Shown one piece after another: positions 1-64,000 of a stretch of DNA of 64,000 nt. The notes under the pieces were generated by a model that was not told the origin of the DNA, searched no databases, and saw only the letters and a program-made list of their open reading frames with translations. Position 1 is the stretch's first letter; the number at the start of each line of letters is the position of its first letter. The translations under genes were made by a program, and so were the position numbers. The stretch comes from a candidate division LCP-89 bacterium B3_LCP (GTDB lineage Bacteria; Electryoneota; B3-LCP), in assembly GCA_005223185.1 (NCBI GenBank), contig NJBN01000001.1:496001-560000 (forward strand), given 5' to 3'.

Positions 1-612
1 ACCATCGTCTGAGGTTTGTCTAATACTGAATCCCTCATCACAATTGGAACCACCGAAAGTCCTCTCCCACTGTGTAATACCGTTGCTGTCAGTTCTAATG
101 ATAAAAATACTCTCTTCGCCGGGACCATATGACCAGGTTTCAGCAACAAGAATATATCCGTTATCACTGGTTTGTATTACGTCATTACCAGCGTCTCTGC
201 CTGTACCACCGTATGCTTCAGACCATTCTTCGTTTCCGTTTTCATCAGTTTTTATCAAATAAATATCGCAATCTCCCGGTCCGAATGAGAAGGTGTCACC
301 AATGATGATATATCCACCATCTGTGGTCTGTATTATACCAGTTCCGCTTTCATATGAAAACCCACCGAAAGTTTTTGTCCAGACGGTGTCACCATTGGCA
401 TCAACTTTCACAAGATATACATCAGCAGAACCATTACCGAAAGACGCTGTTTGTCCCACAGTAATAAAACCACCGTCCGTTGTCTGCTGCCCATCGAAGC
501 AGAAGTCACTTTCAATCCCTCCACAGGTTTGAATCCATTGGGTATTTGGCTGAGCATTAATTGAGAAAGCGAGAATAAAAATCGCTAACAAAGAAGTATG
601 AAATCTATGCAT
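1..612 (-). CDS. exported repeat protein, partial (C-terminus beyond window)
   Basis: The frame opens with ATG at 612 and runs without a stop for 204 codons to the window edge. A good Shine-Dalgarno (AGGAGGT) lies 6 bases before the ATG. Residues 1-20 look like a signal peptide (basic start, hydrophobic LLAIFILAF core, then NAQ). After it come tandem repeats of about 52 residues, four begun within the window. Each starts with W-x-x-T/A-x-GG, continues with QT-(T/S)-D-x-G-(Y/F)-I and closes with D-x-NG. Such W/GG/DGG repeats resemble beta-propeller-like or delta-60-like surface repeats. I infer an exported, probably T9SS-secreted or surface protein; the function is unknown and a C-terminal sorting domain would lie outside the window. 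Confidence 0.8.
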   Translation of the reverse strand, partial: MHRFHTSLLAIFILAFSINAQPNTQWIQTCGGIESDFCFDGQQTTDGGFITVGQTASFGNGSADVYLVKVDANGDTVWTKTFGGFSYESGTGIIQTTDGGYIIIGDTFSFGPGDCDIYLIKTDENGNEEWSEAYGGTGRDAGNDVIQTSDNGYILVAETWSYGPGEESIFIIRTDSNGITQWERTFGGSNCDEGFSIRQTSDDG

Positions 613-861
613 GATAGCACCTCCTAAACTTATTAATTGCATAACGAATGTCACTAAGTTGTTGACTCGTGTGCTGTAGGATATATTATCTCAAATTCTG
701 TGCCGTATAATTTAATCGACACAACTTTCCTGGTGTAATTATTTCCGCCTATAGTCAGGGATAAGAGAATTATCCCACTGAGTAGGTTTCCTGTTGTGTC
801 AGGCTTTGCCTTCGAAGTCTTGACCTGCTCCAGCGGGATGAAGCCTGCCCTCAACCGAATT
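613..861 (-). promoter_or_regulatory. foldable 5' leader of the repeat-protein gene
   Basis: This gene-free leader can form a long stem between 830-839 (ATCCCGCTGG on the minus strand) and 772-780 (CAGTGGGAT). It can alternatively form a perfect 7-bp hairpin at 758-776 (GGGATAA / TTATCCC, 5-base loop). The two structures share 772-776 and exclude each other. One minus-strand frame (654-815) also reads like a decayed T9SS sorting-domain tail. I recognise no known riboswitch class, so the leader role is inference. Confidence 0.35.
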
Positions 862-867
862 ACCTCT

Positions 868-896
868 AATATACACAATATTTTCGGTTTTGTCAA
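868..896 (-). promoter_or_regulatory. sigma70-type promoter
   Basis: Reading the minus strand, TTGACA (896-891) and TATATT (873-868) are separated by exactly 17 bases. The predicted transcript starts near 861 and leads to the exported repeat protein at 612, giving a leader of about 250 bases. The spacer contains ACCGAAAATATTG, shared with the promoter of the second C25 protease. Confidence 0.7.
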
Positions 897-932
897 GTGG
901 TTTGTTTTTTTGGGGGGATTTTCTCGAAAAAA

Positions 933-1134
933 GCGTCAGGTCTCCGTTGCACTAAGGACCTAACGCAACATGTAAAGCGGGGGCAAGCCCCCGCGCTACC
1001 TTTTGTCGGGGTCAGGGACGGCCCATGCCGAAGGACAGGCAAGCCCGAATACGGGATAAGGAAAGGGCGGACACAGAGGTCTGCTCGGGGGAAGCCTTGT
1101 GAATTAAAAAAAGGGCAGACACATAGGTCCGCCC
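933..1134. repeat. cluster of hairpin repeats
   Basis: Four hairpins lie in a stretch without a gene. 933-966 is a 10-bp stem with one mismatch (GCGTCAGGTC / GACCTAACGC). 977-994 is a perfect 7-bp GC stem with a CAAG loop. 1065-1084 and 1113-1134 are two copies of one element (GGGCRGACACAKAGGTCYGC), each able to fold. They look like dispersed intergenic repeats. The rest of 897-1161 shows no gene. Confidence 0.55.
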
Positions 1135-1161
1135 CTACAGTATTTCAGAGTCAGTGTGGGA

Positions 1162-2322
1162 TTATCTGGCTCTCTGCTGTGCTTCTTTGATCAGGCTCTT
1201 GCCTATAACCACTCGCTGGATCTGGTTGGTGCCTTCGTAGATCTGGGTGATCTTGGCGTCGCGCATGTATTTCTCTATGGGATAGTCCTTCATGTAACCA
1301 TAACCACCGAACAACTGCACTGCGTCAGTGGTTACTTTCATGGCTACATCTGAACACTTCAGCTTGGACATGGCGGAGAGCTTGGCAACGTTCTTTTCAC
1401 CAGCATCAATAGCGCGGGAAGCTTTATATAGAAGCGCTCGAGCGGATTCTATTTCCGTAGCCATGTCAGCCAACATCCACTGAATACCCTGGAAATCGGC
1501 GATCGCCTGCCCGAACTGTTCCCGCTGACGGACGTAATCAATAGCCAGATCAAAAGCACCCTGAGCGATCCCCAACGCTTGTGCGGCTACTCCGGGGCGC
1601 GAACGATCCAGAGTCTGCATAGCAGTGATAAAGCCCCGCCCGGTTTTGCCCAGCAGGTTTTCCTTGGGAACCTTGCAATCCTGAAAGATCAGCTCGCGGG
1701 TTGCGGAGGCGCGGATTCCTAATTTGTCCTCTTCCTTGCCGTAAGAAAACCCTTCCATGCCATCTTCAACGATGAAAGCGGAAGTGCCCATAACGCCCTT
1801 ACTCTGATCCGTAGAAGCAATCACCGTATAGACTTTAGCCACTCCGGCGTTGGTGATGAAATGCTTCAAACCGTTCAGAATATAGTAATCACCCTCTTCA
1901 CGAGCGGTGGTTTGCATATTAGATGCATCTGATCCGGCAGCAGGTTCAGTCAATCCAAATCCAGCCAGGATTTCACCACTGGCTAATTTGGGCAGAAAGC
2001 GTCTCTTCTGTTCCTCTGTACCTGATATGATGATCGGAAAAGTACCCAGGGCAGTAGCAGCTACAGCAAGAGCGATACCGCCGCATGCTCGGGACAGTTC
2101 TTCGATGATCAGCACCAAATCGAGGACTCCGCCAACACTGCCACCGTATTCTTCATCGATATAGCAGCCGTAGAAACCAGCCTGGGCAAAAACTTTGACC
2201 AAGTCCCAGGGGAATTCACCGGTACGGTCACATTCGGCAGCTCTAGGGCGCACTTTTTCTTCAGCGATGCGTCGCGCTAACCGACGCAGCTCCTGTTGAT
2301 CTTCAGTAAGGAGGTCGGACAT
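1162..2322 (-). CDS. acyl-CoA dehydrogenase
   Basis: 386 residues, the normal length for the soluble FAD-dependent acyl-CoA dehydrogenase family, which introduces the alpha-beta double bond into acyl-CoA and passes electrons to ETF. Family marks are GFGLTEPAAGSDASN in the middle domain and YEGTNQIQRVVIGKSL near the C-terminus, the segment holding the catalytic Glu in short-chain enzymes. A weak Shine-Dalgarno (TTGGAG) precedes the start. It sits last in the long minus-strand block after rnc, about 380 bases downstream. With the 3-hydroxyacyl-CoA dehydrogenase at 12486 it suggests butyryl- or short-chain acyl-CoA metabolism; the chain length cannot be read from sequence. No etfAB genes lie in the window. 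Confidence 0.93.
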   Translation of the reverse strand: MSDLLTEDQQELRRLARRIAEEKVRPRAAECDRTGEFPWDLVKVFAQAGFYGCYIDEEYGGSVGGVLDLVLIIEELSRACGGIALAVAATALGTFPIIISGTEEQKRRFLPKLASGEILAGFGLTEPAAGSDASNMQTTAREEGDYYILNGLKHFITNAGVAKVYTVIASTDQSKGVMGTSAFIVEDGMEGFSYGKEEDKLGIRASATRELIFQDCKVPKENLLGKTGRGFITAMQTLDRSRPGVAAQALGIAQGAFDLAIDYVRQREQFGQAIADFQGIQWMLADMATEIESARALLYKASRAIDAGEKNVAKLSAMSKLKCSDVAMKVTTDAVQLFGGYGYMKDYPIEKYMRDAKITQIYEGTNQIQRVVIGKSLIKEAQQRAR

Positions 2323-2416
2323 CTTATGAACTCCAAGAATCTTAGGTTATTTTTACTTTCTATGAACAACATGATTAGGATGAGCATCTGGAATGGTTGT
2401 TCATGTCGATTGATGA

Positions 2417-2646
2417 CTAATTATTTGATATTAACTCGTTAACTGCCGTGAAAGTCTCACTGGCGATAAAGGCATGCCCTGCCTTATTTGGATGATACCC
2501 GTCGTCAACGAATAGATGTGAGTTACGGCCGTGCCCGAAGACGATTTCCAACTACCAAAATTAATCTGTGTATGATACGCATCTTTCGTTCAATGTAAAG
2601 CTGACTTGGGTATCACTAACTGGATTTCTGTGTGGAGGGTGTCCAT
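2417..2646 (-). pseudogene. remnant of SGNH/GDSL hydrolase-like gene
   Basis: Between rnc and the acyl-CoA dehydrogenase, the minus-strand frame 2551-2417 ends in LFVDDGYHPNKAGH and then a stop. This matches block V of SGNH hydrolases, where the catalytic Asp and His lie in a D-G-x-H-P-N-x-x-G-H pattern. Upstream at 2646 is an ATG with AGGAG 6 bases before it, but that frame stops after 18 codons. Only about 230 bases separate start and stop, too short for a hydrolase (usually about 200 residues). I read it as an internally deleted, frame-broken gene. No functional product is expected. Confidence 0.4.
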
Positions 2647-2699
2647 GTGAAACTCCTAAGAATTGTTAAAAACTAAGCCATATAAGGCTTGCTGGCATC

Positions 2700-3452
2700 T
2701 TATGCACCTTCAGTTTTTAACGATTTTGAGAACTTTACACCTTTTCTTGCAGCTTGTTGTTCTGCTTCTTTCTTAGTCCTCCCGGAACCAGTCCCTACTA
2801 AAGTATCATCGAGGTAAACTTCGATCAAATAGCGTTTATCGTGATCCGGTCCTGATTCATCAATGACTTTGTATATCGGAGGATTGCCGCCGCGTGCTTG
2901 AGAATATTCCTGCAATACGCTTTTGTAGTTTCGATGCGACTTTTTGTTCAGAATGTGGCTCGCATCAGTAAGCAGGAAACGGTGGATGAAGGCAGCGGCA
3001 AGTTCTAAGCCGCGATCTAAAAAGATGGCACCGACTAAAGCTTCAAAGGCATCCTCTAATATGGAATCCCGGTCGCGTCCACCAGATTTAGCTTCATTTT
3101 CGCTTAGGAAGATATACTTCCCCAGTTCTATTTTGCGTGCCTGTTCCGCCAATACCGTACCACTGACGATAGTGGATTTCCAGGTAGTCATGACTCCTTC
3201 AGCATCACCGGAACCTGATCGGAAGAAATGATCCGAAACGACCAGGTTAATAACTGCATCTCCCAAGAATTCAAGCCGTTCGTTGGAATGAATACGCCTT
3301 TCACCGGTAGTGTCCAGATAGGAACGGTGCTTTAGCGCGTTCAATAACAGTGCCGGATCGCGAAAGTGATAGTCAATACGTTTTTCGAGACTCCGGAGCT
3401 GCGGGCGAAATTGCGATGAAACTCTGGAATATTTCCACCAGTGCCAGAACAA
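2700..3452 (-). CDS. rnc: ribonuclease III
   Basis: 250 residues. RNase III cleaves double-stranded RNA in rRNA processing and mRNA turnover. The catalytic signature NERLEFLGDAVI (about residues 57-68) is intact, and the second acidic cluster (DSILEDAFEALVGAIFLD) follows. The C-terminal third is a double-stranded RNA-binding domain, from SVLQEYSQARGG to KKEAEQQAARKGV. The N-terminus carries about 20 extra residues rich in Trp and Arg before the conserved domain. It follows fabF by 15 bases, the common fabF-rnc arrangement, so it is probably the last gene of the yceD-fab operon. Confidence 0.96.
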   Translation of the reverse strand: MFWHWWKYSRVSSQFRPQLRSLEKRIDYHFRDPALLLNALKHRSYLDTTGERRIHSNERLEFLGDAVINLVVSDHFFRSGSGDAEGVMTTWKSTIVSGTVLAEQARKIELGKYIFLSENEAKSGGRDRDSILEDAFEALVGAIFLDRGLELAAAFIHRFLLTDASHILNKKSHRNYKSVLQEYSQARGGNPPIYKVIDESGPDHDKRYLIEVYLDDTLVGTGSGRTKKEAEQQAARKGVKFSKSLKTEGA

Positions 3453-3467
3453 TCCAGATACCCCGCT

Positions 3468-4709
3468 CTACTCGTCAAAAGAAGTGAAGATCAAGCACGC
3501 ATTGTGACCGCCGAAACCGAAGGCGTTGTTCAAAGCAGCTCCAATTTTTCGACTCTTAGGTTCATTTGGCGTCACATCCAGATCGCATTCGGGATCGGGT
3601 GTAGTGTAATTGATAGTGGGTGGAACCGTTTCGTTTTGAATCGCTAACGCACACACTATCGATTCTGCAGCACCGGCAGCGCCTAAAAGGTGCCCTGTCA
3701 TTGATTTGGTTGAGCTTATACTCAACTTGCGGGCATGCTCGCCGAAGACAGTCTTAAGCGCTTCAGTTTCGGTCTTGTCATTGAACGGAGTAGAAGTGCC
3801 GTGAGCATTCACGTAATCGATATCTTCCGTATTTAATCCGGCAGTTTTCAGGGCAGCTCGCATAGCTCGCACCGCGCCTTCGCCACCCGGCGCCGGAGCG
3901 GTAATATGATGTGCATCAGCGGAAATTCCCAGACCACTCAGTTCGCAGATGATTTCAGCGCCACGATTTCGAGCATGTTCCAAGGTTTCCAATACCAGCA
4001 TTCCTGAGCCTTCCCCCATGACGAATCCATCACGATCCAGGTCAAAGGGACGGCTGGCGCGTTCTGGTTCATCATTGCGTGTGGAAAGAGCCCTCATAGC
4101 ATTGAAGCCTCCCAATCCAATCTCGGTGATGGCACCTTCGGACCCTCCAGCCAGCATTACGTCAGCGTCACCAAACTGCAGATGACGCATTGCCGCGCCG
4201 ATAGCGTGACTGCCGGTGGCACAGGCAGACGTAGTGGCGTAATTGGGCCCTCGCAGTTGATGTTTCATGGATATCTGACCAGCGGCGATGTCCGAAATCA
4301 TAGTAGGGATGAAGAAGGGACTGATGCGGCGCGGACCATGTTCAAACACTTCATAGCACTGTGCCGCGAAAATGTGAATCCCACCGATACCAGATCCCAC
4401 AATTACGCCGACGCGATCTTTATCGCAGCTATCTTCATTGACATTGGCTTGTTCAAGCGCTTGTGCCGCTGCCGCCATAGCGTACTGACAGAACGGATCC
4501 ATGCGTTTTGCTTCGCGTGGATGCAGATATTCCTTAATGTCAAAGTCTCTTATCTCGCAGGCGAAATGCGTGGCATGATTGGAAGTATCGAAGCCAGTAA
4601 TCGATGCGGCCCCGCTTTTCCCAGCCATCAGATTTTTCCAGAAATCAGGCACACTATTGCCGATAGGAGTTATTACCCCCATCCCAGTAACAACGACCCG
4701 GTTATTCAT
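3468..4709 (-). CDS. fabF: beta-ketoacyl-ACP synthase II
   Basis: 413 residues, full length for FabF, which condenses malonyl-ACP with a growing acyl-ACP in type II fatty-acid synthesis. The active-site triad is visible: Cys in [13 protein letters not shown], His in [12 protein letters not shown] and His in [11 protein letters not shown]. It starts 30 bases after acpP and is followed closely by rnc, as in many bacterial fab operons. Transcription probably comes from the promoter before yceD at about 8840. Nothing unusual is seen in the sequence. Confidence 0.97.
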
Positions 4710-4738
4710 ATCAATCTCAGGTAAAATTTGAATTACAG

Positions 4739-4972
4739 TTAACCGATGCGTTCTTTTAGATAATTAATTGCATCCCCGACGCTGGTCATCTTTTCAGCAT
4801 CCTCTTCGGGAATTTCAATTCCGAATTCTTTCTCGAAGGCGAGAACTAATTCGACCGTGCCCAGAGAATCTGCGCCCAGATCATTGATAAAGGATGCTTC
4901 GGGTACCACTTCCGTAACGTCCACACCGAGTTCATTAACGATAATTTCCTTAACTTTGTCCTCAAGTGCCAT
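4739..4972 (-). CDS. acpP: acyl carrier protein
   Basis: 77 residues starting [13 protein letters not shown] choose the ATG at 4972 because GGAGG lies 6-7 bases before it; an ATG four codons upstream overlaps that Shine-Dalgarno. The phosphopantetheine attachment Ser is in [11 protein letters not shown], and the protein is acidic as expected. It carries the growing acyl chain in fatty-acid synthesis and probably also donates acyl groups to PlsX and the lipid A enzymes. It lies between fabD and fabF; a fabG normally found just upstream is absent here. Confidence 0.97.
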
Positions 4973-5009
4973 GTTTGCCTCCATGATTTGTTGAACTTGT
5001 ATCTAATTT

Positions 5010-5942
5010 CTAATTAATTACTTGGTTAACTCCATCAAATGACTCAACAGTTCCAACTGCGATTCCAGTTAGACCGCGATCAATTCGTTTCAACAGACCG
5101 GTAAGTACCTGTCCGGGTCCGATTTCCATAAATGTTGCAGCGCCATCGTTAATCATCGCCTGGATGGACTGCAGCCACAATACTGGCGATAGAAGCTGCT
5201 CTTTTAAAGCGTGCCGGATCTCATCTGGTTCGATCAGTGGAGAAGCATTCGCATTTGCGTAAACCGGACAACGCGGTGGATTTATTTCTACATTATCCAA
5301 AGCCTCGAACAACGATTCCCGGGCAGGTTCCATTAAGGGTGAGTGAAATGCTCCAGAAACGACCAATTGCTTTGCCAACTTAGCGCCGCTGTCTTTGGCA
5401 ATCTCCATCGCCTTTATTACGCCTTCGATACTCCCTGATATAGCCACCTGACCGGGAGAATTGAAGTTTGCGGGCTGCACGATGCCGTATTCTTTAGCTT
5501 GATCGCAGACAGCGCGAACCTGCGTTTCCTCTAACCCGATAATTGCTGCCATCGTTCCCGGATTGGTTTCACCTGCACTTTGCATTCCCAGTCCGCGGAC
5601 TTTAACGACTTTCAGCGCTGCTTCAAAATCCAAGGCGCCAGCGGCATACAGGGCTGAATATTCTCCAAGGCTGTGGCCGGCGGACATATCGGGACTTATC
5701 TCCCTTTCCGCCAGAAGGTCTGCTACAATAGCGCTATGAACAAACAGAGCGGGTTGCGTGTATTTAGTCTGTTTTAAAGTCTCTTCTGGACCTTCAAAAC
5801 AGATCTTTGAAAGCGGTTCACCTAATAGTTCATCCGCTTGTTGGAACCTTCGTTGTGCTAAAGTAAAATTATCAACTAAGTCCTTTCCCATACCTACGAC
5901 TTGTGAAGCCTGACCGGGGCACAGGTAAGCTAGTTTTGGCAT
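5010..5942 (-). CDS. fabD: malonyl-CoA:ACP transacylase
   Basis: 310 residues, standard for FabD, which loads malonyl groups from CoA onto ACP. The nucleophile elbow AGHSLGEYSAL with the catalytic Ser and the partner His in SGAFHSPLM are both present, and the N-terminal CPGQASQVVGMGKDL matches the family. It is preceded by fabH (13 bases) and followed by acpP (about 37 bases), so it is cotranscribed. The usual next gene, fabG, is missing and must be elsewhere in the genome if present. Confidence 0.97.
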   Translation of the reverse strand: MPKLAYLCPGQASQVVGMGKDLVDNFTLAQRRFQQADELLGEPLSKICFEGPEETLKQTKYTQPALFVHSAIVADLLAEREISPDMSAGHSLGEYSALYAAGALDFEAALKVVKVRGLGMQSAGETNPGTMAAIIGLEETQVRAVCDQAKEYGIVQPANFNSPGQVAISGSIEGVIKAMEIAKDSGAKLAKQLVVSGAFHSPLMEPARESLFEALDNVEINPPRCPVYANANASPLIEPDEIRHALKEQLLSPVLWLQSIQAMINDGAATFMEIGPGQVLTGLLKRIDRGLTGIAVGTVESFDGVNQVIN

Positions 5943-5955
5943 AAATTAATGCTCC

Positions 5956-6939
5956 TTAGAACTTGACAATGGCAGAAGCCCAGGTGAATCCGCCGCCGAA
6001 GACCACCATGAGGCAGGTCATCCCGGGTAGAAGGCGACCTGTCCGGCGTGCTTCATTCAAGGCGATGGGAATGGAAGCGGCTGAAGTATTACCATAGCGG
6101 TCAATATTAATGACTACCTTCTCACGGGGAATGCCGATGCGCTTTGCCGTGGCGTCCATTATGCGGACATTCGCCTGATGTGGGATCAATAGATCAATGT
6201 CGTTTCCTGTCAATCCGGCTTCATCAAGCGCTCGCTGGGCGGAATCTCCCATAGCTTTAACAGCATGGAGAAACACATCTCGCCCCGCCATTTTCAGATA
6301 ATGATCCCTGTTATCGACAGACTCATAGGAGGCGGGCGAAACTGTTCCCCCACCTGAACTGTACAGCAAGTGAGCCAGTCTGCCGTCAGACCCCATGTAC
6401 GAGGCGATGATTCCTTTTTCGCTATCCGATTTTGTCACCACCGCCGCGCCTGCGCCATCGCCGAACAGAACACAGGTGTTGCGATCACTCCAGTCTGTAA
6501 CATGCGTCATACACTCCGAGCCAATGACGAGGATCTTGGTATATTTCCCAGTTGCTATCATATTATCAGCGATGCTTAAGGCGTAAAGAAACCCCGAACA
6601 GGCAGCGCCAATATCAAATACAACTGCGTTGTGAGCACCCAACCGAGCTTGCACAAAAATTGAAGTGGAAGGAAAACGCATATCGCCTGTGACAGTTGCC
6701 AGTATGATCATATCAAGTTCGGATGCGCCCAGCCCTGCTTCTTCAAGTGCCTGCCGGGAAGCTTCTACACAGAAATCAGAGTTATTCTGTTCTGGTTCTT
6801 TGATATGTCTTTCATGGATGCCGGTGCGTTCAATGATCCATTGATCGGTAGTATCGACCATCTTTTCTAAGTCAAAATTGGTCAGTATTCTTTCAGGAAC
6901 GCTATGGCCAGTTCCTATTATCTTTGTACGAGGTGTCAC
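5956..6939 (-). CDS. fabH: beta-ketoacyl-ACP synthase III
   Basis: 327 residues. FabH starts fatty-acid synthesis by condensing acetyl-CoA (or branched acyl-CoA) with malonyl-ACP. The Cys-His-Asn triad is visible in GAACSGFLYAL, LIPHQANVRIM and GNTSAASIP. The N-terminus (TKIIGTGHSVPERILTN) is typical. Its start overlaps the plsX stop by 4 bases, indicating translational coupling. Primer preference (straight or branched) cannot be told from this sequence. Confidence 0.97.
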   Translation of the reverse strand: MTPRTKIIGTGHSVPERILTNFDLEKMVDTTDQWIIERTGIHERHIKEPEQNNSDFCVEASRQALEEAGLGASELDMIILATVTGDMRFPSTSIFVQARLGAHNAVVFDIGAACSGFLYALSIADNMIATGKYTKILVIGSECMTHVTDWSDRNTCVLFGDGAGAAVVTKSDSEKGIIASYMGSDGRLAHLLYSSGGGTVSPASYESVDNRDHYLKMAGRDVFLHAVKAMGDSAQRALDEAGLTGNDIDLLIPHQANVRIMDATAKRIGIPREKVVINIDRYGNTSAASIPIALNEARRTGRLLPGMTCLMVVFGGGFTWASAIVKF

Positions 6940-7985
6940 TGTTTATCTCCTGAAGGCCGCCACCGGAAGCGCCCCAATAGGGCTTTGGTCTTAATGATGG
7001 CTGACCACTGACCCATTTCAGTTAGCTGTTCACGAATTTTTTCATTGACGCGCAGATTAACCATCTTTATGGCTTCACCTATTGCATTGGTAATCGCTTT
7101 CGGCGTAGAATGACCATGGCTGATGATCGATACGCCGTTCACCCCTAAGAGAGGCACTCCACCAAATTCCTGATAATCGAAAGAGGGAATCAAATCGTTT
7201 ATAAGTGGGTCATAGTCTTTATCACCCGATTTATGACTTTTATAGCTATGAGTAAGCATTTCAGGAATGGATTCGGCGAATTTTAGCAGGACATTTCCCA
7301 TAAACCCATCGCAAACGATGACATCCGCCTTATCACTATAAATATCGTGTCCCTCGATGTTGCCGATGAAATTCAATTCCGGGACGATCTCCAATAACTC
7401 GTAAGCATCTCTGGTAATATTGCTCCCTTTGCGGCTCTCTTCTCCGTTTGACAGCAAAGCTACCTTAGGCTTTTCGATCCCATCCAGATGCTGCCTGAAG
7501 ATTGTACCCATAGCAGCAAACTGCAGGAGATGTATGGGACGACTTGAAGTGTTGGCTCCGACGTCCAAAATGAAAGTATTGCCACCAGGCGTGGGGAAAT
7601 AGCTTCCGATTGCCGGCCGTAAAACGGATTCAAGCAGCCCTAATTCCTGAATAGAAGCAACGATCTGCGCACCAGTACTCCCGGCTGATACGACTGCATC
7701 GACTTCACCCCGTCGGCAGGAACCCAAGGCTACCAAGATCGAGGCATCAGGCTTAGATATCAGAGCTTCAACAGGGCTCTCGGTATCTGAGATCAGACTG
7801 GGTCCATCCTGAAAAGAAAATCTCTTCGGATCACCCTCATATCTGTGCAATAGAGACTTAAGAGTGCCGGGATCACCAACCAGCTTGAGAGATAAATCTT
7901 CCCAGCGCCTGGAAGCTTCTATCGCTCCCTGAATGATGGCATCAGGTGCATTTTCCCCCCCTAATGTGTCAAGGGCAATTCGCAT
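6936..7985 (-). CDS. plsX: phosphate acyltransferase PlsX
   Basis: 349 residues. PlsX converts acyl-ACP to acyl-phosphate for phospholipid synthesis at the inner membrane surface. The family start MRIALDTLGGENAPDAII and the GxDAxVSAGSTGA-type segment (EVDAVVSAGSTGAQIVA) are clear. It lies in the conserved rpmF-plsX-fabH order, about 88 bases after rpmF, and overlaps fabH by 4 bases. Linking PlsX with FabH in one operon couples phospholipid and fatty-acid initiation, as in many bacteria. Confidence 0.96.
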   Translation of the reverse strand: MRIALDTLGGENAPDAIIQGAIEASRRWEDLSLKLVGDPGTLKSLLHRYEGDPKRFSFQDGPSLISDTESPVEALISKPDASILVALGSCRRGEVDAVVSAGSTGAQIVASIQELGLLESVLRPAIGSYFPTPGGNTFILDVGANTSSRPIHLLQFAAMGTIFRQHLDGIEKPKVALLSNGEESRKGSNITRDAYELLEIVPELNFIGNIEGHDIYSDKADVIVCDGFMGNVLLKFAESIPEMLTHSYKSHKSGDKDYDPLINDLIPSFDYQEFGGVPLLGVNGVSIISHGHSTPKAITNAIGEAIKMVNLRVNEKIREQLTEMGQWSAIIKTKALLGRFRWRPSGDKQ

Positions 7986-8073
7986 GTTGCGGGTTGCTGA
8001 AGCAGCGTTCCACCTTCTTATAAAGATACGACTCAGGTGGACGGATTTTCTCTTTACTTCCTGGGTATAGGTA

Positions 8074-8256
8074 TTAAGCTTCTTCGGGGATAATTACCTT
8101 GCGATCCCGATAGAATCCACAATTGGGGCAAACGTGGTGGGGCAGCTTGGGTTCACCACAACTCGGGCAAGTCGATAAATTCGGCGCTTCGAGTTTGAAG
8201 TGAGTTCTCCGCTTGTCACGTCTTGATTTAGATAATCTTCTTTTCGGTACAGCCAC
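8074..8256 (-). CDS. rpmF: 50S ribosomal protein L32
   Basis: 60 residues, normal for bL32. The start MAVPKRRLSKSRRDKRRTH is characteristic, and the four-Cys zinc ribbon is complete: CPSCGEPKLPHHVCPNCG. It sits between yceD and plsX, the standard bacterial order, and is transcribed from the promoter before yceD. Because it retains all four cysteines it is the zinc-binding form rather than the Cys-less paralogue used under zinc shortage. Confidence 0.97.
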   Translation of the reverse strand: MAVPKRRLSKSRRDKRRTHFKLEAPNLSTCPSCGEPKLPHHVCPNCGFYRDRKVIIPEEA

Positions 8257-8304
8257 TATTTACTCCATATTTCATGACAGGTACAGTATCTGTCATTGCC
8301 ATTC

Positions 8305-8808
8305 TCATTTTTTCTTCTTTTTAAGCTCTTTTAACGCTTCCCAGCGCGGTTCAACATTATCATGCTGGCATTTGCACTCTTTTTTGTTCAGATCAACGCC
8401 GCATTTGGGACAGATTCCGCGGCAATCCTCGGTGCAGAAATGCTGATAGGGAAGTGTCAAGATAATCGTATCCCTAATTTCCTGGCTGATATCTAATTCC
8501 AGTGCACCTCGAGGAATGATCCCCGATTCGTGATCTTCCAAAGAGTGATCATCTTCTTCAAACATGAAGAAGAATTCTTCACGACAATGATATTGATTTT
8601 TTAAGGGAGCGCCGCATCTATCACAGTTGAAACAGCCGGTCAATTCAGCATCGATGAGGAGGCGAAGTGAATTACCTTCTCTATTTACCGTTGCTCTGAT
8701 GCTGAGGTCGTCCGGAAATGTTTCTATATCATCGAAGTAAATCACCGCAGAACATTTCCTGTTGAATGTATGCGGTTCTTCGTGCAATCCCGAGAGTTGG
8801 ATTCGCAT
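8305..8808 (-). CDS. yceD: YceD/DUF177 family protein
   Basis: 167 residues. DUF177 proteins sit before rpmF across bacteria and are linked to 23S rRNA accumulation (known for YceD in E. coli and plants). Visible here are two Cys clusters, CFNCDRCGAP and a C-terminal CTEDCRGICPKCGVDLNKKECKC, which probably bind zinc. A Lys-rich tail ends the protein. The ATG lies only 8 bases after the promoter -10 box at 8817, so the message appears to be leaderless or nearly so. It is the first gene of the fab operon. Confidence 0.9.
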   Translation of the reverse strand: MRIQLSGLHEEPHTFNRKCSAVIYFDDIETFPDDLSIRATVNREGNSLRLLIDAELTGCFNCDRCGAPLKNQYHCREEFFFMFEEDDHSLEDHESGIIPRGALELDISQEIRDTIILTLPYQHFCTEDCRGICPKCGVDLNKKECKCQHDNVEPRWEALKELKKKKK

Positions 8809-8816
8809 TAAACCAA

Positions 8817-8845
8817 AATATAGCCAAAGTCCTATTCTAAGTCAA
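8817..8845 (-). promoter_or_regulatory. promoter of the yceD-rpmF-plsX-fab-rnc operon
   Basis: Minus strand TTGACT (8845-8840), 17-base spacer, TATATT (8822-8817). The predicted start point, about 7 bases downstream, falls 1-2 bases from the yceD ATG at 8808, so the transcript should lack a Shine-Dalgarno leader. No other promoter of this quality is seen within the fab cluster. Confidence 0.7.
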
Positions 8846-8917
8846 GGCTTTTTTAGGTCAAACCCGCTTTCAACAGTTGAAATGCAGTAAGCGTGGAGAA
8901 TCCCTGACTAGAAGGGA

Positions 8918-10366
8918 CTATTTCTTCTCTTTTACTTCTTCCTTTTCTTCCTCTTTCTCTTCAACTGGCTCAGGGATGCCCATCATATAACGGTGCATGG
9001 CGGCGGCGGCAATTTTTCCCGCGCCCATGGCTAAGATCACAGTTGCGGCACCGATGACAATATCCCCACCCGCATAAACGCCAGGTATGGAAGTGACAGC
9101 CGTCTTGGCATCTGCTAAGATATTACCCCATTTATTAGTATCCAGACCGGGGGTGGTTTGAGGAATAAGAGGATTAGCTCCATTTCCGATGGAGACCACA
9201 ACCGTATCCACTTCAATGATATATTCCGATCCTTCAATCGGTATGGGACGACGCCTTCCTGACGAATCAGGTGCACCTAATTCCATACGGATGCATCTCA
9301 TGCCTGTGACCCAGCCCTCTTCGTCGCCCAATAGTTCAGTCGGGTTTGTGAGCAACTGGAAGTTTATGCCTTCCTCTTCAGCGTGGTGAATTTCTTCATC
9401 CCGTGCGGGCATTTCTTTGCGGCTGCGGCGGTAAACAACGGTAACTTCGTCAGCGCCTAAACGCAATGCCGTTCTGGCTGCGTCCATAGCGACGTTTCCG
9501 CCCCCCAAAACCGCCACCTTCTTTGATTCGATGATGGGTGTGTCATATTCAGGGAAGCGGTAAGCGCGCATCAGATTAGACCTGGTCAGGTATTCGTTGG
9601 CGGAATAGACGCCGTTAAAGTTTTCTCCCGGAATGTTCATAAAATAGGGCAAACCTGCGCCAGTGCCAAGAAAGACGGAGTCGTGGTCTTCCATCAGTTC
9701 ATCAATGGTCATATACCGCCCGATCACGGCGTTGTAGATGATCTGGACGCCGAGTTGTTTGACATAATCAACTTCCGATTCAACAATCGCTTTGGGTAGT
9801 CGGAATTCCGGAATTCCGTACATCAGAACTCCACCCGGTTGATGCAGAGCTTCGTAAATGGTTACACTGTGACCAAGTTTCGCCAGTTCTCCTGCGACCG
9901 TCAAACCGGCTGGACCGCAGCCCACGATACCGACTGATTTACCGGTCGGTGGTTCCATCTCCGGAATTACGATTTCACCGTGCTCTCTTTCGTAGTCCGC
10001 GGCGAATCGTTCCAAGCGTCCGATAGCAACCGGCTCAGTCTTAATACCTGTAACGCAGACAATCTCGCACTGTTCTTCCTGCGGGCAGACTCTGCCACAG
10101 ATGGCAGGCAAGGCGTTCTCTTCCTTCAGCTTGTGAGCAGCACCGATGAAATCACCATCTTTAATCAGTCTAATGAAGGCTGGTATATCTATGTTTACCG
10201 GGCAGCCGTCAATGCACTTGGGCTTTTTGCAGAAAAGGCAGCGTGAGGCTTCTATCTGCGCTAATTCCGGTGTATATCCGAAAGGTACTTCTGTAAAATT
10301 TTTACGCCTGACATCCGGATTCTGCTCCGGCATAGCCTGGCGGGGGATTTTCTCCTTCTTTGCCAT
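8918..10366 (-). CDS. nfnB: NADH-dependent reduced ferredoxin:NADP+ oxidoreductase, large subunit
   Basis: 482 residues, GltD-like. The N-terminal Cys-rich region (SRCLFCKKPKCIDGCPVN, then ICGRVCPQEEQCEIVC) can hold two [4Fe-4S] clusters. An FAD Rossmann motif (GIVGCGPAGLTVAGELA, about residue 145) and an NADPH motif (VAVLGGGNVAMDAARTA) follow. The C-terminus ends in a Glu/Lys tail not needed for the fold. Paired with the ferredoxin reductase-like partner upstream, it fits NfnB, which bifurcates electrons between NADH, NADPH and ferredoxin. Glutamate synthase small subunit or sulfide dehydrogenase (SudA) are alternatives; no glutamate synthase large subunit is nearby, so Nfn is favoured. Confidence 0.82.
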   Translation of the reverse strand: MAKKEKIPRQAMPEQNPDVRRKNFTEVPFGYTPELAQIEASRCLFCKKPKCIDGCPVNIDIPAFIRLIKDGDFIGAAHKLKEENALPAICGRVCPQEEQCEIVCVTGIKTEPVAIGRLERFAADYEREHGEIVIPEMEPPTGKSVGIVGCGPAGLTVAGELAKLGHSVTIYEALHQPGGVLMYGIPEFRLPKAIVESEVDYVKQLGVQIIYNAVIGRYMTIDELMEDHDSVFLGTGAGLPYFMNIPGENFNGVYSANEYLTRSNLMRAYRFPEYDTPIIESKKVAVLGGGNVAMDAARTALRLGADEVTVVYRRSRKEMPARDEEIHHAEEEGINFQLLTNPTELLGDEEGWVTGMRCIRMELGAPDSSGRRRPIPIEGSEYIIEVDTVVVSIGNGANPLIPQTTPGLDTNKWGNILADAKTAVTSIPGVYAGGDIVIGAATVILAMGAGKIAAAAMHRYMMGIPEPVEEKEEEKEEVKEKK

Positions 10367-10388
10367 GGATTAATCTAAACAGTTATAT

Positions 10389-11234
10389 TTATTTTTCTGA
10401 ACAGCAGCCTTCATGGTGCTGAAAGGCTTCGCGGGATATTCTTTCCTGAGGCAGATAAGCTCTCTGCCGCTTGACCAGTTCGACGAAATCCACCTGATGT
10501 CCATCAAATTCGGGACCATCCACGCAGACGAACTGAGTTTTTCCAGCGACGGTAACTCTGCAGGCACCGCACATACCGGTGCCATCTACCATAATGGGAT
10601 TGAGACTAACTACCGTGGGGAGATCGTATTTTTTCGTCAGCTTACATACCGCTCCCATCATAGGGACGGGACCGATGGCTACTGCCAGATCTATCTTCTC
10701 GCCCTTATCGATCAAGGATTGTAATATATCGGTAACGAAACCATGAACGCCATAAGACCCATCATCAGTGGAAATGTGCAGTTCGGTCGAAGCCGCTTTC
10801 ATGCGGTTTTCCATGATAAGCAGATCCTTGCTGCGCGCTCCAATGATGGTGATGACTCGATTGCCAGCCGCTTTCATCGCTTCTGATATGGGGTGCATAG
10901 GCGCTACGCCTATTCCGCCTCCCATGCAGACCACTGTGCCGAACTTCTCTATATGCGTGGGTTTTCCCAGCGGTCCTACCACATCTTTGAATTCATCACC
11001 TTCTTTGAACGTCCCCATGAGCATGGTGGATTTTCCAACTTCCTGAAATATCAGGGTGATGGTGCCTGCTTCAGGGTTGGCGTCGGCGATGGTCAGAGGT
11101 ATGCGTTCACCGGTGTCATTAGCGCGCACGATGACGAATTGACCGGCGTGTCTGGCTGTCGCTATGCGCGGGGATTCAATTACGAATTCTTTAACGTCCT
11201 GGGATAAGATTTTTTTAGTTATAATCCTGTTCAT
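10389..11234 (-). CDS. nfnA: NfnA-like FAD/[2Fe-2S] ferredoxin-NADP reductase subunit
   Basis: 281 residues of the dihydroorotate dehydrogenase electron-transfer/sulfide dehydrogenase subunit family. An FAD-binding barrel is followed by an NAD(H)-binding half (GGGIGVAPMHPISEAMK, VITIIGARSKDLLIMENRM). The C-terminal [2Fe-2S] region is GTGMCGACRVTV with a further Cys in QFVCVDGPEFD. It lies 22 bases upstream of nfnB and 40 bases downstream of ackA. In NfnAB this subunit binds NADH and passes electrons to the large subunit. SudB or a PyrK-like role cannot be excluded, but no dihydroorotate dehydrogenase is near. Confidence 0.82.
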   Translation of the reverse strand: MNRIITKKILSQDVKEFVIESPRIATARHAGQFVIVRANDTGERIPLTIADANPEAGTITLIFQEVGKSTMLMGTFKEGDEFKDVVGPLGKPTHIEKFGTVVCMGGGIGVAPMHPISEAMKAAGNRVITIIGARSKDLLIMENRMKAASTELHISTDDGSYGVHGFVTDILQSLIDKGEKIDLAVAIGPVPMMGAVCKLTKKYDLPTVVSLNPIMVDGTGMCGACRVTVAGKTQFVCVDGPEFDGHQVDFVELVKRQRAYLPQERISREAFQHHEGCCSEK

Positions 11235-11274
11235 TGGGGATGTTATCTATTGATTTGGAAAATATGAGTTAATT

Positions 11275-12489
11275 TCACTCTACACTTACTACTTCACCGA
11301 TCAGCTTTTCCGTGTCCAGAGCGATTACCAATTCCTCATTTGTAGGGATGACGATTATGGCAGTGCTGGAATTCTGATCGTGAATAGCGTGTTCAGCGCT
11401 GCTTTCCCATATGTTTAGCTTGGGATCTAAAACCACTCCCAAGGAATCAAGTCCGGAAAGCGACCGTTGGCGAACTTCAGGTGCATTTTCACCAATTCCT
11501 CCGGTGAAGACAATAGCATCTAAACCACCTAAAACCGCTGCATAGGCGCCGATATACTTCTTCACACGATAACAGTACATTTCGAGAGCCAACTCAGCGC
11601 GTTGACTGCCGCCTTCTGCTTCTTCGATGATTTCGCGCATATCACTGGAAATTCCACTGATTCCATAGAGACCGGAATGCTTATTCATCATGGAATTGGC
11701 TTCACCGAGAGTTAATTCCTCGCAGCCCATGGTGTGGAGAATCGCAGCCGGGTCAATGTCGCCGCAGCGAGTTCCCATAAGTAAGCCTTCCACCGGCGTA
11801 AATCCCATGGTGGTATCGATTGATTTTCCACCTTTAACCGCCGCCATGGAGGCTCCGTTGCCTAAATGACAGGTAATAATACGTAGTTCTTCTATCGGTT
11901 TTTCCAGTAGAACTGCTGCCCGCTGGCTGACGTATAAGTGGGAAGAGCCGTGAAAACCGTAACGCCTGATCCCGTAGCGCTTGTATAGCACATAGGGAAG
12001 TCCATACATGTAGGCGTAATCCGGAAGGGTATGATGAAAGGCAGTATCGAATACTCCCACCATGGGGGCTTTAGGCAACAAGCGCTGACAGGCTTTGATG
12101 CCCTTGATATTGGGCGGATTATGCAGGGGAGCCAGTTCCATGCAATCCTCAAGCCCTTTCATAACCTCATCATTAATTAATACTGATCCGGTGAATTTTT
12201 CTCCACCGTGAACCACACGATGTCCGACGGCATCTATCTGGGATTTGTTTTCTATTACGCCGTGGTTCTTGGATAGCAGAATACTTAAGATATATTCAAC
12301 GCCGGCTTGATGATCGATAATTTCACCAGTGATCTTGACTTCATCGCCATCATGACGTTTCTGCTTCAGGAGAGCGCCTTTCATACCGATCCGCTCCACC
12401 GAACCCTTGGCTTGAACAATCCTGGTGCCGGTTTCGATGAACTGGTACTTGATTGAAGAAGATCCACAATTTAGGATCAGGATCTTCAT
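11275..12489 (-). CDS. ackA: acetate kinase
   Basis: 404 residues. Acetate kinase interconverts acetyl phosphate and acetate with ATP formation. Family marks are MKILILNCGSSSIKYQFIE at the N-terminus and GVFDTAFHHTLPDYAYMYGL in the middle, with HLGNGASMAAVKGGKSIDT as the nucleotide region. The start overlaps the 3-hydroxyacyl-CoA dehydrogenase stop by 4 bases. No phosphotransacetylase lies in the window. It could act with the ferredoxin-dependent 2-oxoacid oxidoreductase nearby in fermentative energy conservation. Confidence 0.96.
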   Translation of the reverse strand: MKILILNCGSSSIKYQFIETGTRIVQAKGSVERIGMKGALLKQKRHDGDEVKITGEIIDHQAGVEYILSILLSKNHGVIENKSQIDAVGHRVVHGGEKFTGSVLINDEVMKGLEDCMELAPLHNPPNIKGIKACQRLLPKAPMVGVFDTAFHHTLPDYAYMYGLPYVLYKRYGIRRYGFHGSSHLYVSQRAAVLLEKPIEELRIITCHLGNGASMAAVKGGKSIDTTMGFTPVEGLLMGTRCGDIDPAAILHTMGCEELTLGEANSMMNKHSGLYGISGISSDMREIIEEAEGGSQRAELALEMYCYRVKKYIGAYAAVLGGLDAIVFTGGIGENAPEVRQRSLSGLDSLGVVLDPKLNIWESSAEHAIHDQNSSTAIIVIPTNEELVIALDTEKLIGEVVSVE

Positions 12490-13463
12490 TGTGCGTCCTC
12501 TTCGGGAATGATATGCCCGTTTTTATCGTAACGGAAGAAACCCCAGTGGGTCTTTTTTCCTAAATGTCCAGCACGAACCAGCTTGCGCAATAGGGGACAG
12601 GGTCTGTACTTCAAGTCACCTAATTCGTGAAAGAGAGATTCCATCCAGATCATTACTTCATCTAAACCCATCTGGTCTGCTAAGGCTAAGGGACCGTGAT
12701 CCATATTATAGCCCAGCTTTATGGCTGTATCGATGTCTCCAGCCGAAGCGGTTCCTTCCATCAATACGTGCATGGCTTCGTTCAGCATGGGCAGGATAAT
12801 CCTGGTGGTCACGTATCCAGGATATTCAAATACTTCCACAGGTGTTTTCTTCAACTGCTGAGCGAAACCGAAAGTGCGCCTGAAGGTATCGTCAGAGGTT
12901 TTCAAACCACGCACTACTTCGACCACAGGAGTTTTAGACACCGGATACAGGAAGTGCATTCCAATGACCTGATCTTCTCTCCCGGTTACAGCGGCGATCT
13001 CCGTGATCGATAGAGTTGACGTATTGGTTATGAGGATGGTATCTTCGTGACAGATTTTGTCAAGTGATGCGAAGATTTCCTTCTTCAGTTCCAGATTATC
13101 CGGCAAAGCCTCAATGACGATGGGCTCATTTTGTGCCTCTGTCGGATCTACAGTCCCGTGAATCCTGGAAAGGATCGCTTTTTTATCCGATTCGGTCTTA
13201 GACCATCTGCTTATCTCATAGTCGAGATGATCCTCAATGCCAAGCAATGATTCCTGCAGGCTGCGATCATCCTTCTCTATTAAGATGACATCAATCCCGG
13301 CTTGGGAGGCGACTTCAGAGATTCCCTGTCCCATAGTTCCCGCACCGAGGACACCGATATGGAGCACATCGGTACTGGCATCTTCCTCTACAGAAACCGA
13401 ATCGTCATCTTCAGGGATTCCCTGACGCAACAATGATTTTAAGTCTTCCTCTGCAGCCATCAA
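12486..13463 (-). CDS. 3-hydroxyacyl-CoA dehydrogenase (3-hydroxybutyryl-CoA type)
   Basis: 325 residues. The NAD-binding Rossmann motif (IGVLGAGTMGQGISEVASQAG) begins only at about residue 36, after an acidic extension rich in Asp/Glu that the family usually lacks. GMHFLYPVSKTPVVEVVRG is the characteristic substrate-pocket segment, and the C-terminal helical domain ends in GHLGKKTHWGFFRYD. It oxidises 3-hydroxyacyl-CoA, probably short-chain, with NAD(P). It abuts ndk (start adjoining the ndk stop) and overlaps ackA by 4 bases. The role of the acidic extension is unknown; a start further downstream is possible, but no good alternative ATG is seen before the Rossmann motif. Confidence 0.9.
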   Translation of the reverse strand: MMAAEEDLKSLLRQGIPEDDDSVSVEEDASTDVLHIGVLGAGTMGQGISEVASQAGIDVILIEKDDRSLQESLLGIEDHLDYEISRWSKTESDKKAILSRIHGTVDPTEAQNEPIVIEALPDNLELKKEIFASLDKICHEDTILITNTSTLSITEIAAVTGREDQVIGMHFLYPVSKTPVVEVVRGLKTSDDTFRRTFGFAQQLKKTPVEVFEYPGYVTTRIILPMLNEAMHVLMEGTASAGDIDTAIKLGYNMDHGPLALADQMGLDEVMIWMESLFHELGDLKYRPCPLLRKLVRAGHLGKKTHWGFFRYDKNGHIIPEEDAQ

Positions 13464-13874
13464 TTAATATTCCATTTCACCGAAGAAAAAGGCTGTCTCT
13501 ATCTTCCCATTTTCAGCTGAATCGGAACCGTGCGAGGCGTTCCTCTCTATGCTCGAACCGTAGAGGTTACGAATAGTGCCGGTATCAGCTTTGGCCGGAT
13601 CGGTGGCGCCTAAAACTTCTCGTAGTTTAGCTACGGCATTTTCGCGTTCTAAGGCGACTGGCACGATCTTACCGGAGGTCATGTAATCCAGTAGAGATTC
13701 AAAGAACGGTTTGCCTTCGTGTATGCCGTAAAATTTGGCTGCTTGATCGCGGGTGAGCCTGGTCATCCTCATCGCCTTGATGGTAAAGCCGACGTCAACG
13801 ATGATTTTTAAGATATTACCGATGTTGTTTGCTTCAACAGCGTCGGGTTTGATAATCAGTAAAGTTCTTTCCAT
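13464..13874 (-). CDS. ndk: nucleoside diphosphate kinase
   Basis: 136 residues, the usual length. Ndk equilibrates nucleoside triphosphates by a phospho-His intermediate; the active-site His lies in NASHGSDSAENG, and the N-terminal ERTLLIIKPDAV is characteristic. In many genomes ndk follows sucD, where it can equilibrate GTP and ATP made by succinyl-CoA ligase; here the kor genes intervene. The C-terminal ELTAFFFGEMEY-like end is normal for the family. Confidence 0.96.
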   Translation of the reverse strand: MERTLLIIKPDAVEANNIGNILKIIVDVGFTIKAMRMTRLTRDQAAKFYGIHEGKPFFESLLDYMTSGKIVPVALERENAVAKLREVLGATDPAKADTGTIRNLYGSSIERNASHGSDSAENGKIETAFFFGEMEY

Positions 13875-13894
13875 TTTACCTGTATTTATTTCAT

Positions 13895-13928
13895 GCCTGA
13901 TTCGATAAGCTGCTGCTTCGAATCAGGC
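13895..13928. repeat. 11-bp inverted repeat between korC and ndk
   Basis: GCCTGATTCGA (13895-13905) and TCGAATCAGGC (13918-13928) form a perfect 11-bp stem with a 12-base loop. No T-tract follows on the minus strand, so it is not a standard intrinsic terminator. It may stabilise or attenuate the transcript between the kor genes and ndk. Confidence 0.5.
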
Positions 13929-13968
13929 GATTTATTGAATTCTGCCGAGGTTGACTACTTATTTTAGT

Positions 13969-14523
13969 CTATGTTTCCTGCGCTAACAATTTCTGGGCTT
14001 CTTCATAGCCTGTTCGCAACGCTTTAAGATTCAGTTCTTCTGTACCTTTGGGAGCTTTCTGAAGAAGCGCTTTTTCGATAGCTTCCTTGCTGACGACTTG
14101 AGTCAATTCGATCATAATTCCCAGAGAAAGTACGGAAGACATGATCATCTTGCCAACTTTGGTTTTAGTTATTTCAATAACCGGAACCTGGTAGGTTTTA
14201 TACTTTTCATCCCATTTGGTTACCAACACAGGGTCAATAACTACTATGGCATCATCCCGCAAATCGTACAGGAAGGCGTCATACGATCCTTGCGCCAGCG
14301 AAAGAAAAAAATTGATAGCAGTAGTTTTGGGATACATGACGGGTTCGTCATCGATGATGACGTCAATTTTGGTTGGACCTCCACGCACCTGGGCGGTATA
14401 GGTTGGGCTCTGAAGGGAATAACGTCCTTCAAATTTTTGCGCAGCCAAACCAAGTATATCCCCTGCCAGAAGTACTCCCTGCCCGCCTACTGCGGAAAAA
14501 CGGGCTTCATAACGATTGCTCAT
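13969..14523 (-). CDS. korC: 2-oxoacid:acceptor oxidoreductase gamma subunit
   Basis: 184 residues. The N-terminal AVGGQGVLLAGDILG is the hallmark of the gamma/catalytic subunit family of 2-oxoacid:ferredoxin oxidoreductases, followed by SPTYTAQVRGGPTKIDVIIDD. It completes the four-part enzyme with the alpha, beta and delta subunits encoded just upstream. The complex oxidatively decarboxylates a 2-oxoacid with CoA and reduces ferredoxin. With sucCD in the same block, 2-oxoglutarate is the likeliest substrate; this is inference from context. Confidence 0.9.
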   Translation of the reverse strand: MSNRYEARFSAVGGQGVLLAGDILGLAAQKFEGRYSLQSPTYTAQVRGGPTKIDVIIDDEPVMYPKTTAINFFLSLAQGSYDAFLYDLRDDAIVVIDPVLVTKWDEKYKTYQVPVIEITKTKVGKMIMSSVLSLGIMIELTQVVSKEAIEKALLQKAPKGTEELNLKALRTGYEEAQKLLAQET

Positions 14524-14531
14524 TTCAGCAC

Positions 14532-15374
14532 CTATGCTTTTAAAGCGGCCTTAGCTTGTACTCGTTCGATTAATTTAGCGTATTCGTCGGTATATTCGGC
14601 AAGTTCAGTGTTGTGGTACATCTCCCCGGTAATGATTTTCCCCTCTAACTCTTCCGGGGACATTTTCGCTGCTTTTTTATTGCTGACGACCTGATCACTG
14701 ATCCAGTCTATCATGGTGATGGCATCAGCCATTTTATTGCGCCGTCCATATTGTGTGTGGCAATTGGACAGAATTTCAATAACAGAAAATCCGTGATGTT
14801 CCATCCCATCTTTGAAATACTTCTCCATCATGCGGGCGTTGTCCACCGCGCCTCTGGCGACATAAGTTGCACCGGCACCCTTAGCTAACTCCACCAAGTC
14901 AAATGCCGGGTCTATATTGCCATGTGGAGTGGTGGCGGCTCGAGCTCCGTAGGGAGTTGTCGGACTGAATTGACCGCCAGTCATACCATAGATATTGTTA
15001 TTGTTGATGATCAAAGTGATATCTATATTGCGCCGGCAAGCGTGAATGAAGTGATTGCCGCCGATGGCAGTTGCATCTCCATCGCCGGAAATGACGATTA
15101 TATGCTTGTCTGGGGCAGCCATCTTCACACCCGTGGCAAAGGAGAGAGCTCTGCCATGAGTGGTATGGAGAGTATTCATATCCATGTATCCGGGCGCTCG
15201 TGAAGTGCAGCCAATCCCGGAAATTACGGCGATATCGTTCTTATCCCATCCAAGTGAATCTATCGCACCTATCATAGATTTGACGACAATACCGATCCCG
15301 CAGCCCGGGCACCACATGTGGGGGAGTTTTTCCGCCCTCAAGTAATATAAGTAATCAACAGCAGCTTTAGGCAT
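14532..15374 (-). CDS. korB: 2-oxoacid:ferredoxin oxidoreductase beta subunit (TPP-binding)
   Basis: 280 residues starting MPKAAVDYLYYLRAEKLPH. I place the start at 15374, where GGAGG precedes the ATG, rather than at an in-frame upstream codon that would overlap korA by about 120 bases. With this start it overlaps the korA stop by 8 bases. The Cys pair in MWCPGCGIG and the thiamine diphosphate motif GDGDATAIGGNHFIHACRRN with NNNIYGMTGGQ are complete. It binds TPP and an Fe-S cluster and carries out decarboxylation. Confidence 0.93.
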   Translation of the reverse strand: MPKAAVDYLYYLRAEKLPHMWCPGCGIGIVVKSMIGAIDSLGWDKNDIAVISGIGCTSRAPGYMDMNTLHTTHGRALSFATGVKMAAPDKHIIVISGDGDATAIGGNHFIHACRRNIDITLIINNNNIYGMTGGQFSPTTPYGARAATTPHGNIDPAFDLVELAKGAGATYVARGAVDNARMMEKYFKDGMEHHGFSVIEILSNCHTQYGRRNKMADAITMIDWISDQVVSNKKAAKMSPEELEGKIITGEMYHNTELAEYTDEYAKLIERVQAKAALKA

Positions 15375-16527
15375 GTTGTAGTACCTCCTTAATTTTTTCC
15401 AGGATTTCATACGGTGGCACCGGAACGCCGCCAACCTTGTTAACTCCGACAATGGGCATTTCCTTATGCACGGAACGTTCCACTTCAAGGATCATCTGTC
15501 CCAGGTTCATTTCGGGGACAACAAAAGCTTTCACCCTTTGCCCCAATTCATGGATGACCTTCTCAGGGAAGGGCCACAGCGTAATGGCACGGAACAATCC
15601 CACTTTAAGTCCTTCCTGGCGGGCTTTTTCGACAGCCATCTTCGCTCCGCGAGCGGTGGATCCGAATGCAAACACAGCGACTTCAGCGTCTTCCAACATA
15701 TACTCATCGTATTCGGTCAAAGTGTCCACATCCTTCATCACCTTCTGAATCATTCTCACTTCGTCGTTATGACATATATCCGGAACGGTGGTGGGGAAAC
15801 CGTTGGCGCCGTGATTCAACCCGGTGACATGAAAACGGTAGCCTTCGAAATAGTTAGCCATGGGAGGCACGTCACCGTATTGCGTGTCGTAGGGATTGTA
15901 CTCTTCCGGCGGGACAGAGGGCTTTACACGGTCAATTATTTCATATTCTGAAGGGTCGGGAATGATCATACCTTCACTCATGTGCCCCAGTACTTCATCA
16001 ATGAGGATTATTACGGGCACGCGGTATTTTTCAGAAATATTGAATGCTTTGATGGTGTCTAAGTATATTTCCCGGTGGAAGGCAGGAGCCAGCGCTATGG
16101 TGGGATGATCTCCGTGTGTGCCCCATTTTGCCTGCATGACGTCCGCTTGTGCCGGCGCCGTGGGCAAACCAGTGGACGGTCCACCGCGCATGACATTTAC
16201 AATTACACAGGGGACTTCCGCTATACAAGCATAACCTAAATGCTCTAATTTCAGCGAAAATCCTGGACCCGAAGTAGCAGTTAAGGACTTCTTTCCAACC
16301 AGGGAAGCGCCTATCACAGTGCCCATAGCTGCAATTTCATCTTCCATCTGTATGAAGGTTCCTCCAACTTCAGGAAGCAATTCTGCCATGACGGCAGCGA
16401 TCTCAGACGAGGGAGTAATAGGGTATCCCCCATAGAATCTGCAGCCCGCTGCAATGGCAGCGCGTGCCACAACTTCATTTCCCTGCCAAAAAACTATATC
16501 AGATTTTTCCGAGGAAGCAGATGACAT
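15367..16527 (-). CDS. korA: 2-oxoacid:ferredoxin oxidoreductase alpha subunit
   Basis: 386 residues. The pyruvate/2-oxoglutarate ferredoxin oxidoreductase alpha fold shows GCRFYGGYPITPSSEIAAVMAE, TATSGPGFSLKLEHLGYA and MRGGPSTGLPTAPAQADVMQA. The C-terminal half has the transketolase C-like domain (AVFAFGSTARGAKMAVEKAR). It follows korD by about 65 bases and overlaps korB. Close kin are VorB/KorA; the sucC/sucD neighbourhood favours 2-oxoglutarate, but branched-chain 2-oxoacids remain possible. Confidence 0.92.
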   Translation of the reverse strand: MSSASSEKSDIVFWQGNEVVARAAIAAGCRFYGGYPITPSSEIAAVMAELLPEVGGTFIQMEDEIAAMGTVIGASLVGKKSLTATSGPGFSLKLEHLGYACIAEVPCVIVNVMRGGPSTGLPTAPAQADVMQAKWGTHGDHPTIALAPAFHREIYLDTIKAFNISEKYRVPVIILIDEVLGHMSEGMIIPDPSEYEIIDRVKPSVPPEEYNPYDTQYGDVPPMANYFEGYRFHVTGLNHGANGFPTTVPDICHNDEVRMIQKVMKDVDTLTEYDEYMLEDAEVAVFAFGSTARGAKMAVEKARQEGLKVGLFRAITLWPFPEKVIHELGQRVKAFVVPEMNLGQMILEVERSVHKEMPIVGVNKVGGVPVPPYEILEKIKEVLQHA

Positions 16528-16591
16528 CTTTAACCTCTGGTATGGTAGTTTATCGAATTAATTTAACAAGTACTTACTACTGAAAACCGCA

Positions 16592-16891
16592 TTATTGTTC
16601 GGCCGCAGTTTTCTTGGTATCGCCGAATTGTATCTTGCCCACCTCATCCTTGCGTAGAATGCGTATGCCGAAATCGGGACATTGCAATTCGCACAGTTTA
16701 CAGAAAGTGCAATCGTCAGCATTCACCACGTCAACCACAGCTCCTTCCCATTTATCCGGGGCGTCCACCAGTGCCAGGCATTCAGGCTTACAAACCTTGA
16801 TGCAGATGTCACACCCTTTACAGAGATTGCGGTCAATCAGGATGACGACGTCTTTTTTCTTGGAATCGTAACGTAAAATATTTTCGCTCAT
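16592..16891 (-). CDS. korD: 2-oxoacid:ferredoxin oxidoreductase delta subunit (2x[4Fe-4S])
   Basis: 99 residues. Two ferredoxin cluster motifs are complete: CKGCDICIKVCKPECL and CTFCKLCELQCPDFGI. This subunit carries electrons from the TPP site to external ferredoxin. It starts 11 bases after sucD and precedes korA, so ligase and oxidoreductase are almost certainly cotranscribed. The N-terminus has a short basic stretch (YDSKKKDV) before the first cluster. Confidence 0.93.
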   Translation of the reverse strand: MSENILRYDSKKKDVVILIDRNLCKGCDICIKVCKPECLALVDAPDKWEGAVVDVVNADDCTFCKLCELQCPDFGIRILRKDEVGKIQFGDTKKTAAEQ

Positions 16892-16902
16892 TTTAGACCT
16901 CG

Positions 16903-17772
16903 TTATGCCAGAATCTCTTTCATCTTGTTGCCGATTTCCGCAGGTGACTGACAGACGTGAATCCCGGCCGCTTGCAGAGCAACCATTTTTTCTGAGGCTG
17001 TCCCTTTTCCACCAGCTATAATCGCGCCTGCATGTCCCATACGTCTCCCCGGGGGTGCAGTTTGTCCCGCAATGAATGCTACTACAGGTTTCTTAAATTC
17101 AGCCTTTACATAGTCAGCAGCATTCTCTTCAGCGGTTCCTCCAATTTCGCCAATTACGACCACCCCGTCAGTATTCTGATCTTCATTGAACAGCTTAAGC
17201 AGATCGGTGAAGGTTGACCCTATCACCGGATCGCCCCCGATACCGATACAGGTGGACTGTCCCAGACCCTGCGCAGAAAGCTGACCGACAGCTTCATAAG
17301 TGAGGGTGCCGGATCTTGATATTACGCCGATGCGTCCTTCCTGATGAATGAAACCCGGCATGATACCTACCTTGCACTGTCCGGGGGTAATAACGCCCGG
17401 GCAGTTGGGCCCCACCAATCGGGTTTTCGTCTTCTGGAGATAGTGGTACGCAGTCAACATATCCTTGGTGGGGATGCCTTCCGTGATGCATACCACCAGA
17501 TCTAAACCTGCATTGGCGGATTCCATGATGGCATCCGCGGCGAATGGCGGCGGCACGAAAATAACTGAAACGTTGGCGCCTTCCTCTTTCACTGCATCAG
17601 CTACGGTATTGAAGACCGGTTTGTCCAGATGTTTCTGACCGCCTTTACCGGGTGTTACACCGCCAACCAGATTGGTGCCATACGCAATCATCTGTTCAGC
17701 ATGGAAAGTGCCTTCACTGCCGGTGAAACCCTGTACGATGACGCGGGATGATTTATTGACTAAAATGCTCAT
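16903..17772 (-). CDS. sucD: succinate-CoA ligase alpha subunit
   Basis: 289 residues, full length. The CoA-binding Rossmann part ([22 protein letters not shown]) and the phospho-His loop ([22 protein letters not shown]) are present. It makes ATP (or GTP) from succinyl-CoA. Its ATG directly follows the stop of the STAS-like gene (TAAATG), so it is translationally coupled to a regulatory gene, not to sucC as is usual. Downstream korD begins 11 bases later. Confidence 0.96.
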
Positions 17773-18087
17773 TTATGCAGATACTTCCTTTCGCGCAAGA
17801 CGCAATTTTGCCAGATGGACAATCAAATGTTCATCACAAGGATCTATATTTATGAATTTTAGACGCCGTTTTACTTCTTCTTTGGGAAATTCGTTAAATA
17901 ACTTCGCAATTTCATCAAATAATGAGCCAGAAGCTACGGTCTCGTTCTCAAAATCGAGCTCAACGATCTCATAATGGCTCCATTGGAATACAATCACATC
18001 ATTGATTATGCTACCGATTTCGCGTAATGACCCGGGTTGGTTCAACCACTCTTTGAATATCAATGTAATTTTCGTTCCTGGTACCAT
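17773..18087 (-). CDS. STAS-like (DUF4325-type) protein
   Basis: 104 residues. The segment VELDFENETVASGSLFDEIAKLF resembles DUF4325/STAS-like proteins (beta strand, then a helix with the F-D-E pattern), and KFINIDPCDEHLIVHLAKLR fits the second half. DUF4325 proteins are often encoded next to an ATP-binding protein, as here: its ATG follows the ATPase stop directly (TAGATG), and its own stop abuts the sucD start. No enzyme motif is seen. I infer a partner-switching type regulator, by analogy with anti-sigma/anti-anti-sigma pairs; its target is unknown. Confidence 0.65.
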   Translation of the reverse strand: MVPGTKITLIFKEWLNQPGSLREIGSIINDVIVFQWSHYEIVELDFENETVASGSLFDEIAKLFNEFPKEEVKRRLKFINIDPCDEHLIVHLAKLRLARKEVSA

Positions 18088-18968
18088 CTAAAGTTCTTCC
18101 CAATCTGAAGTACTAAGATAGTAAAAATCTCTGCGAGTCTTTATAGATAGATTTACCATTGTTCCGGGGAAAGCTATATCCAACAAAGTCTTTTTGATAT
18201 CCTTTGAAATATCCATTTTCGCCTTCCCTGATAGTATCGTTAATGAAGCCTCATTCTTTTCTGCTACATCGCGGAGCAAATACAGACCAATGCCTCTTTC
18301 GTCTGATTTACTGGAAACTCCGTATTCTGCAGCTTTATCAACAGCGTCAATATCATTTCTTAGATCAGGATATCTTTGACTTGTTATCATGGATTCGGGA
18401 ATTCCTATTCCTGTATCCAGAATACAGAGCCTCACTATCTGCTTACTCGGAACTGAGTAGGCACACATATAACAGTGGTCTGTCTGTCCATGTTCAAAGG
18501 AGTTTTCAATAACTTCACGAATTGCGAAATGCACTGCCTTATGAAAGTTCTCAACCCCTCGGAGTTTCTCCGTTAAAATTTGGGTTACTTGCCCAGCCAG
18601 AGGATAACTCGGTTCAGCAAGTCTGGTCACAGGAAAAGATAAAAACCACTTTGGCAATTTATGTGAAACTTCTGGATTCAAGTATTTCTCAATCCCCAGA
18701 CCAAGAAACTGATTTTTAGCATTACTGTGCAGTTTAGGTGGAATTATTTCGCATATCTTACCTCTCTCAGCAAGTCCATCCCATAAAGCCGCGAACCAAC
18801 AGGCAGTAAAGGGACTAATCCACCAGACCTTCGAAGCATCTATTACAATTTTTTTCTCAGTGCACTTTAAGCTTCTACGAAGATTCTTGTTAGAACAGGA
18901 GCTCGTGAAATCTTTAAGTCTGCTGGCAGAACGATATGTCCGGGACTTAAGAAGTACTTATCCTTCAT
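18088..18968 (-). CDS. GHKL ATPase with N-terminal STAS-like domain, apparent frameshift
   Basis: The ATP-binding half (from 18681) shows the N box REVIENSFEHG, the G1 box LDTGIGIPES and the G2 box DERGIGLYLLRDVAE: a histidine-kinase-like ATPase without kinase parts. The same frame stays open upstream to 18957 without ATG, GTG or TTG and contains KKIVIDASKVWWISPF, a STAS-like domain. A second frame starts with ATG at 18968, overlapping the sucC stop (ATGA), and runs MKDKYFLSPGHIVLPADLK to a stop at 18867. One missing T near 18870 would join them as VEALKC, giving an intact protein of 293 residues. So the gene has either decayed or suffers a sequencing indel. Confidence 0.7.
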
Positions 18969-20170
18969 TGCACTGCCACAGTTACCTTCTTCGCCGCATC
19001 CTGGAAATCGGAAGCTACCAGGAAGTTCAAACCTGACGCTTTGAGGATTTCCCCGGCTTCCTTGTGATTGGTGCCTGCCAGACGAATTATTACCGGAACC
19101 TTCAAACCACCTAATGCTTCTACCGCTTCCACAACGCCTTCAGCCACACGGTCACAACGGACAATGCCGCCGAATATATTTATCAGGATTGCTTTGACGT
19201 TGGGATCCGTGAGGATGATGCGGAATCCGTTTCTTACAGTTTCGGCTGAAGCAGCGCCGCCCACATCTAAAAAGTTTGCCGGTTCGCCACCGGCTAACTT
19301 GATCAAGTCCATAGTAGCCATTGCCAGACCGGCTCCGTTGACCATACAACCCACGTTTCCGTCAAGTTTGATGTAGTTCAGGTTGTACTTGGATGCCTCG
19401 ATCTCGGCTGGTTCTTCCTCTTCCAGATCCCGGTATTCCATTATGTCCGCATGTCTGAAGAGGGCATTATCGTCGAAATTGATTTTGGCGTCCAGGGCAA
19501 TGACGTCGCCCTCTTTGGTGATCACCAAGGGATTGATTTCAGCTAAGGAAGCGTCAGTATCACGATACGCCTGGTAAAGTTTCAGGAAAAACTTGACTGC
19601 GCTTTTCTGCTGCTGACCTGCTAATCCTAAGGCGAATGCCAGTTGGGATGCCTGGAATGGACGCAGTCCGGTTCCAGGATCAATGCGTACCTTGACGATT
19701 TTTTCGGGCGTTTCAGCCGCGACTTTCTCGATTTCAACGCCGCCTTCTGTAGAGACCATGAAAACGTCCATGGCGCATTCTCTATCCAGAACGATACCAG
19801 CATAAAATTCTCGATCTATATTGCAGCCTTTTTCGATCAGAATACGCCGAACACGCCTTCCCTGCTCGCCTGTTTGGTGTGTGATCAAAAGGTTGCCAAA
19901 AATATTCCTGGTGAACTCGCGTACCTCGGTTTCATCCCTGGCAATTTTTACCCCGCCTTCCATAATCAGCTGGGTTGTATCATCGGGATTGTAGAGGTTA
20001 CCTTTGCCGCGCCCACCTGCATGGATTTGGGATTTAACCGCGCAAACACCTCCTCCGAGACCTTTGTAAGCCTGAACAGCTTCGTCATCGGAAAACGCTA
20101 CTCTTCCCTCAGGAACGGGTACACCATACTTTCGTAAAACCTGCTTTCCCTGGTATTCGTGAATTTTCAT
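18965..20170 (-). CDS. sucC: succinate-CoA ligase (ADP-forming) beta subunit
   Basis: 401 residues. The ATP-grasp start MKIHEYQGKQVLRKYGVPVPEG, the grasp-loop GGRGKGNLYN and the C-terminal CoA-ligase segment (FLDVGGAASAETVRNGF, NIFGGIVRCDRVAEGV) are all present. With SucD it forms the TCA-cycle succinyl-CoA ligase. The stop overlaps the start of the ATPase gene by 4 bases. The next gene upstream, arcC, ends 48 bases before it, so it may belong to a longer transcript or have its own weak promoter. Confidence 0.96.
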   Translation of the reverse strand: MKIHEYQGKQVLRKYGVPVPEGRVAFSDDEAVQAYKGLGGGVCAVKSQIHAGGRGKGNLYNPDDTTQLIMEGGVKIARDETEVREFTRNIFGNLLITHQTGEQGRRVRRILIEKGCNIDREFYAGIVLDRECAMDVFMVSTEGGVEIEKVAAETPEKIVKVRIDPGTGLRPFQASQLAFALGLAGQQQKSAVKFFLKLYQAYRDTDASLAEINPLVITKEGDVIALDAKINFDDNALFRHADIMEYRDLEEEEPAEIEASKYNLNYIKLDGNVGCMVNGAGLAMATMDLIKLAGGEPANFLDVGGAASAETVRNGFRIILTDPNVKAILINIFGGIVRCDRVAEGVVEAVEALGGLKVPVIIRLAGTNHKEAGEILKASGLNFLVASDFQDAAKKVTVAVQ

Positions 20171-20218
20171 GGTATTTTAGTTATTGTTTTATTGAAATCA
20201 AAAATTACTTACTTAGTG

Positions 20219-21163
20219 CTAATCCTTGTATATCCAAGTGCCTGATTCTTCATAGACTGCGCTCAAGACGTTCTCGACAGAAGAGACCAGGGCGCGCTTG
20301 CCTCCAGCTTCTAGGAACTGTATAGAGGCTTCGATCTTCGGTCCCATATTGCCCGGCGGGAAATGTCCTTCTTCCAGATATTTTCTTGCTTCTGAAATGT
20401 TCAACCTGTCAAGTGCTACCTGTTCAGGAGTTCCGAAGTTCAGACAGACTTTATCCACCTCGGTAAGCATGAACAGTTCATCAGCACCGACGTCATTCGC
20501 CAGAACGGCAGCAGCTCGATCTTTATCTATTACCGCGTCTATTCCTTCCTGGAAGTTATTCTTCATGACAAAAACGGGTATGCCTCCTCCGCCGGCAGCA
20601 ACTACCACGTAACCTTCTTTCAGAAGAAGGCGGATGACGTCTTTGTTCAGAATACTCAGAGGAATAGGTGATCCCACTACCCTTCGGAAGCCTCTTCCCT
20701 TATCCTCTTTGATTATCCAGTTATGTTCTCTGGCTAACTCTTCAGCAACTTCCTTTGAAAACGCTCTGCCTATGTATTTCGTTGGATTGGATAGTTCAGG
20801 ATCATCTCGATCCACAACAACCTGAGTTACCAGGGTGGCAACCGGCTTCTCTATGTCCCTCCACTTCAATCCATTTTGGAGGGATTGTTCTATCATGTAA
20901 CCGATACCGCCCTGTGTGTCGGCTACCAAAACGCCCAATGGCCTGGGAAAGGAAATATCGAGCGAATGTTCCATACGGAGCAGCGCTTCACCGACTTGTG
21001 GACCGTTACCATGCGTGATGACAATCTCATATCCTTTGTGGATAAGCTCGATGATACCAGCCATGGACTTACGCGTTTGCGTGAACTGTTTTGCAATGGT
21101 ATTATCACCGGTCGGGGACGAAATGGCATTTCCCCCTAAAGCCACGATAGCCGTGTTGTTCAT
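20219..21163 (-). CDS. arcC: carbamate kinase
   Basis: 314 residues, typical. Carbamate kinase makes ATP from carbamoyl phosphate and ADP. Family segments are AIVALGGNAI, THGNGPQVGEALLRMEHS, and VVAAGGGGIPVF, with the C-terminal MGPKIEASIQFLEAGGKRALV. No arginine deiminase or ornithine carbamoyltransferase is next to it. Instead it abuts a cyclic-2,3-diphosphoglycerate synthetase-like gene (1-base gap), a pairing that recurs in anaerobes and may relate to nitrogen compound degradation; this last point is inference. Confidence 0.95.
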   Translation of the reverse strand: MNNTAIVALGGNAISSPTGDNTIAKQFTQTRKSMAGIIELIHKGYEIVITHGNGPQVGEALLRMEHSLDISFPRPLGVLVADTQGGIGYMIEQSLQNGLKWRDIEKPVATLVTQVVVDRDDPELSNPTKYIGRAFSKEVAEELAREHNWIIKEDKGRGFRRVVGSPIPLSILNKDVIRLLLKEGYVVVAAGGGGIPVFVMKNNFQEGIDAVIDKDRAAAVLANDVGADELFMLTEVDKVCLNFGTPEQVALDRLNISEARKYLEEGHFPPGNMGPKIEASIQFLEAGGKRALVSSVENVLSAVYEESGTWIYKD

Positions 21164-21164
21164 A

Positions 21165-22487
21165 TCATCTATCCGCCAGGAAGCGCTTTAGCACATCTTC
21201 CAAGTTAGGATGACCGATTTCCTGCAGATCGTAAGTTACCCTCACTGAGGGTTTATCGATTCTCATGATGCGGCGAAGATCAATGGGAGTACCGATGATG
21301 ACGACTTCGCAGTCTGTGGCGGCGATGGTTGCCTCTAAATCTCTGATCTGCTGTTCACCGTATCCCATCGCTGGAAGTAAGGGACCGATGTCAGGATATT
21401 TAGTAAAGGTATCAGTGATAGTTCCAACAGTCCAGGGACGAGGATCGACCACTTCCGTAGCGCCGAATTTTTCTGCCGCAACGATTCCGGCGCCATAAGC
21501 CATTTCTCCGTGGGTCAGCGTCGGACCATCCTCAATCACAAGAGCTTTCTTGCCCAGTATCAGTGCGGGGTCTTCAACTGCAATGGGGCTGGCTGCTTCT
21601 ATAATAACGGCTTTAGGATTATTATCTCTGATAGATATACGCAGATCAGTAACGTCATCCGGATCGGCTGAATCCAACTTATTGATTACGATCACGTCAG
21701 ACATCAACAAGTTGGTTTCACCAGGATGATAAGCTACTTCGTGTCCTGGTCTTAAAGGATCAGCTACCGTGATATGCAGATCGGGTTTGTAGAATGGTAG
21801 ATCGTTGTTGCCGCCATCCCATAGGATGATATCCGCCTCTTCCTCAGCCTGACGCAAGATAGCTTCGTAATCAACGCCGGCATATATTACGTTGCCGCGC
21901 ACGATGTGCGGCTCGTATTCTTCCATTTCTTCAATGGTGCAGTCATAACGTTTCAGATCATCCACTGAGGCAAAGCGCTGTACCCGCTGGGCGACCAGAT
22001 CGCCATAAGGCATGGGGTGGCGTACAGCCGCGACTTTTAAACCCCCTGCCTGTAGGATTTCGCTTACTCTGCGTGTGGTCTGGCTTTTTCCGCAGCCGGT
22101 ACGAACCGCACACACAGCCACAACCGGCTTGGTTGATTTTACCATGGTAGCCTCACCGCCAAGCATAACGAAGTTGGCGCCGCTGGCGATCACGTGGGAA
22201 GCTACGTGCATGACATATTCATGTGGAACGTCTGAATAGGAGAAAACCACATCATCAACTTTGTGATCTTTAATTAAGCTGGGTAGATCTTCTTCAGCGT
22301 GTATGGGAATACCACCTGAGTATAATTTACCCGCTAATTCCGCGGGGTATTTTCTCCCTTCTATATCTGGAATTTGAGTGGCAGTGAAGGCGACAACCTC
22401 AAAATCTTCGTTATCGCGATAGACGAGATTAAAATTATGAAAATCCCGACCTGCAGCACCCATGATAATTATTCGTCTTCTAGTCAT
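21165..22487 (-). CDS. cyclic 2,3-diphosphoglycerate synthetase-like GTPase
   Basis: 440 residues. The N-terminal RRIIIMGAAGRDFHNFN is a Rossmann-like start, and the P-loop VCAVRTGCGKSQTTRR (near residue 130) is followed by ILWDGGNNDLPFY and VIVINKLDSADP, a GTPase-type N-K-x-D. This matches proteins named cyclic 2,3-diphosphoglycerate synthetase after a methanogen enzyme; bacterial members have no proven function. The Shine-Dalgarno is GAGG, about 7 bases before the ATG. Its immediate coupling with carbamate kinase suggests a shared pathway. Confidence 0.75.
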   Translation of the reverse strand: MTRRRIIIMGAAGRDFHNFNLVYRDNEDFEVVAFTATQIPDIEGRKYPAELAGKLYSGGIPIHAEEDLPSLIKDHKVDDVVFSYSDVPHEYVMHVASHVIASGANFVMLGGEATMVKSTKPVVAVCAVRTGCGKSQTTRRVSEILQAGGLKVAAVRHPMPYGDLVAQRVQRFASVDDLKRYDCTIEEMEEYEPHIVRGNVIYAGVDYEAILRQAEEEADIILWDGGNNDLPFYKPDLHITVADPLRPGHEVAYHPGETNLLMSDVIVINKLDSADPDDVTDLRISIRDNNPKAVIIEAASPIAVEDPALILGKKALVIEDGPTLTHGEMAYGAGIVAAEKFGATEVVDPRPWTVGTITDTFTKYPDIGPLLPAMGYGEQQIRDLEATIAATDCEVVIIGTPIDLRRIMRIDKPSVRVTYDLQEIGHPNLEDVLKRFLADR

Positions 22488-22613
22488 ATTTTCCTCTAGA
22501 GATGTTTTTGTGTGGTGTTCTTGCTTTTATTCTTCGATTAGTCTCTTTTGTACCGTCATAATGAGCGTTTAGTTCTACTTTATACGCTTATTTTAATACA
22601 GCGAAACCGAAAT

Positions 22614-22650
22614 TAAAAAAAGGAACCACCCGGGGCCTCTGGGGGGCTCC
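22614..22650 (-). terminator. intrinsic terminator after the lamin-tail gene
   Basis: Minus strand: GGAGCCCCCC pairs with GGGTGGTTCC (one mismatch, one G-T) at 22622-22650, followed by seven or more T at 22621-22614. It separates the envelope operon from the GTPase gene. The rest of 22488-22772 holds no gene. Confidence 0.7.
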
Positions 22651-22772
22651 TTGTTACTTCAAGAATAACAATGATTTATTGTGTGAAATTTCCCAAATAA
22701 AATCTCACCAATAAATGTAATAAAAATAGTAAGTCATGTCAACAGCTTTTTGTTTATTTTTTTCGGATTTAA

Positions 22773-24464
22773 TCATAATCGCCCCGCGATGATCAAAGTT
22801 TTCTTCATAGCGTCAATTCTTCCACCGCTGTCATCTCTGAAGTCAGCGAATAAAATGTAAATGCCCGGTGGCAGTTGCCGATTATCTGAATCCCTGCCGT
22901 CCCAGAATAGCGTTTGGAAGCTCAGGTTAGTCTCACCGATAACTCTTAACCGTCGTCCACGCAGATCATAGACCATAATAGTCGATGATGATGCCTCTGG
23001 TGGTAAGGAGACGTCTATCTGAAGCTGTCCGTGCTGGTCAGGATAGAAGGGATCAGGATTAAATACCAATCCTGCTTCAGATAAAGAAGAAGCGGGCGAT
23101 TGTATGCTGTTTTCAAAGCCGGGACTACCACCGGCGGGATCTGCAGAGATCTGCCAATTGGCGGGATCGTTCGATGCTCTCCCCGCATCCACCCGCTCCA
23201 GAGAAATGCCGGAGAGGATTTCCCAATCTGAATAGGTCACGGCATCTTGAAGCGCGGAAGCTCCATCAAATAGGGTTGGAGTATCACCATCATCATTCAG
23301 TACGGGCCAGGAACTGCCCAGCAACACAGTCATATGTCCTGGTGGAAGATTCCAATCGAAGATACTGGAATCTTTAGCGATAATGACGAAATCGCTCGGA
23401 AAGATGGCATGACTGGAATCCAGTAGAACGGCTTTATCAGTAGTGTCTTCATCTGAAAAAGAGAAGCCGACCAGATTCACATCGCTCTGCCCTGGATTGA
23501 ACAGCTCCACCCATTCGCAGCCGTTTCCTCCCGTCTTGGGGAAGATTTCGTTAATAATCAGCGCTTTGGTAGGATAACCTCCTATAAAATCCACGTATGA
23601 ACTGTCGTTATCAGAATTATCATCTTCGTTGATGTGCCAGGCGAAGGCGCGGTGCGGACCGGCTGGCATCTCTCCCGGAATAAAGGTGATCGCCGCCGAA
23701 TCCCCCGCCGAAATGTAGCCGATATCCACGCTTCCCATCAGCGAATCTATTAGTGAACTGTGCCAGTTTCCCAGGGCAAAAATCACCTCTCCACCATTGA
23801 TAGAAAATAGTCCCTGGTTGATTAACAGAGCTGAAAATTCAGCAGACGTCAAATGGGGTAGGGGAGATGGACTGATTTGCAGATCATACAAGCCTAAATC
23901 ATTATCGAGGGGAAGAAGGCTGTTGGGAGCTCCCGGCGTTCCCAAATAGCTCAGACAGTTAGACCAGTTGCCCTGCGAATCACCTTCGTTCAGGCGGATT
24001 TTCTCTTCTGAATAACCGTCATCATTATCTGATAGATATGAGATGGAAGCTATTGTCTGCCCTATGGGATTTATGAGAATTACCGTATCCGGTGGATCGT
24101 TGCGAAGACCGTATGCTCCTAAGGAATTATCATTTACCGTTAATACGAGTGCATCGGGAGGGATGAGCGTATCGTAGATTGCCGAATTTCCCCAGTATCC
24201 GGCATCCAGTATGAGGGCATAGCTCTCGGGTGGCAATAGCAGACCGTTTCCACAGTCAACCAGGGAATCCTGTTCCCCCTGGTCACCTATTTGATAACCG
24301 GTGAGGTCCACCCAGGCGACAAGCGATGTATTAAAGATTTCGATGAATTCCTCATAATGTTCTGCTTCGGGTGCATCGAACATTATCTCAGATAGGATCA
24401 CATCCGCCGTGGCAACGGGATGGATTAGTATAATAGTAAGAAGAATAATAACAGTTGATTTCAC
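22773..24464 (-). CDS. exported lamin-tail-domain protein with FlgD/T9SS-like C-terminus
   Basis: 563 residues. A signal peptide (KSTVIILLTIILIHPVATA) is followed by a lamin-tail domain (VILSEIMFDAPEAEHYEEFIEI, WVDLTGYQIGDQ), a CARDB-like middle section and a second lamin-tail domain (ALIINEIFPKTGGNGCEWVELF). The last 100 residues, with VYDLRGRRLRV, LFWDGRDSDNRQLPPGIYIL and a basic end, match FlgD-like/type IX sorting domains. Such proteins are extracellular; some carry nuclease or adhesion parts, but none is seen here. It overlaps lpxK by 4 bases as the last gene of the lipid A operon, an odd position for a cargo protein. Confidence 0.8.
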   Translation of the reverse strand: MKSTVIILLTIILIHPVATADVILSEIMFDAPEAEHYEEFIEIFNTSLVAWVDLTGYQIGDQGEQDSLVDCGNGLLLPPESYALILDAGYWGNSAIYDTLIPPDALVLTVNDNSLGAYGLRNDPPDTVILINPIGQTIASISYLSDNDDGYSEEKIRLNEGDSQGNWSNCLSYLGTPGAPNSLLPLDNDLGLYDLQISPSPLPHLTSAEFSALLINQGLFSINGGEVIFALGNWHSSLIDSLMGSVDIGYISAGDSAAITFIPGEMPAGPHRAFAWHINEDDNSDNDSSYVDFIGGYPTKALIINEIFPKTGGNGCEWVELFNPGQSDVNLVGFSFSDEDTTDKAVLLDSSHAIFPSDFVIIAKDSSIFDWNLPPGHMTVLLGSSWPVLNDDGDTPTLFDGASALQDAVTYSDWEILSGISLERVDAGRASNDPANWQISADPAGGSPGFENSIQSPASSLSEAGLVFNPDPFYPDQHGQLQIDVSLPPEASSSTIMVYDLRGRRLRVIGETNLSFQTLFWDGRDSDNRQLPPGIYILFADFRDDSGGRIDAMKKTLIIAGRL

Positions 24465-25540
24465 GAATTAACCTTTGAAATGTCAAGCAGTTTCTGCTGG
24501 AGATAATCGAATCCTTCAAGCCACTCTATGTCAATCTCTATCACCAGTACGGGCAGCGCCTGGAAGAGAGGTCCTAATTTTACGGCATCTTTTTCTGTGG
24601 TTACCAGGTAGTCCGCCTGGGCTCTATTTAAAACCGTGGCTAACTTCTCTACATCAGAGGGTTTGTAGTTATGATGATCGGAGAAATGGATGATTGTTAG
24701 AACATCGATACCCAAGCCTTCCAGCATACTCTGAAAGCCCTGCGGCTTGGCGATGCCGCAGAAACCGATCATCCCACTACCGGAAATTTCCTCACTTGAA
24801 ACTTCTTCACCGGTTCTGAACAGATAGCTTCTATGAAAGCAGGGACGGCAAGTTGCTACTGACTCCTGACCAAAGCGCTCGATGCAGTTATTTAGTAAGG
24901 TGGAATTCTCTTTGTCCTCAGGCTGGAAATTGGTGAGAACGATCAAGTGGGCGCGTTCTAAAGCAGGGGAGTATTCTCTGAGCGTGCCTGCTGGTAGTAA
25001 CTTCTCATTCCAGATGGGATAGCGGCTGTCGATCAGCACAATATCAAGGTCACGGTAAATGCGCCTGTGTTGAAAAGCGTCATCCAACAGGAGGAGGGAT
25101 ATATCGAATGATTCGGTAAGGCGTCTTCCTCCGCTGACTCTGTCAGCATCGACTGCCACCGGTATTCCTGGTAACCTGCGGGCATAAATCTGGCATTCAT
25201 CGCCTGATTCGGTGGCATCGCATAAAACGTCTTCACCCCCGCTGACCAAGGTGTATTCTTTTGTCTTCCTCCCGTATCCGCGCGAGAGAATAGCTGGTTT
25301 CTGGTTGAAGGGAGATCCTTTAAGGAGCTGTGCTATCTTTAAGGTTACTGGTGTTTTTCCCGTTCCACCCACGGATAAATTGCCAATCGAAATAACAGGG
25401 ACGTTCAATCTTTCAGTACGAAATAATCCCCGTTCGTAGGCGGCATTCCTAAACCTGACTGCAATACCGTAAAGCCAACTGAAGGGGATTAAAAGGGGAC
25501 TTATCTTATTCCAGAACAATTCAAGCTTCATCGTCTGCAC
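24461..25540 (-). CDS. lpxK: tetraacyldisaccharide 4'-kinase
   Basis: 359 residues. LpxK phosphorylates the lipid A disaccharide at the inner membrane. The P-loop GNLSVGGTGKTPVTLKIA (about residue 52) and the LSRGYGRKTKEY segment are diagnostic, as is LLLLDDAFQHRRIYRDLDIVLID. The start overlaps the DUF374 acyltransferase by 20 bases. It shows that the organism makes lipid A and has an outer membrane. Confidence 0.95.
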   Translation of the reverse strand: MQTMKLELFWNKISPLLIPFSWLYGIAVRFRNAAYERGLFRTERLNVPVISIGNLSVGGTGKTPVTLKIAQLLKGSPFNQKPAILSRGYGRKTKEYTLVSGGEDVLCDATESGDECQIYARRLPGIPVAVDADRVSGGRRLTESFDISLLLLDDAFQHRRIYRDLDIVLIDSRYPIWNEKLLPAGTLREYSPALERAHLIVLTNFQPEDKENSTLLNNCIERFGQESVATCRPCFHRSYLFRTGEEVSSEEISGSGMIGFCGIAKPQGFQSMLEGLGIDVLTIIHFSDHHNYKPSDVEKLATVLNRAQADYLVTTEKDAVKLGPLFQALPVLVIEIDIEWLEGFDYLQQKLLDISKVNS

Positions 25541-26195
25541 GTCCGAAATATTCTTCAGCTTCGTTCACCTGATCGTTCATTATGGATTGGAGTTTTTTAC
25601 ACCAGAGGTCAAGTTCATCACCTTTTAATTCATCGGGTATCAATATGGGATCGTGATAGATGAATACGCATCGCGAGAAAGGTTTGGGGAGAACGAAACG
25701 ATCCCAGCTATTAAACCGCCAGCATTTTTCAGCCGCAAAGGTTATTGGTATCAAGGGCACTCCGGACTTTTGTGCCAGAAAGAGAGTTCCCTTCTTAAAC
25801 TGTCTGCGTGGTCCTGTGGGACCGTCTGGCAGCATAGCAGCAGCCCCGCCGTTTTTTAAATGGGAAAGCATCTGAAAAAGCGCTTCCCTGCCGCCTCGCG
25901 AGGATGAACCTCTTATCGCTCTCCATCCCAGTTTCCCGGCAATCCGGGCGATCATCTCTCCATCCTCATGCTGGCTGATCATAGCAACTACACCCTGATT
26001 ACGGTGGAGGAAAACCGTCAGGAACATCCTCCCATGCCAAAAGCATAGAATGAAAGGATCCTTTGCTTCTGATAATCTCCGGACCGGATCGGGATTGATC
26101 TTTTGAATGCGCAGAGTAAACCCGACTAAGCGGATTAACCAGGGTCCAAGCAGGATAGCTAAACGATATATGATCTTTTTTGACGTTCCAGACAT
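25521..26195 (-). CDS. DUF374 lysophospholipid/lipid A acyltransferase family protein
   Basis: 224 residues. DUF374 belongs to the LPLAT acyltransferases. The HGRMFL motif stands for the usual HX4D, and LPDGPTGPRRQFKKGTLFLA is the strongly conserved DUF374 core, followed by GVPLIPITFAA. An N-terminal hydrophobic helix anchors it in the membrane. Position between lpxB and lpxK suggests that it acylates a lipid A precursor or Kdo-lipid; no classic lpxL is seen. The acyl acceptor is inference from context. Confidence 0.85.
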   Translation of the reverse strand: MSGTSKKIIYRLAILLGPWLIRLVGFTLRIQKINPDPVRRLSEAKDPFILCFWHGRMFLTVFLHRNQGVVAMISQHEDGEMIARIAGKLGWRAIRGSSSRGGREALFQMLSHLKNGGAAAMLPDGPTGPRRQFKKGTLFLAQKSGVPLIPITFAAEKCWRFNSWDRFVLPKPFSRCVFIYHDPILIPDELKGDELDLWCKKLQSIMNDQVNEAEEYFGRADDEA

Positions 26196-26203
26196 GGAGT
26201 TGA

Positions 26204-27376
26204 TTAAATCATGGATTGGAGAATTTTAGCGACATTGTCTGAGGCTCCAGCGGAGCCGAGCTTCTCTTTCACCTGTTCAAGGTCAGCCTTCATAGAATCA
26301 CAGCGGTTGCTGTCATTAAGTATATTTCCCAATTCCTCAGATATATTATCCGGTGTTGCTTGTCCCTGGATGAATTCCGGTATAATTTTTTTACCAGCGA
26401 CGACGTTAACCAGGGCGATATGGGGAATTTTGACAAGTTTCTTTCCTATTAAATAAGTAATTGGTGACACGCGATAAGCCATTACCAGAGGTGTGCCCAA
26501 AATAGCGGTTTCAAGGGTGGCAGTTCCGGAAGCCACTAACACGACGTCGCTGTGAGCTTGAAGATCGGCGGTTTGATTATAAAGGAGGGGTATGTTGTCA
26601 ACGGCCGTACCAAAATGATCCATTATATCCTGATAAATACTTTCTTCTACCGCAGGTGAACAAGCTATGGCTGTTTTTATATCTGGGATCTCCTTCTTCA
26701 AGTAGAGATAAGTTTCTAAGAATACAGGCAGGAGTCTGCGGATTTCCTGCAGACGGCTGCCCGGCAGCAGCCCCAAGAGGGGAATTCCTAATTCTGCTCC
26801 AAGTGAATGCCGAAATTCCTCATTAGTTAAAGAAGATGCTGTTACTTCAAGCAGCGGATGCCCCACGAAATCAGTTTTCAAGCCCGCTTCACGATAGAGA
26901 GGTACTTCGAAATCGAAAATGACTGCCAGGCGATCCACCAAGCGGGCGATTTTCTTAATTCGTGAAGCGTGCCAGGCCCATACTTGTGGACTTATGTAAT
27001 AAAGTACAGGAGTGTCCTTCAGCAGGGGATGTTTTCGCAGTTTTTGGGCGAAGTTCAGGTTAAATCCCGGGTAGTCCACCAAAACAACAGCACGGGGCTT
27101 TTTTGCCAGACATTCATTTAAGAGTGTTTTCCGCATTCTATAAATAAACGGCAGATGCTGTATGACTTCAGTAAAGCCCACAAATGCGACGTCATCGACG
27201 CTATAGACGTTCTCGCAGCCAGCATCTTTCATGCGTTCGCCACCGACGCCGAAGAAACGAATATTCGGCTCCAGTTCCCCAAAAGCTTTGATCAAACCCG
27301 ATGCATGCAGATCGCCGGATACTTCTCCGGCGATTATCATTATGGAATCTGAAGCTGTTGCGTGCGATTCGTTCAC
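26204..27376 (-). CDS. lpxB: lipid-A-disaccharide synthase
   Basis: 390 residues. LpxB joins UDP-diacylglucosamine and lipid X to form the lipid A disaccharide. Typical segments are IMIIAGEVSGDLHASGLI, FFGVGGERMKDAG, YYISPQVWAWHASRIKKI and LLPGSRLQEIRRLLPVF. It starts 4 bases inside the end of the methyltransferase-like gene, indicating translational coupling. Order here is oxidoreductase, methyltransferase-like, lpxB, acyltransferase, lpxK. Confidence 0.96.
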   Translation of the reverse strand: MNESHATASDSIMIIAGEVSGDLHASGLIKAFGELEPNIRFFGVGGERMKDAGCENVYSVDDVAFVGFTEVIQHLPFIYRMRKTLLNECLAKKPRAVVLVDYPGFNLNFAQKLRKHPLLKDTPVLYYISPQVWAWHASRIKKIARLVDRLAVIFDFEVPLYREAGLKTDFVGHPLLEVTASSLTNEEFRHSLGAELGIPLLGLLPGSRLQEIRRLLPVFLETYLYLKKEIPDIKTAIACSPAVEESIYQDIMDHFGTAVDNIPLLYNQTADLQAHSDVVLVASGTATLETAILGTPLVMAYRVSPITYLIGKKLVKIPHIALVNVVAGKKIIPEFIQGQATPDNISEELGNILNDSNRCDSMKADLEQVKEKLGSAGASDNVAKILQSMI

Positions 27377-27936
27377 AGAATTCCGATCAATGAGAAGACA
27401 ACAAGAGCTATCAATAGATTGGCGCGGGTGTGTTTCTCGTTGCGCCAGGCGTCTTTCCAGTCAGGTTTTTTGGGGATCGACCAATTCCAGGGAGAAAGAC
27501 GCGGCATCCAGCGCGGGACATTACGGCAGTATAGCTCGTACTCGATACCAAATATTTCAATCAGAGTTTCTTCTTCAAGTGAGACAATGAGGCTGTATTG
27601 GACAGCACAGAAAGCAAATGCCACCAATATCCAGATGAGTTCTCCACCAGCCAAGCAAGCGACGCCAATGTATATCAGTGCATTGCCGATATAAAGCGGG
27701 TTGCGCAGATGGGCGAAGGGCCCTGAAGTAACGAGCATGTGAGCGCCCACGTCTCTGGTGCGAGTGGACCCTCCAGCATGAGCCACCCCCCAGAAACGAA
27801 TTAGTTCCCCTGCTAACATCAAGGCTATACCCCAGATAAAAGGAATAAATTGCGGTTTTGCAGTAGCAAGAAGGATGATCAGAAGAGGGATGGGTGTATA
27901 GCTTCTTAATTTGAAGAAAAATTGGCGAATATCCAT
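27373..27936 (-). CDS. isoprenylcysteine carboxyl methyltransferase (ICMT)/PEMT-like membrane protein
   Basis: 187 residues with four or five hydrophobic segments. The core GPFAHLRNPLYIGN and the later EEETLIEIFGIEYELYCRNVPRWMP match the ICMT/phospholipid methyltransferase fold, which binds S-adenosylmethionine. Bacterial members have varied lipid or small-molecule substrates. It overlaps lpxB by 4 bases, so an envelope-lipid substrate is plausible but unproven. Confidence 0.8.
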   Translation of the reverse strand: MDIRQFFFKLRSYTPIPLLIILLATAKPQFIPFIWGIALMLAGELIRFWGVAHAGGSTRTRDVGAHMLVTSGPFAHLRNPLYIGNALIYIGVACLAGGELIWILVAFAFCAVQYSLIVSLEEETLIEIFGIEYELYCRNVPRWMPRLSPWNWSIPKKPDWKDAWRNEKHTRANLLIALVVFSLIGIL

Positions 27937-27954
27937 ATCTATATTTTTATGGTT

Positions 27955-28947
27955 TTATGATTCTTCTTCGATCTGAGTCAAAATTTCATGAGCTAACTGG
28001 ACTGCTCTTAAGCCATCTTCACCGCTTACAGCTACGGGTGTATCCAGTAAGACCGATTGGATGAATTGTTCAAGTTCTAACTTGAGAGCGTTTCCTTCAG
28101 GAGCTTGCGGCTGCTGGTAGAGAATTTTCCTGGGCTGGCTGCCCTTTTCTATTTGTCCCAATTCCAGTGCAGGCAGTCCTTCTTCATCCGGCGCTGCCAG
28201 CCGGTACATTTCAGCTTTGCCTTCGGCGAAATCCAAACTGAGGTAGGCATTTTCCTGGAACATACGCATGCGACGCATTTTATGTCTTGATATGCGGCTG
28301 GCGGTTATATTAGCAACACAGCCATTTTCAAAAGCTATGCGAACATTGGCGATGTCCGGCGTATCCGAAATGACCGCCACACCCGAAGCATCCAAGCGTT
28401 TGATTGGTGCATCGACCCAGTGGAGGATCAGATCGAGGTCGTGTATCATCAGATCGTGTATTACAGCTACATCAGCACCTCGCAGGGTGAATGCTGCCAA
28501 ACGATGAGCTTCAATAAAACGCGGGGCGATATTAATTCCATCCAGCGCTCGCACCGCCTGGTTAAAGCGTTCTATGTGTCCGACAGTAAGTTTCAGTCCA
28601 GTTTTGGAGAAGCCATCGATAATGTCTCTGGCGTGTACTGGAGTATCCGCTAAAGGTTTTTCCACCAGGAGATTTACCTTTGCATGGAGGGCTTCAAGCG
28701 CCAGTTCATGATGCGCTATAGTAGAAGCAGCTATAACAACAGCATCAACTTCATTCAGCAAACCGGTGTAGGTGGAGAACGCTTTAGTCTGGAACTCGTT
28801 AGCTACTTGAACTGCTTTCCCCTGATCCGAATCGTAAACCCCTACCAGGTCAGCCTCAGCTATTTCTTTTAGCAACTTGGCGTGAATTCGTCCCAGATGA
28901 CCTACGCCGATAACTCCAATTCGGCATTTTTCGTTCATAACAGGCAC
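27955..28947 (-). CDS. Gfo/Idh/MocA family oxidoreductase
   Basis: 330 residues. The NAD(P)-binding Rossmann motif GVIGVGHLGRIHAKLL (about residue 11) and the catalytic-type EKPLADTPVHARDI are present; the C-terminal half is the usual alpha/beta substrate domain. As the first gene of the lipid A operon it may oxidise a UDP-sugar, for example UDP-GlcNAc at C3 as GnnA does when making diamino lipid A. No GnnB-like aminotransferase is adjacent, so this is only a suggestion. A second in-frame ATG three codons later is possible. Confidence 0.85.
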   Translation of the reverse strand: MPVMNEKCRIGVIGVGHLGRIHAKLLKEIAEADLVGVYDSDQGKAVQVANEFQTKAFSTYTGLLNEVDAVVIAASTIAHHELALEALHAKVNLLVEKPLADTPVHARDIIDGFSKTGLKLTVGHIERFNQAVRALDGINIAPRFIEAHRLAAFTLRGADVAVIHDLMIHDLDLILHWVDAPIKRLDASGVAVISDTPDIANVRIAFENGCVANITASRISRHKMRRMRMFQENAYLSLDFAEGKAEMYRLAAPDEEGLPALELGQIEKGSQPRKILYQQPQAPEGNALKLELEQFIQSVLLDTPVAVSGEDGLRAVQLAHEILTQIEEES

Positions 28948-28998
28948 TCAGATGTTTGACAAGCAGCGCAGGTTCCTAAACCCCACGCATAATGAGAG

Positions 28999-29027
28999 AA
29001 TATAATGAATATCTATGCAGGATTCAA
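28999..29027 (-). promoter_or_regulatory. promoter of the lipid A operon
   Basis: Minus strand TTGAAT (29027-29022), 17-base spacer, TATATT (29004-28999). The start point is near 28992, giving a leader of about 45 bases before the oxidoreductase. The -35 box lies only 3 bases beyond the T-tract of the rtcB terminator. Confidence 0.7.
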
Positions 29028-29030
29028 GAG

Positions 29031-29094
29031 AAAAAAGGGGCTGTTCCCAAAGCAGGAATGTCATTCTGTCCGAAGGACTCCTATGGAGAGCCCC
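29031..29094 (-). terminator. intrinsic terminator of rtcB
   Basis: Minus strand GGGGCT (29094-29089) pairs with AGCCCC (29042-29037), enclosing a smaller hairpin (GTCC-TTC-GGAC), and is followed by TTTTTT (29036-29031). It lies about 30 bases after the rtcB stop. Confidence 0.6.
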
Positions 29095-29125
29095 ATAATA
29101 TTGATAGGGGGAATTTTCGCAGGAT

Positions 29126-30292
29126 TTAACCTTTAACAACACCCAGGGGAGTCAACCTCACTTCAACTTCTACCAGATCATTCTGCTGATTCATAACCTG
29201 ATCGATGTTCTTATATGCCTGCGAGGCTTCTTCGGGGAGATCTCGAAGGTTATCACAGGATATTTCAACGCCGCGTTTTTCCAGATCCTTCAAGACCGAT
29301 TCCAGTCCAATTTTTCGCTTAGCTGCCTTCCTGCCCATCCTGCGGCCGGCGCCGTGTGAACAGGAGAGAAAAGATTCTGGATTGCCCCTGCCGGACACGA
29401 TGAATGAAGCACTGCCCATCGATCCGGGAATGACTCCTCGTTCACCCGCGCCAGCTCGGGTAGCGCCCTTGCGGTGTATCCAGACCGATCTTCCGAAGTG
29501 TTCTTCCTTTACGGCATAGTTGTGATGAATATCTACACTGTCGCTGTCGTTTGCCTGCAGTATATCCAGGACCTCTTCCATCATGCGGCGGCGGCTTTCC
29601 CTGGCGAATTCCAAACACCAGTGCATGGAATCCAGATAATCCTGTCCTTCTTTCGATTCCACGGGTAAGAAGGCAAGTTCATTAGAGAGCAGATCGGTCT
29701 TCTTCTTTCGGCAAAATTCCTTAGCTTTCTTATGGAAGTGTTCCGCAGTCTGTTTACCGATATTGCGACTCCCTGAATGTATCATCACCCAGAGGTTGTT
29801 CTCTTCATCTTTCTGAAGTTCTATGAAATGGTTGCCGCCACCCAAAGTACCCAACTGCTTACGAACACGTTTCTCTTCCTGCTGGAAAAGCTGGAGGTGC
29901 AGGGGCATCTTATCCAGTACATCTGCACGTTGCGCGGATTTATGCCAGTTAAACCCTTGAGGGATGACGGTACGAATGAGTCCCAGGATGTTTTTAAGTC
30001 TCGTTCCCCGGCACTGGTCAGAATCAATCTCAGTTTTCACTGCATGCATACCACAACCTATGTCCATTCCCACTGCGTAAGGGATAATCGTATCCTGAGC
30101 AGCGAGAACTCCACCGATGGGCATTCCGTATCCCACGTGTGCATCGGGCATCAAGGCAACCTGCTTATATGCGAATGGCAATCGTGTCAAAGTTACTGCT
30201 TGTTCTAAGGCAGTCCCTTCAAGCTGACTAAGGTCCTTAAGCCAAATCTTAAGAGGAATTCTCTGGTTTTTCTTGTCGAATACGACGATCAT
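29126..30292 (-). CDS. rtcB: RNA-splicing ligase RtcB
   Basis: 388 residues, near the bacterial length. RtcB joins 2',3'-cyclic phosphate and 5'-OH RNA ends using GTP and manganese. Metal and active-site segments are all present: MPDAHVGYGMPIGGV, GMDIGCGMHAV, LGGGNHFIEL, HSGSRNIGK, and SCSHGAGRRMGR with the His that takes GMP. No archease or RtcR regulator is in the window. It stands alone with its own promoter and terminator, so a housekeeping RNA-repair role is likely. Confidence 0.95.
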   Translation of the reverse strand: MIVVFDKKNQRIPLKIWLKDLSQLEGTALEQAVTLTRLPFAYKQVALMPDAHVGYGMPIGGVLAAQDTIIPYAVGMDIGCGMHAVKTEIDSDQCRGTRLKNILGLIRTVIPQGFNWHKSAQRADVLDKMPLHLQLFQQEEKRVRKQLGTLGGGNHFIELQKDEENNLWVMIHSGSRNIGKQTAEHFHKKAKEFCRKKKTDLLSNELAFLPVESKEGQDYLDSMHWCLEFARESRRRMMEEVLDILQANDSDSVDIHHNYAVKEEHFGRSVWIHRKGATRAGAGERGVIPGSMGSASFIVSGRGNPESFLSCSHGAGRRMGRKAAKRKIGLESVLKDLEKRGVEISCDNLRDLPEEASQAYKNIDQVMNQQNDLVEVEVRLTPLGVVKG

Positions 30293-30349
30293 CGGCTCTC
30301 AGTTGATTTGTGATCCACGAAGGTGATTTGATGCAGTTCTTTCTTTAGT

Positions 30350-30378
30350 AATATAATATGCATCAAACAGTTAAGCAA
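30350..30378 (-). promoter_or_regulatory. rtcB promoter
   Basis: Minus strand TTGCTT (30378-30373), 17-base spacer, TATATT (30355-30350). The start point is near 30343, about 50 bases before the rtcB ATG. The -35 box sits next to the T-tract of the preceding terminator. Confidence 0.6.
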
Positions 30379-30379
30379 C

Positions 30380-30407
30380 AAAAAAACAGGCTGGAGATGT
30401 GAGCCTG
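30380..30407 (-). terminator. intrinsic terminator after glgC and the small membrane protein
   Basis: Minus strand CAGGCT (30407-30402) and AGCCTG (30392-30387) form a 6-bp stem with a 9-base loop, followed by TTTTTTT (30386-30380). Confidence 0.75.
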
Positions 30408-30445
30408 ATTCTGAAGTTTCATGGTTCATGTAAGATTAATTTATA

Positions 30446-30664
30446 TTATTCTCTGGAACGAAAACGGATATGGAAAAAATAGGACATGTAGGCTGCAAAG
30501 GTGGCGAGGATCAGAAATGTTAAGCCTGACAAGAGGAAGTTATCGCCAAAAAAGAAGAAATGTACCAGAAGAAAGACGGATTCCACTAGAAAAACCGCAG
30601 ACAAGCAGAAGACAACGTTGCGCAGGGCGCGGTAAAACTTCAGTGAAGATAATCTGTCACGCAT
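30446..30664 (-). CDS. small two-helix membrane protein
   Basis: 72 residues. A basic N-terminus (MRDRLSSLKFYRALRN) precedes two hydrophobic helices, roughly residues 17-36 and 41-63, then a basic tail (HIRFRSRE). It begins about 20 bases after the glgC stop and is followed by a clear terminator, which supports it as a real cotranscribed gene. I recognise no family. Topology suggests both ends in the cytoplasm. Confidence 0.55.
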   Translation of the reverse strand: MRDRLSSLKFYRALRNVVFCLSAVFLVESVFLLVHFFFFGDNFLLSGLTFLILATFAAYMSYFFHIRFRSRE

Positions 30665-30684
30665 ATTAAGATTAGAGAATGAAA

Positions 30685-31920
30685 TTAAGAGTCAGGCGAA
30701 TTTAAAAACACAAATCCGCTTGGTACAGTCACAATCCCTTTCGGGGAGATCTGAAAGAACCTGGTATCATCATCGCTATTTATTCCAATTTCAGTATTGT
30801 CGGGAACGATAACACCCTCGTCGATTATGGTTCGCTTGATGCGGCAGTTTTGACCGATTTGCACTCCGGGCATAAGGATCGATTGGGTTACTTGAGAATT
30901 ACCAGAAACTCTCACCATAGGTGATATGATCGATCGTTCTACTTCAGCACCGGAAATGATAACGCCAGTTCCTAACAGTGAGTTGGAAACGGCAGCTCTC
31001 TTATCTTGACTTTCGTGAATTATCTTGGCTGGCGGTCCCTGAAGCCGGTACGTGTAAATTGGCCAATCTTCATCGTATAAATTGAATTCAGGTGAAACGT
31101 CCACTAGATCCATGTTCGCTTCATAGAATGAATCTATGTCACCAACGTCGCGCCAATATCTTAATTTTCCGCTGCTTTCATCCATGAATTCATATCCAAA
31201 TACCCTTTCCCCCTTCTGTATCATCCGGGGGATAATGTCATGACCAAAGTCATGGTTGCTGTCCTTTTTGTAATCTTCTATCAGTCCCCGAACCAGGGCT
31301 TTGGTGTCAAAGACATAAACCCCCATGTTGATGAGGATTTTATCAGGTTTAAGAGGATGAGGTTTACCGCGCTCTGGTTTTTCTTCAAAACCAACAATCC
31401 TCCGTTCCCGGTTCATTTCGAGAACGCCGAAGCGATGGGACTGGTCAGCAGGCATGTCAACAGTGGTGGCGGTCAAGTCTGAGTCATTCTCCAGGTGATA
31501 TTCTATCAGGGGAGCGTAATTCATCTTATATATGTGATCACCGGACAGGATCAGGACCAGGTCAGGGCGATGCGTTTCCAACAGATGTATATTCTGATAA
31601 ACAGAATCAGCAGTTCCTTCATACCACTTGTTGGCAATCAAATGCTGAGGTGGGACGGAATCGATAAATTCACCCAACTCGTATTTGAACAGGTTCCAGG
31701 CTTGGCGGACATGTCTGTCCAGCGTCATGGACCGATATTGAGTTAGCAGATAGATTGCTCTTAAGTTCGAATTGAAACAGTTTGAAAGTGTAAAATCGAT
31801 GATACGATAATCACCGCCAAAGCTGACGGCAGGCTTCGCACGGTCTTTTGTCAGAGGATAGAGGCGTTCACCTCTACCGCCTGCCATAATTAAAGTTATA
31901 AGTTTTCGTCTAAAATCCAA
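30685..31920 (-). CDS. glgC: glucose-1-phosphate adenylyltransferase
   Basis: 411 residues. GlgC makes ADP-glucose for glycogen. The nucleotidyltransferase start LIMAGGRGERLYPLTKDRAKPAVSFGGDYRIIDF and the DHIYKMNYAPLIEYH, GFEEKPERGKPHP and FGHDIIPRMI segments are standard. The C-terminal third is the left-handed beta-helix. It is transcribed with a small membrane protein; no glycogen synthase is in the window. Its presence indicates glycogen or alpha-glucan storage. Confidence 0.95.
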   Translation of the reverse strand: MDFRRKLITLIMAGGRGERLYPLTKDRAKPAVSFGGDYRIIDFTLSNCFNSNLRAIYLLTQYRSMTLDRHVRQAWNLFKYELGEFIDSVPPQHLIANKWYEGTADSVYQNIHLLETHRPDLVLILSGDHIYKMNYAPLIEYHLENDSDLTATTVDMPADQSHRFGVLEMNRERRIVGFEEKPERGKPHPLKPDKILINMGVYVFDTKALVRGLIEDYKKDSNHDFGHDIIPRMIQKGERVFGYEFMDESSGKLRYWRDVGDIDSFYEANMDLVDVSPEFNLYDEDWPIYTYRLQGPPAKIIHESQDKRAAVSNSLLGTGVIISGAEVERSIISPMVRVSGNSQVTQSILMPGVQIGQNCRIKRTIIDEGVIVPDNTEIGINSDDDTRFFQISPKGIVTVPSGFVFLNSPDS

Positions 31921-31971
31921 GGTAGGAGCAGATTTATTTCTGTTTTATTCGACCAATATCACATAAACATC

Positions 31972-32000
31972 AAGATAGAAATTGAACTTTGGTAATGCAA
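31972..32000 (-). promoter_or_regulatory. glgC promoter
   Basis: Minus strand TTGCAT (32000-31995), 17-base spacer, TATCTT (31977-31972). Both boxes are identical to those before the second C25 protease. The leader is about 45 bases. Confidence 0.6.
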
Positions 32001-32110
32001 GAAATTTTTGAGTTAATCTAAGGTTAGCAGGTTTTTAAAGGGAGCACTTTAAGTTTCTCCACAAAGAAAAGAATAAAAGACATCCCAATGTTCTAAGGTG
32101 TGAATTATAC

Positions 32111-32139
32111 TTGCAGATCGGTTTTTTTTTTGTTAAATT
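32111..32139 (+). promoter_or_regulatory. possible proline dehydrogenase promoter
   Basis: TTGCAG (32111-32116), 17-base spacer containing a run of T, TAAATT (32134-32139). It is weaker than the others but correctly placed, about 35 bases before the ATG at 32174. Confidence 0.35.
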
Positions 32140-32173
32140 TAAAAGTTGAGCCAAATTGTAAAGTATCACTTGC

Positions 32174-33070
32174 ATGGATATAGTCAATCGAATCATCGCG
32201 GAGACACTTCCGTTAGTTCCCAAACCGATTGTAGGTTATTTTTCATCTCGCTACATAGCAGGTGAAACTATCGATGATGCCGTGGAGACGACGCGCCGGC
32301 TTAATGCTCAAGGAGCGTGTGTTACTATAGACGTTCTGGGTGAACATATTGTACACCGGGAAGAAGCATCTACGTATGCGGAACATTATCTGCATATTCT
32401 TGACGTTATCAATGCCGAAAAGCTCGATGCTAATATTTCCTTAAAACCCACACAGATGGGTTTGAAGCTGGACAGGAAGTTCTGCCTCGAAACTATCGGC
32501 AAGATAGCGGAAAAGGCTACCGGGTTGAATAATTTTATGTGTATCGACATGGAGGATAATTCCTGCACTGAAGACACTTTATGGTTATACGAGCAGCTTA
32601 AAGACAGTTGTTCCGTAGGAACCGTGCTCCAGGCCTACATGCGGCGTTCTGATGCTGATCTGGATAGACTTATACCGCATCAGGTGAATCTACGCTTGTG
32701 CAAGGGTATATACGTTGAACCTTATGCAATTGCTTACAAGGATCGAGAAATCATCAGGTTCAACTTTCTGCATCTGCTGGAGAGGTTGCTGCAGAGTGGT
32801 TGTTACGTTGGCATTGCCACGCATGATGAATTTTTAGTATGGGGAGCTCTGCACCTGTTGAAAAAGCTGGAAGTGCCAAAGGATCGTTACGAGTTCCAGA
32901 TGCTTTTAGGAGTGGAGGAGAGGCTGAGGGAAATCCTCATTCGGGATGGCCACAAGCTGCGGGTGTACGTTCCCTTCGGTATGCATTGGCATGCTTATTC
33001 TGTGCGCCGTTTAAAGGAGAACCCACAGATAGCCGGATATGTTCTGCACAATCTCTTCAAGAAGAATTAG
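32174..33070 (+). CDS. proline dehydrogenase
   Basis: 298 residues, a monofunctional (PutB/FadM-type) enzyme that oxidises proline to pyrroline-5-carboxylate with FAD. Characteristic parts are YIAGETIDDAVETTRRLNAQG, ANISLKPTQMGL, CIDMEDNSCTEDTL, and near the C-terminus YVPFGMHWHAYSVRRLKENP, where the RRxxEN-like segment contacts substrate. No Shine-Dalgarno is evident before the ATG. No pyrroline-5-carboxylate dehydrogenase is adjacent. It diverges from glgC. Confidence 0.92.
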   Translation: MDIVNRIIAETLPLVPKPIVGYFSSRYIAGETIDDAVETTRRLNAQGACVTIDVLGEHIVHREEASTYAEHYLHILDVINAEKLDANISLKPTQMGLKLDRKFCLETIGKIAEKATGLNNFMCIDMEDNSCTEDTLWLYEQLKDSCSVGTVLQAYMRRSDADLDRLIPHQVNLRLCKGIYVEPYAIAYKDREIIRFNFLHLLERLLQSGCYVGIATHDEFLVWGALHLLKKLEVPKDRYEFQMLLGVEERLREILIRDGHKLRVYVPFGMHWHAYSVRRLKENPQIAGYVLHNLFKKN

Positions 33071-33152
33071 TTGAAAGTTTTTCGTCTGATTGTCTGTGAC
33101 CAGAAACTGGTAAGTGAAGTCAACTCTTTATAAGAAATTTGGGAACCTATAC

Positions 33153-33181
33153 TTGAAAAGCGAGTAAAATACTCCTATAAT
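33153..33181 (+). promoter_or_regulatory. promoter of the ABC/GldG/DUF4340 operon
   Basis: TTGAAA (33153-33158), 17-base spacer, TATAAT (33176-33181). The start point would be near 33188, about 20 bases before the ATG of the ATPase gene. Confidence 0.65.
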
Positions 33182-33207
33182 TTAATGAAAATTTACGGAT
33201 TGACAGC

Positions 33208-34137
33208 ATGATTGACGTAAAAAACTTAAGCAAAAGTTACGGTGAAACCTTAGCCGTCGACAATATCTCTTTCGAAGTGCAGAAGGGAGAGATTTTAGGC
33301 TTTTTAGGTCCTAACGGAGCCGGTAAGACCACCACAATGAAGATTTTAACCTGCTTCATGCCGCCAACCTCCGGGGACGTCACTATAGACGGTCTGCCTA
33401 TATGGCAGGACTCATTGGAGATTCGCCAGAAAATCGGCTATCTCCCTGAACAGAATCCATTGTATCACGACATGTCCGTTCTGGATTATTTGCGTTTCGT
33501 CGCTGAACTGCGAAGGATACCCAAGGAATCGGTGAAATCACGAATAAAGTATATCGTGGAAGTATGCGGATTGAAGGAAGTGATAACACGCATTATCGGT
33601 GAACTGTCCAAAGGTTATCGTCAGCGGGTTGGTCTGGCACAGGCGATGATTCATGATCCTCAGATTCTGATTTTAGATGAACCGACGTCAGGCTTGGATC
33701 CCAATCAAATCGTTGAGATACGTAACCTGATCCGCGAATTAGGTAAGGAAAAAACCGTTATCCTCTCCACGCATATCCTGTCTGAGGTACAAGCAACCTG
33801 TAACAGAGCGATCATTGTCAATGAAGGTGAAATTGTTGCTGACGGGGCGCTTGCTGACCTGCAATCCACATTTCACGGATTGGACAAGATCAACCTGGAG
33901 ATTAAAGCACCTGAGAACGGTTGCGCCGAAAAGCTGCGCGCGATCGATTACGTGAAGCAGGTAACTGAAAAGGAAGCTGCGGATGAACTTCATCAGTATG
34001 TGGTGGAGGTTGAGAAGGGACATGACCTGCGGGAACAAATCTTCGATCTCAGTGTTCGTGAAGGCTGGAAACTGCTGGAACTGCACCAGGAAAGCACATC
34101 ACTTGAAGATGTATTCAGGCAGTTGACGAGGGGGTAA
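33208..34137 (+). CDS. ABC transporter ATP-binding protein (gliding/GldA-like)
   Basis: 309 residues. Walker A is GPNGAGKTTTMKI, the signature is LSKGYRQRVGLAQAM and Walker B is ILILDEPTSGLDPNQ. The C-terminal 90 residues form the extension common in ABC-2 exporter ATPases. It heads an operon with a permease, a GldG-like protein and a DUF4340 protein. In flavobacteria GldA, GldF and GldG are needed for gliding; in other FCB bacteria the transported substrate of this widespread set is unknown. Confidence 0.92.
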   Translation: MIDVKNLSKSYGETLAVDNISFEVQKGEILGFLGPNGAGKTTTMKILTCFMPPTSGDVTIDGLPIWQDSLEIRQKIGYLPEQNPLYHDMSVLDYLRFVAELRRIPKESVKSRIKYIVEVCGLKEVITRIIGELSKGYRQRVGLAQAMIHDPQILILDEPTSGLDPNQIVEIRNLIRELGKEKTVILSTHILSEVQATCNRAIIVNEGEIVADGALADLQSTFHGLDKINLEIKAPENGCAEKLRAIDYVKQVTEKEAADELHQYVVEVEKGHDLREQIFDLSVREGWKLLELHQESTSLEDVFRQLTRG

Positions 34138-34171
34138 GGGGATAAATTTTAAATTAATCGGAGCATAATAA

Positions 34172-34879
34172 ATGCGTAATATCTGTTCAATTTACAAGAA
34201 AGAGCTGAATTCCTACTTCAATTCGCCGGTGGCGTACATCGTCATCACGGTATTTCTGCTCTTTTCAGGGTGGTTTTTCAGCTCAAACTTCTTCCTGATG
34301 GGACAGGCGACCGTACGAACAGCACTGACGGTGATACCCTTGATCTTCATCTTCTTCGTTCCTGCTATCACCATGCGGTCCATAGCTGAAGAAAAGAAAT
34401 CGGGTACGATTGAGTTGCTGGTAACCATGCCCACGCGGGATATGGACATCATCTTAGGGAAATTCTTCGCTGCCTTGACGCTGCTGATCATCGCGATCCT
34501 GTTTACATTAGGGTACGTTATCACCGCAGGGTTACTGGGGAATTTGGATGGTGGTCCGACCTTTGGCGGGTATTTAGGGTTGATACTGTTGGGGTCAACT
34601 TATCTGGCTATCGGAATCTTCGCTTCATCTACGACGGAGAACCAGATAGTAGCTTTCATAATAGGATTCGCTATCATCTTCGTTTTCTTCATGCTGGACA
34701 AGGTGCTGATCTTTATGCCGACGTCAATGGTATCCATTTTAGAATACCTGTCCACGGATTACCATTTCAACAGTTTAGCTCGCGGGGTGATTGATACGCG
34801 CGACATCATCTACTACCTGTCTCTGACTGCCTTCGCGCTGGTTTTGGCGGGTCGTTCACTGGAAAGCAGGAAGTGGTAA
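34172..34879 (+). CDS. ABC-2 permease (GldF-like)
   Basis: 235 residues with six hydrophobic segments. The N-terminal ICSIYKKELNSYFNSPVAYIV and the RSIAEEKKSGTIELLVTMPTRDMDIILGKFFAALTLL segment are typical of ABC-2 permeases of the GldF type. It starts 34 bases after the ATPase gene and precedes the GldG-like gene by 90 bases. It forms the membrane channel with the ATPase. Confidence 0.9.
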   Translation: MRNICSIYKKELNSYFNSPVAYIVITVFLLFSGWFFSSNFFLMGQATVRTALTVIPLIFIFFVPAITMRSIAEEKKSGTIELLVTMPTRDMDIILGKFFAALTLLIIAILFTLGYVITAGLLGNLDGGPTFGGYLGLILLGSTYLAIGIFASSTTENQIVAFIIGFAIIFVFFMLDKVLIFMPTSMVSILEYLSTDYHFNSLARGVIDTRDIIYYLSLTAFALVLAGRSLESRKW

Positions 34880-34968
34880 ATACTCAGCAGTAAACGAGAC
34901 GCCACAGATTTCAACTGATTGGAATTTCTAAGGTCATTACTAAACTCAAGCAAACAGTAAATATTATC

Positions 34969-36561
34969 ATGGAAAGACGTTCAAAACAAGGTGTACAAGC
35001 GATCACAGCCGTAGTATTGCTACTGGCGATTTTGCTGGTTGTCAATCTGATATCGACGCAGATCTTCGGACGTGTCGATCTCACCGAAGGGAAAATCTAC
35101 ACATTATCCAAAGGATCACGTGAATTGGTGAGGAACTTAGAGGACCCCTTGACAATCAAGGCATATTTTTCAGAAAATCTGCCCGCACCCTACAACAACA
35201 CGGCACGGTTCCTGCGAGATCAACTGGATGATTACAAAGCCTATTCCGGTGGTAAGCTGAAATATGAATTTGCCGATCCATTATCGGAGGAGGAACTGGA
35301 AAAGGAAGCGCAGGGATTCCAGATACCTCCGGTGCAGGTCAATGCTGTGGAAAAAGACCGCCTGGAAGTGAAGAAGGTTTACATGGGATTGGTTTTTCTC
35401 TATCAGGACAGGCATGAAACCATACCGCTGATTCAAAATACCGCAGGGCTGGAATACGACATTACCAGCACTATCAAGCGGTTGACAACCACCGATAGAA
35501 CTTCTGTAGGCGTGCTGCAGGGGCTGGGCGCACCTGACATGTACCAGCAGATGAATCAGTTAGGATCAGTGCTGGAAAGAAACTATGATATCCGCCCGGT
35601 CGATCTCTCCCGCAATCAACTTATACCTGATGACGTTGACGTACTGCTGATTGCTGGTATCGAGGAAGAGGTCGATGACTGGACGATGTTTGCGATCGAT
35701 CAGTTTATCATGAGGGGTGGAAAGACCGCTTTTCTCTTGAACAAAGTGGTCACCAACCTGCAGGAACAAAAAGCGCAAAAAGCGCCCTTTAGAATTGACG
35801 ACTGGACGAAAAACTATGGGTTTGCTATAAACGATGATCTGGTAATGGATAAGAGCTGCGGCATGGTAAATATGCAGCAGCGGATGGGTTTCTTCACCAT
35901 TTCCAATCCGGTGAACTACCCTTATTTCCCCATTATTACCAGCTTCAGTTCATCTCACCCAATAGCAAAAGACCTGGAGAATATCACGCTGTTCTTCCCC
36001 AGCACGATTGACACGACCTATGCAGCAGGTAAGGAATTGGATATCACGCCGCTCTTCTTTACATCGGAACAGTGCAAGCTGAAAAAAGGAAGCTACGCCA
36101 TAGATCCTAAACCTCAGGAGGATTTCAGCAGTTATACTGAGGGACCATTTGTACTGGGCGCTGCCCTGGAGGGAGCGTTTACAAGTTACTTTGAAAACAG
36201 GGAAATCCCCAGAGGAGATACTACGCTCCCGCAGGCTGCTGGTCTATCCATATTACCATCAAGCCCAGAGACACGGATAGTAGTTGTTGGAGAAGGGAAT
36301 TTCGCCAAAGACATGTTCGCAAGTGATCCTTCCAATGTAGCATTCTTGATGAACATGGTAGACTGGCTGGCGATGGAAGAAGAGTTGATAGATATCCGCA
36401 CCCGGGACGTCACCTTCCGGCCTTTAGCTGAAGTATCTACCGGAGTTAAAACGACTGTCAAGTACGCCAACATCTTTGCGCCACCGGCAATAGTAATCCT
36501 CATAGGTCTAATTCGCTGGCAGATTCGCCGCCGCAGGAAAAACGTGGAGTTTTTAGTATGA
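34969..36561 (+). CDS. GldG family auxiliary ABC protein
   Basis: 530 residues. An N-terminal membrane helix (AITAVVLLLAILLVVNLIS) is followed by a large periplasmic region: DLTEGKIYTLSKGSRELV, LEYDITSTIKRL and a RxxVVGEGNFAKDMF-like glutamine amidotransferase-like fold. A second helix (FAPPAIVILIGLIRWQIRRRRK) ends it. This is the GldG/ABC-type uncharacterised transport family. The stop overlaps the next gene by 4 bases. It probably docks substrates for the exporter outside the inner membrane. Confidence 0.85.
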   Translation: MERRSKQGVQAITAVVLLLAILLVVNLISTQIFGRVDLTEGKIYTLSKGSRELVRNLEDPLTIKAYFSENLPAPYNNTARFLRDQLDDYKAYSGGKLKYEFADPLSEEELEKEAQGFQIPPVQVNAVEKDRLEVKKVYMGLVFLYQDRHETIPLIQNTAGLEYDITSTIKRLTTTDRTSVGVLQGLGAPDMYQQMNQLGSVLERNYDIRPVDLSRNQLIPDDVDVLLIAGIEEEVDDWTMFAIDQFIMRGGKTAFLLNKVVTNLQEQKAQKAPFRIDDWTKNYGFAINDDLVMDKSCGMVNMQQRMGFFTISNPVNYPYFPIITSFSSSHPIAKDLENITLFFPSTIDTTYAAGKELDITPLFFTSEQCKLKKGSYAIDPKPQEDFSSYTEGPFVLGAALEGAFTSYFENREIPRGDTTLPQAAGLSILPSSPETRIVVVGEGNFAKDMFASDPSNVAFLMNMVDWLAMEEELIDIRTRDVTFRPLAEVSTGVKTTVKYANIFAPPAIVILIGLIRWQIRRRRKNVEFLV

Positions 36562-37487
36562 ATAAATCGTTACTCACTCTCTTAGGCGTTCTGGTCGCTT
36601 TATTGGTGATCTATCTGATTATCGATTCAGCGCGAGACGTAACTGAACAGACAGAATCGTTTTTCGCATTAGATACAAACAAAGTTGATGGCTTCACCAT
36701 CATCAACAAACACGATACGATTAATCTGAAGAGGAGAGCTTCCGGCTGGAATTTAGGTGAACCTCTCGATTATCCAGCTGATTCTCGCTTTACTGGCAAT
36801 GTCATCGAAAAGCTGGCTACGATGGATATAGAAACCCTGATAACGGAAGACTCTTCCAAAGCTTCCCAGTTCGAGGTTGATACGGCTGGCGTGGAAGTCA
36901 TGGTATTCGAAGGCGCGGACACTGTTGCACACTTCATGGTAGGCAAGACCTCACCGGACCGCCGCCATACGTACTGCAGTTTCGTTGGGGATGATAAAAT
37001 CTACCTGCTGAAAGGCACTTTCACCAGCCAGTTGAACCGTAAGAAGAAAGACTGGCGGGATAAGAGCATCCTGGAGATCGATCCTGAGAGCGTCAACAAG
37101 CTGGATTTCACCTATCCTGATGAAGTCTTTTCCTTGGAAAAAACGGATACCACCTGGATTGTGGATAAAAGGGGCTTACTCCTGGATACAGATGAGCAGA
37201 TGGTTAATCGTGTGGTGCGTTCTATCAGCCGTTTCCGCACCTTTGATTTCGTGGATGGGGACACTGTTCAAGTGGTGGATTTCAGCGTACCAACGCTGTC
37301 ATTAGTGGTGCATACTGACGTGGGTGATACTTATAAATTCGACTTCGTACCGGAGAGCGCTGAATCCAAGCGCTATTTGATCCACAAGGAGGGTGTGGAA
37401 AAAGCACTGTTCGTTATTCATCAGGGTGCAGCTAATTCGATATTCAAGCATGTTGAGGATTTCAAGAAGAAGGAGCACCAGCAGTAA
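36558..37487 (+). CDS. DUF4340 domain protein
   Basis: 309 residues. One N-terminal hydrophobic helix (SLLTLLGVLVALLVIYLII) anchors a periplasmic beta-rich domain with repeated strand-turn units (DGFTIINKHDTINLKR, VNKLDFTYPDEVFSLEK). DUF4340 proteins regularly follow GldG-like proteins. Its start overlaps the GldG-like stop. Function unknown; I infer a periplasmic accessory of the exporter. Confidence 0.85.
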   Translation: MNKSLLTLLGVLVALLVIYLIIDSARDVTEQTESFFALDTNKVDGFTIINKHDTINLKRRASGWNLGEPLDYPADSRFTGNVIEKLATMDIETLITEDSSKASQFEVDTAGVEVMVFEGADTVAHFMVGKTSPDRRHTYCSFVGDDKIYLLKGTFTSQLNRKKKDWRDKSILEIDPESVNKLDFTYPDEVFSLEKTDTTWIVDKRGLLLDTDEQMVNRVVRSISRFRTFDFVDGDTVQVVDFSVPTLSLVVHTDVGDTYKFDFVPESAESKRYLIHKEGVEKALFVIHQGAANSIFKHVEDFKKKEHQQ

Positions 37488-37509
37488 TTAGCAATCCGAA
37501 ATGATAATC

Positions 37510-37538
37510 AAAACGCCCGGTCATTCGCCGGGCGTTTT
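37510..37538. terminator. bidirectional terminator
   Basis: AAAACGCCCGG (37510-37520) and CCGGGCGTTTT (37528-37538) form an 11-bp stem with a 7-base loop, flanked by A on one side and T on the other. It lies between the convergent DUF4340 and icd genes and can serve both. Confidence 0.85.
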
Positions 37539-37557
37539 CTTTAGTTTATTTTTCGAT

Positions 37558-38967
37558 TTACATATGTTTGATAATAGCATCGCCGAACTGGGAGCACTTG
37601 AGTTCCTGGCATTCAATCCCTTCAGCTTTCATCAGACGGGCGAAATCGTAGGTGACGGTATGTGCCTGAATGGCTCCGTTGAGACCCTTCAGAATTAGAT
37701 TTGCAACTTCATCCCAGCCCAGGTGCTGGAACATCAGAACGCCAGACAGGATGACGGATCCCGGATTGACCTTGTCCAGGTTAGCGTATTTGGGCGCCGT
37801 GCCATGCGTGGCTTCGAAGATGGCGTGACCACTGACGTAATTGATATTACCTCCGGGAGCAATCCCGATGCCTCCCACCTGAGCCGCCAACGCATCAGAC
37901 ACGTAATCACCATTCAAGTTCATGGTGGCGATCACGTCGAATTCTTTAGCGCGGGTCAGCACCTGCTGTAGGGTTATGTCAGCAATGGTATCCTTGATCA
38001 TCAACATGGACTTCCATTTACCGTCACCGTGGGTATCCCATAACTTCAGAGCTTCTTCGACTTCGGCGTCAGCTTCCTTCTGTTTATCAGGAACCAACAG
38101 GTCGTATCCCGGCTCGATCATGCGGGCGTTATCCTGCGCGGAAATATCGGGGTGATCCTCTTTGTTCCCCAGAATCCAGCTTTCCCGCAGAGTAACCGTT
38201 TCGTTGCGAAACTCTTTGGCGGCGACCTGATATCCCCAATCTTTAAAGGCGCCTTCGGTGAACTTCATGATGTTGCCTTTGTGTACGAAGGTAACGCTCT
38301 TGCGGTTCAGCCTCAAAGCGTATTGAATGGCTGCGCGTACCAAGCGGCTGGTGCCTTCTTCGGATACGGGTTTGATGCCGATACCGGAAGTTTCCGGAAA
38401 GCGTATATTTTTAACGCCCATCTCCTTCTGCAAGAATTCTATCACTTTTTTCACTTCAGGGCTGCCCGCCTGCCATTCGACTCCGGCGTAGATATCTTCG
38501 GTATTTTCGCGGAAGATGACCATGTCCACGTCTTGAGGTTTGCGCACCGGGCTGGGCACGCCTTTGAAATAGCGCACCGGACGCAGACAGACGTAGAGAT
38601 CCAAAATCTGCCGTAAGGCGACGTTCAATGATCGTATCCCTCCGCCGATGGGAGTGGTCAGAGGTCCTTTGATACCGACCAGGAATTCTTTATAGGCATT
38701 GACAGTATCATCGGGAAGCCAGGAACCGGTGGCTTTGAAGGCTTTTTCACCGGCTAAGACTTCAAACCAACTGATCTTCTTTTGACCGCTGAACGCCTTT
38801 TGGACAGCAGCATCGAATACGCGCACGGATGACCGCCATATATCCGGGCCAGTTCCGTCACCTTCGATGAAGGGAATGATGGGATTATCGGGCACTTGCA
38901 ATTTGTCAGCGCCCATGGTTATGGGTTTACCTTCTTTTGGATAAGATAAGTGTTCAAATTGTATCAT
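37558..38967 (-). CDS. icd: isocitrate dehydrogenase (NADP+)
   Basis: 469 residues, somewhat longer than the E. coli enzyme. It oxidatively decarboxylates isocitrate to 2-oxoglutarate. The substrate loop RSLNVALRQ, including the Ser that is phosphorylated in E. coli, and [19 protein letters not shown] are conserved. [17 protein letters not shown] retains the Lys-Tyr pair that in E. coli selects NADP over NAD. A strong Shine-Dalgarno (GGAGG) precedes the ATG. It supplies 2-oxoglutarate to the kor complex encoded at 14-17 kb. Confidence 0.95.
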
Positions 38968-39094
38968 TTTTCCTCCACGGAATTGTTAGTTCCGGTTGTT
39001 TATTTATTTGTGTTATTGCTGAATCGGTATTAGGGTGTCAGGTCTCATTCCGGTGATGAACATTAACTATTTATTCTTACGTTTATCACGGTAA

Positions 39095-39340
39095 CCCCAG
39101 AATGAATTCTGGGGCTTAAACCAGTCAAGATCACTGAAGTGATCATCCTGTTATTTCTATCTGTTGGACTGCACCCTAAAGGGCTTAGTCCAACCTACTG
39201 GTCTATGGCACCAGGTCACATTCTTTACCGGCTTTTATCTGGCAGCTTTTTACCACCCGGAAATGAATTTCCGGGCTAATTTTATGCTATCCCGCTCAAG
39301 CGGGATGTTCAAAAACCTTTATGTTCGTCGGTTGACGAAC
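39095..39340. repeat. array of six perfect hairpins with small loops
   Basis: In the 400-base gap between icd and the nitronate monooxygenase-like gene, six perfect inverted repeats follow one another: 39095-39114 (loop TGAA), 39129-39144 (TGAA), 39163-39194 (two-part stem, TAAA), 39256-39275 (TGAA), 39289-39306 (TCAA) and 39323-39340 (GGTT). Stems differ in sequence but the tetraloops are alike, as if only structure and loop were kept. I see no gene in 38968-39366. Confidence 0.75.
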
Positions 39341-39366
39341 AGGCCCTGACGCAACTGAAAACCCTA

Positions 39367-40476
39367 TTAAGCCATATCAGATGGAGCTATTTTCACAGAT
39401 GCAGCCTCATCATATTCTTTTAATAAATCCCGGATGAGTTCTTTAACAGAGACAATTTTTTGTGTGCGATATGCATTTGCACCGGCAAAGGCAAAACCGT
39501 GTTTAAGCCTTCCCTTTTTGGCATTTGTTAAGGCGAAAGCAATGCAGTAGGGCGCTTCTTTATAATCGCAGGTTCTCAGGCATTTCCAGGGGCAGCTAAA
39601 GGGTTTTTTAATGCCATTGGAAACATCCTTGAGAAACTGGTTGCGCAAGGCTCTTCCCGGCAACCCTACCGGACTGTCAATTATAATCAGATCATCTCTC
39701 TTGCTATTCAGGTACATCTCTTTAAATTCAATAGAGGCGTCGCACTCGTGAGTGCCCACAAATCTGGTTGCCATTTGCACACCCTGAGCGCCCATCTGAA
39801 TGAATTTATAAATATCTGCTCCAGTATATATACCTCCCGCTACAATCACAGGAATATCCTTATTGAATTGCTCTTTAAATGGTTTTAGCACAGAAATAAC
39901 TTCTGGTAAGATCTTATCCAGTTTATAATCATGATCATCAATCTGTTCCTTTTTAAAGCCGATATGTCCACCAGCCAGAGGCCCCTCCACGACTACACCG
40001 TTGGGTATATGATTATATTTCTTCGCCCAATATTGAAATATGATTCTTACAGCTCTCGCTGAAGAAACAATGGGGACAACCTTAGTTGACATATTTCTCA
40101 ATCTATCCAGCGATAATTCCTTGGGGATATTTAGTGGAAGCCCTGCACCAATGAATATTACATCTGCTTTTTCATTCACGGCAACCATCATAAGTTCATT
40201 AAAATCTGAAAGCGCCACCATTAGATTTACGCCTATAATCCCATCGGTCATTTCCCTGGCTTTTCTTATTTCTTTCTTCAGGGCTCTTTGGTTCGCTCCG
40301 GTAAAATTTTTATTAAAATCAGGTTCAAGCATACCGATGCCAGCAGCGCCAATTACCCCAATGCCCCCCTCATTTGCCACTGCTGAAGCCAACCCTGAGA
40401 GAGAAATCCCAACGCTCATTCCTCCTTGAATGATGGGGATTTTGACTACATGTTCACCAATAACCAATTTCGGCAT
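39367..40476 (-). CDS. nitronate monooxygenase/2-nitropropane dioxygenase family protein
   Basis: 369 residues. The FMN barrel starts IPIIQGGMSVGISLSGLASAVANEGGIGVIGAAG, and GPLAGGHIGFKKE and PVIVAGGIYTGADIYKFIQMGAQGVQMATRF are conserved. The C-terminal part has clustered Cys (CPWKCLRTCDYKEAPYC), a feature of one anaerobe-rich subgroup. Nitronate oxidation is the name-giving activity; many members have other or unknown roles. The gene stands alone between repeat-rich spacers. Confidence 0.85.
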   Translation of the reverse strand: MPKLVIGEHVVKIPIIQGGMSVGISLSGLASAVANEGGIGVIGAAGIGMLEPDFNKNFTGANQRALKKEIRKAREMTDGIIGVNLMVALSDFNELMMVAVNEKADVIFIGAGLPLNIPKELSLDRLRNMSTKVVPIVSSARAVRIIFQYWAKKYNHIPNGVVVEGPLAGGHIGFKKEQIDDHDYKLDKILPEVISVLKPFKEQFNKDIPVIVAGGIYTGADIYKFIQMGAQGVQMATRFVGTHECDASIEFKEMYLNSKRDDLIIIDSPVGLPGRALRNQFLKDVSNGIKKPFSCPWKCLRTCDYKEAPYCIAFALTNAKKGRLKHGFAFAGANAYRTQKIVSVKELIRDLLKEYDEAASVKIAPSDMA

Positions 40477-40598
40477 ATCTTTAGAACTTAAATTCCTCTG
40501 TTACTTAGTCCAACCTACTTGTCTGAATCACTGATTCACGCTGATTATAGGATTTCACTGATAAAGAAACCGATTAGATGGCGATTCAGACCTCAGTA

Positions 40599-42518
40599 CT
40601 ATTGCTTATCCTTGGCATACGCCAACGCACCTCCAGCTCTGAGAATTTCAATCTCCCGCTCATTTAGCGGATGCACCGCCGGTATATCTGCGTTCTTGGT
40701 AATGTTGCGAACGTTTAATTTTCCGGTATCCAGTTCCTGCAGGGAAATTTCCAGTTCGTCGCCCTGATCAATTTTGTCGTAATCGGCTTCGTTCGCAAAA
40801 GTCAGTGGTAAGATGCCGAAGTTGATCAGGTTAGCCAGATGAATGCGTGCGAAGGATTTCACCAGCACCGCTTTTAAGCCCAGATACATAGGAGCTAACG
40901 CCGCATGTTCACGTGATGATCCCTGTCCGTAATTTTGACCGCCCACAACGAACCCTCCACCGGATTCTTTGGCACGGGACGGGAAAGTGGGATCTATAAC
41001 CTCAAATACATGCTCAGAAATAGCAGGTATATTAGATCGCTTGGGCAATATTTTCGATCCAGCGGGCATAATATGATCGGTGGTTATGTTATCTTCCGTC
41101 TTAAGCAGAACTATACCTGTAAGAACATCCGGGAGAGGTTTGTTCAGTGGAAGAGGCTTGATATTCGGTCCTCGTATGATCTCAACTTTACTAAGCTCAT
41201 CTGAAGGGGGAATAATCATGGAATCATCCACACGGAACTTCTCAGGCAGATCAATCTTTATCGGCTCCAGAGCTAAAGTGCGTGGATCGGTCATTTCACC
41301 GGTTATGGCACAGGCGACGGCTGTTTCCGGAGATACCAAGTAGGATTTAGCGTTCTTCGTTCCGGTTCTACCCACGAAATTGCGGTTAAAAGTACGCACC
41401 GTGATGCCTTCAGTGGGAGGTGAAAAGCCCATACCGATACAAGCGCCACAGGAGCTTTCTAGAATCCTGACGCCGGATTCTACAATGGGGATCATGGCGC
41501 CATTATGCAGTATCTCATCCATGACCTGCTTGCTTCCCGGCGAAAGCCCTGCCGACAGTCTCTGGTGTATGCGCTTGTCTTTTAGCATCTCTGCCATGAC
41601 GTTGAGGTCGCGGTAACTGCTGTTAGTACAGCTCCCGAAGGCGACCTGATCGACCTTCAGACCAGCGATTTCACTCACCTTTACGACGTTGTCGGGCATG
41701 TGTGGTTTGGCAACCAGAGGTTCAAGCTCATCGAGATTAATGTGAAGTTCCTCATCATAATTACAGCCTTCATCAGCCTTTAGTTCAATCCAGACATCGT
41801 CTCTGCCCTGAGCTTCAAGATACTTCAGAGTTTTCTTATCTGATGGGAAAATACTGGTGGTAGCGCCCAATTCGGCGCCCATATTGGTGATGGTAGCTCT
41901 ATCGGGGACGTCCAACCTGGCAACTCCTTCACCATAGTATTCCATCACTCTGCCAACGCCACCTTTAACAGTCAGGCGGCGTAGAACTTCCAAGATAACG
42001 TCCTTTCCACTCACGAAGGGCTGTAGTTTCCCGGTGAGTTTAATACCGACAACTTTAGGCATGCGTAAATTAAATGCCTGCCCGCCCATAGCCAGTGCGA
42101 CGTCCAAACCGCCAGCGCCCATGGCGATCATACCGATACCACCGCAGGTTGGGGTATGGCTATCAGAACCCAGAAGTGTCTTTCCCGGCGCGCCAAAACG
42201 TTCCAGGTGAACCTGATGACATATACCGTTACCTGGACGGGAAAAATAAATACCATACCTGGATGCAATACTCTGGAGAAAACGATGATCGTCCGCATTC
42301 TCGAAACCGGACTGCAACATATTATGATCCACATAAGAAACGGAAAGTTCCGTCTTGACTTTGGGGATTCCCAGAGCTTCAAACTGCAGGTATGCCATTG
42401 TACCAGTCGCGTCCTGCGTCAGGGTCTGATCGATACGGATGGCTATAGGAGATCCAGGAGTGAGATCACCGCTGACCAGGTGCTTCTGGAAGATCTTTTG
42501 AGTTAGATTTAGCGTCAT
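40599..42518 (-). CDS. aconitate hydratase (Aquifex-type)
   Basis: 639 residues, shorter than AcnA/AcnB and fitting the Aquifex-type aconitases. It isomerises citrate to isocitrate. [4Fe-4S] ligands are visible in FGSCTNSSYRD and ILESSCGACIGMGFSP. LGSDSHTPTCGGIGMIAMGAGGLDVA is a substrate-binding part, and YGQGSSREHAALAPMYLG is the C-terminal swivel motif. It has its own promoter 40 bases upstream. With icd, kor and sucCD it makes up the oxidative TCA arm. Confidence 0.94.
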   Translation of the reverse strand: MTLNLTQKIFQKHLVSGDLTPGSPIAIRIDQTLTQDATGTMAYLQFEALGIPKVKTELSVSYVDHNMLQSGFENADDHRFLQSIASRYGIYFSRPGNGICHQVHLERFGAPGKTLLGSDSHTPTCGGIGMIAMGAGGLDVALAMGGQAFNLRMPKVVGIKLTGKLQPFVSGKDVILEVLRRLTVKGGVGRVMEYYGEGVARLDVPDRATITNMGAELGATTSIFPSDKKTLKYLEAQGRDDVWIELKADEGCNYDEELHINLDELEPLVAKPHMPDNVVKVSEIAGLKVDQVAFGSCTNSSYRDLNVMAEMLKDKRIHQRLSAGLSPGSKQVMDEILHNGAMIPIVESGVRILESSCGACIGMGFSPPTEGITVRTFNRNFVGRTGTKNAKSYLVSPETAVACAITGEMTDPRTLALEPIKIDLPEKFRVDDSMIIPPSDELSKVEIIRGPNIKPLPLNKPLPDVLTGIVLLKTEDNITTDHIMPAGSKILPKRSNIPAISEHVFEVIDPTFPSRAKESGGGFVVGGQNYGQGSSREHAALAPMYLGLKAVLVKSFARIHLANLINFGILPLTFANEADYDKIDQGDELEISLQELDTGKLNVRNITKNADIPAVHPLNEREIEILRAGGALAYAKDKQ

Positions 42519-42555
42519 GACTATCCACGCATTTGTTGACGAATTATTTCAGAGC

Positions 42556-42584
42556 AATATAAGAAAATTCTATTAGGAAAGCAA
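42556..42584 (-). promoter_or_regulatory. aconitase promoter
   Basis: Minus strand TTGCTT (42584-42579), 17-base spacer, TATATT (42561-42556). The leader would be about 31 bases. Confidence 0.65.
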
Positions 42585-42702
42585 TGTAAAAGAAGGGATT
42601 TGGGTGAAGGCAGATTGAAGAGACAGCAGTCAATACGCCACATATAAGGAAAGGAGAAGAACCAACAGGGAAGAGTGGTGAAGAGAAATGTAAGAGCCGG
42701 AT

Positions 42703-43560
42703 TTAATTTTCCGGCTTTCCACCAACTTTAGCTGCGGGGGCATACATGTCTATATCCGATTCGGTGATAAGGTAGCCCCAATCGCGGAATACAGCCAGAC
42801 ATCTATCGGATTTGAGATAAGTCATTAAACGGTCGGCAGAAGAAGAATCAGCAGGAACTGCTGCTCGGACAGCAGTTACAGCAGCAACTCGAGGAATCTC
42901 GCTGGGCATGAGGAGCACAATTTCAAAGCTTTCGGGATTCCAGTTATATGCCATAGTCCAGCAGATGGCAGCGTCCAGCTCGTTGACGGATACCTTATCT
43001 GCAAGCACTATTGCTGAAGCTTCTATTGGAATCAACCGATGAGAGATTTCATCATACAGGTTGGCATTCTGGAATATTTCCAGGGAAAACAAACCCAATA
43101 TATCGGTGTCAGGGTCAACAATTCCGATACGGATTTGCTCGTCCAACAGATCTGTCAAATTGGACACCATAACCGGATTTATTCTTGATACAATCAAGCA
43201 GGGAACGGTATATGCTAAAGTTATCGCCGCAGTCGTATCAGCCAGATTTTGTTCCCTTGCCGGATCAGTGAGATGATCATTCGGAAATATGTAAACATCA
43301 ACGCTATCATCGGCAGAGGTGTTTAATATTTCAGCAGCAGAAGCAAAATCAAATCGCACGGTAACTGAGGCGATGTACTGATAATCCTGTGCCAGGTCAA
43401 GCAGGGCTGGTTCTAAAGATATATCAGCTTTGACGAACACTTCATTACCGCCTGAGGTAGCATTTCTCGATTCTCCTTCCGGGGAGCATGAGATAAAGAA
43501 AATTGCTGATAACCCAGTTATTATTAAAAAGGCAATTCGGCAAATTCTTGAGACTTTCAT
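42703..43560 (-). CDS. ModA-like substrate-binding lipoprotein
   Basis: 285 residues. The N-terminus is a lipoprotein signal (IAFLIITGLSAIFFISC, with Cys as the lipid site). The body matches molybdate/tungstate-type periplasmic binding proteins: VRFDFASAAEILN, DVYIFPNDHLTDPA, LAYTVPCLIVSR, IRIGIVDPDTDILG and DAAICWTMAYNWNPESFEIV. No ABC permease or ATPase for it is adjacent, so it may work with a distant transporter or have another ligand. The motif order is good, but sequence divergence leaves the ligand open. Confidence 0.72.
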   Translation of the reverse strand: MKVSRICRIAFLIITGLSAIFFISCSPEGESRNATSGGNEVFVKADISLEPALLDLAQDYQYIASVTVRFDFASAAEILNTSADDSVDVYIFPNDHLTDPAREQNLADTTAAITLAYTVPCLIVSRINPVMVSNLTDLLDEQIRIGIVDPDTDILGLFSLEIFQNANLYDEISHRLIPIEASAIVLADKVSVNELDAAICWTMAYNWNPESFEIVLLMPSEIPRVAAVTAVRAAVPADSSSADRLMTYLKSDRCLAVFRDWGYLITESDIDMYAPAAKVGGKPEN

Positions 43561-43658
43561 TTAACTTTATCCTACTTTAAGCGATTGCAAGTAGCCTGTG
43601 CCTATTGTCCAGTGGCTTTTCACTTCGTGATTTTTAAAATATACAAAAGTTCAAGCAA

Positions 43659-43687
43659 AATATAAAGAAAAATCTGCAATAATTCAA
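43659..43687 (-). promoter_or_regulatory. promoter of the ModA-like gene
   Basis: Minus strand TTGAAT (43687-43682), 17-base spacer, TATATT (43664-43659). Predicted leader of about 90 bases. Confidence 0.6.
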
Positions 43688-43776
43688 AGGGGAAATCTGT
43701 AAAGCAATTTTTCAGTAAGTGCATCGGGACTGCTAAACAATCATAGGCATCCTGGATGAAGGGAGTATGAAAGGAA

Positions 43777-43805
43777 AACCCCCGAATCTGGCAGATCCGG
43801 GGGTT
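43777..43805 (-). terminator. terminator of the outer-membrane protein gene
   Basis: AACCCCCGAATCTG (43777-43790) and CAGATCCGGGGGTT (43792-43805) pair almost completely (one mismatch). On the minus strand the stem is followed by TTCCTTTC. It lies 43 bases after the gene's stop. Confidence 0.7.
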
Positions 43806-43848
43806 CTCTATCTAAGTGGTATCTTTTCCAGTGGATGAAATGATCACA

Positions 43849-45090
43849 CTAATCACCATTAACAGCGTCAAAGGTATAAACCAGAGAGACGCGGTTGGCT
43901 AATTGTCCGTTGTAATTAGAAACGAAGTTGGGTCCTTTAGCCAGGAAGAAGGGATCAATCTCCAGATCCAGTTCTAAATTACCGAAGTGGATCCCGGAGC
44001 CCACGTAAGTTTCCGTGTCTGCCCAGCCGAATTTATCGCTATCTTTATGCGGAGGAACGAACGCCGGGGTAAAGGTCTGTTCCCAGGATGTTGAAGTCCA
44101 GAACTTGGTAGCACCTACTCGGACGTCCCACCAGCTGGTTACGTTCCCTTCCAATCCCAGGCGGAAGTATGGAAGTACGAAGGTGGATTCAGTGGTTTCC
44201 TGCTCCATTTTGGGATTTGAACCGACAAGCTCCGCAGCTTGTTTTTCGCTTATGTATTGAAAGCCAATATCAGCGATAACCAGGATGTCGTCGTCTGGCG
44301 TCAGGTTCATACCATAGCCCAGATCAAAACCCATCTGGGAATCTTTGATGTCTAATTCGCCTGGTATGGTATTGTCATAAAATCCCTTTATGCCATTTGT
44401 TGCATACCAGAACATAACATGAGGAATACCGACATAGTCATTGCCATGATCCATCCAGTAGCGGCCAGTAGCACCGAGAAACATAATGCCATTAGGCTCA
44501 TCAAGAACATCACCTGATGTACTATCATTCGTGAAGCTTGCCATTCCAAAATGCACAGCTGCATCTAGATTGTCATTAAAGGTCAGACCGGCCATCAAAT
44601 TTAGCATAAAGTTTCCTTGGGCCGCTTTACTAGTATCGGGCCATGCGCCAGTGTTCATATAATCTTCAGACCAGGAATCGCTGTAGAACGACAGACCAGC
44701 ACCGAACTGGTTGTCTCCCATCGGCATTCCAAAGAAGAGATCGAGCTTATGGTCGACACCATTGTTCAGACCATTGTGATCGGGAACCCAGGGACCATAG
44801 CCAGGATCTTCAGCTACCTGTGAGAGGTAAAAACCAATAACCTTTCCATCATCACCACAATTGAAATGGGCACCCAGTCGATCTAAATCGTATACACCGG
44901 TACTCCATCCAAATTCACCGATAATCATACCACCGTAATTGACGATGGTGGAAGGATACATCCAGATGTTGGCGTCATCCTCCACGATATTGTTTGCATC
45001 ACCCAAAGTCATGACTCTGGTGTCTGTTGCCCAGCAAGCCAGGCTTAAGATTAATACCAGAACCATTGAACTCAGTACTAATTTTCTCAT
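43849..45090 (-). CDS. outer-membrane beta-barrel protein
   Basis: 413 residues. A signal peptide (RKLVLSSMVLVLILSLACWA) is followed by TRVMTLGDANNIVEDDANIWMYPSTI, a start shared by porin-like proteins of FCB bacteria, and then by alternating amphipathic strands with Gly/aromatic turns (GAGLSFYSDSW, HFGMASF, FDLGYGMNL). The end, SLVYTFDAVNGD, has a strand with terminal Phe close to the C-terminus. I infer a monomeric channel or structural outer-membrane protein. GGAGG precedes the start. It has two tandem promoters and a long leader, suggesting high, regulated expression. Confidence 0.75.
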   Translation of the reverse strand: MRKLVLSSMVLVLILSLACWATDTRVMTLGDANNIVEDDANIWMYPSTIVNYGGMIIGEFGWSTGVYDLDRLGAHFNCGDDGKVIGFYLSQVAEDPGYGPWVPDHNGLNNGVDHKLDLFFGMPMGDNQFGAGLSFYSDSWSEDYMNTGAWPDTSKAAQGNFMLNLMAGLTFNDNLDAAVHFGMASFTNDSTSGDVLDEPNGIMFLGATGRYWMDHGNDYVGIPHVMFWYATNGIKGFYDNTIPGELDIKDSQMGFDLGYGMNLTPDDDILVIADIGFQYISEKQAAELVGSNPKMEQETTESTFVLPYFRLGLEGNVTSWWDVRVGATKFWTSTSWEQTFTPAFVPPHKDSDKFGWADTETYVGSGIHFGNLELDLEIDPFFLAKGPNFVSNYNGQLANRVSLVYTFDAVNGD

Positions 45091-45364
45091 GAGAACCTCC
45101 AGTTTGTCTTGTTTTGGTTTTGTTTTACAAATCTTTTGACGAATTTTCTTATGCGTTTTCGCTTTCTGTCTGTTTTGTGAAATCTTACTGTATTAAGCTT
45201 ATTGAATGTCCGTCAGCAAAATATATCAGCTTCTTATTGTACTTTATCTTAGAAGATTTAAAATGGACGTAATAGATAACCTGCCTGATAAAAATTAGAT
45301 TTCTTTCTTCTTCGATCGAACGCTACGTACCCTTAAAAAAATATACTTATAAAAGTTGGATGGA

Positions 45365-45393
45365 AATATAGTGAAGAAATAAATCCGAGTCAA
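45365..45393 (-). promoter_or_regulatory. proximal promoter of the outer-membrane protein gene
   Basis: Minus strand TTGACT (45393-45388), 17-base spacer, TATATT (45370-45365). The leader to the ATG at 45090 would be about 267 bases. Confidence 0.65.
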
Positions 45394-45490
45394 CAAAAAA
45401 GAGAAAAATTCAGGATGAAGCGTAATAAAGTTTCGGTTTAAGTAAATTGCACATAGTCTTGAGAAATATCGCGTTATTTTGATTTTCGGA

Positions 45491-45519
45491 AATATACGGC
45501 ATACTCATATTATTGTCAA
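45491..45519 (-). promoter_or_regulatory. distal promoter of the outer-membrane protein gene
   Basis: Minus strand TTGACA (45519-45514), 17-base spacer, TATATT (45496-45491), a near-ideal match. The leader would be about 390 bases. The 640-base gap 45091-45730 holds these promoters and the yebC promoter; otherwise it is AT-rich and I see no gene or tRNA in it. Confidence 0.65.
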
Positions 45520-45607
45520 GCTAAAAAACAAGAATTTAGCACGCACTTCTTTTCAATATTTAAGTTAATTTAGAGTGAAGTTATAATAATTCGAATGGAT
45601 ATTTTAC

Positions 45608-45636
45608 TTGAAATCGGAGAAAAAATTGTTTATATT
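45608..45636 (+). promoter_or_regulatory. promoter of yebC-ruvCAB
   Basis: TTGAAA (45608-45613), 17-base spacer, TATATT (45631-45636). Predicted leader of about 88 bases before yebC. Confidence 0.65.
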
Positions 45637-45730
45637 AACGGTCAGCCACGCCTTTGATGGAATTTTAAGGAAGATTAATTTCAAGCAGAATTGAACCTCC
45701 ATAGAATCCACTTCATGAGAACAGGTTTAT

Positions 45731-46480
45731 ATGTCCGGACATTCGAAATGGGCGACGATCCGCCGCAAAAAAGAAAAGACGGATGCAGCACGGGGTAAAG
45801 TTTTCACCAGGTTGATAAAAGAAATCTCCGTTGCTGCCCGTGCTGGTGGCGGTGATGAAACTGGCAATCCACGCCTGAGAACGGCTGTTATGGCAGCCAA
45901 AGCTGCCAATATGCCCGCAGCGAATATTGATCGTGCCATTAAGAAGGGCACTGGTGAATTACCGGGAATTGTTTACGAAGAGGTTGCTTACGAGGGTTAC
46001 GGTCCCGGGGGAGTTGCTCTGCTCATCACCACGTTGACTGATAACCGCAATCGCACAGTTAGCGAAGTACGCCACTTGTTGGGCAAGGGTGGCGGTTCTC
46101 TGGGTGAGACAGGATCAGTGAACTGGATGTTCGAACGCAAAAGCTTAACAACTATTTCTGTTGAAAGAACCACAGAAGATGACCTGTTGGAGCTGCTTCT
46201 GGATCACGGCGTCGATGATATAAGGCAAGAGGGCGATTTATTTGAAGTAGTCTGCGATCCGGAGAACATGGATATTGTAAAGAACGCTCTTGATAGTGTA
46301 GGCATTGAGATAGCTTCGGCAGAAGTTACCATGATTCCCCAATCCAACATTAAAGTAGAAGATCCTAAGACGGCGGACTCTGTATTACGCCTGATGGAAG
46401 ACCTTGACGATCACGATGATGTACAACAGGTCTATTCCAATTTTGACATCGATGATGAAATTATAAATTCCGCTGGATAG
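45731..46480 (+). CDS. yebC: YebC/PmpR family protein
   Basis: 249 residues. The start MSGHSKWATIRRKKEKTDAARGKVF and the AKAANMPAANIDRAIKKGTGE segment are diagnostic. Family members act as DNA-binding regulators or, as shown more recently, relieve ribosome stalling at proline stretches. Location before ruvC is a widely conserved order. The gap to ruvC is only 3 bases, so they are cotranscribed. Confidence 0.95.
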   Translation: MSGHSKWATIRRKKEKTDAARGKVFTRLIKEISVAARAGGGDETGNPRLRTAVMAAKAANMPAANIDRAIKKGTGELPGIVYEEVAYEGYGPGGVALLITTLTDNRNRTVSEVRHLLGKGGGSLGETGSVNWMFERKSLTTISVERTTEDDLLELLLDHGVDDIRQEGDLFEVVCDPENMDIVKNALDSVGIEIASAEVTMIPQSNIKVEDPKTADSVLRLMEDLDDHDDVQQVYSNFDIDDEIINSAG

Positions 46481-46483
46481 AAT

Positions 46484-46984
46484 ATGCGGATTATCGGGGT
46501 CGATCCGGGATTGGTAAGCTGCGGTGTCGGTATTGTAGATAGTTTATCAAACAACAAAGGACACAGGGACGACATAAAATTTATTCACACAGAGGTTATA
46601 AAACCACCCAAGGGCGATCTCAGTAAACGTCTTCTCTTTCTTCATGACCACCTGGTCGATATCATCAAACGACAAAACGCTATAGTTATGGCGATAGAGG
46701 ATCAGTTCTATGGTAAGAATGTTCAGACTGCCTTTAAAACCGGACAAGCCAGGGGCGCCGCATTATTAGCCGCGGCAAGATGTGGTCTTGATACCACCCT
46801 TTTTCCGCCAGCACGAGTTAAGCTGGCGATTGTGGGTAATGGTCGCGCCAGTAAGGAACAGGTTCGACATATGGTGGGACAGATTCTCAATTTGAAGCAG
46901 TTGCCGTCATCTCTCGATTGTTCGGATGCGCTGGCTGTAGCTATATGCAGAGCTTTCACACCGAACCTGGTAAATTCAGCTTAG
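46484..46984 (+). CDS. ruvC: crossover junction endodeoxyribonuclease RuvC
   Basis: 166 residues. RuvC cuts Holliday junctions. The RNase H-like fold begins MRIIGVDPGLVSCGVGIVD with the first catalytic Asp; the Glu in AIEDQFYGKNVQTA and the acidic residues in LDCSDALAVAICRAF complete the site. It lies directly after yebC and 34 bases before ruvA. Confidence 0.96.
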   Translation: MRIIGVDPGLVSCGVGIVDSLSNNKGHRDDIKFIHTEVIKPPKGDLSKRLLFLHDHLVDIIKRQNAIVMAIEDQFYGKNVQTAFKTGQARGAALLAAARCGLDTTLFPPARVKLAIVGNGRASKEQVRHMVGQILNLKQLPSSLDCSDALAVAICRAFTPNLVNSA

Positions 46985-47018
46985 AATTAAATCTCGAACT
47001 TACAATATATAACGAGCT

Positions 47019-47603
47019 TTGTACGATTACTTAAGAGGCAGGATAGTTGATTCGGCGCCGGGCAGGATTGTTCTCGAAGTCAACGGAATCGGGTACTATC
47101 TTAATACGGCTGATCAACCTGGTGAAAGCTTCGGGGTAATCGGCAAAGAGGTTCAGGTTTGGACACATCTTCATTTGCGTGAAGATAGCCAGACGCTATT
47201 CGGATTTCCCCGGAAGCGGCAGCGTGAACTATTCAGATACCTCATCAAAGTTAACGGTGTGGGGCCCCGACTTGCAATACAGATTCTGTCCGGTATTCAG
47301 CCTGAAGAGCTGATTCAGGTTATGGCTGATGAGGACTGGAAGCGTTTGACTTTGATACCCGGAATCGGCCCCAAAACTGCCCGCCGTCTGCTGATTCAGC
47401 TAAAGGAGAAATTAACTGATCAAGAACTGCTGTTTTCCCCAACTGAGAAAATGCCCACAGACCCCGTCTTGAGTCAGGCTTTCAACGCTCTGCAAAATTT
47501 GGGAATTCCACCAGAATCCATACGCAAGGTGTTAAAGGATCAGTCCCCAACCGAGAGCCTGGAAGAAATCGTTAAAAAAGCCTTATCTAAACTTGCCCCG
47601 TGA
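47019..47603 (+). CDS. ruvA: Holliday junction branch migration protein RuvA
   Basis: 194 residues. It starts with TTG (47019), giving the standard RuvA start (M)[10 protein letters not shown]; no ATG is available in the right place and the Shine-Dalgarno is weak. Helix-hairpin-helix motifs ([32 protein letters not shown]) bind the junction, and the C-terminal domain III that contacts RuvB is present. The stop overlaps the ruvB start (GTGA). Confidence 0.94.
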
Positions 47604-48628
47604 GTGATAATCGCGTTACTATTCCTGAAACTTTAAGCAGTGATGCTGAACTGGATCGCTCTTTACGTCCAACTTCTTTCGCTGAGTTTGTCGGTCAGAC
47701 TCGCATGGTGGAGATGCTGCGCATTTTCATTCAGGCTGCAATTGAACGAGGTGAAGCGCTGGACCATTGTCTGTTTTACGGTCCTCCCGGATTAGGCAAG
47801 ACAACTTTAGCATACGTTTTAGCCACAGAGTTAGATGTTGGAATACGTTGTACTTCCGGACCTACTTTAGACCGGCCCGGCGATTTAGCAGGTCTCCTGA
47901 CGAATTTGCAGCCGCGCGACATTCTTTTTATTGATGAAATACACCGCTTGTCATCTAATGTCGAAGAGTATCTTTATCCTGCTCTGGAAGATTATCGGTT
48001 AGATATTGTAATTGATCAAGGTCCAGCCGCACGCACGCTTAGACTGAATTTGCCGGAGTTCACATTAATAGGCGCAACCACTCAAGCGGGCCATTTGACG
48101 GCGCCACTGCGTGCACGCTTCGGTGTAACAGAACGTCTGGATTACTACGATGCCGATGAACTCACCACGATCGTCAACAGATCTGCCGCCAGGATGCAGG
48201 TGGAAATAAAACCCGACGGCGCCGAAGAGCTTGCCAGACGGTCCCGCGGGACACCCCGGATTGCCAACAGACTTCTGCGGAGAGTGCGTGATATTGCTCA
48301 GGTTAAAGGGGACGGAATCATAAATCTGGCTATCGCAGATCAGGCTTTGAATTTAATGGAAGTGGATAAAATGGGATTGGATTCGATGGATCTGCGCATC
48401 CTGAATTCCATAATAGATAAATACAAAGGCGGGCCGGTCGGGCTAAAGACCCTGGCAATAACAGTTGGTGAAGATGCTCAAACTATAGAGGAATTGTATG
48501 AACCGTTCTTGATCCGCCAGGGATTTTTGGAACGAACCGCCAAAGGGCGCAAAGTTACAGAAAACGCCTGCGAATATTTAGGACGACCCACTGCGCTGCT
48601 GCGCAGTACTCAGCAGCAAATTTTATAA
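47600..48628 (+). CDS. ruvB: Holliday junction helicase RuvB
   Basis: 342 residues, beginning at GTG (47600) inside the ruvA stop. RuvB is the AAA+ motor that drives branch migration. Walker A is [16 protein letters not shown], Walker B is [10 protein letters not shown], the sensor region is [12 protein letters not shown] and the arginine finger lies in [10 protein letters not shown]. The winged-helix C-terminus follows ([14 protein letters not shown]). Confidence 0.97.
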
Positions 48629-48723
48629 TGACAGCTTAACGCTGCATGTCGATGACGAATGATTCTAATATAAGAAGCGCTGCAATTTTACAATTATGAA
48701 TGATCTACGAAAGGGGATGAATA

Positions 48724-49752
48724 ATGCGTCTTTCCGATTTTAAATTCAAGCTTTCAGAAAGTTTAATTGCCCAGACTCCCTTACCTGTTCGTGACCAATC
48801 GAGACTATTAGTTCTGCACAGAGAAAACGGTCGTATAGAAGATCGTTCATTTCGCGAAATAATCGAATATTTAAATCCCGGTGACGCCTTAATTGTCAAT
48901 GAGACCAAAGTATTTCCAGCGCGATTGCACGGTCAGAAAGATAAGACCGATGCGAAGATTGAAGTTTTCCTGCTGCGGGAGTTAAATGACTCACTGTGGG
49001 AGGTGTTAGTACGACCAGCTCGAAAAGTGCGCACCGGAAATACCATCTGGTTCGCTGATGACATAGTTTGCGAAGTTGTTGACAATACTACTTCAGGCGG
49101 CAGAGTTGTTCGATTTATATGTGATAAAGATTTTCACGATATCGTTGAAAGCGTGGGTGTTCCTCCTTTACCACCATACATAAAGAGAAAGCCCACTATT
49201 CAGGATAGAACCCGGTACCAGACTGTCTATGCCAGAGTATCCGGCGCTGTGGCGGCGCCCACAGCGGGCCTTCATTTTACCGATGAACTCTTAGCAGACA
49301 TCAGTGCCAAGGGTGTACATATCATACCCATAATTCTTCACATCGGGTTGGGAACTTTCAGACCGGTATGTGTTGAAGACCTATCCAGACACCAGATGGA
49401 TTCCGAATATTACGAAGTCCCCCCAAACGCTGCTGAGACCATCAACAATGTCATCACCAACGGAAACCGGATTTTAGCAGTAGGTACCACCACTACTCGT
49501 GCATTGGAAACGGTAGCAAATTTTTCCGGTGATATACGCGGGGAAAACGGTTGGACGGACAAATTTATCTATCCTCCCTACAAGTTTCGTATTGTTAACG
49601 GACTGGTAACAAATTTCCACCTGCCCGGTTCAACCCTCATCATGTTGGTTTCTGCCTTCGCAGATCGAGACAAGATAATGAAGGCTTACCGCCATGCCGT
49701 ACGCAAGAAGTATCGCTTTTACAGCTACGGCGATGCCATGCTAATCATATAA
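48724..49752 (+). CDS. queA: S-adenosylmethionine:tRNA ribosyltransferase-isomerase
   Basis: 342 residues. QueA makes epoxyqueuosine in tRNA by transferring the ribosyl part of S-adenosylmethionine. Key segments are SRLLVLHRENGRIEDRSF, NETKVFPARL, VAAPTAGLHFTDELL, ILHIGLGTFRPV and HLPGSTLIMLVSAF. A Shine-Dalgarno (AAGGGGAT) precedes the start. It follows ruvB by 95 bases, a common order in bacteria. Confidence 0.96.
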   Translation: MRLSDFKFKLSESLIAQTPLPVRDQSRLLVLHRENGRIEDRSFREIIEYLNPGDALIVNETKVFPARLHGQKDKTDAKIEVFLLRELNDSLWEVLVRPARKVRTGNTIWFADDIVCEVVDNTTSGGRVVRFICDKDFHDIVESVGVPPLPPYIKRKPTIQDRTRYQTVYARVSGAVAAPTAGLHFTDELLADISAKGVHIIPIILHIGLGTFRPVCVEDLSRHQMDSEYYEVPPNAAETINNVITNGNRILAVGTTTTRALETVANFSGDIRGENGWTDKFIYPPYKFRIVNGLVTNFHLPGSTLIMLVSAFADRDKIMKAYRHAVRKKYRFYSYGDAMLII

Positions 49753-49761
49753 ACACTCCGA

Positions 49762-50946
49762 ATGAGTACTCAGGATAATAAAGGGATAACGGCTATCATA
49801 GTAGCTGCTGGCAGCGGCGTGCGTCTGTCTGCTGACTGCCCTAAACCGCTGATTCAATTGGGGAATCGTCCTCTGGTATCGTTCTCATTGGAAGCTTTTG
49901 AATTGTCCCCGAAGATCGGGAACATAGTGTTGGTCGCCGGGCAGAAATGGCTTAAAGAAGCTGATGACATAAGCAGGACCTGGGCGCCCACCAAACTGTT
50001 TTCCATTGTTAAGGGTGGCAAAGAAAGATTCGATTCAGTTCGAGCCGGGATGGATAAGTTGCCGGATAATTGCAGAATCGTGGCGGTGCATGATGCTGCC
50101 AGACCGTTCATCAGCCAGCGAATAATCAACGATACTATCGGAGCTCTCGGTAAATTTCACGGTGCTGTGCCGGGAATACCGTTAGTGGATACTCTAAAAA
50201 TTCAAAGCGAAGGGCTTTCCAGAGGGACGCGGGACAGGAATCAGTTCACAATGACCCAGACGCCGCAGTGCTTTCACCGGGAGATACTGGAGGAGGCATT
50301 CAGGTTAGCTGATAAAGATGGGTTTTCAGGCACCGATGACGCTTCCTATGTGGAAAGGCTGCCGGGCGCCAGAATCGCCATAGTGGATGGTGATCCTGAC
50401 AACTATAAGATTACTACTGAATATGATCTCAATCGAGCCAGAACTATGCTTGCTAATTCAATATCACATGGCTACCGCTGTGGTGAAGGGTATGACGCTC
50501 ACCGTTTGGTTCCTGATAGACCGTTGATGCTGGGTGGTGTGAATATTCCCTTTGATAGAGGTTTGGAAGGTCATTCGGATGCTGACGTACTCTGTCATGC
50601 CATCAGTGATGCGCTGTTGGGTGCGGCGGCATTAGGGGATTTAGGTGCACACTTTCCCGATAGTGATCCCGCATACAAAAATATTTCCAGCGTTCTTCTG
50701 CTGGAAAAGATACACGAAATGCTTAAGGATAGCGGATTTTCAATTTCCAACGTGGATGCGACATTGATTCTGCAAAAACCGAAAGTTGCCCCGTATATTA
50801 AGGAAATGAAGGTTAATCTGGCGAAAGCACTGCAAACGTCGCCTGAAAATATATCCGTGAAGGCAACCACTACTGAGGGTATGGGCTTCGAAGGGCGAGC
50901 TGAAGGTGTTTCCTGCAGGGTGGTGGTTATGGTGAAGGGGGATTGA
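49762..50946 (+). CDS. ispDF: bifunctional IspD/IspF isoprenoid enzyme
   Basis: 394 residues, a fusion. Residues 1-230 are IspD (MEP cytidylyltransferase): AIIVAAGSGVRLSADCPKPLI, AVHDAARPFI and MTQTPQCF. Residues 235-394 are IspF (2-C-methyl-erythritol 2,4-cyclodiphosphate synthase): GEGYDAHRLV, LGGVNIPFDRGLEGHSDADV, GDLGAHFPDSDP. These are the third and fifth steps of the MEP route to isoprenoids; the fused form is known from several proteobacteria. It starts 9 bases after queA. Confidence 0.95.
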   Translation: MSTQDNKGITAIIVAAGSGVRLSADCPKPLIQLGNRPLVSFSLEAFELSPKIGNIVLVAGQKWLKEADDISRTWAPTKLFSIVKGGKERFDSVRAGMDKLPDNCRIVAVHDAARPFISQRIINDTIGALGKFHGAVPGIPLVDTLKIQSEGLSRGTRDRNQFTMTQTPQCFHREILEEAFRLADKDGFSGTDDASYVERLPGARIAIVDGDPDNYKITTEYDLNRARTMLANSISHGYRCGEGYDAHRLVPDRPLMLGGVNIPFDRGLEGHSDADVLCHAISDALLGAAALGDLGAHFPDSDPAYKNISSVLLLEKIHEMLKDSGFSISNVDATLILQKPKVAPYIKEMKVNLAKALQTSPENISVKATTTEGMGFEGRAEGVSCRVVVMVKGD

Positions 50947-50961
50947 GGGTTGTTTCCCCTA

Positions 50962-51017
50962 AGCACCGGACTGAAGTTCCGGTGCTCACACGAAGCTTCC
51001 AATTGACTAAAGTCAAT
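50962..51017. repeat. two more small-loop hairpins
   Basis: AGCACCGGA / TCCGGTGCT (50962-50986, loop centred on TGAA) and ATTGAC-TAAA-GTCAAT (51002-51017). They have the same build as the hairpins at 39095-39340, in a different intergenic gap. Confidence 0.65.
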
Positions 51018-51095
51018 GAACTCTTCCAACCGCACTTGTGAATGAAGTGGTGAGGATTGGTATCTTAGATCGATAAAATATTTCATTCAAAATAT

Positions 51096-51129
51096 AAAAA
51101 GGCATCCCGCAGCAGCGGGATGCCTTTTT
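51096..51129. terminator. bidirectional terminator between ispDF and the first C25 protease
   Basis: AAAAAGGCATCCCGC (51096-51110), loop AGCA, GCGGGATGCCTTTTT (51115-51129): a perfect 15-bp stem with A and T flanks, suited to both converging genes. Confidence 0.9.
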
Positions 51130-51162
51130 ATGCATTCTGATTTCTGTCTTCTGTTTTCTTCC

Positions 51163-54100
51163 CTACTTCATCAAAACCATCTTCCTAACCGCAGTATAAT
51201 CTTCTGCTTCTATACGATAGAAGTAGAGCCCGGAAGATAGGTGGCTGGCATCCCAACTAACTTCGTGGTTGCCGGCTGGGCGGTTACCATTGACCAGATC
51301 TGCGATGGTGCGTCCCTGCAGATCGAAGACGGTCAGAGTAACGTGGGCAGCTTCCGGCAGTGCGAAGCTGATGGTAGTCAGCGGGTTGAACGGGTTGGGA
51401 TGGTTTTGATCTAGGGACCAGACATCCGGCACCGGCGATTGCGCAGCCGTCGATTCTCCGAACCACCCTGTTAACAACCAGTTTTTATACGGTGAATCAA
51501 TCGCCTCACCCTCTCGCTTTTCAAAAGGGAAACTGTCGGAAACGAAGATAACATCCGGATAATTGCCAACTTTCCCGTTGTATATATAATCGCCGGCAGG
51601 TGCATTTTCGGGTACGGTCTGGTTGAGGTTTCTATTCAGCGCTCCCCATGGCGCGATGGTGAGGTCTTCATGCAGAGAAAGCGGCCCGTATATCGATCCT
51701 CCCGGCAGGTTTACATCGAACCATATGTCATAGTAAATTGTATATGTTCCGGTGTTTTCAATGAATAGATCGAAGTCGAAACTTCCCCCTGAAGCAGGAA
51801 TTACTATAGGAGATCCGGACGGTGTTAATGTGATAGCCATTTCAGGCGCAGTAACAGGCGTGGTAAACAGAATCGCCGTACCGTTTTCGGTGGGATGGGC
51901 GTGGATGTCATAGAGAGCGTTATGGCGGTATTCAATGCCATCATCTTCATCGTGATTCTCTATACCGATGGTTCCAGAAAGCAGAGAAGATCCCGACATT
52001 TCTTTATACTGGAAAATGATCTGACCGTCCCCGGTCATAGTTGGATAGTGTACAGGATCAAGCAGGATGATTTCAAAGGTTTCGAAACTGTCAGGGTCCC
52101 AATAACGGGGTACGTGATTGTATTCTACGATGAAGCGGTGATTAGTCGCATCATACCATTCCCATACCTCACCTGAACCGGTCCACATAGGCACGAGGTC
52201 GTACCAGTACCCGGCTATCATCGCCCCCGATCCATTGGTATCGGGGATTGCATAGTTATTGTAGTAAACATCATTAGTGATTCCCATACAGATGTAACCC
52301 TTATTGGAGATGGTGAGGCTATCATAGCTGATTCCATAATACTGGAAACTGAAGGGTAATCTGTCGTGGTAAACCTGGTCTAACTGAACGAAGGGCAGCC
52401 ACATACCGCTGCCTCCCGAGTCCGGGTGTAGTTCAACCCATTCATACTCGGGCATCATCGGAACGTCGAATCCATCATAAGCCATGTATCCATAACTGTC
52501 AGGTCCGGTTGGAAAGAAGGGCAGATCACTTACTGTCGAACTGAATTCTGTAGTATTGGTATACCCTAGATTATCAGCTACATCCAGATCAAATTCTGCT
52601 GGATAAACTGCAGGGCAGGCTGAGGAAACAGTTATGTTGAAAGTTCCCTGCGCCACTGCACCGATGGAGATAGAACCGAAATCCACCGTCCCGGAATTGA
52701 TACTTATGTAGGGATCCAAACTTGATAGAACCGCTTCCACGTTAGCGGCATCTATTGATCCGGTGTTGACGAGTGATACCAGCAAGTCCGCCGTTTCACC
52801 TGGATCTAAGTTTGTGTTACCGTTGCCACTGGCATTATCATCAATAACCAAAGACTGGAAAACGACGTCAGGAGCATGCGCTACTACACTGAAATTGGAT
52901 TCCCAGGAATTGATACCATTGGTCGTGGTGAGTAGGAAAGTTACGGGATCCCCATCTATAACGTCCGGGTCAATCTCGAATTCAAAAGCTCGATCGACCG
53001 TGTCGGGGATGCTAACCGGGATACTACCGAAATTTACCGTATTTTGGGTGATACCTACTCGCGGGTCATCCGAGTGAAGGATACCGACCACATTGCTGGC
53101 GCTGGCAATACCGATGTTCTCAACCGTAATCCCCAGTTCGACCGTTTCCGCATAATCGAGTTGACCGTTATTATTTCCGGTTATATCATCTTGGACTATA
53201 TGGTCACAATAAGTAACATACGGTCCCGAAGGAACCACGATATCCACCTCTACTATGTAGGGTATCAAATTACCCCCGGAGACAGTCAATGTGAATATCC
53301 CCGATTGCGATGGCGCAGGATCGAATGCTAACGTAGCCTGACCAGATGCATTGGTGACAGCACTGGCATAAATTTCGTCATTCATCCCGCAGACCATCAC
53401 GTCCTTAATGGGTGCATTATCGCAAGTCACTACCACCTCTAAAGAAGATCCACCCACCGGAAACTCGTCATTATGGGTGACTAAGGGATCCCAGGGTGTA
53501 TCGCTGCGCACAGATAGAGAGGGATCACCAAAGATGGTCAAGTTCTTGAATTCCCACAAAGCCCCCCATCCACTACCTACATCCATCATCAACATGGAAC
53601 CGTTGAAACACAAGCCGCCGAATGTCCTCATGGAATCGGCGACCAGGAGATCCACGGCTTCATCCTGCATGTCCATCCCAGGTGTCCAGCCCATACTGGT
53701 TCTCGACATGTACGCACCGATCCCACCAGTAGGCTCCCCGGTTACATCGTGCGTGGCTCGCAGCCAGGTTTCACCCATACAGGTATTTTCCACAAAATCC
53801 CCAGTCCCGCAGGCAACATTGATGACATAAGGCAACATGTTAGAATTAACCAGCTGATTGATATGCCAGTTGTTGTATGTTGGCGGCCCCCAACCGCCTG
53901 GCCCTCCATGCCCGCAGTAATTAAAGATGCTCCTCCCCTCATTTAATGACTTGTGAGTGATGACCGCATTTCCCCAGGGTGCGTATGAGCTATCTACCTG
54001 TGTGTATGTGTAACCTAACAGTTTATTGGCTATAATGGTCATGTGCTCATAATCAGCTTCACCGTAGTGCCCGTATCCAGCACCCTGATCAGATGCTGAG

Positions 54101-55215
54101 CCTAATCCAATGTGGTACCAATCTGCCTCTGGTTGTGGATATTTTTCATATTCTACCGTTCGAATTACCTGTGTTTCTACCTGTTCACGCGTTTCCGCCG
54201 AGAACCGTCCGATGAAGATATCCGGATAACCATCTTCACCATCCAACAGGGAATACAGCGGATCGGAACCGGAATCTTGCGGAACAGTTGTCAACTGAGG
54301 AGCATCTCCAACCAGAAGCACATAAGTCAAATTTGTTGTTTCATATGTATCCAGAATATGATCTCTGATCAAAATCCAATCGTTCCCAACTTGAGAGACA
54401 GGCACCATGAATGTGGGAATACCTCTCTGGTTTTTCCAATCGACAAACGGTTGCATTTCATCTAAGAAATTATCGTAACAGATGATATGCATCCCTCCGG
54501 TCTCGAAAAGTGTCGGATAATCCAGACCTGAGAAGTTGGCGAAATGATGCTCATAAATCTGCTGGAATTGCTGATCGATTTTCGTTAGCGGTTCTGTACG
54601 TACAAGGATGTTTTCACCGCCCGGTGCAGCTTTTATCACCTCAACGGTCACGTCGGTATAGATGCGCAGAGTACGAGTTGCGGGATTAAACTGAAAGGCA
54701 TTCAGTTCCACTACAACACCGCGATAATCTCGCAGAATATAAGGCTTTCTGATGCTAACGAGGTCAGCAGGGAAGTAACTATCCTCTTGATAGGCTTCGG
54801 AAAAAGTATAAGCCACTTTCGCCGGATCAGTTGAGCGCAGGATGTAGCCTTTGGATGGAGCAATATCAACATCTGTGACTTCGATGTATTCAGAGCTGAC
54901 TATGTTGTAATCCATCACACCTTCATCCGGAATTACGATAGATCGATTGATACGCGGCAGGCGGGGAAAACCCTTCTCTTCAAGAACACTCTCCTTGCGG
55001 GCTTTCTTCATGAACCAATAGTTCTTGCCGTCTATTGTCACTTCATCATAACTATATCTATTGACCTTGTAGTTGATTAAAGTTCGGTCACCATCTGTCT
55101 CCAGAACCGTGACACTGAACGTTTCAGCGGCACCGTTCAAGCTCACGCTCTCAGCTGCCCACGAGCAGCAGACCGTAGCAATCAGTAACACGAACAAAAA
55201 GAATGATTTCTGCAT
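51163..55215 (-). CDS. gingipain-like C25 cysteine protease with T9SS sorting domain
   Basis: 1350 residues from the ATG at 55215, chosen because the signal peptide (QKSFFLFVLLIATVCCSWA) starts there and an in-frame upstream ATG precedes the promoter. The catalytic pair is His436 in YCGHGGPGGWG and Cys469 in VINVACGTGDF, spaced 33 residues as in RgpB. A propeptide precedes the catalytic domain, and Ig-like repeats (TGNNNGQLDYAETVELGI-type, CARDB-like) and a beta-sandwich region follow. The last 78 residues, from PNPFNP, are a type A T9SS sorting domain. Expected: export across both membranes and cleavage of extracellular protein. Confidence 0.9.
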   Translation of the reverse strand: MQKSFFLFVLLIATVCCSWAAESVSLNGAAETFSVTVLETDGDRTLINYKVNRYSYDEVTIDGKNYWFMKKARKESVLEEKGFPRLPRINRSIVIPDEGVMDYNIVSSEYIEVTDVDIAPSKGYILRSTDPAKVAYTFSEAYQEDSYFPADLVSIRKPYILRDYRGVVVELNAFQFNPATRTLRIYTDVTVEVIKAAPGGENILVRTEPLTKIDQQFQQIYEHHFANFSGLDYPTLFETGGMHIICYDNFLDEMQPFVDWKNQRGIPTFMVPVSQVGNDWILIRDHILDTYETTNLTYVLLVGDAPQLTTVPQDSGSDPLYSLLDGEDGYPDIFIGRFSAETREQVETQVIRTVEYEKYPQPEADWYHIGLGSASDQGAGYGHYGEADYEHMTIIANKLLGYTYTQVDSSYAPWGNAVITHKSLNEGRSIFNYCGHGGPGGWGPPTYNNWHINQLVNSNMLPYVINVACGTGDFVENTCMGETWLRATHDVTGEPTGGIGAYMSRTSMGWTPGMDMQDEAVDLLVADSMRTFGGLCFNGSMLMMDVGSGWGALWEFKNLTIFGDPSLSVRSDTPWDPLVTHNDEFPVGGSSLEVVVTCDNAPIKDVMVCGMNDEIYASAVTNASGQATLAFDPAPSQSGIFTLTVSGGNLIPYIVEVDIVVPSGPYVTYCDHIVQDDITGNNNGQLDYAETVELGITVENIGIASASNVVGILHSDDPRVGITQNTVNFGSIPVSIPDTVDRAFEFEIDPDVIDGDPVTFLLTTTNGINSWESNFSVVAHAPDVVFQSLVIDDNASGNGNTNLDPGETADLLVSLVNTGSIDAANVEAVLSSLDPYISINSGTVDFGSISIGAVAQGTFNITVSSACPAVYPAEFDLDVADNLGYTNTTEFSSTVSDLPFFPTGPDSYGYMAYDGFDVPMMPEYEWVELHPDSGGSGMWLPFVQLDQVYHDRLPFSFQYYGISYDSLTISNKGYICMGITNDVYYNNYAIPDTNGSGAMIAGYWYDLVPMWTGSGEVWEWYDATNHRFIVEYNHVPRYWDPDSFETFEIILLDPVHYPTMTGDGQIIFQYKEMSGSSLLSGTIGIENHDEDDGIEYRHNALYDIHAHPTENGTAILFTTPVTAPEMAITLTPSGSPIVIPASGGSFDFDLFIENTGTYTIYYDIWFDVNLPGGSIYGPLSLHEDLTIAPWGALNRNLNQTVPENAPAGDYIYNGKVGNYPDVIFVSDSFPFEKREGEAIDSPYKNWLLTGWFGESTAAQSPVPDVWSLDQNHPNPFNPLTTISFALPEAAHVTLTVFDLQGRTIADLVNGNRPAGNHEVSWDASHLSSGLYFYRIEAEDYTAVRKMVLMK

Positions 55216-55290
55216 CACATCGATCCTCTTAAGATGTAAGATTGTTACGCTTTCGCAGAAAAAGAATCCGGAAATAGCATCCCACATAAT

Positions 55291-55319
55291 AATATAGTAA
55301 ATCGCCTGACGTAAGTCAA
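55291..55319 (-). promoter_or_regulatory. promoter of the first C25 protease
   Basis: Minus strand TTGACT (55319-55314), 17-base spacer, TATATT (55296-55291). The start point near 55284 gives a leader of about 70 bases and excludes starts upstream of it. Confidence 0.7.
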
Positions 55320-55357
55320 GCAATTAATTTTTATTAATTGAATTTTCTATACAATAA

Positions 55358-55381
55358 AAGGCGGACCTGCAAGCCCGCCTT
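55358..55381 (-). terminator. terminator of the second C25 protease
   Basis: Minus strand AAGGCGGGC (55381-55373), 6-base loop, GTCCGCCTT (55366-55358), then TTTATTG. It lies about 25 bases after the stop of the upstream protease gene. Confidence 0.75.
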
Positions 55382-55405
55382 GGTTTTAATTGCTAACAAT
55401 TTGCC

Positions 55406-58400
55406 TCACTTCATCAACACCATCTTCCTGACCGCTGTGTAATCTTCTGCTTCTATACGGTAGAAGTAGAGTCCGGAAGATAGATGGCTGGCATCCCAAC
55501 TGACTTCGTGGTTGCCGGCTGGGCGGTTACCATTGACCAGATCTGCGATGGTACGTCCCTGCAGATCGAATACGGTCAGAGTAACGTGTGCAGCTTCCGG
55601 CAGAGCGAAGCTGATAGTAGTCAGCGGGTTGAACGGGTTGGGATAATTCTGTTCCAGTGAGTACTCCTCAGGAACAATGGTGTTATCCGCTTTAGACATC
55701 CATTCTTCAAAGGATTCACCGTAATTAAACCATTCACCCACCCAGGCACCGTCGCCGGTGACCAGCTTGGTGAAGGGGAATGAATCCATTGCCCAGACGA
55801 CAGTCGGATAGATGCCGACATAACCGTTATAGGTGTAATCACCTGAAGGAGCGCCTCCGGGGACACCCTGCGTTCTGTCTCTGTTACCGGTGAAGCCGGG
55901 ATCAAAGAACAAGTTTGCCGGTCCCAAAGTCGGTCCGTAGGATGAGCCATTGGGCAAGGTGACGTCACACCAGACGGAACCCCAGTAACCATTACCGCTG
56001 ATGTTGGCAACCTCGATGTTGTAATCGAAACTACCACCGGCAGCCGGAATCTGAATCGGCGTACCGACCGGAGTTAAGGTTACTTCAAATGTAGGTCCTG
56101 ATGCCGGTGTAGTGTACAAAATGGCAAATCCCTGATCGATCGGGTGAGCATGGACGTCATAATCACCATCGAACAGATACTGGATACCGTCAGTTTCTGT
56201 CGCGTTTTCTATACCGATGGTGCCTTCGGACTGGGCTGTTGCGGACATCTCTTTGTACTGGACTTTGATGCGTCCGTCATTGGTTCCGGTCGGATAGGTT
56301 ACCGGATCGTACAATATCACCTGGAAGGTTTCGAAAGCACCGGTTGGAGCATACTGTTCGATGTGGTTGTATTCCACAATCACCCTGTTTTCAGTCAGGT
56401 CATTCCAGATCCAGACTTTACCGGAGTTGGTTCTCTGCGGAGACAGGTCTTCCCAGTACATGGCTATCATGTTGGGCGGTCCATCAGCATCGGGAATTCC
56501 GGAATTGGAATAGTCCTCTTCGGTGACTATACCCATGGCTACCCAGCCATTGGTGGCCACGCTGAAAGTGTCGTATTCAACGCCGTAGTACTGGAAGGTA
56601 AAGGGCAGCTCGTATCGGAATATCTGGTCGTCGTTGATGAACGGGACCAGAGTTCCCGGGCCGCCGGAATCAGCGCTTATTTCCACCCATTCATAGGTCG
56701 GATATTCCGGCGAATCGTACGGATCGTAGGCAGTATATCCATAAGCATCCGGACCGGTGGGAGCATAAAGTATGTCACCAACCGTAACATTAAAGGCATC
56801 GCTGCCGACGTAGCCGATTGCATCCAAAAAATCCACCTGAATTGTAACTGTATATTCCTGCGGACAGGAAGCAGATGCCTGAATGTCGAAGTTCCCGGTT
56901 GCAGTTCCTCCTACTGAAACAGTGCCCAGATTGACAGGCGTGGAACTGACTGTTACGAAAGGATCCGTCAAGGATAGAGTCATTTCCAGATTGTCAGTAT
57001 AGCAACTGCCATCGTTGGTCATGGTAACTTCTATAACGGCTGCTTCACCAGGATCCAGATTGTGGTTGTTGTTACCCGTGGCTGAATCATCGATGTGGTT
57101 GGATGTGTATTCGCAATCAGGTGAGTGAGCTACGATTACAAAGTAGCTTTCCCAGGTAGAAGCGCCTGCCGTTGCGGTAAGTATGAAGGCGATGGCGTAT
57201 TCATCGGCGACTTCCGGGGCAACGTCAAAGGCAAAGGCGTTGTTGACCGTGCCGGTTAATCCAGTGCCTATATCGCCCAAATATTCTGTGGCATCAGTGA
57301 TGGTAACCAGAGGATCGGTAGTGCTGATGGTCAGATCAACTCCGATAGCGTTGGCGATACCGACGTTCTCTACCGTCATGGTCAGTTCGACTGATTCACC
57401 GTAATCCAACTGAGCGTTATTGTTGCCAGTTACAGCATCTTCAATCACGCTGGAAGAGTAGATGACATACGGTCCTGAGGGCGGAATTACCGTTATGGTA
57501 CCTTCGTAAGGCAGCATATCGTGATTGGTGACCATGATGGTCATATCGCCCAGGGTTTGCAGCGGCTGGTCGAAGGTAACTATGGCAACGCCGGAAGCAT
57601 TAGCTTCACCCTGTCCCAGAACTACGTTGTCCATAGAGATCGTCACCAGAGCGCCGGGTGTGGATATTGCCGTAACTTCAAATGTCTGCGAACCCAGCAG
57701 CGCTACAGAATTGTAGGTCGGATAGAAGATACCAGGCTCTGCCGTCCAGACGTCCAGAGTAGGATCACCAAAGACGTTCAGTTCATAATAGCACCAACGG
57801 ATGGTGTTGTCGCTGGGGATCAACCAGATGTTGTCTTCCTTGGAATCCTGGTTCATCCAGCCCAGTGTGGTGATGTTCTCATCGAAGAGCGCATCGAAGA
57901 ATTGTCTGTCGAAGTGCTGCGAAGGACCGTTGGTCGTACTAAGGTCACCCCATCCGTAGCGGCTGTTACCAACGAAAGCAACTGCTCCGTGCGCGATGGT
58001 CGTGAAGGCTTCCAGGATGCAGTCGGTCGATTGAGCAAAGCCGCCGCACATACAACCTTGCGAATAACCTATAAAGAAGTTATGATTGATGCCGTTGTTA
58101 GTGAAGTTGGCATCGGTGATCTGGTTGGTGTAGAACTGCATTACATAGCCATAATCCGCGTGCCCTAAGTGGTTGACCAGGTTGGGACCCAGGTTCAACA
58201 GCGGCAGCAGATCGGTCATCGCTGACCAGTAATTGCCGGGCGTTTCGTAGAGTGTGCCCACGAAGATGTTCGGCGGAAAACCGACTGTCGTATAGCCCCA
58301 GTTAGAGGATCCCAAACGGATCTCCTCTTTGTATTCCCAGGCCCAGATGGACCAGCCCAGGTCTTCACCGGTCATTAATGCTATTTCCACTTCGGAGGTA

Positions 58401-59515
58401 ACCGGTGCGGTCTGGTACAACATGTTCTTGTTATTGAAATTGGGGATTTCTATGCCGGTATCAGCGCAGCTACGTCCCACGTAAACTTCACCGATCAAGT
58501 CTTCTTCACCGGGTTCACCCCAATAGCTGTCGCCATCATTGTTCCAGTTGCCGTCGAGACCGGAATAGTACAGGTCGCCGGGCAGGTGGTCCGTATATCC
58601 TGCATTACACCAGAGCGGGCGGTTGGGGACTTGTTCGTCATCGCCGCAGATGAAAACGTAGGTGATACCGTGAGTCTCGTAGTATTCGATGATGCAGTTG
58701 CGGATTTTGTCCTGATTGTCAATACCGGGATAGCTGGCGTAAATGTCAGTTACTGTCTCCACAGTGGTCATGATACCGCTGCGGTTCTTGTAGGCGACGT
58801 AATCTTCATATCCCGTAGCGAAAGCATCGGTAGTTATTAACAGCATGTCCCAACCCGCCGGATCGGTCGGAGCCTGTGGTCCGTAGGTAGGAATCATTTG
58901 GGGGTTTTGCACCATACCAGATAATCTTTCCTGCATGGCACGAGTGCGCTTCAGCATCTGATTATAAGAGCTTTGAGCTTTTTCTGTTGAACGGGATTGC
59001 ACCGTCACCTTAATCCAGGGGTAGTAAGCTAATTCTCCTGAAACGGGACGATAGACCACCGGGTAAGTTACCGCGTAGGCAATACCATGCCCGGCTAAAA
59101 ACTGGGTCTGCAGGTCTCCGGCAGCTTCTATCGGGAATGGGTCATCGCTGGTATAGACCGCCTCGCTTCTGGGTGTCGGTTGAGCATCCGGACCGATGGA
59201 CAGCGGGTAAGGCTGTTGACGGTGAGGAATCTGGTAACCATCACCGATGATGACCAGGTCGCCAGTTTCAACCGAAATGGATACAGCTTCTTCTCCAGGT
59301 GGCAGCAACAACTGCACAGGTGAATGAGGCAGAAGCGGATTACCGACGCGGCCCCAGGTCTGCGCTCCGTCCAGGATGACCGTAGTCTGCCCACCTACAC
59401 TGGTTATTGTAGGCTGAGCGAAGAAATAGGTATGCGTTGTTGTGGCAGCGTATGCCGTCATACCAGCTAAGCTGATTGTCAGGATGATGGTAAGCAGTAG
59501 TGGAAAGCGTTTCAT
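55406..59515 (-). CDS. second gingipain-like C25 cysteine protease with T9SS sorting domain
   Basis: 1369 residues. A signal peptide (KRFPLLLTIILTISLAGMTAYA) leads a propeptide and a C25 domain with His452 in NHLGHADYG and a Cys pair at 488/490 in YSQGCMCGGF; which Cys is catalytic is not certain. It is less like RgpB than its neighbour. Ig-like repeats (EDAVTGNNNAQLDYGESVEL) and the same beta-sandwich module follow, as does a 78-residue sorting domain identical to that of the downstream gene. AGGAG precedes the ATG. The two genes look like diverged tandem duplicates. Confidence 0.88.
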   Translation of the reverse strand: MKRFPLLLTIILTISLAGMTAYAATTTHTYFFAQPTITSVGGQTTVILDGAQTWGRVGNPLLPHSPVQLLLPPGEEAVSISVETGDLVIIGDGYQIPHRQQPYPLSIGPDAQPTPRSEAVYTSDDPFPIEAAGDLQTQFLAGHGIAYAVTYPVVYRPVSGELAYYPWIKVTVQSRSTEKAQSSYNQMLKRTRAMQERLSGMVQNPQMIPTYGPQAPTDPAGWDMLLITTDAFATGYEDYVAYKNRSGIMTTVETVTDIYASYPGIDNQDKIRNCIIEYYETHGITYVFICGDDEQVPNRPLWCNAGYTDHLPGDLYYSGLDGNWNNDGDSYWGEPGEEDLIGEVYVGRSCADTGIEIPNFNNKNMLYQTAPVTSEVEIALMTGEDLGWSIWAWEYKEEIRLGSSNWGYTTVGFPPNIFVGTLYETPGNYWSAMTDLLPLLNLGPNLVNHLGHADYGYVMQFYTNQITDANFTNNGINHNFFIGYSQGCMCGGFAQSTDCILEAFTTIAHGAVAFVGNSRYGWGDLSTTNGPSQHFDRQFFDALFDENITTLGWMNQDSKEDNIWLIPSDNTIRWCYYELNVFGDPTLDVWTAEPGIFYPTYNSVALLGSQTFEVTAISTPGALVTISMDNVVLGQGEANASGVAIVTFDQPLQTLGDMTIMVTNHDMLPYEGTITVIPPSGPYVIYSSSVIEDAVTGNNNAQLDYGESVELTMTVENVGIANAIGVDLTISTTDPLVTITDATEYLGDIGTGLTGTVNNAFAFDVAPEVADEYAIAFILTATAGASTWESYFVIVAHSPDCEYTSNHIDDSATGNNNHNLDPGEAAVIEVTMTNDGSCYTDNLEMTLSLTDPFVTVSSTPVNLGTVSVGGTATGNFDIQASASCPQEYTVTIQVDFLDAIGYVGSDAFNVTVGDILYAPTGPDAYGYTAYDPYDSPEYPTYEWVEISADSGGPGTLVPFINDDQIFRYELPFTFQYYGVEYDTFSVATNGWVAMGIVTEEDYSNSGIPDADGPPNMIAMYWEDLSPQRTNSGKVWIWNDLTENRVIVEYNHIEQYAPTGAFETFQVILYDPVTYPTGTNDGRIKVQYKEMSATAQSEGTIGIENATETDGIQYLFDGDYDVHAHPIDQGFAILYTTPASGPTFEVTLTPVGTPIQIPAAGGSFDYNIEVANISGNGYWGSVWCDVTLPNGSSYGPTLGPANLFFDPGFTGNRDRTQGVPGGAPSGDYTYNGYVGIYPTVVWAMDSFPFTKLVTGDGAWVGEWFNYGESFEEWMSKADNTIVPEEYSLEQNYPNPFNPLTTISFALPEAAHVTLTVFDLQGRTIADLVNGNRPAGNHEVSWDASHLSSGLYFYRIEAEDYTAVRKMVLMK

Positions 59516-59608
59516 AGCAAATCTCCTATTAATTAAACCGCACGATTAATTTCGTCCCCCTTGAGTAGTGGGCGCATGAGTTCCTTTGTGAAGAATCGTT
59601 CAAGTAAT

Positions 59609-59637
59609 AAGATAGCAATATTTTCGGTAAAATGCAA
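59609..59637 (-). promoter_or_regulatory. promoter of the second C25 protease
   Basis: Minus strand TTGCAT (59637-59632), 17-base spacer, TATCTT (59614-59609). The spacer contains ACCGAAAATATTG (59628-59616), the same 13 bases as in the promoter at 868-896. Leader of about 87 bases. Confidence 0.6.
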
Positions 59638-59805
59638 GTCTTTTTTTACTTTAGGGTAAATTTTGTGGGAATTCGGGTGAAGTGTATATTTGTTTGATAA
59701 AGGGGGTGAGCAAGGTTTTGCGGAGAGAAAAACGGTAGTGAAGTGAATCCGTGAACCGACTGGATAGAATGAGCGCAAGCTCGCTTGTGGGTCTGACCCC
59801 GATTT

Positions 59806-59979
59806 CTACTTCAGCACCGTAATCCTCTCCGAGGACGTCTGCTGAGGCGTCTCCAACTGAATGATATACACCCCACTGGAATACTCTGCTGCATCCCAGA
59901 TGTGGGTGTGGGTGCCGGGTGGTTGGATGCCGGAGCTGAGGGTGGTGACTTTGGTAAATAATGAGACAGTCAACGAGTT
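59806..59979 (-). pseudogene. truncated T9SS sorting-domain remnant
   Basis: Directly after the SIR2-like stop codon, the same frame continues for 57 codons to a second stop at 59806. The translation has VTTLSSGIQPPGTHTHIWDA, then SSGVYIIQLETP and ends ERITVLK. This is the pattern of a type A sorting domain (W-D-A, S-S-G-V-Y, basic C-terminus). It is the 3' end of a lost secreted-protein gene cut by the SIR2-like gene. The remaining gap 59516-59805 holds only the protease promoter and leader. Confidence 0.65.
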
Positions 59980-61182
59980 CTATTCTATACATTCTCTAAT
60001 ATCCAAAAGAGTTGCATCCTTCAAATACTTCCGTACAATTACAAGTTTATTGTATTCCTTCAATCTATCAAAATGTGACCGACCTAATTTCGAATAGTCT
60101 CTGATCCTATCAGGATCTTTATGTAATAAATAGAGCTGATTGCTACGACTTGAGTGAATCCATTCACGAAGGCGAGCATTTATTCCGCGATCATTCCATC
60201 CGTAACCAGACATAATGATTTTTTTAGTACTTTTTAATGAATCATGAAAGCGCCGATGCATTTCCGAAATCAGGCCAAATGTGTAAGATAAATGCTTATT
60301 GTCCGTACCGGTTATTAGTTCGGGTATTAAATGCGATGTTTCATTGTTCGGAAGGTGTCTTCGAAATTCGATTTGATCAATATTCCTATATGAACAATAT
60401 TTATCTGTATGAAAAACATCTTTATCCCAAATATTTTCATTCCAAAGATTATCTTCATACTGTTTAATTCTAAACCAGTTTATAGATCCATGAAGTTTAA
60501 TTAATCTAACTCGTTCCGGTGTGTCTAATCTCCAATTTCTTTTAAAATAACGAATTGGATTTTCACTCCTTTCAAATCCGTCTTTAAACCAAATCTTGTT
60601 TTTCGTGAGAAGTTTCTCAATTAAAAGATCATGGTTCAATGTAAAAATATCAAGCGATGAAATTTTGTAATTTACTGAAAGGTCAACTAAATCAGATATC
60701 AGTTGCATTCCTTTTGGTTCTATGGATGTATATAGCTTTGAATGGATGACATTTTGAATAAAATTACATGCGTCGAAGGAAATTCGTTTTATGTTTATCT
60801 GTTGCTGAGTTTTACCTTTACACCAAAAATCTAATTCCTTTTTTATTTCATTATAAAAAGATGCTATAGCCGGATTTTCAGTCTCAATCCCTTCATCTTG
60901 AACTTGTTTTGTTAAGAAGAATAGATCCTCATAGTTTGCTTCGGATCGATTCCATTGTGTGTAATATCTATCCGAATAATCTTTAAGGAATCTGAGATAT
61001 TTTTGGATCAATGGAACACAATTACGCATTCTGAAGGTAACATCTGGCGGAGGGCCAGGCATATAAATAGAGCCAGTATAGTTATGCCAATCGTCATAAA
61101 GTAAGGATTTCGTAATCCCATCTGACATAGGTAACCCTGTCTCTTTGGATACTCCCGATCCTAAAAACAATGCGATTTTCAT
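59980..61182 (-). CDS. SIR2-like protein (possible NADase defence effector)
   Basis: 400 residues. The N-terminus KIALFLGSGVSKETGLPMSD is a SIR2-type NAD-binding start. Asn183 in FTLNHDLLIEKLL and His231 in LIKLHGSINWF fit the catalytic Asn and His of SIR2-like domains; IIMSGYGWNDRGIN closes the fold. Such non-deacetylase SIR2 proteins in bacteria often deplete NAD on phage infection (Thoeris ThsA, DSR). Here it is alone, with no partner gene or fused sensor; the C-terminal 80 residues are the only candidate sensor. It is visibly richer in A and T than its neighbours and lacks the local promoter pattern, suggesting transfer. Confidence 0.75.
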   Translation of the reverse strand: MKIALFLGSGVSKETGLPMSDGITKSLLYDDWHNYTGSIYMPGPPPDVTFRMRNCVPLIQKYLRFLKDYSDRYYTQWNRSEANYEDLFFLTKQVQDEGIETENPAIASFYNEIKKELDFWCKGKTQQQINIKRISFDACNFIQNVIHSKLYTSIEPKGMQLISDLVDLSVNYKISSLDIFTLNHDLLIEKLLTKNKIWFKDGFERSENPIRYFKRNWRLDTPERVRLIKLHGSINWFRIKQYEDNLWNENIWDKDVFHTDKYCSYRNIDQIEFRRHLPNNETSHLIPELITGTDNKHLSYTFGLISEMHRRFHDSLKSTKKIIMSGYGWNDRGINARLREWIHSSRSNQLYLLHKDPDRIRDYSKLGRSHFDRLKEYNKLVIVRKYLKDATLLDIRECIE

Positions 61183-61267
61183 TATCCAAGTAACTCCATT
61201 ATTATAATATATGAATTAACGCTATTCTCAGGGCCAACCCCCACTTCCACAGCATCGCACTTCGCAC

Positions 61268-61296
61268 TTGACAAACTCCGAAATAAGTCGTATATT
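61268..61296 (+). promoter_or_regulatory. selA promoter
   Basis: TTGACA (61268-61273), 17-base spacer, TATATT (61291-61296): a full match to the local consensus. The transcript should start near 61303, about 50 bases before the selA ATG. Confidence 0.75.
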
Positions 61297-61351
61297 AAAC
61301 AACTGCTTTTTACAATATAACAAACAATTCAGCAAAAGTCAAGGTCAATCC

Positions 61352-62776
61352 ATGCCCGAAGAAAAAAAAATGCGCAAGGAACTGCTGGACAAACTGCCCG
61401 GCATGCCCGCGCTTCTTAACGATCCGGATGTCAAAAGCTTGCGGGAAAATCATCCCACTCTGTACGTGAACGACATCGTGCGTTCGGAATTAGACCACCT
61501 GCGCCGCACTATCCTGGAATCTCCACCCGAAGTGCTAAAAGAGATCAAAGCTGATGAGGCGCAAGTAATCCAGCGCGCCCTGAAAGTAGCCAAACGCGCT
61601 TTGGAACCTTCCGTCAAGGGGGTCATTAACGCTGCCGGAGTCATCCTGCATACTGCTTTAGGGAGAGCGCCTATCGCCAGAGCCGCCCAGGAGAGCGTTG
61701 CCATGGCTTTAGAAGGTTATTGCACTTTAGCCATTAACGAAGAGACCGGCAAGCGCGGCGATCGTCACCTGCATTTAGACCGCCTGCTGGCTCATATCAC
61801 CGGAGCTGAAGCCGGCATCGTTGTCAACAACAATGCTGCAGGCACCATGCTGATATTAAATACCCTTGCCCAGGGCGGTGAGGTAATCGTCAGCCGCGGT
61901 CAGTTGATTGAAATCGGTGGCGCTTTCCGCATTCCGGAGGTGATGGAACGTTCTGGCTGCAAACTGGTAGAAGTCGGCACCACCAACCGCACTCACCTGC
62001 GCGACTACGAAAACGCCATCACCGAAGACACCGCCGCCATCCTGCGGGTGCATACTTCCAACTACCGCATTATCGGTTTCACCGGTGAAGTTCCACTGCC
62101 GGAATTGGCTGCGTTAGGTAAGAAGTACAATCTCCCCGTAATTGATGATCTGGGATCGGGCGCACTGGTGGATCTGTCTCAGTATGGCTTACCCAAAGAA
62201 CCGATGGTGCAGGAATCGGTGCGCGATGGCATGGATGTGATCTGTTTTTCCGGAGATAAGATGCTGGGGGGACCACAGGGAGGTTACTTGATTGGCAAGC
62301 GCAGCATAATAGATAGCGTCAAGAAAAATCCGTTGACTCGCGCCTTGCGTTGCGATAAAATGTCCTATGCCGCTCACGAAGCAACATTGAAGCTGTACTT
62401 AGAACCTGATAAGTTGGAAGAGAATCACCCTGTTCTTAGTATGATCGTGGAGAAACCTGAGTCAGTCCGGCGCAGAACGCAAGCGTTAAGGCGCAGGATC
62501 GCCAAAGATCTGCAAGGGAAAGCTGAACTTGCCGTCATACCAAGTGAGACAGAAATGGGATCGGGGAGTCTGCCGGGAAAGAGCATTCCTTCCTTCGCCT
62601 TGCAGGTTAAACCGTTGATAAAGATGACTCCGGATTGCTTAGGGGAAAAACTGCGGCAAGGTAATCCACCAGTCTATACCCGCGTTGCCGCGGAAACAGT
62701 GCTGTTTGACCTGCGGACGGTACTTCGTGGGCAGGAAAAAGCGATGGGTGAATGCCTGAAAACGGCTCTGGCGTAG
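61352..62776 (+). CDS. selA: L-seryl-tRNA(Sec) selenium transferase
   Basis: 474 residues from the ATG at 61352, which follows AAGG; the longer open frame begins within the promoter and cannot be translated. SelA converts Ser-tRNA(Sec) to Sec-tRNA(Sec) using selenophosphate and pyridoxal phosphate. The PLP Lys lies in ICFSGDKMLGGPQGGYLIG; INAAGVILHTALGRAPI and VNNNAAGTMLILNTLA are conserved. No selB, selD or selC lies in the window. It implies that the organism makes selenoproteins or did so. Confidence 0.95.
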   Translation: MPEEKKMRKELLDKLPGMPALLNDPDVKSLRENHPTLYVNDIVRSELDHLRRTILESPPEVLKEIKADEAQVIQRALKVAKRALEPSVKGVINAAGVILHTALGRAPIARAAQESVAMALEGYCTLAINEETGKRGDRHLHLDRLLAHITGAEAGIVVNNNAAGTMLILNTLAQGGEVIVSRGQLIEIGGAFRIPEVMERSGCKLVEVGTTNRTHLRDYENAITEDTAAILRVHTSNYRIIGFTGEVPLPELAALGKKYNLPVIDDLGSGALVDLSQYGLPKEPMVQESVRDGMDVICFSGDKMLGGPQGGYLIGKRSIIDSVKKNPLTRALRCDKMSYAAHEATLKLYLEPDKLEENHPVLSMIVEKPESVRRRTQALRRRIAKDLQGKAELAVIPSETEMGSGSLPGKSIPSFALQVKPLIKMTPDCLGEKLRQGNPPVYTRVAAETVLFDLRTVLRGQEKAMGECLKTALA

Positions 62777-62790
62777 TCGATCAATTGTTA

Positions 62791-62820
62791 TTAAAAAAGC
62801 CGGGCATCTTCACCCGGCTT
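62791..62820. terminator. terminator between selA and the Cys-rich gene
   Basis: AAGCCGGG (62797-62804) and CCCGGCTT (62813-62820) form an 8-bp stem with an 8-base loop. On the minus strand it is followed by TTTTTT, so it mainly ends the response-regulator transcript; for selA the tail is weaker. Confidence 0.8.
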
Positions 62821-62838
62821 AGATAGATATAGTAAGTT

Positions 62839-63240
62839 TCAAGCGTAAACCTGATCTTCCTCTCTCGCTTTCAACATTTTCGTCAGTTCGATAACTATAG
62901 CGTATTCACACTCTTCGTGGCAGTAATCCAATTCCTGATCACCACAATATCCCGGGCATTCATCCCGCAGACTGACTGTGTCAATCACACGGGATTCTTC
63001 AATGAGATCAAAGAACCCATTAACATTCACTGCGAAAGGTGATTTGCAATCCGCAAATGTGTGATAAAATTGAAACCAACCAATAGCTAAGCTTCCCCAA
63101 TTCGGCTGAAATCCTTTAAATACCACTGATTGGTCATTAAGTAATTCCTTTCGCGTCAACCACTCAGTTCCACAGCAGTCGCATCTGCAAAAATAGCGGT
63201 CTCTTTCCAACATGCCTCCCCTAAAATCAAGCTTCAACAA
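62839..63240 (-). CDS. Cys-rich hypothetical protein downstream of a response regulator
   Basis: At most 133 residues from TTG at 63240; starting at the ATG 63213 would give 124. Two Cys clusters stand out: RYFCRCDCCGTEW near the N-terminus, a zinc-ribbon-like half, and DECPGYCGDQELDYCHEEC near the C-terminus. I recognise no family. It overlaps or abuts the end of the response regulator gene, so they are cotranscribed; a metal-binding or redox output partner is possible. The start is uncertain because the GGGGAGG lies only 1 base before the ATG. Confidence 0.5.
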   Translation of the reverse strand: MLKLDFRGGMLERDRYFCRCDCCGTEWLTRKELLNDQSVVFKGFQPNWGSLAIGWFQFYHTFADCKSPFAVNVNGFFDLIEESRVIDTVSLRDECPGYCGDQELDYCHEECEYAIVIELTKMLKAREEDQVYA

Positions 63241-63634
63241 TCTCTTCTGTCAGTTCCAGGATGAGATTGGCGATTTTCTCAAGATGAAATGGCTTGATGA
63301 TAAACCCTTCGGGTTTTATCCTATCTTTCTGAATGAGTTGCTCATAGTGCAGAAAACCGGTAATCAAAATAACCGGACATGTAGGGCTATTTTCTTTAAT
63401 CTTATGCATTAGCAAGAGGCCATTCATCTTGGGCATATATATGTCAACTATGGCGAGGTCGGGCTTTTCCCTTTTGAAGGTTTCCCATCCATCTTGTCCG
63501 TCACGGGCAACATGGACTAAGAAACCCAGCCTCTCGCCTAATTCTTTTAAACGATTTCTGATGATATCTTCGTCGTCAACCACCAGAAGCGTTCTATTGC
63601 TGTGCATAGTAGATTCTACCTCGTCAATATCCAT
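63227..63634 (-). CDS. single-domain response regulator
   Basis: 135 residues, or 126 if it starts at the ATG 63607 (MHSNRTLLVVDDED). It is a CheY-like receiver: acidic pair VVDDED, phospho-Asp in LAIVDIYMPKMNG, the Thr/Ser switch in PVILITGFLHY and the Lys in FIIKPFHLEK. There is no output domain. No histidine kinase is in the window. It follows a paralogous receiver by about 80 bases. Confidence 0.9.
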   Translation of the reverse strand: MDIDEVESTMHSNRTLLVVDDEDIIRNRLKELGERLGFLVHVARDGQDGWETFKREKPDLAIVDIYMPKMNGLLLMHKIKENSPTCPVILITGFLHYEQLIQKDRIKPEGFIIKPFHLEKIANLILELTEEIVEA

Positions 63635-63715
63635 TTAGACCGCCAATCAATTATTTGAGGAATTTATTTTTATATTCATGATGTTTATCAGCTTATATGA
63701 GAATCACATAAAAAA

Positions 63716-64000
63716 TTAAATTACGAGACCGTAAGTTGATATAAGTTTGACGATCTCCTGAACAACTTTCTTCAACTCGAATGGTTTCGTCATGAAACCA
63801 TCTGGATTAAACTTGAGGCCATTATCGTTGCGAGTCAATTGTTGGTAATGAGTATATCCGGTAATCAGGATCACCGGACAATCCGGTCTGCCTTCTTTGA
63901 TCTTATTTAGAAGCGTCAAACCGTTCATTTTCGGCATATAGATATCCGTGATAACCAAATCGGGCATTTCCGTCCCGAAAGAATCCCAAGCTTCCTGACC
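63716..64000 (-). CDS. response regulator receiver, partial (N-terminus beyond window)
   Basis: The open frame runs off the right edge; 94 codons are visible. The phospho-Asp motif LVITDIYMPKMNG and the Lys in FMTKPFELKK are present, and the protein ends soon after the receiver fold, so no output domain follows. The IYMPKMNGL and PVILITG segments are shared with the next gene, indicating tandem duplication. What precedes the receiver cannot be seen. Confidence 0.88.
   Translation of the reverse strand, partial: GQEAWDSFGTEMPDLVITDIYMPKMNGLTLLNKIKEGRPDCPVILITGYTHYQQLTRNDNGLKFNPDGFMTKPFELKKVVQEIVKLISTYGLVI

Follow-up and report, generated by a model that had tools for sequence, protein, structure and literature searches.

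A probable kinase–STAS partner switch of the CapKS/VapKS kind between sucC and sucD in Electryoneota, with succinyl-CoA synthetase as a candidate client

Organization of the sucC–sucD locus

According to the open reading frames and Pfam matches, the window (the whole stretch of 64,000 nucleotides analysed) carries on its minus strand, in this order, sucC, a frame for a kinase with STAS and GHKL domains, a gene for a DUF4325 protein, and sucD. The features are, from upstream to downstream:

20219..22487, minus strand: upstream genes of the same run, carbamate-kinase-like and GTPase-like (ORF reading; the order upstream of sucC is the same in loci L045 and L047)
18965..20170, minus strand: sucC, succinyl-CoA synthetase beta subunit, 401 aa (Pfam ATP-grasp_2, 248.8 bits; Ligase_CoA, 108.4 bits)
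18867..18968, minus strand: 33-codon frame from the ATG of the ATGA overlap, out-of-frame start of the kinase STAS domain (sequence; resembles the first residues of the intact L045 kinase)
18088..18957, minus strand: frame of the STAS+GHKL (CapK/VapK-like) kinase, with no in-frame start before 18681, frameshifted near 18867 (HATPase_c, 27.8 bits; phrog_3364, 1.6e-32; intact relatives)
18235..18534, minus strand: GHKL ATPase/kinase domain, residues 142–241 of the kinase frame (HATPase_c match range; N-box, DxGxG, and RGxGL kept)
17773..18087, minus strand: DUF4325 STAS-like (VapS-like) protein, 104 aa, presumed kinase substrate (PF14213, 28.9 bits; profile match to VapS 9z7o, 8.5e-15)
16903..17772, minus strand: sucD, succinyl-CoA synthetase alpha subunit, 289 aa (Pfam CoA_binding, 101.7 bits; Ligase_CoA, 91.6 bits)
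13969..16891, minus strand: downstream genes of the same run, ferredoxin-like and 2-oxoacid:ferredoxin oxidoreductase-like (ORF reading; the order next to sucD is the same in loci L045, L046, and L047)

Two of the gene junctions are as the sequence-only reading described them: the TAG of the kinase frame ends at 18088 and the ATG of the DUF4325 gene begins at the next base, and the ATG of sucD directly follows the TAA of the DUF4325 gene. The same reading had sucC overlapping the ATPase gene in an ATGA, which needs correction. The ATG at 18968–18966 opens only a frame of 33 codons (18867–18968, ending in TAA) and not the ATPase frame, which is open from 18088 to 18957 and contains no ATG, GTG, or TTG until a TTG at 18681. 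Internal promoters and terminators were predicted at the locus in numbers close to those in shuffled sequences, and these predictions are uninformative.

The kinase frameshift in the window genome

In the same family, the metagenome-assembled genome G004 from Lake Pavin sediment (locus L003/L045; contig JAPKYS010000013.1) encodes one intact kinase of 294 aa, which starts at exactly the same ATGA overlap. The 33 codons of the window resemble the start of this intact kinase, so the window kinase carries a one-base frameshift in its STAS part. By comparison with L045, roughly a dozen further operon genes of the window genome are intact. The frameshift could be a mutation or an assembly error, and the sequence is compatible with both; the kinase of the window genome is probably impaired, or mis-assembled, through a one-base shift in the STAS domain. 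The kinase of a second genome (G018, L069:150-620) is also frameshifted, at a different place, near the linker between the STAS and GHKL domains. Programmed frameshifting was considered and rejected: the window shift has no slippery heptamer, and the shift in G018 lies elsewhere.

Folds and conserved residues of the two proteins

Two systems that pair a STAS-GHKL kinase with a STAS protein, VapKSC and CapK/CapS, were described in June 2026 (Chambers et al., EMBO J 2026, PMC13373217; VapS structure 9Z7O). In these systems, the kinase acts on a conserved serine of the STAS protein, which leads to release of the VapC toxin or, for CapS, of DNA; phosphorylation of CapS by CapK was shown, and that by VapK is an inference from mutants (PMC13373217). 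A VapS phosphomimic at S48 no longer holds VapC, the Ser/Thr of the S48 column is absolutely conserved, and the C-terminal region of VapS (residues 94–116) is needed for blocking VapC (PMC13373217). The CapK and VapK relatives respond to single-stranded DNA or DNA damage and control immune operons or the VapC toxin (PMC13373217).

A profile of the kinase matched SpoIIAB, and only SpoIIAB, in the PDB. The structure of the kinase was predicted for an intact relative, with a mean pLDDT of 65, so that the details of the model are unreliable. Structural alignment of this model revealed (i) a STAS fold at residues 3–100, with a Z-score of 12.4 to an anti-sigma antagonist, and (ii) a SpoIIAB-like domain at residues 111–281, with a Z-score of 10.6 to SpoIIAB. 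The sucCD-linked kinases retain the N-box Asn as well as the DxGxG and RGxGL motifs. The column presumed to correspond to the aromatic VapK F54/CapK W68 has W in the window and N, L, D, Y, K, L, and M in the relatives, in an uncertain register, the sequence alignment having been made without the published VapK and CapK sequences. This aromatic, which presumably stacks on single-stranded DNA, is not kept across the sucCD group, and the input signal may therefore differ. A PADLOC search gave a sole, weak match, to DrmA, on the GHKL region, which we took as fold similarity.

The DUF4325 protein consists of a single STAS-like domain of about 100 residues. It matches PF14213 with 28.9 bits (29.1 bits in the genome search) against a curated cut-off of 23, and its profile matches VapS (PDB 9z7o_A) at 8.5e-15, compared with 0.015 for the window sequence alone. 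A Foldseek search with the predicted model returned weak matches only, several of which are STAS proteins; VapS 9z7o was not among them, which is uninformative because the structure may be too recent for that library. The column of VapS S48 is Ser or Thr in none of the 11 sucCD-linked proteins, which have Gly, Ala, Ile, or Val there instead. A serine stands one residue before this column in 10 of the 11 and one residue after it in all 11; in the L045 protein, these two serines are S54 and S56. The same flanking-serine pattern occurs in the moxR-linked DUF4325 proteins and in two acyl-CoA-synthetase-linked ones (described below). Among the PIN-linked proteins, the S48 column is Ser or Thr in 7 of 7. 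The PIN-linked proteins also carry the C-terminal tail of VapS (residues 94–116), most of which the 104-residue window protein lacks.

The sequence-only reading had called the two genes a partner-switch-like pair, and this description is borne out by the SpoIIAB-like GHKL and STAS folds and by the homology of the DUF4325 protein to VapS. Similar folds would also be found in a classical anti-sigma switch of the RsbW/RsbV type, in which the kinase would hold a sigma factor from another locus, with the DUF4325 protein as antagonist. We regard such a switch as very unlikely: ORF reading of the window and of loci L045–L047 revealed no sigma factor gene in or near the operon, the kinase has a STAS domain of its own as in CapK and VapK, and the DUF4325 partner is closer to VapS than to SpoIIAA. 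Given the observed domain content, homology, folds, conserved active-site motifs, and conserved position, we assign the pair with high confidence to the kinase–STAS modules of the CapKS/VapKS kind. By analogy with these modules, the two proteins are likely to act as kinase and substrate.

Distribution of the arrangement

The order sucC–kinase–DUF4325–sucD is present in 11 of 39 Electryoneota genomes, which belong to four families. Seven genomes have the full order on a single contig (G000, which is the window genome, G004, G018, G024, G025, G027, and G029), and in four others it was traced up to contig ends (G011, G019, G022, and G030). The arrangement is thus not unique to this contig, and its recurrence in 11 genomes rules out chance or a contig artefact; nor does the pair lie at random loci within the phylum, where it is recurrently nested between sucC and sucD. 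Named relatives retrieved by the kinase search were Ca. Hatepunaea meridiana and AABM5.125.24 (Candidatus Electryoneota, AABM5-125-24), and a narrower profile scan of contigs returned three named loci. The pair is followed by sucD, and not by a PIN nuclease gene, in the window and at every other sucCD-linked locus where the contig includes the downstream flank. Another 17 genomes of the phylum have sucC and sucD immediately next to each other.

The 16 DUF4325 matches in the phylum comprise 11 that adjoin sucD, 4 that lie between moxR and DUF58, and 1 with a PIN gene downstream; 15 of the 16 are therefore located in just two operon seams, sucC–sucD and moxR–DUF58. The moxR–DUF58 seam carries the same kind of pair at loci L014, L013, L017, and L127 (G013, G037, G029, and G017, respectively), all of one family; at least 14 further Electryoneota genomes have moxR immediately next to DUF58.

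Several genomes have variants of these loci. In G023 (L122:3320-4240), the sucC–sucD seam holds a DUF4325 gene but no kinase gene, the place of which, before DUF4325, is taken by a small membrane-type ORF. In G005 (L073:683-1458), a member of the window's family, the seam is occupied by an ORF that reads as SAM-methyltransferase-like instead of the pair. G025, which has the sucCD-linked pair, has in addition a vapKSC-like locus of kinase, DUF4325, and PIN genes (L018:1093-2888). All six genomes of the window's family encode a second, lower-scoring SucD-like paralogue (G000:C14:59696-60544 in the window genome).

Outside the phylum, 20 of 347 genomes gave 24 DUF4325 matches, and neither sucC nor sucD is next to any of them. 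In G158 (L121:3905-8694) and G396 (L112), which represent two species of the same genus in another phylum, a related pair is enclosed by an acyl-CoA-synthetase-like gene and a gene like that of 2-amino-3-ketobutyrate CoA ligase (KBL-like). This pair is spaced by hundreds of bases and is not nested, a weaker setting than that in sucCD. No relative was confirmed in the viral contigs searched, and phages gave two weak kinase matches. Plasmids gave one VapKS-type match followed by a PIN gene, on a Deinococcus gobiensis plasmid; their other matches were weak and kinase-only. The PIN-linked relatives, namely loci L018, L102, L103, and L108 (PIN by Pfam) and the D. gobiensis plasmid (PIN by annotation), are evidently VapKSC-type systems.

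Evolution of the pair

In the kinase tree, the sucCD-linked kinases form one clade (support 95/96) apart from the moxR-linked and PIN-linked kinases, and the association with sucCD therefore probably arose once. On the SucD tree, at least nine changes between presence and absence of the pair are counted within the phylum. The SucD proteins of G024 and G027, two genomes of the same genus, are 89% identical and their kinases 35%; a single clade of these two kinases was rejected (p 3e-5), as was one of the family f2 kinases (p 0.014). By these comparisons, the history of the kinase disagrees with that of SucD; long branches make single nodes uncertain. The sucC and sucD genes on either side of the pair track the species. 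A search for recombination end points in sucC and sucD revealed no drop in identity near the seam, and a search for carrier-specific SucD residues revealed none beyond shuffles within families.

The pattern, as read from the sequences, is that of an accessory cassette that is acquired, lost, and exchanged at one fixed address, nearer to defence and stress modules than to a settled housekeeping regulator. The module also looks dispensable, since G023 has no kinase and the kinases of G000 and G018 are frameshifted. These same defects weaken the earlier suggestion that the pair is made in fixed ratio with succinyl-CoA ligase.

Such decay could be expected of the remnant of a VapKSC toxin–antitoxin system that has lost VapC and persists without function. 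The homology to VapS, the existence of full PIN-linked loci, also in G025 of the same phylum, and the frameshifts in two kinases are compatible with a remnant. By contrast, the sucCD-linked proteins form a clade separate from the PIN-linked ones and have their own serine pattern, and the catalytic motifs are kept at 25–35% identity across four families, which would be unexpected for a remnant; we thus consider this explanation very unlikely.

A stronger competitor holds that the pair serves as an accessory switch in stress or defence and acts on a client elsewhere in the cell. The seam would then do no more than ensure that the pair is expressed steadily and strongly without needing its own promoter, and SucCD would be left untouched. 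The mosaic presence, the swapping of divergent versions at the same address, the kinase decay, the second address at moxR–DUF58, the unrelated ORF in the seam of G005, and the SucD proteins without carrier-specific residues all agree with a hitch-hiking switch of this kind. Such a switch would, however, be expected in many operons, yet all but one of the 16 DUF4325 matches in the phylum are confined to two seams, each flanked by genes whose products are partners, and the sucCD-linked kinases are one clade. We give this explanation an appreciable chance, one that falls well short of probable.

Proposed function and its significance

The reading that we prefer is a partner switch of the CapKS/VapKS kind, co-translated with SucCD, in which SucCD is named only as the likeliest client; as a whole, we hold this statement to be evenly balanced between right and wrong. 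The kinase, with its N-terminal STAS and SpoIIAB-like GHKL domains, would be paired with the DUF4325 protein as its substrate and output. By homology, a stress ligand most likely switches the kinase on, and the active kinase would phosphorylate the DUF4325 protein on a serine at the N-terminal end of helix 2, thereby changing what that protein binds. The pair would be a swappable cassette lodged in the sucC–sucD seam and translated in line with both subunits. From its position, SucCD might take the place held by VapC in vapKSC, so that stress would alter the assembly or activity of succinyl-CoA synthetase. The sensing or control of energy status suggested by the sequence-only reading would be a conjectural role, the nearest described relatives responding to single-stranded DNA or DNA damage.

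That SucCD is the client is a tentative proposal drawn from gene position. In its favour, the pair prefers two seams, both of them flanked by partner genes; against it stand the lack of any carrier-specific SucD residue and the methyltransferase-like ORF in the G005 seam. Against the preferred reading more generally stand the S48 column, which is never Ser or Thr (0/11), the presumed DNA-stacking aromatic, which is not conserved in an alignment of uncertain register, and the decay (G000 and G018) and loss (G023) of the kinase. A bolder version, in which a stress-sensing kinase–STAS switch directly controls SucCD (and MoxR–DUF58 in sister lineages) from the seam between subunit genes, so that a phage-defence module has become a controller of core metabolism and the seam is a fixed address for its swappable versions, seems to us rather unlikely.

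CapKS and VapKSC are known to switch immune operons and a toxin, respectively. Were the sucCD-linked form to act on SucCD, a central metabolic enzyme would join these targets, and a stress or phage alarm would have a new kind of output, the shutdown of succinyl-CoA and ATP formation. Should SucCD not be the client, it would still be unusual for a fast-evolving cassette to come, go, and be exchanged at precisely the same seam of a core operon. Its recurrence at the moxR–DUF58 seam suggests a testable rule, that the client be sought in the genes on either side, and offers a lead to the function of DUF4325 proteins, most of which are without one. The arrangement in the uncultured phylum Electryoneota also hints at unrecognised control of core metabolism.

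Comparison with known systems

As in other sucCD operons, sucC and sucD are complete and lie in a conserved run with oxoacid:ferredoxin oxidoreductase-like genes; unlike in those operons, two regulatory genes split the subunit genes, which are neighbours in the 17 genomes mentioned above. The pair shares with SpoIIAB/SpoIIAA and RsbW/RsbV a GHKL kinase fold and a STAS partner fold, and differs from them in the N-terminal STAS domain of the kinase. Its likeness to CapKS is a STAS+GHKL kinase that phosphorylates a STAS protein and controls the adjacent operon, a feature that is putative here. By contrast, both the N-terminal HTH of CapK and the C-terminal winged HTH of CapS, which serves repression, are absent, and the neighbours are metabolic instead of immune genes.

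The system resembles VapKSC in that (i) a STAS-GHKL kinase gene is directly followed by a small STAS-like (DUF4325) gene in a tight operon; (ii) the kinase has STAS and GHKL domains, seen in the intact relative, the STAS part being frameshifted in the window; and (iii) the adjacent STAS protein is homologous to VapS at the profile level. It differs in that (i) there is no VapC/PIN gene, and sucC and sucD flank the pair; and (ii) the substrate lacks most of the toxin-blocking C-terminal tail, and its serines flank the S48 column. The open-access full-text literature yielded no description of the sucCD-nested arrangement, which is weak evidence of absence. The sequence-only reading had proposed an undescribed regulatory system. 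This was too strong, the kinase–STAS pair itself being already known as CapKS/VapKS (2026); the sucCD and moxR–DUF58 setting and the serine-shifted, tail-less, and toxin-less form are absent from that description. With its missing PIN gene, short tail, and shifted serine, the sucCD version would work like VapKSC, but we do not count it as a member of that system.
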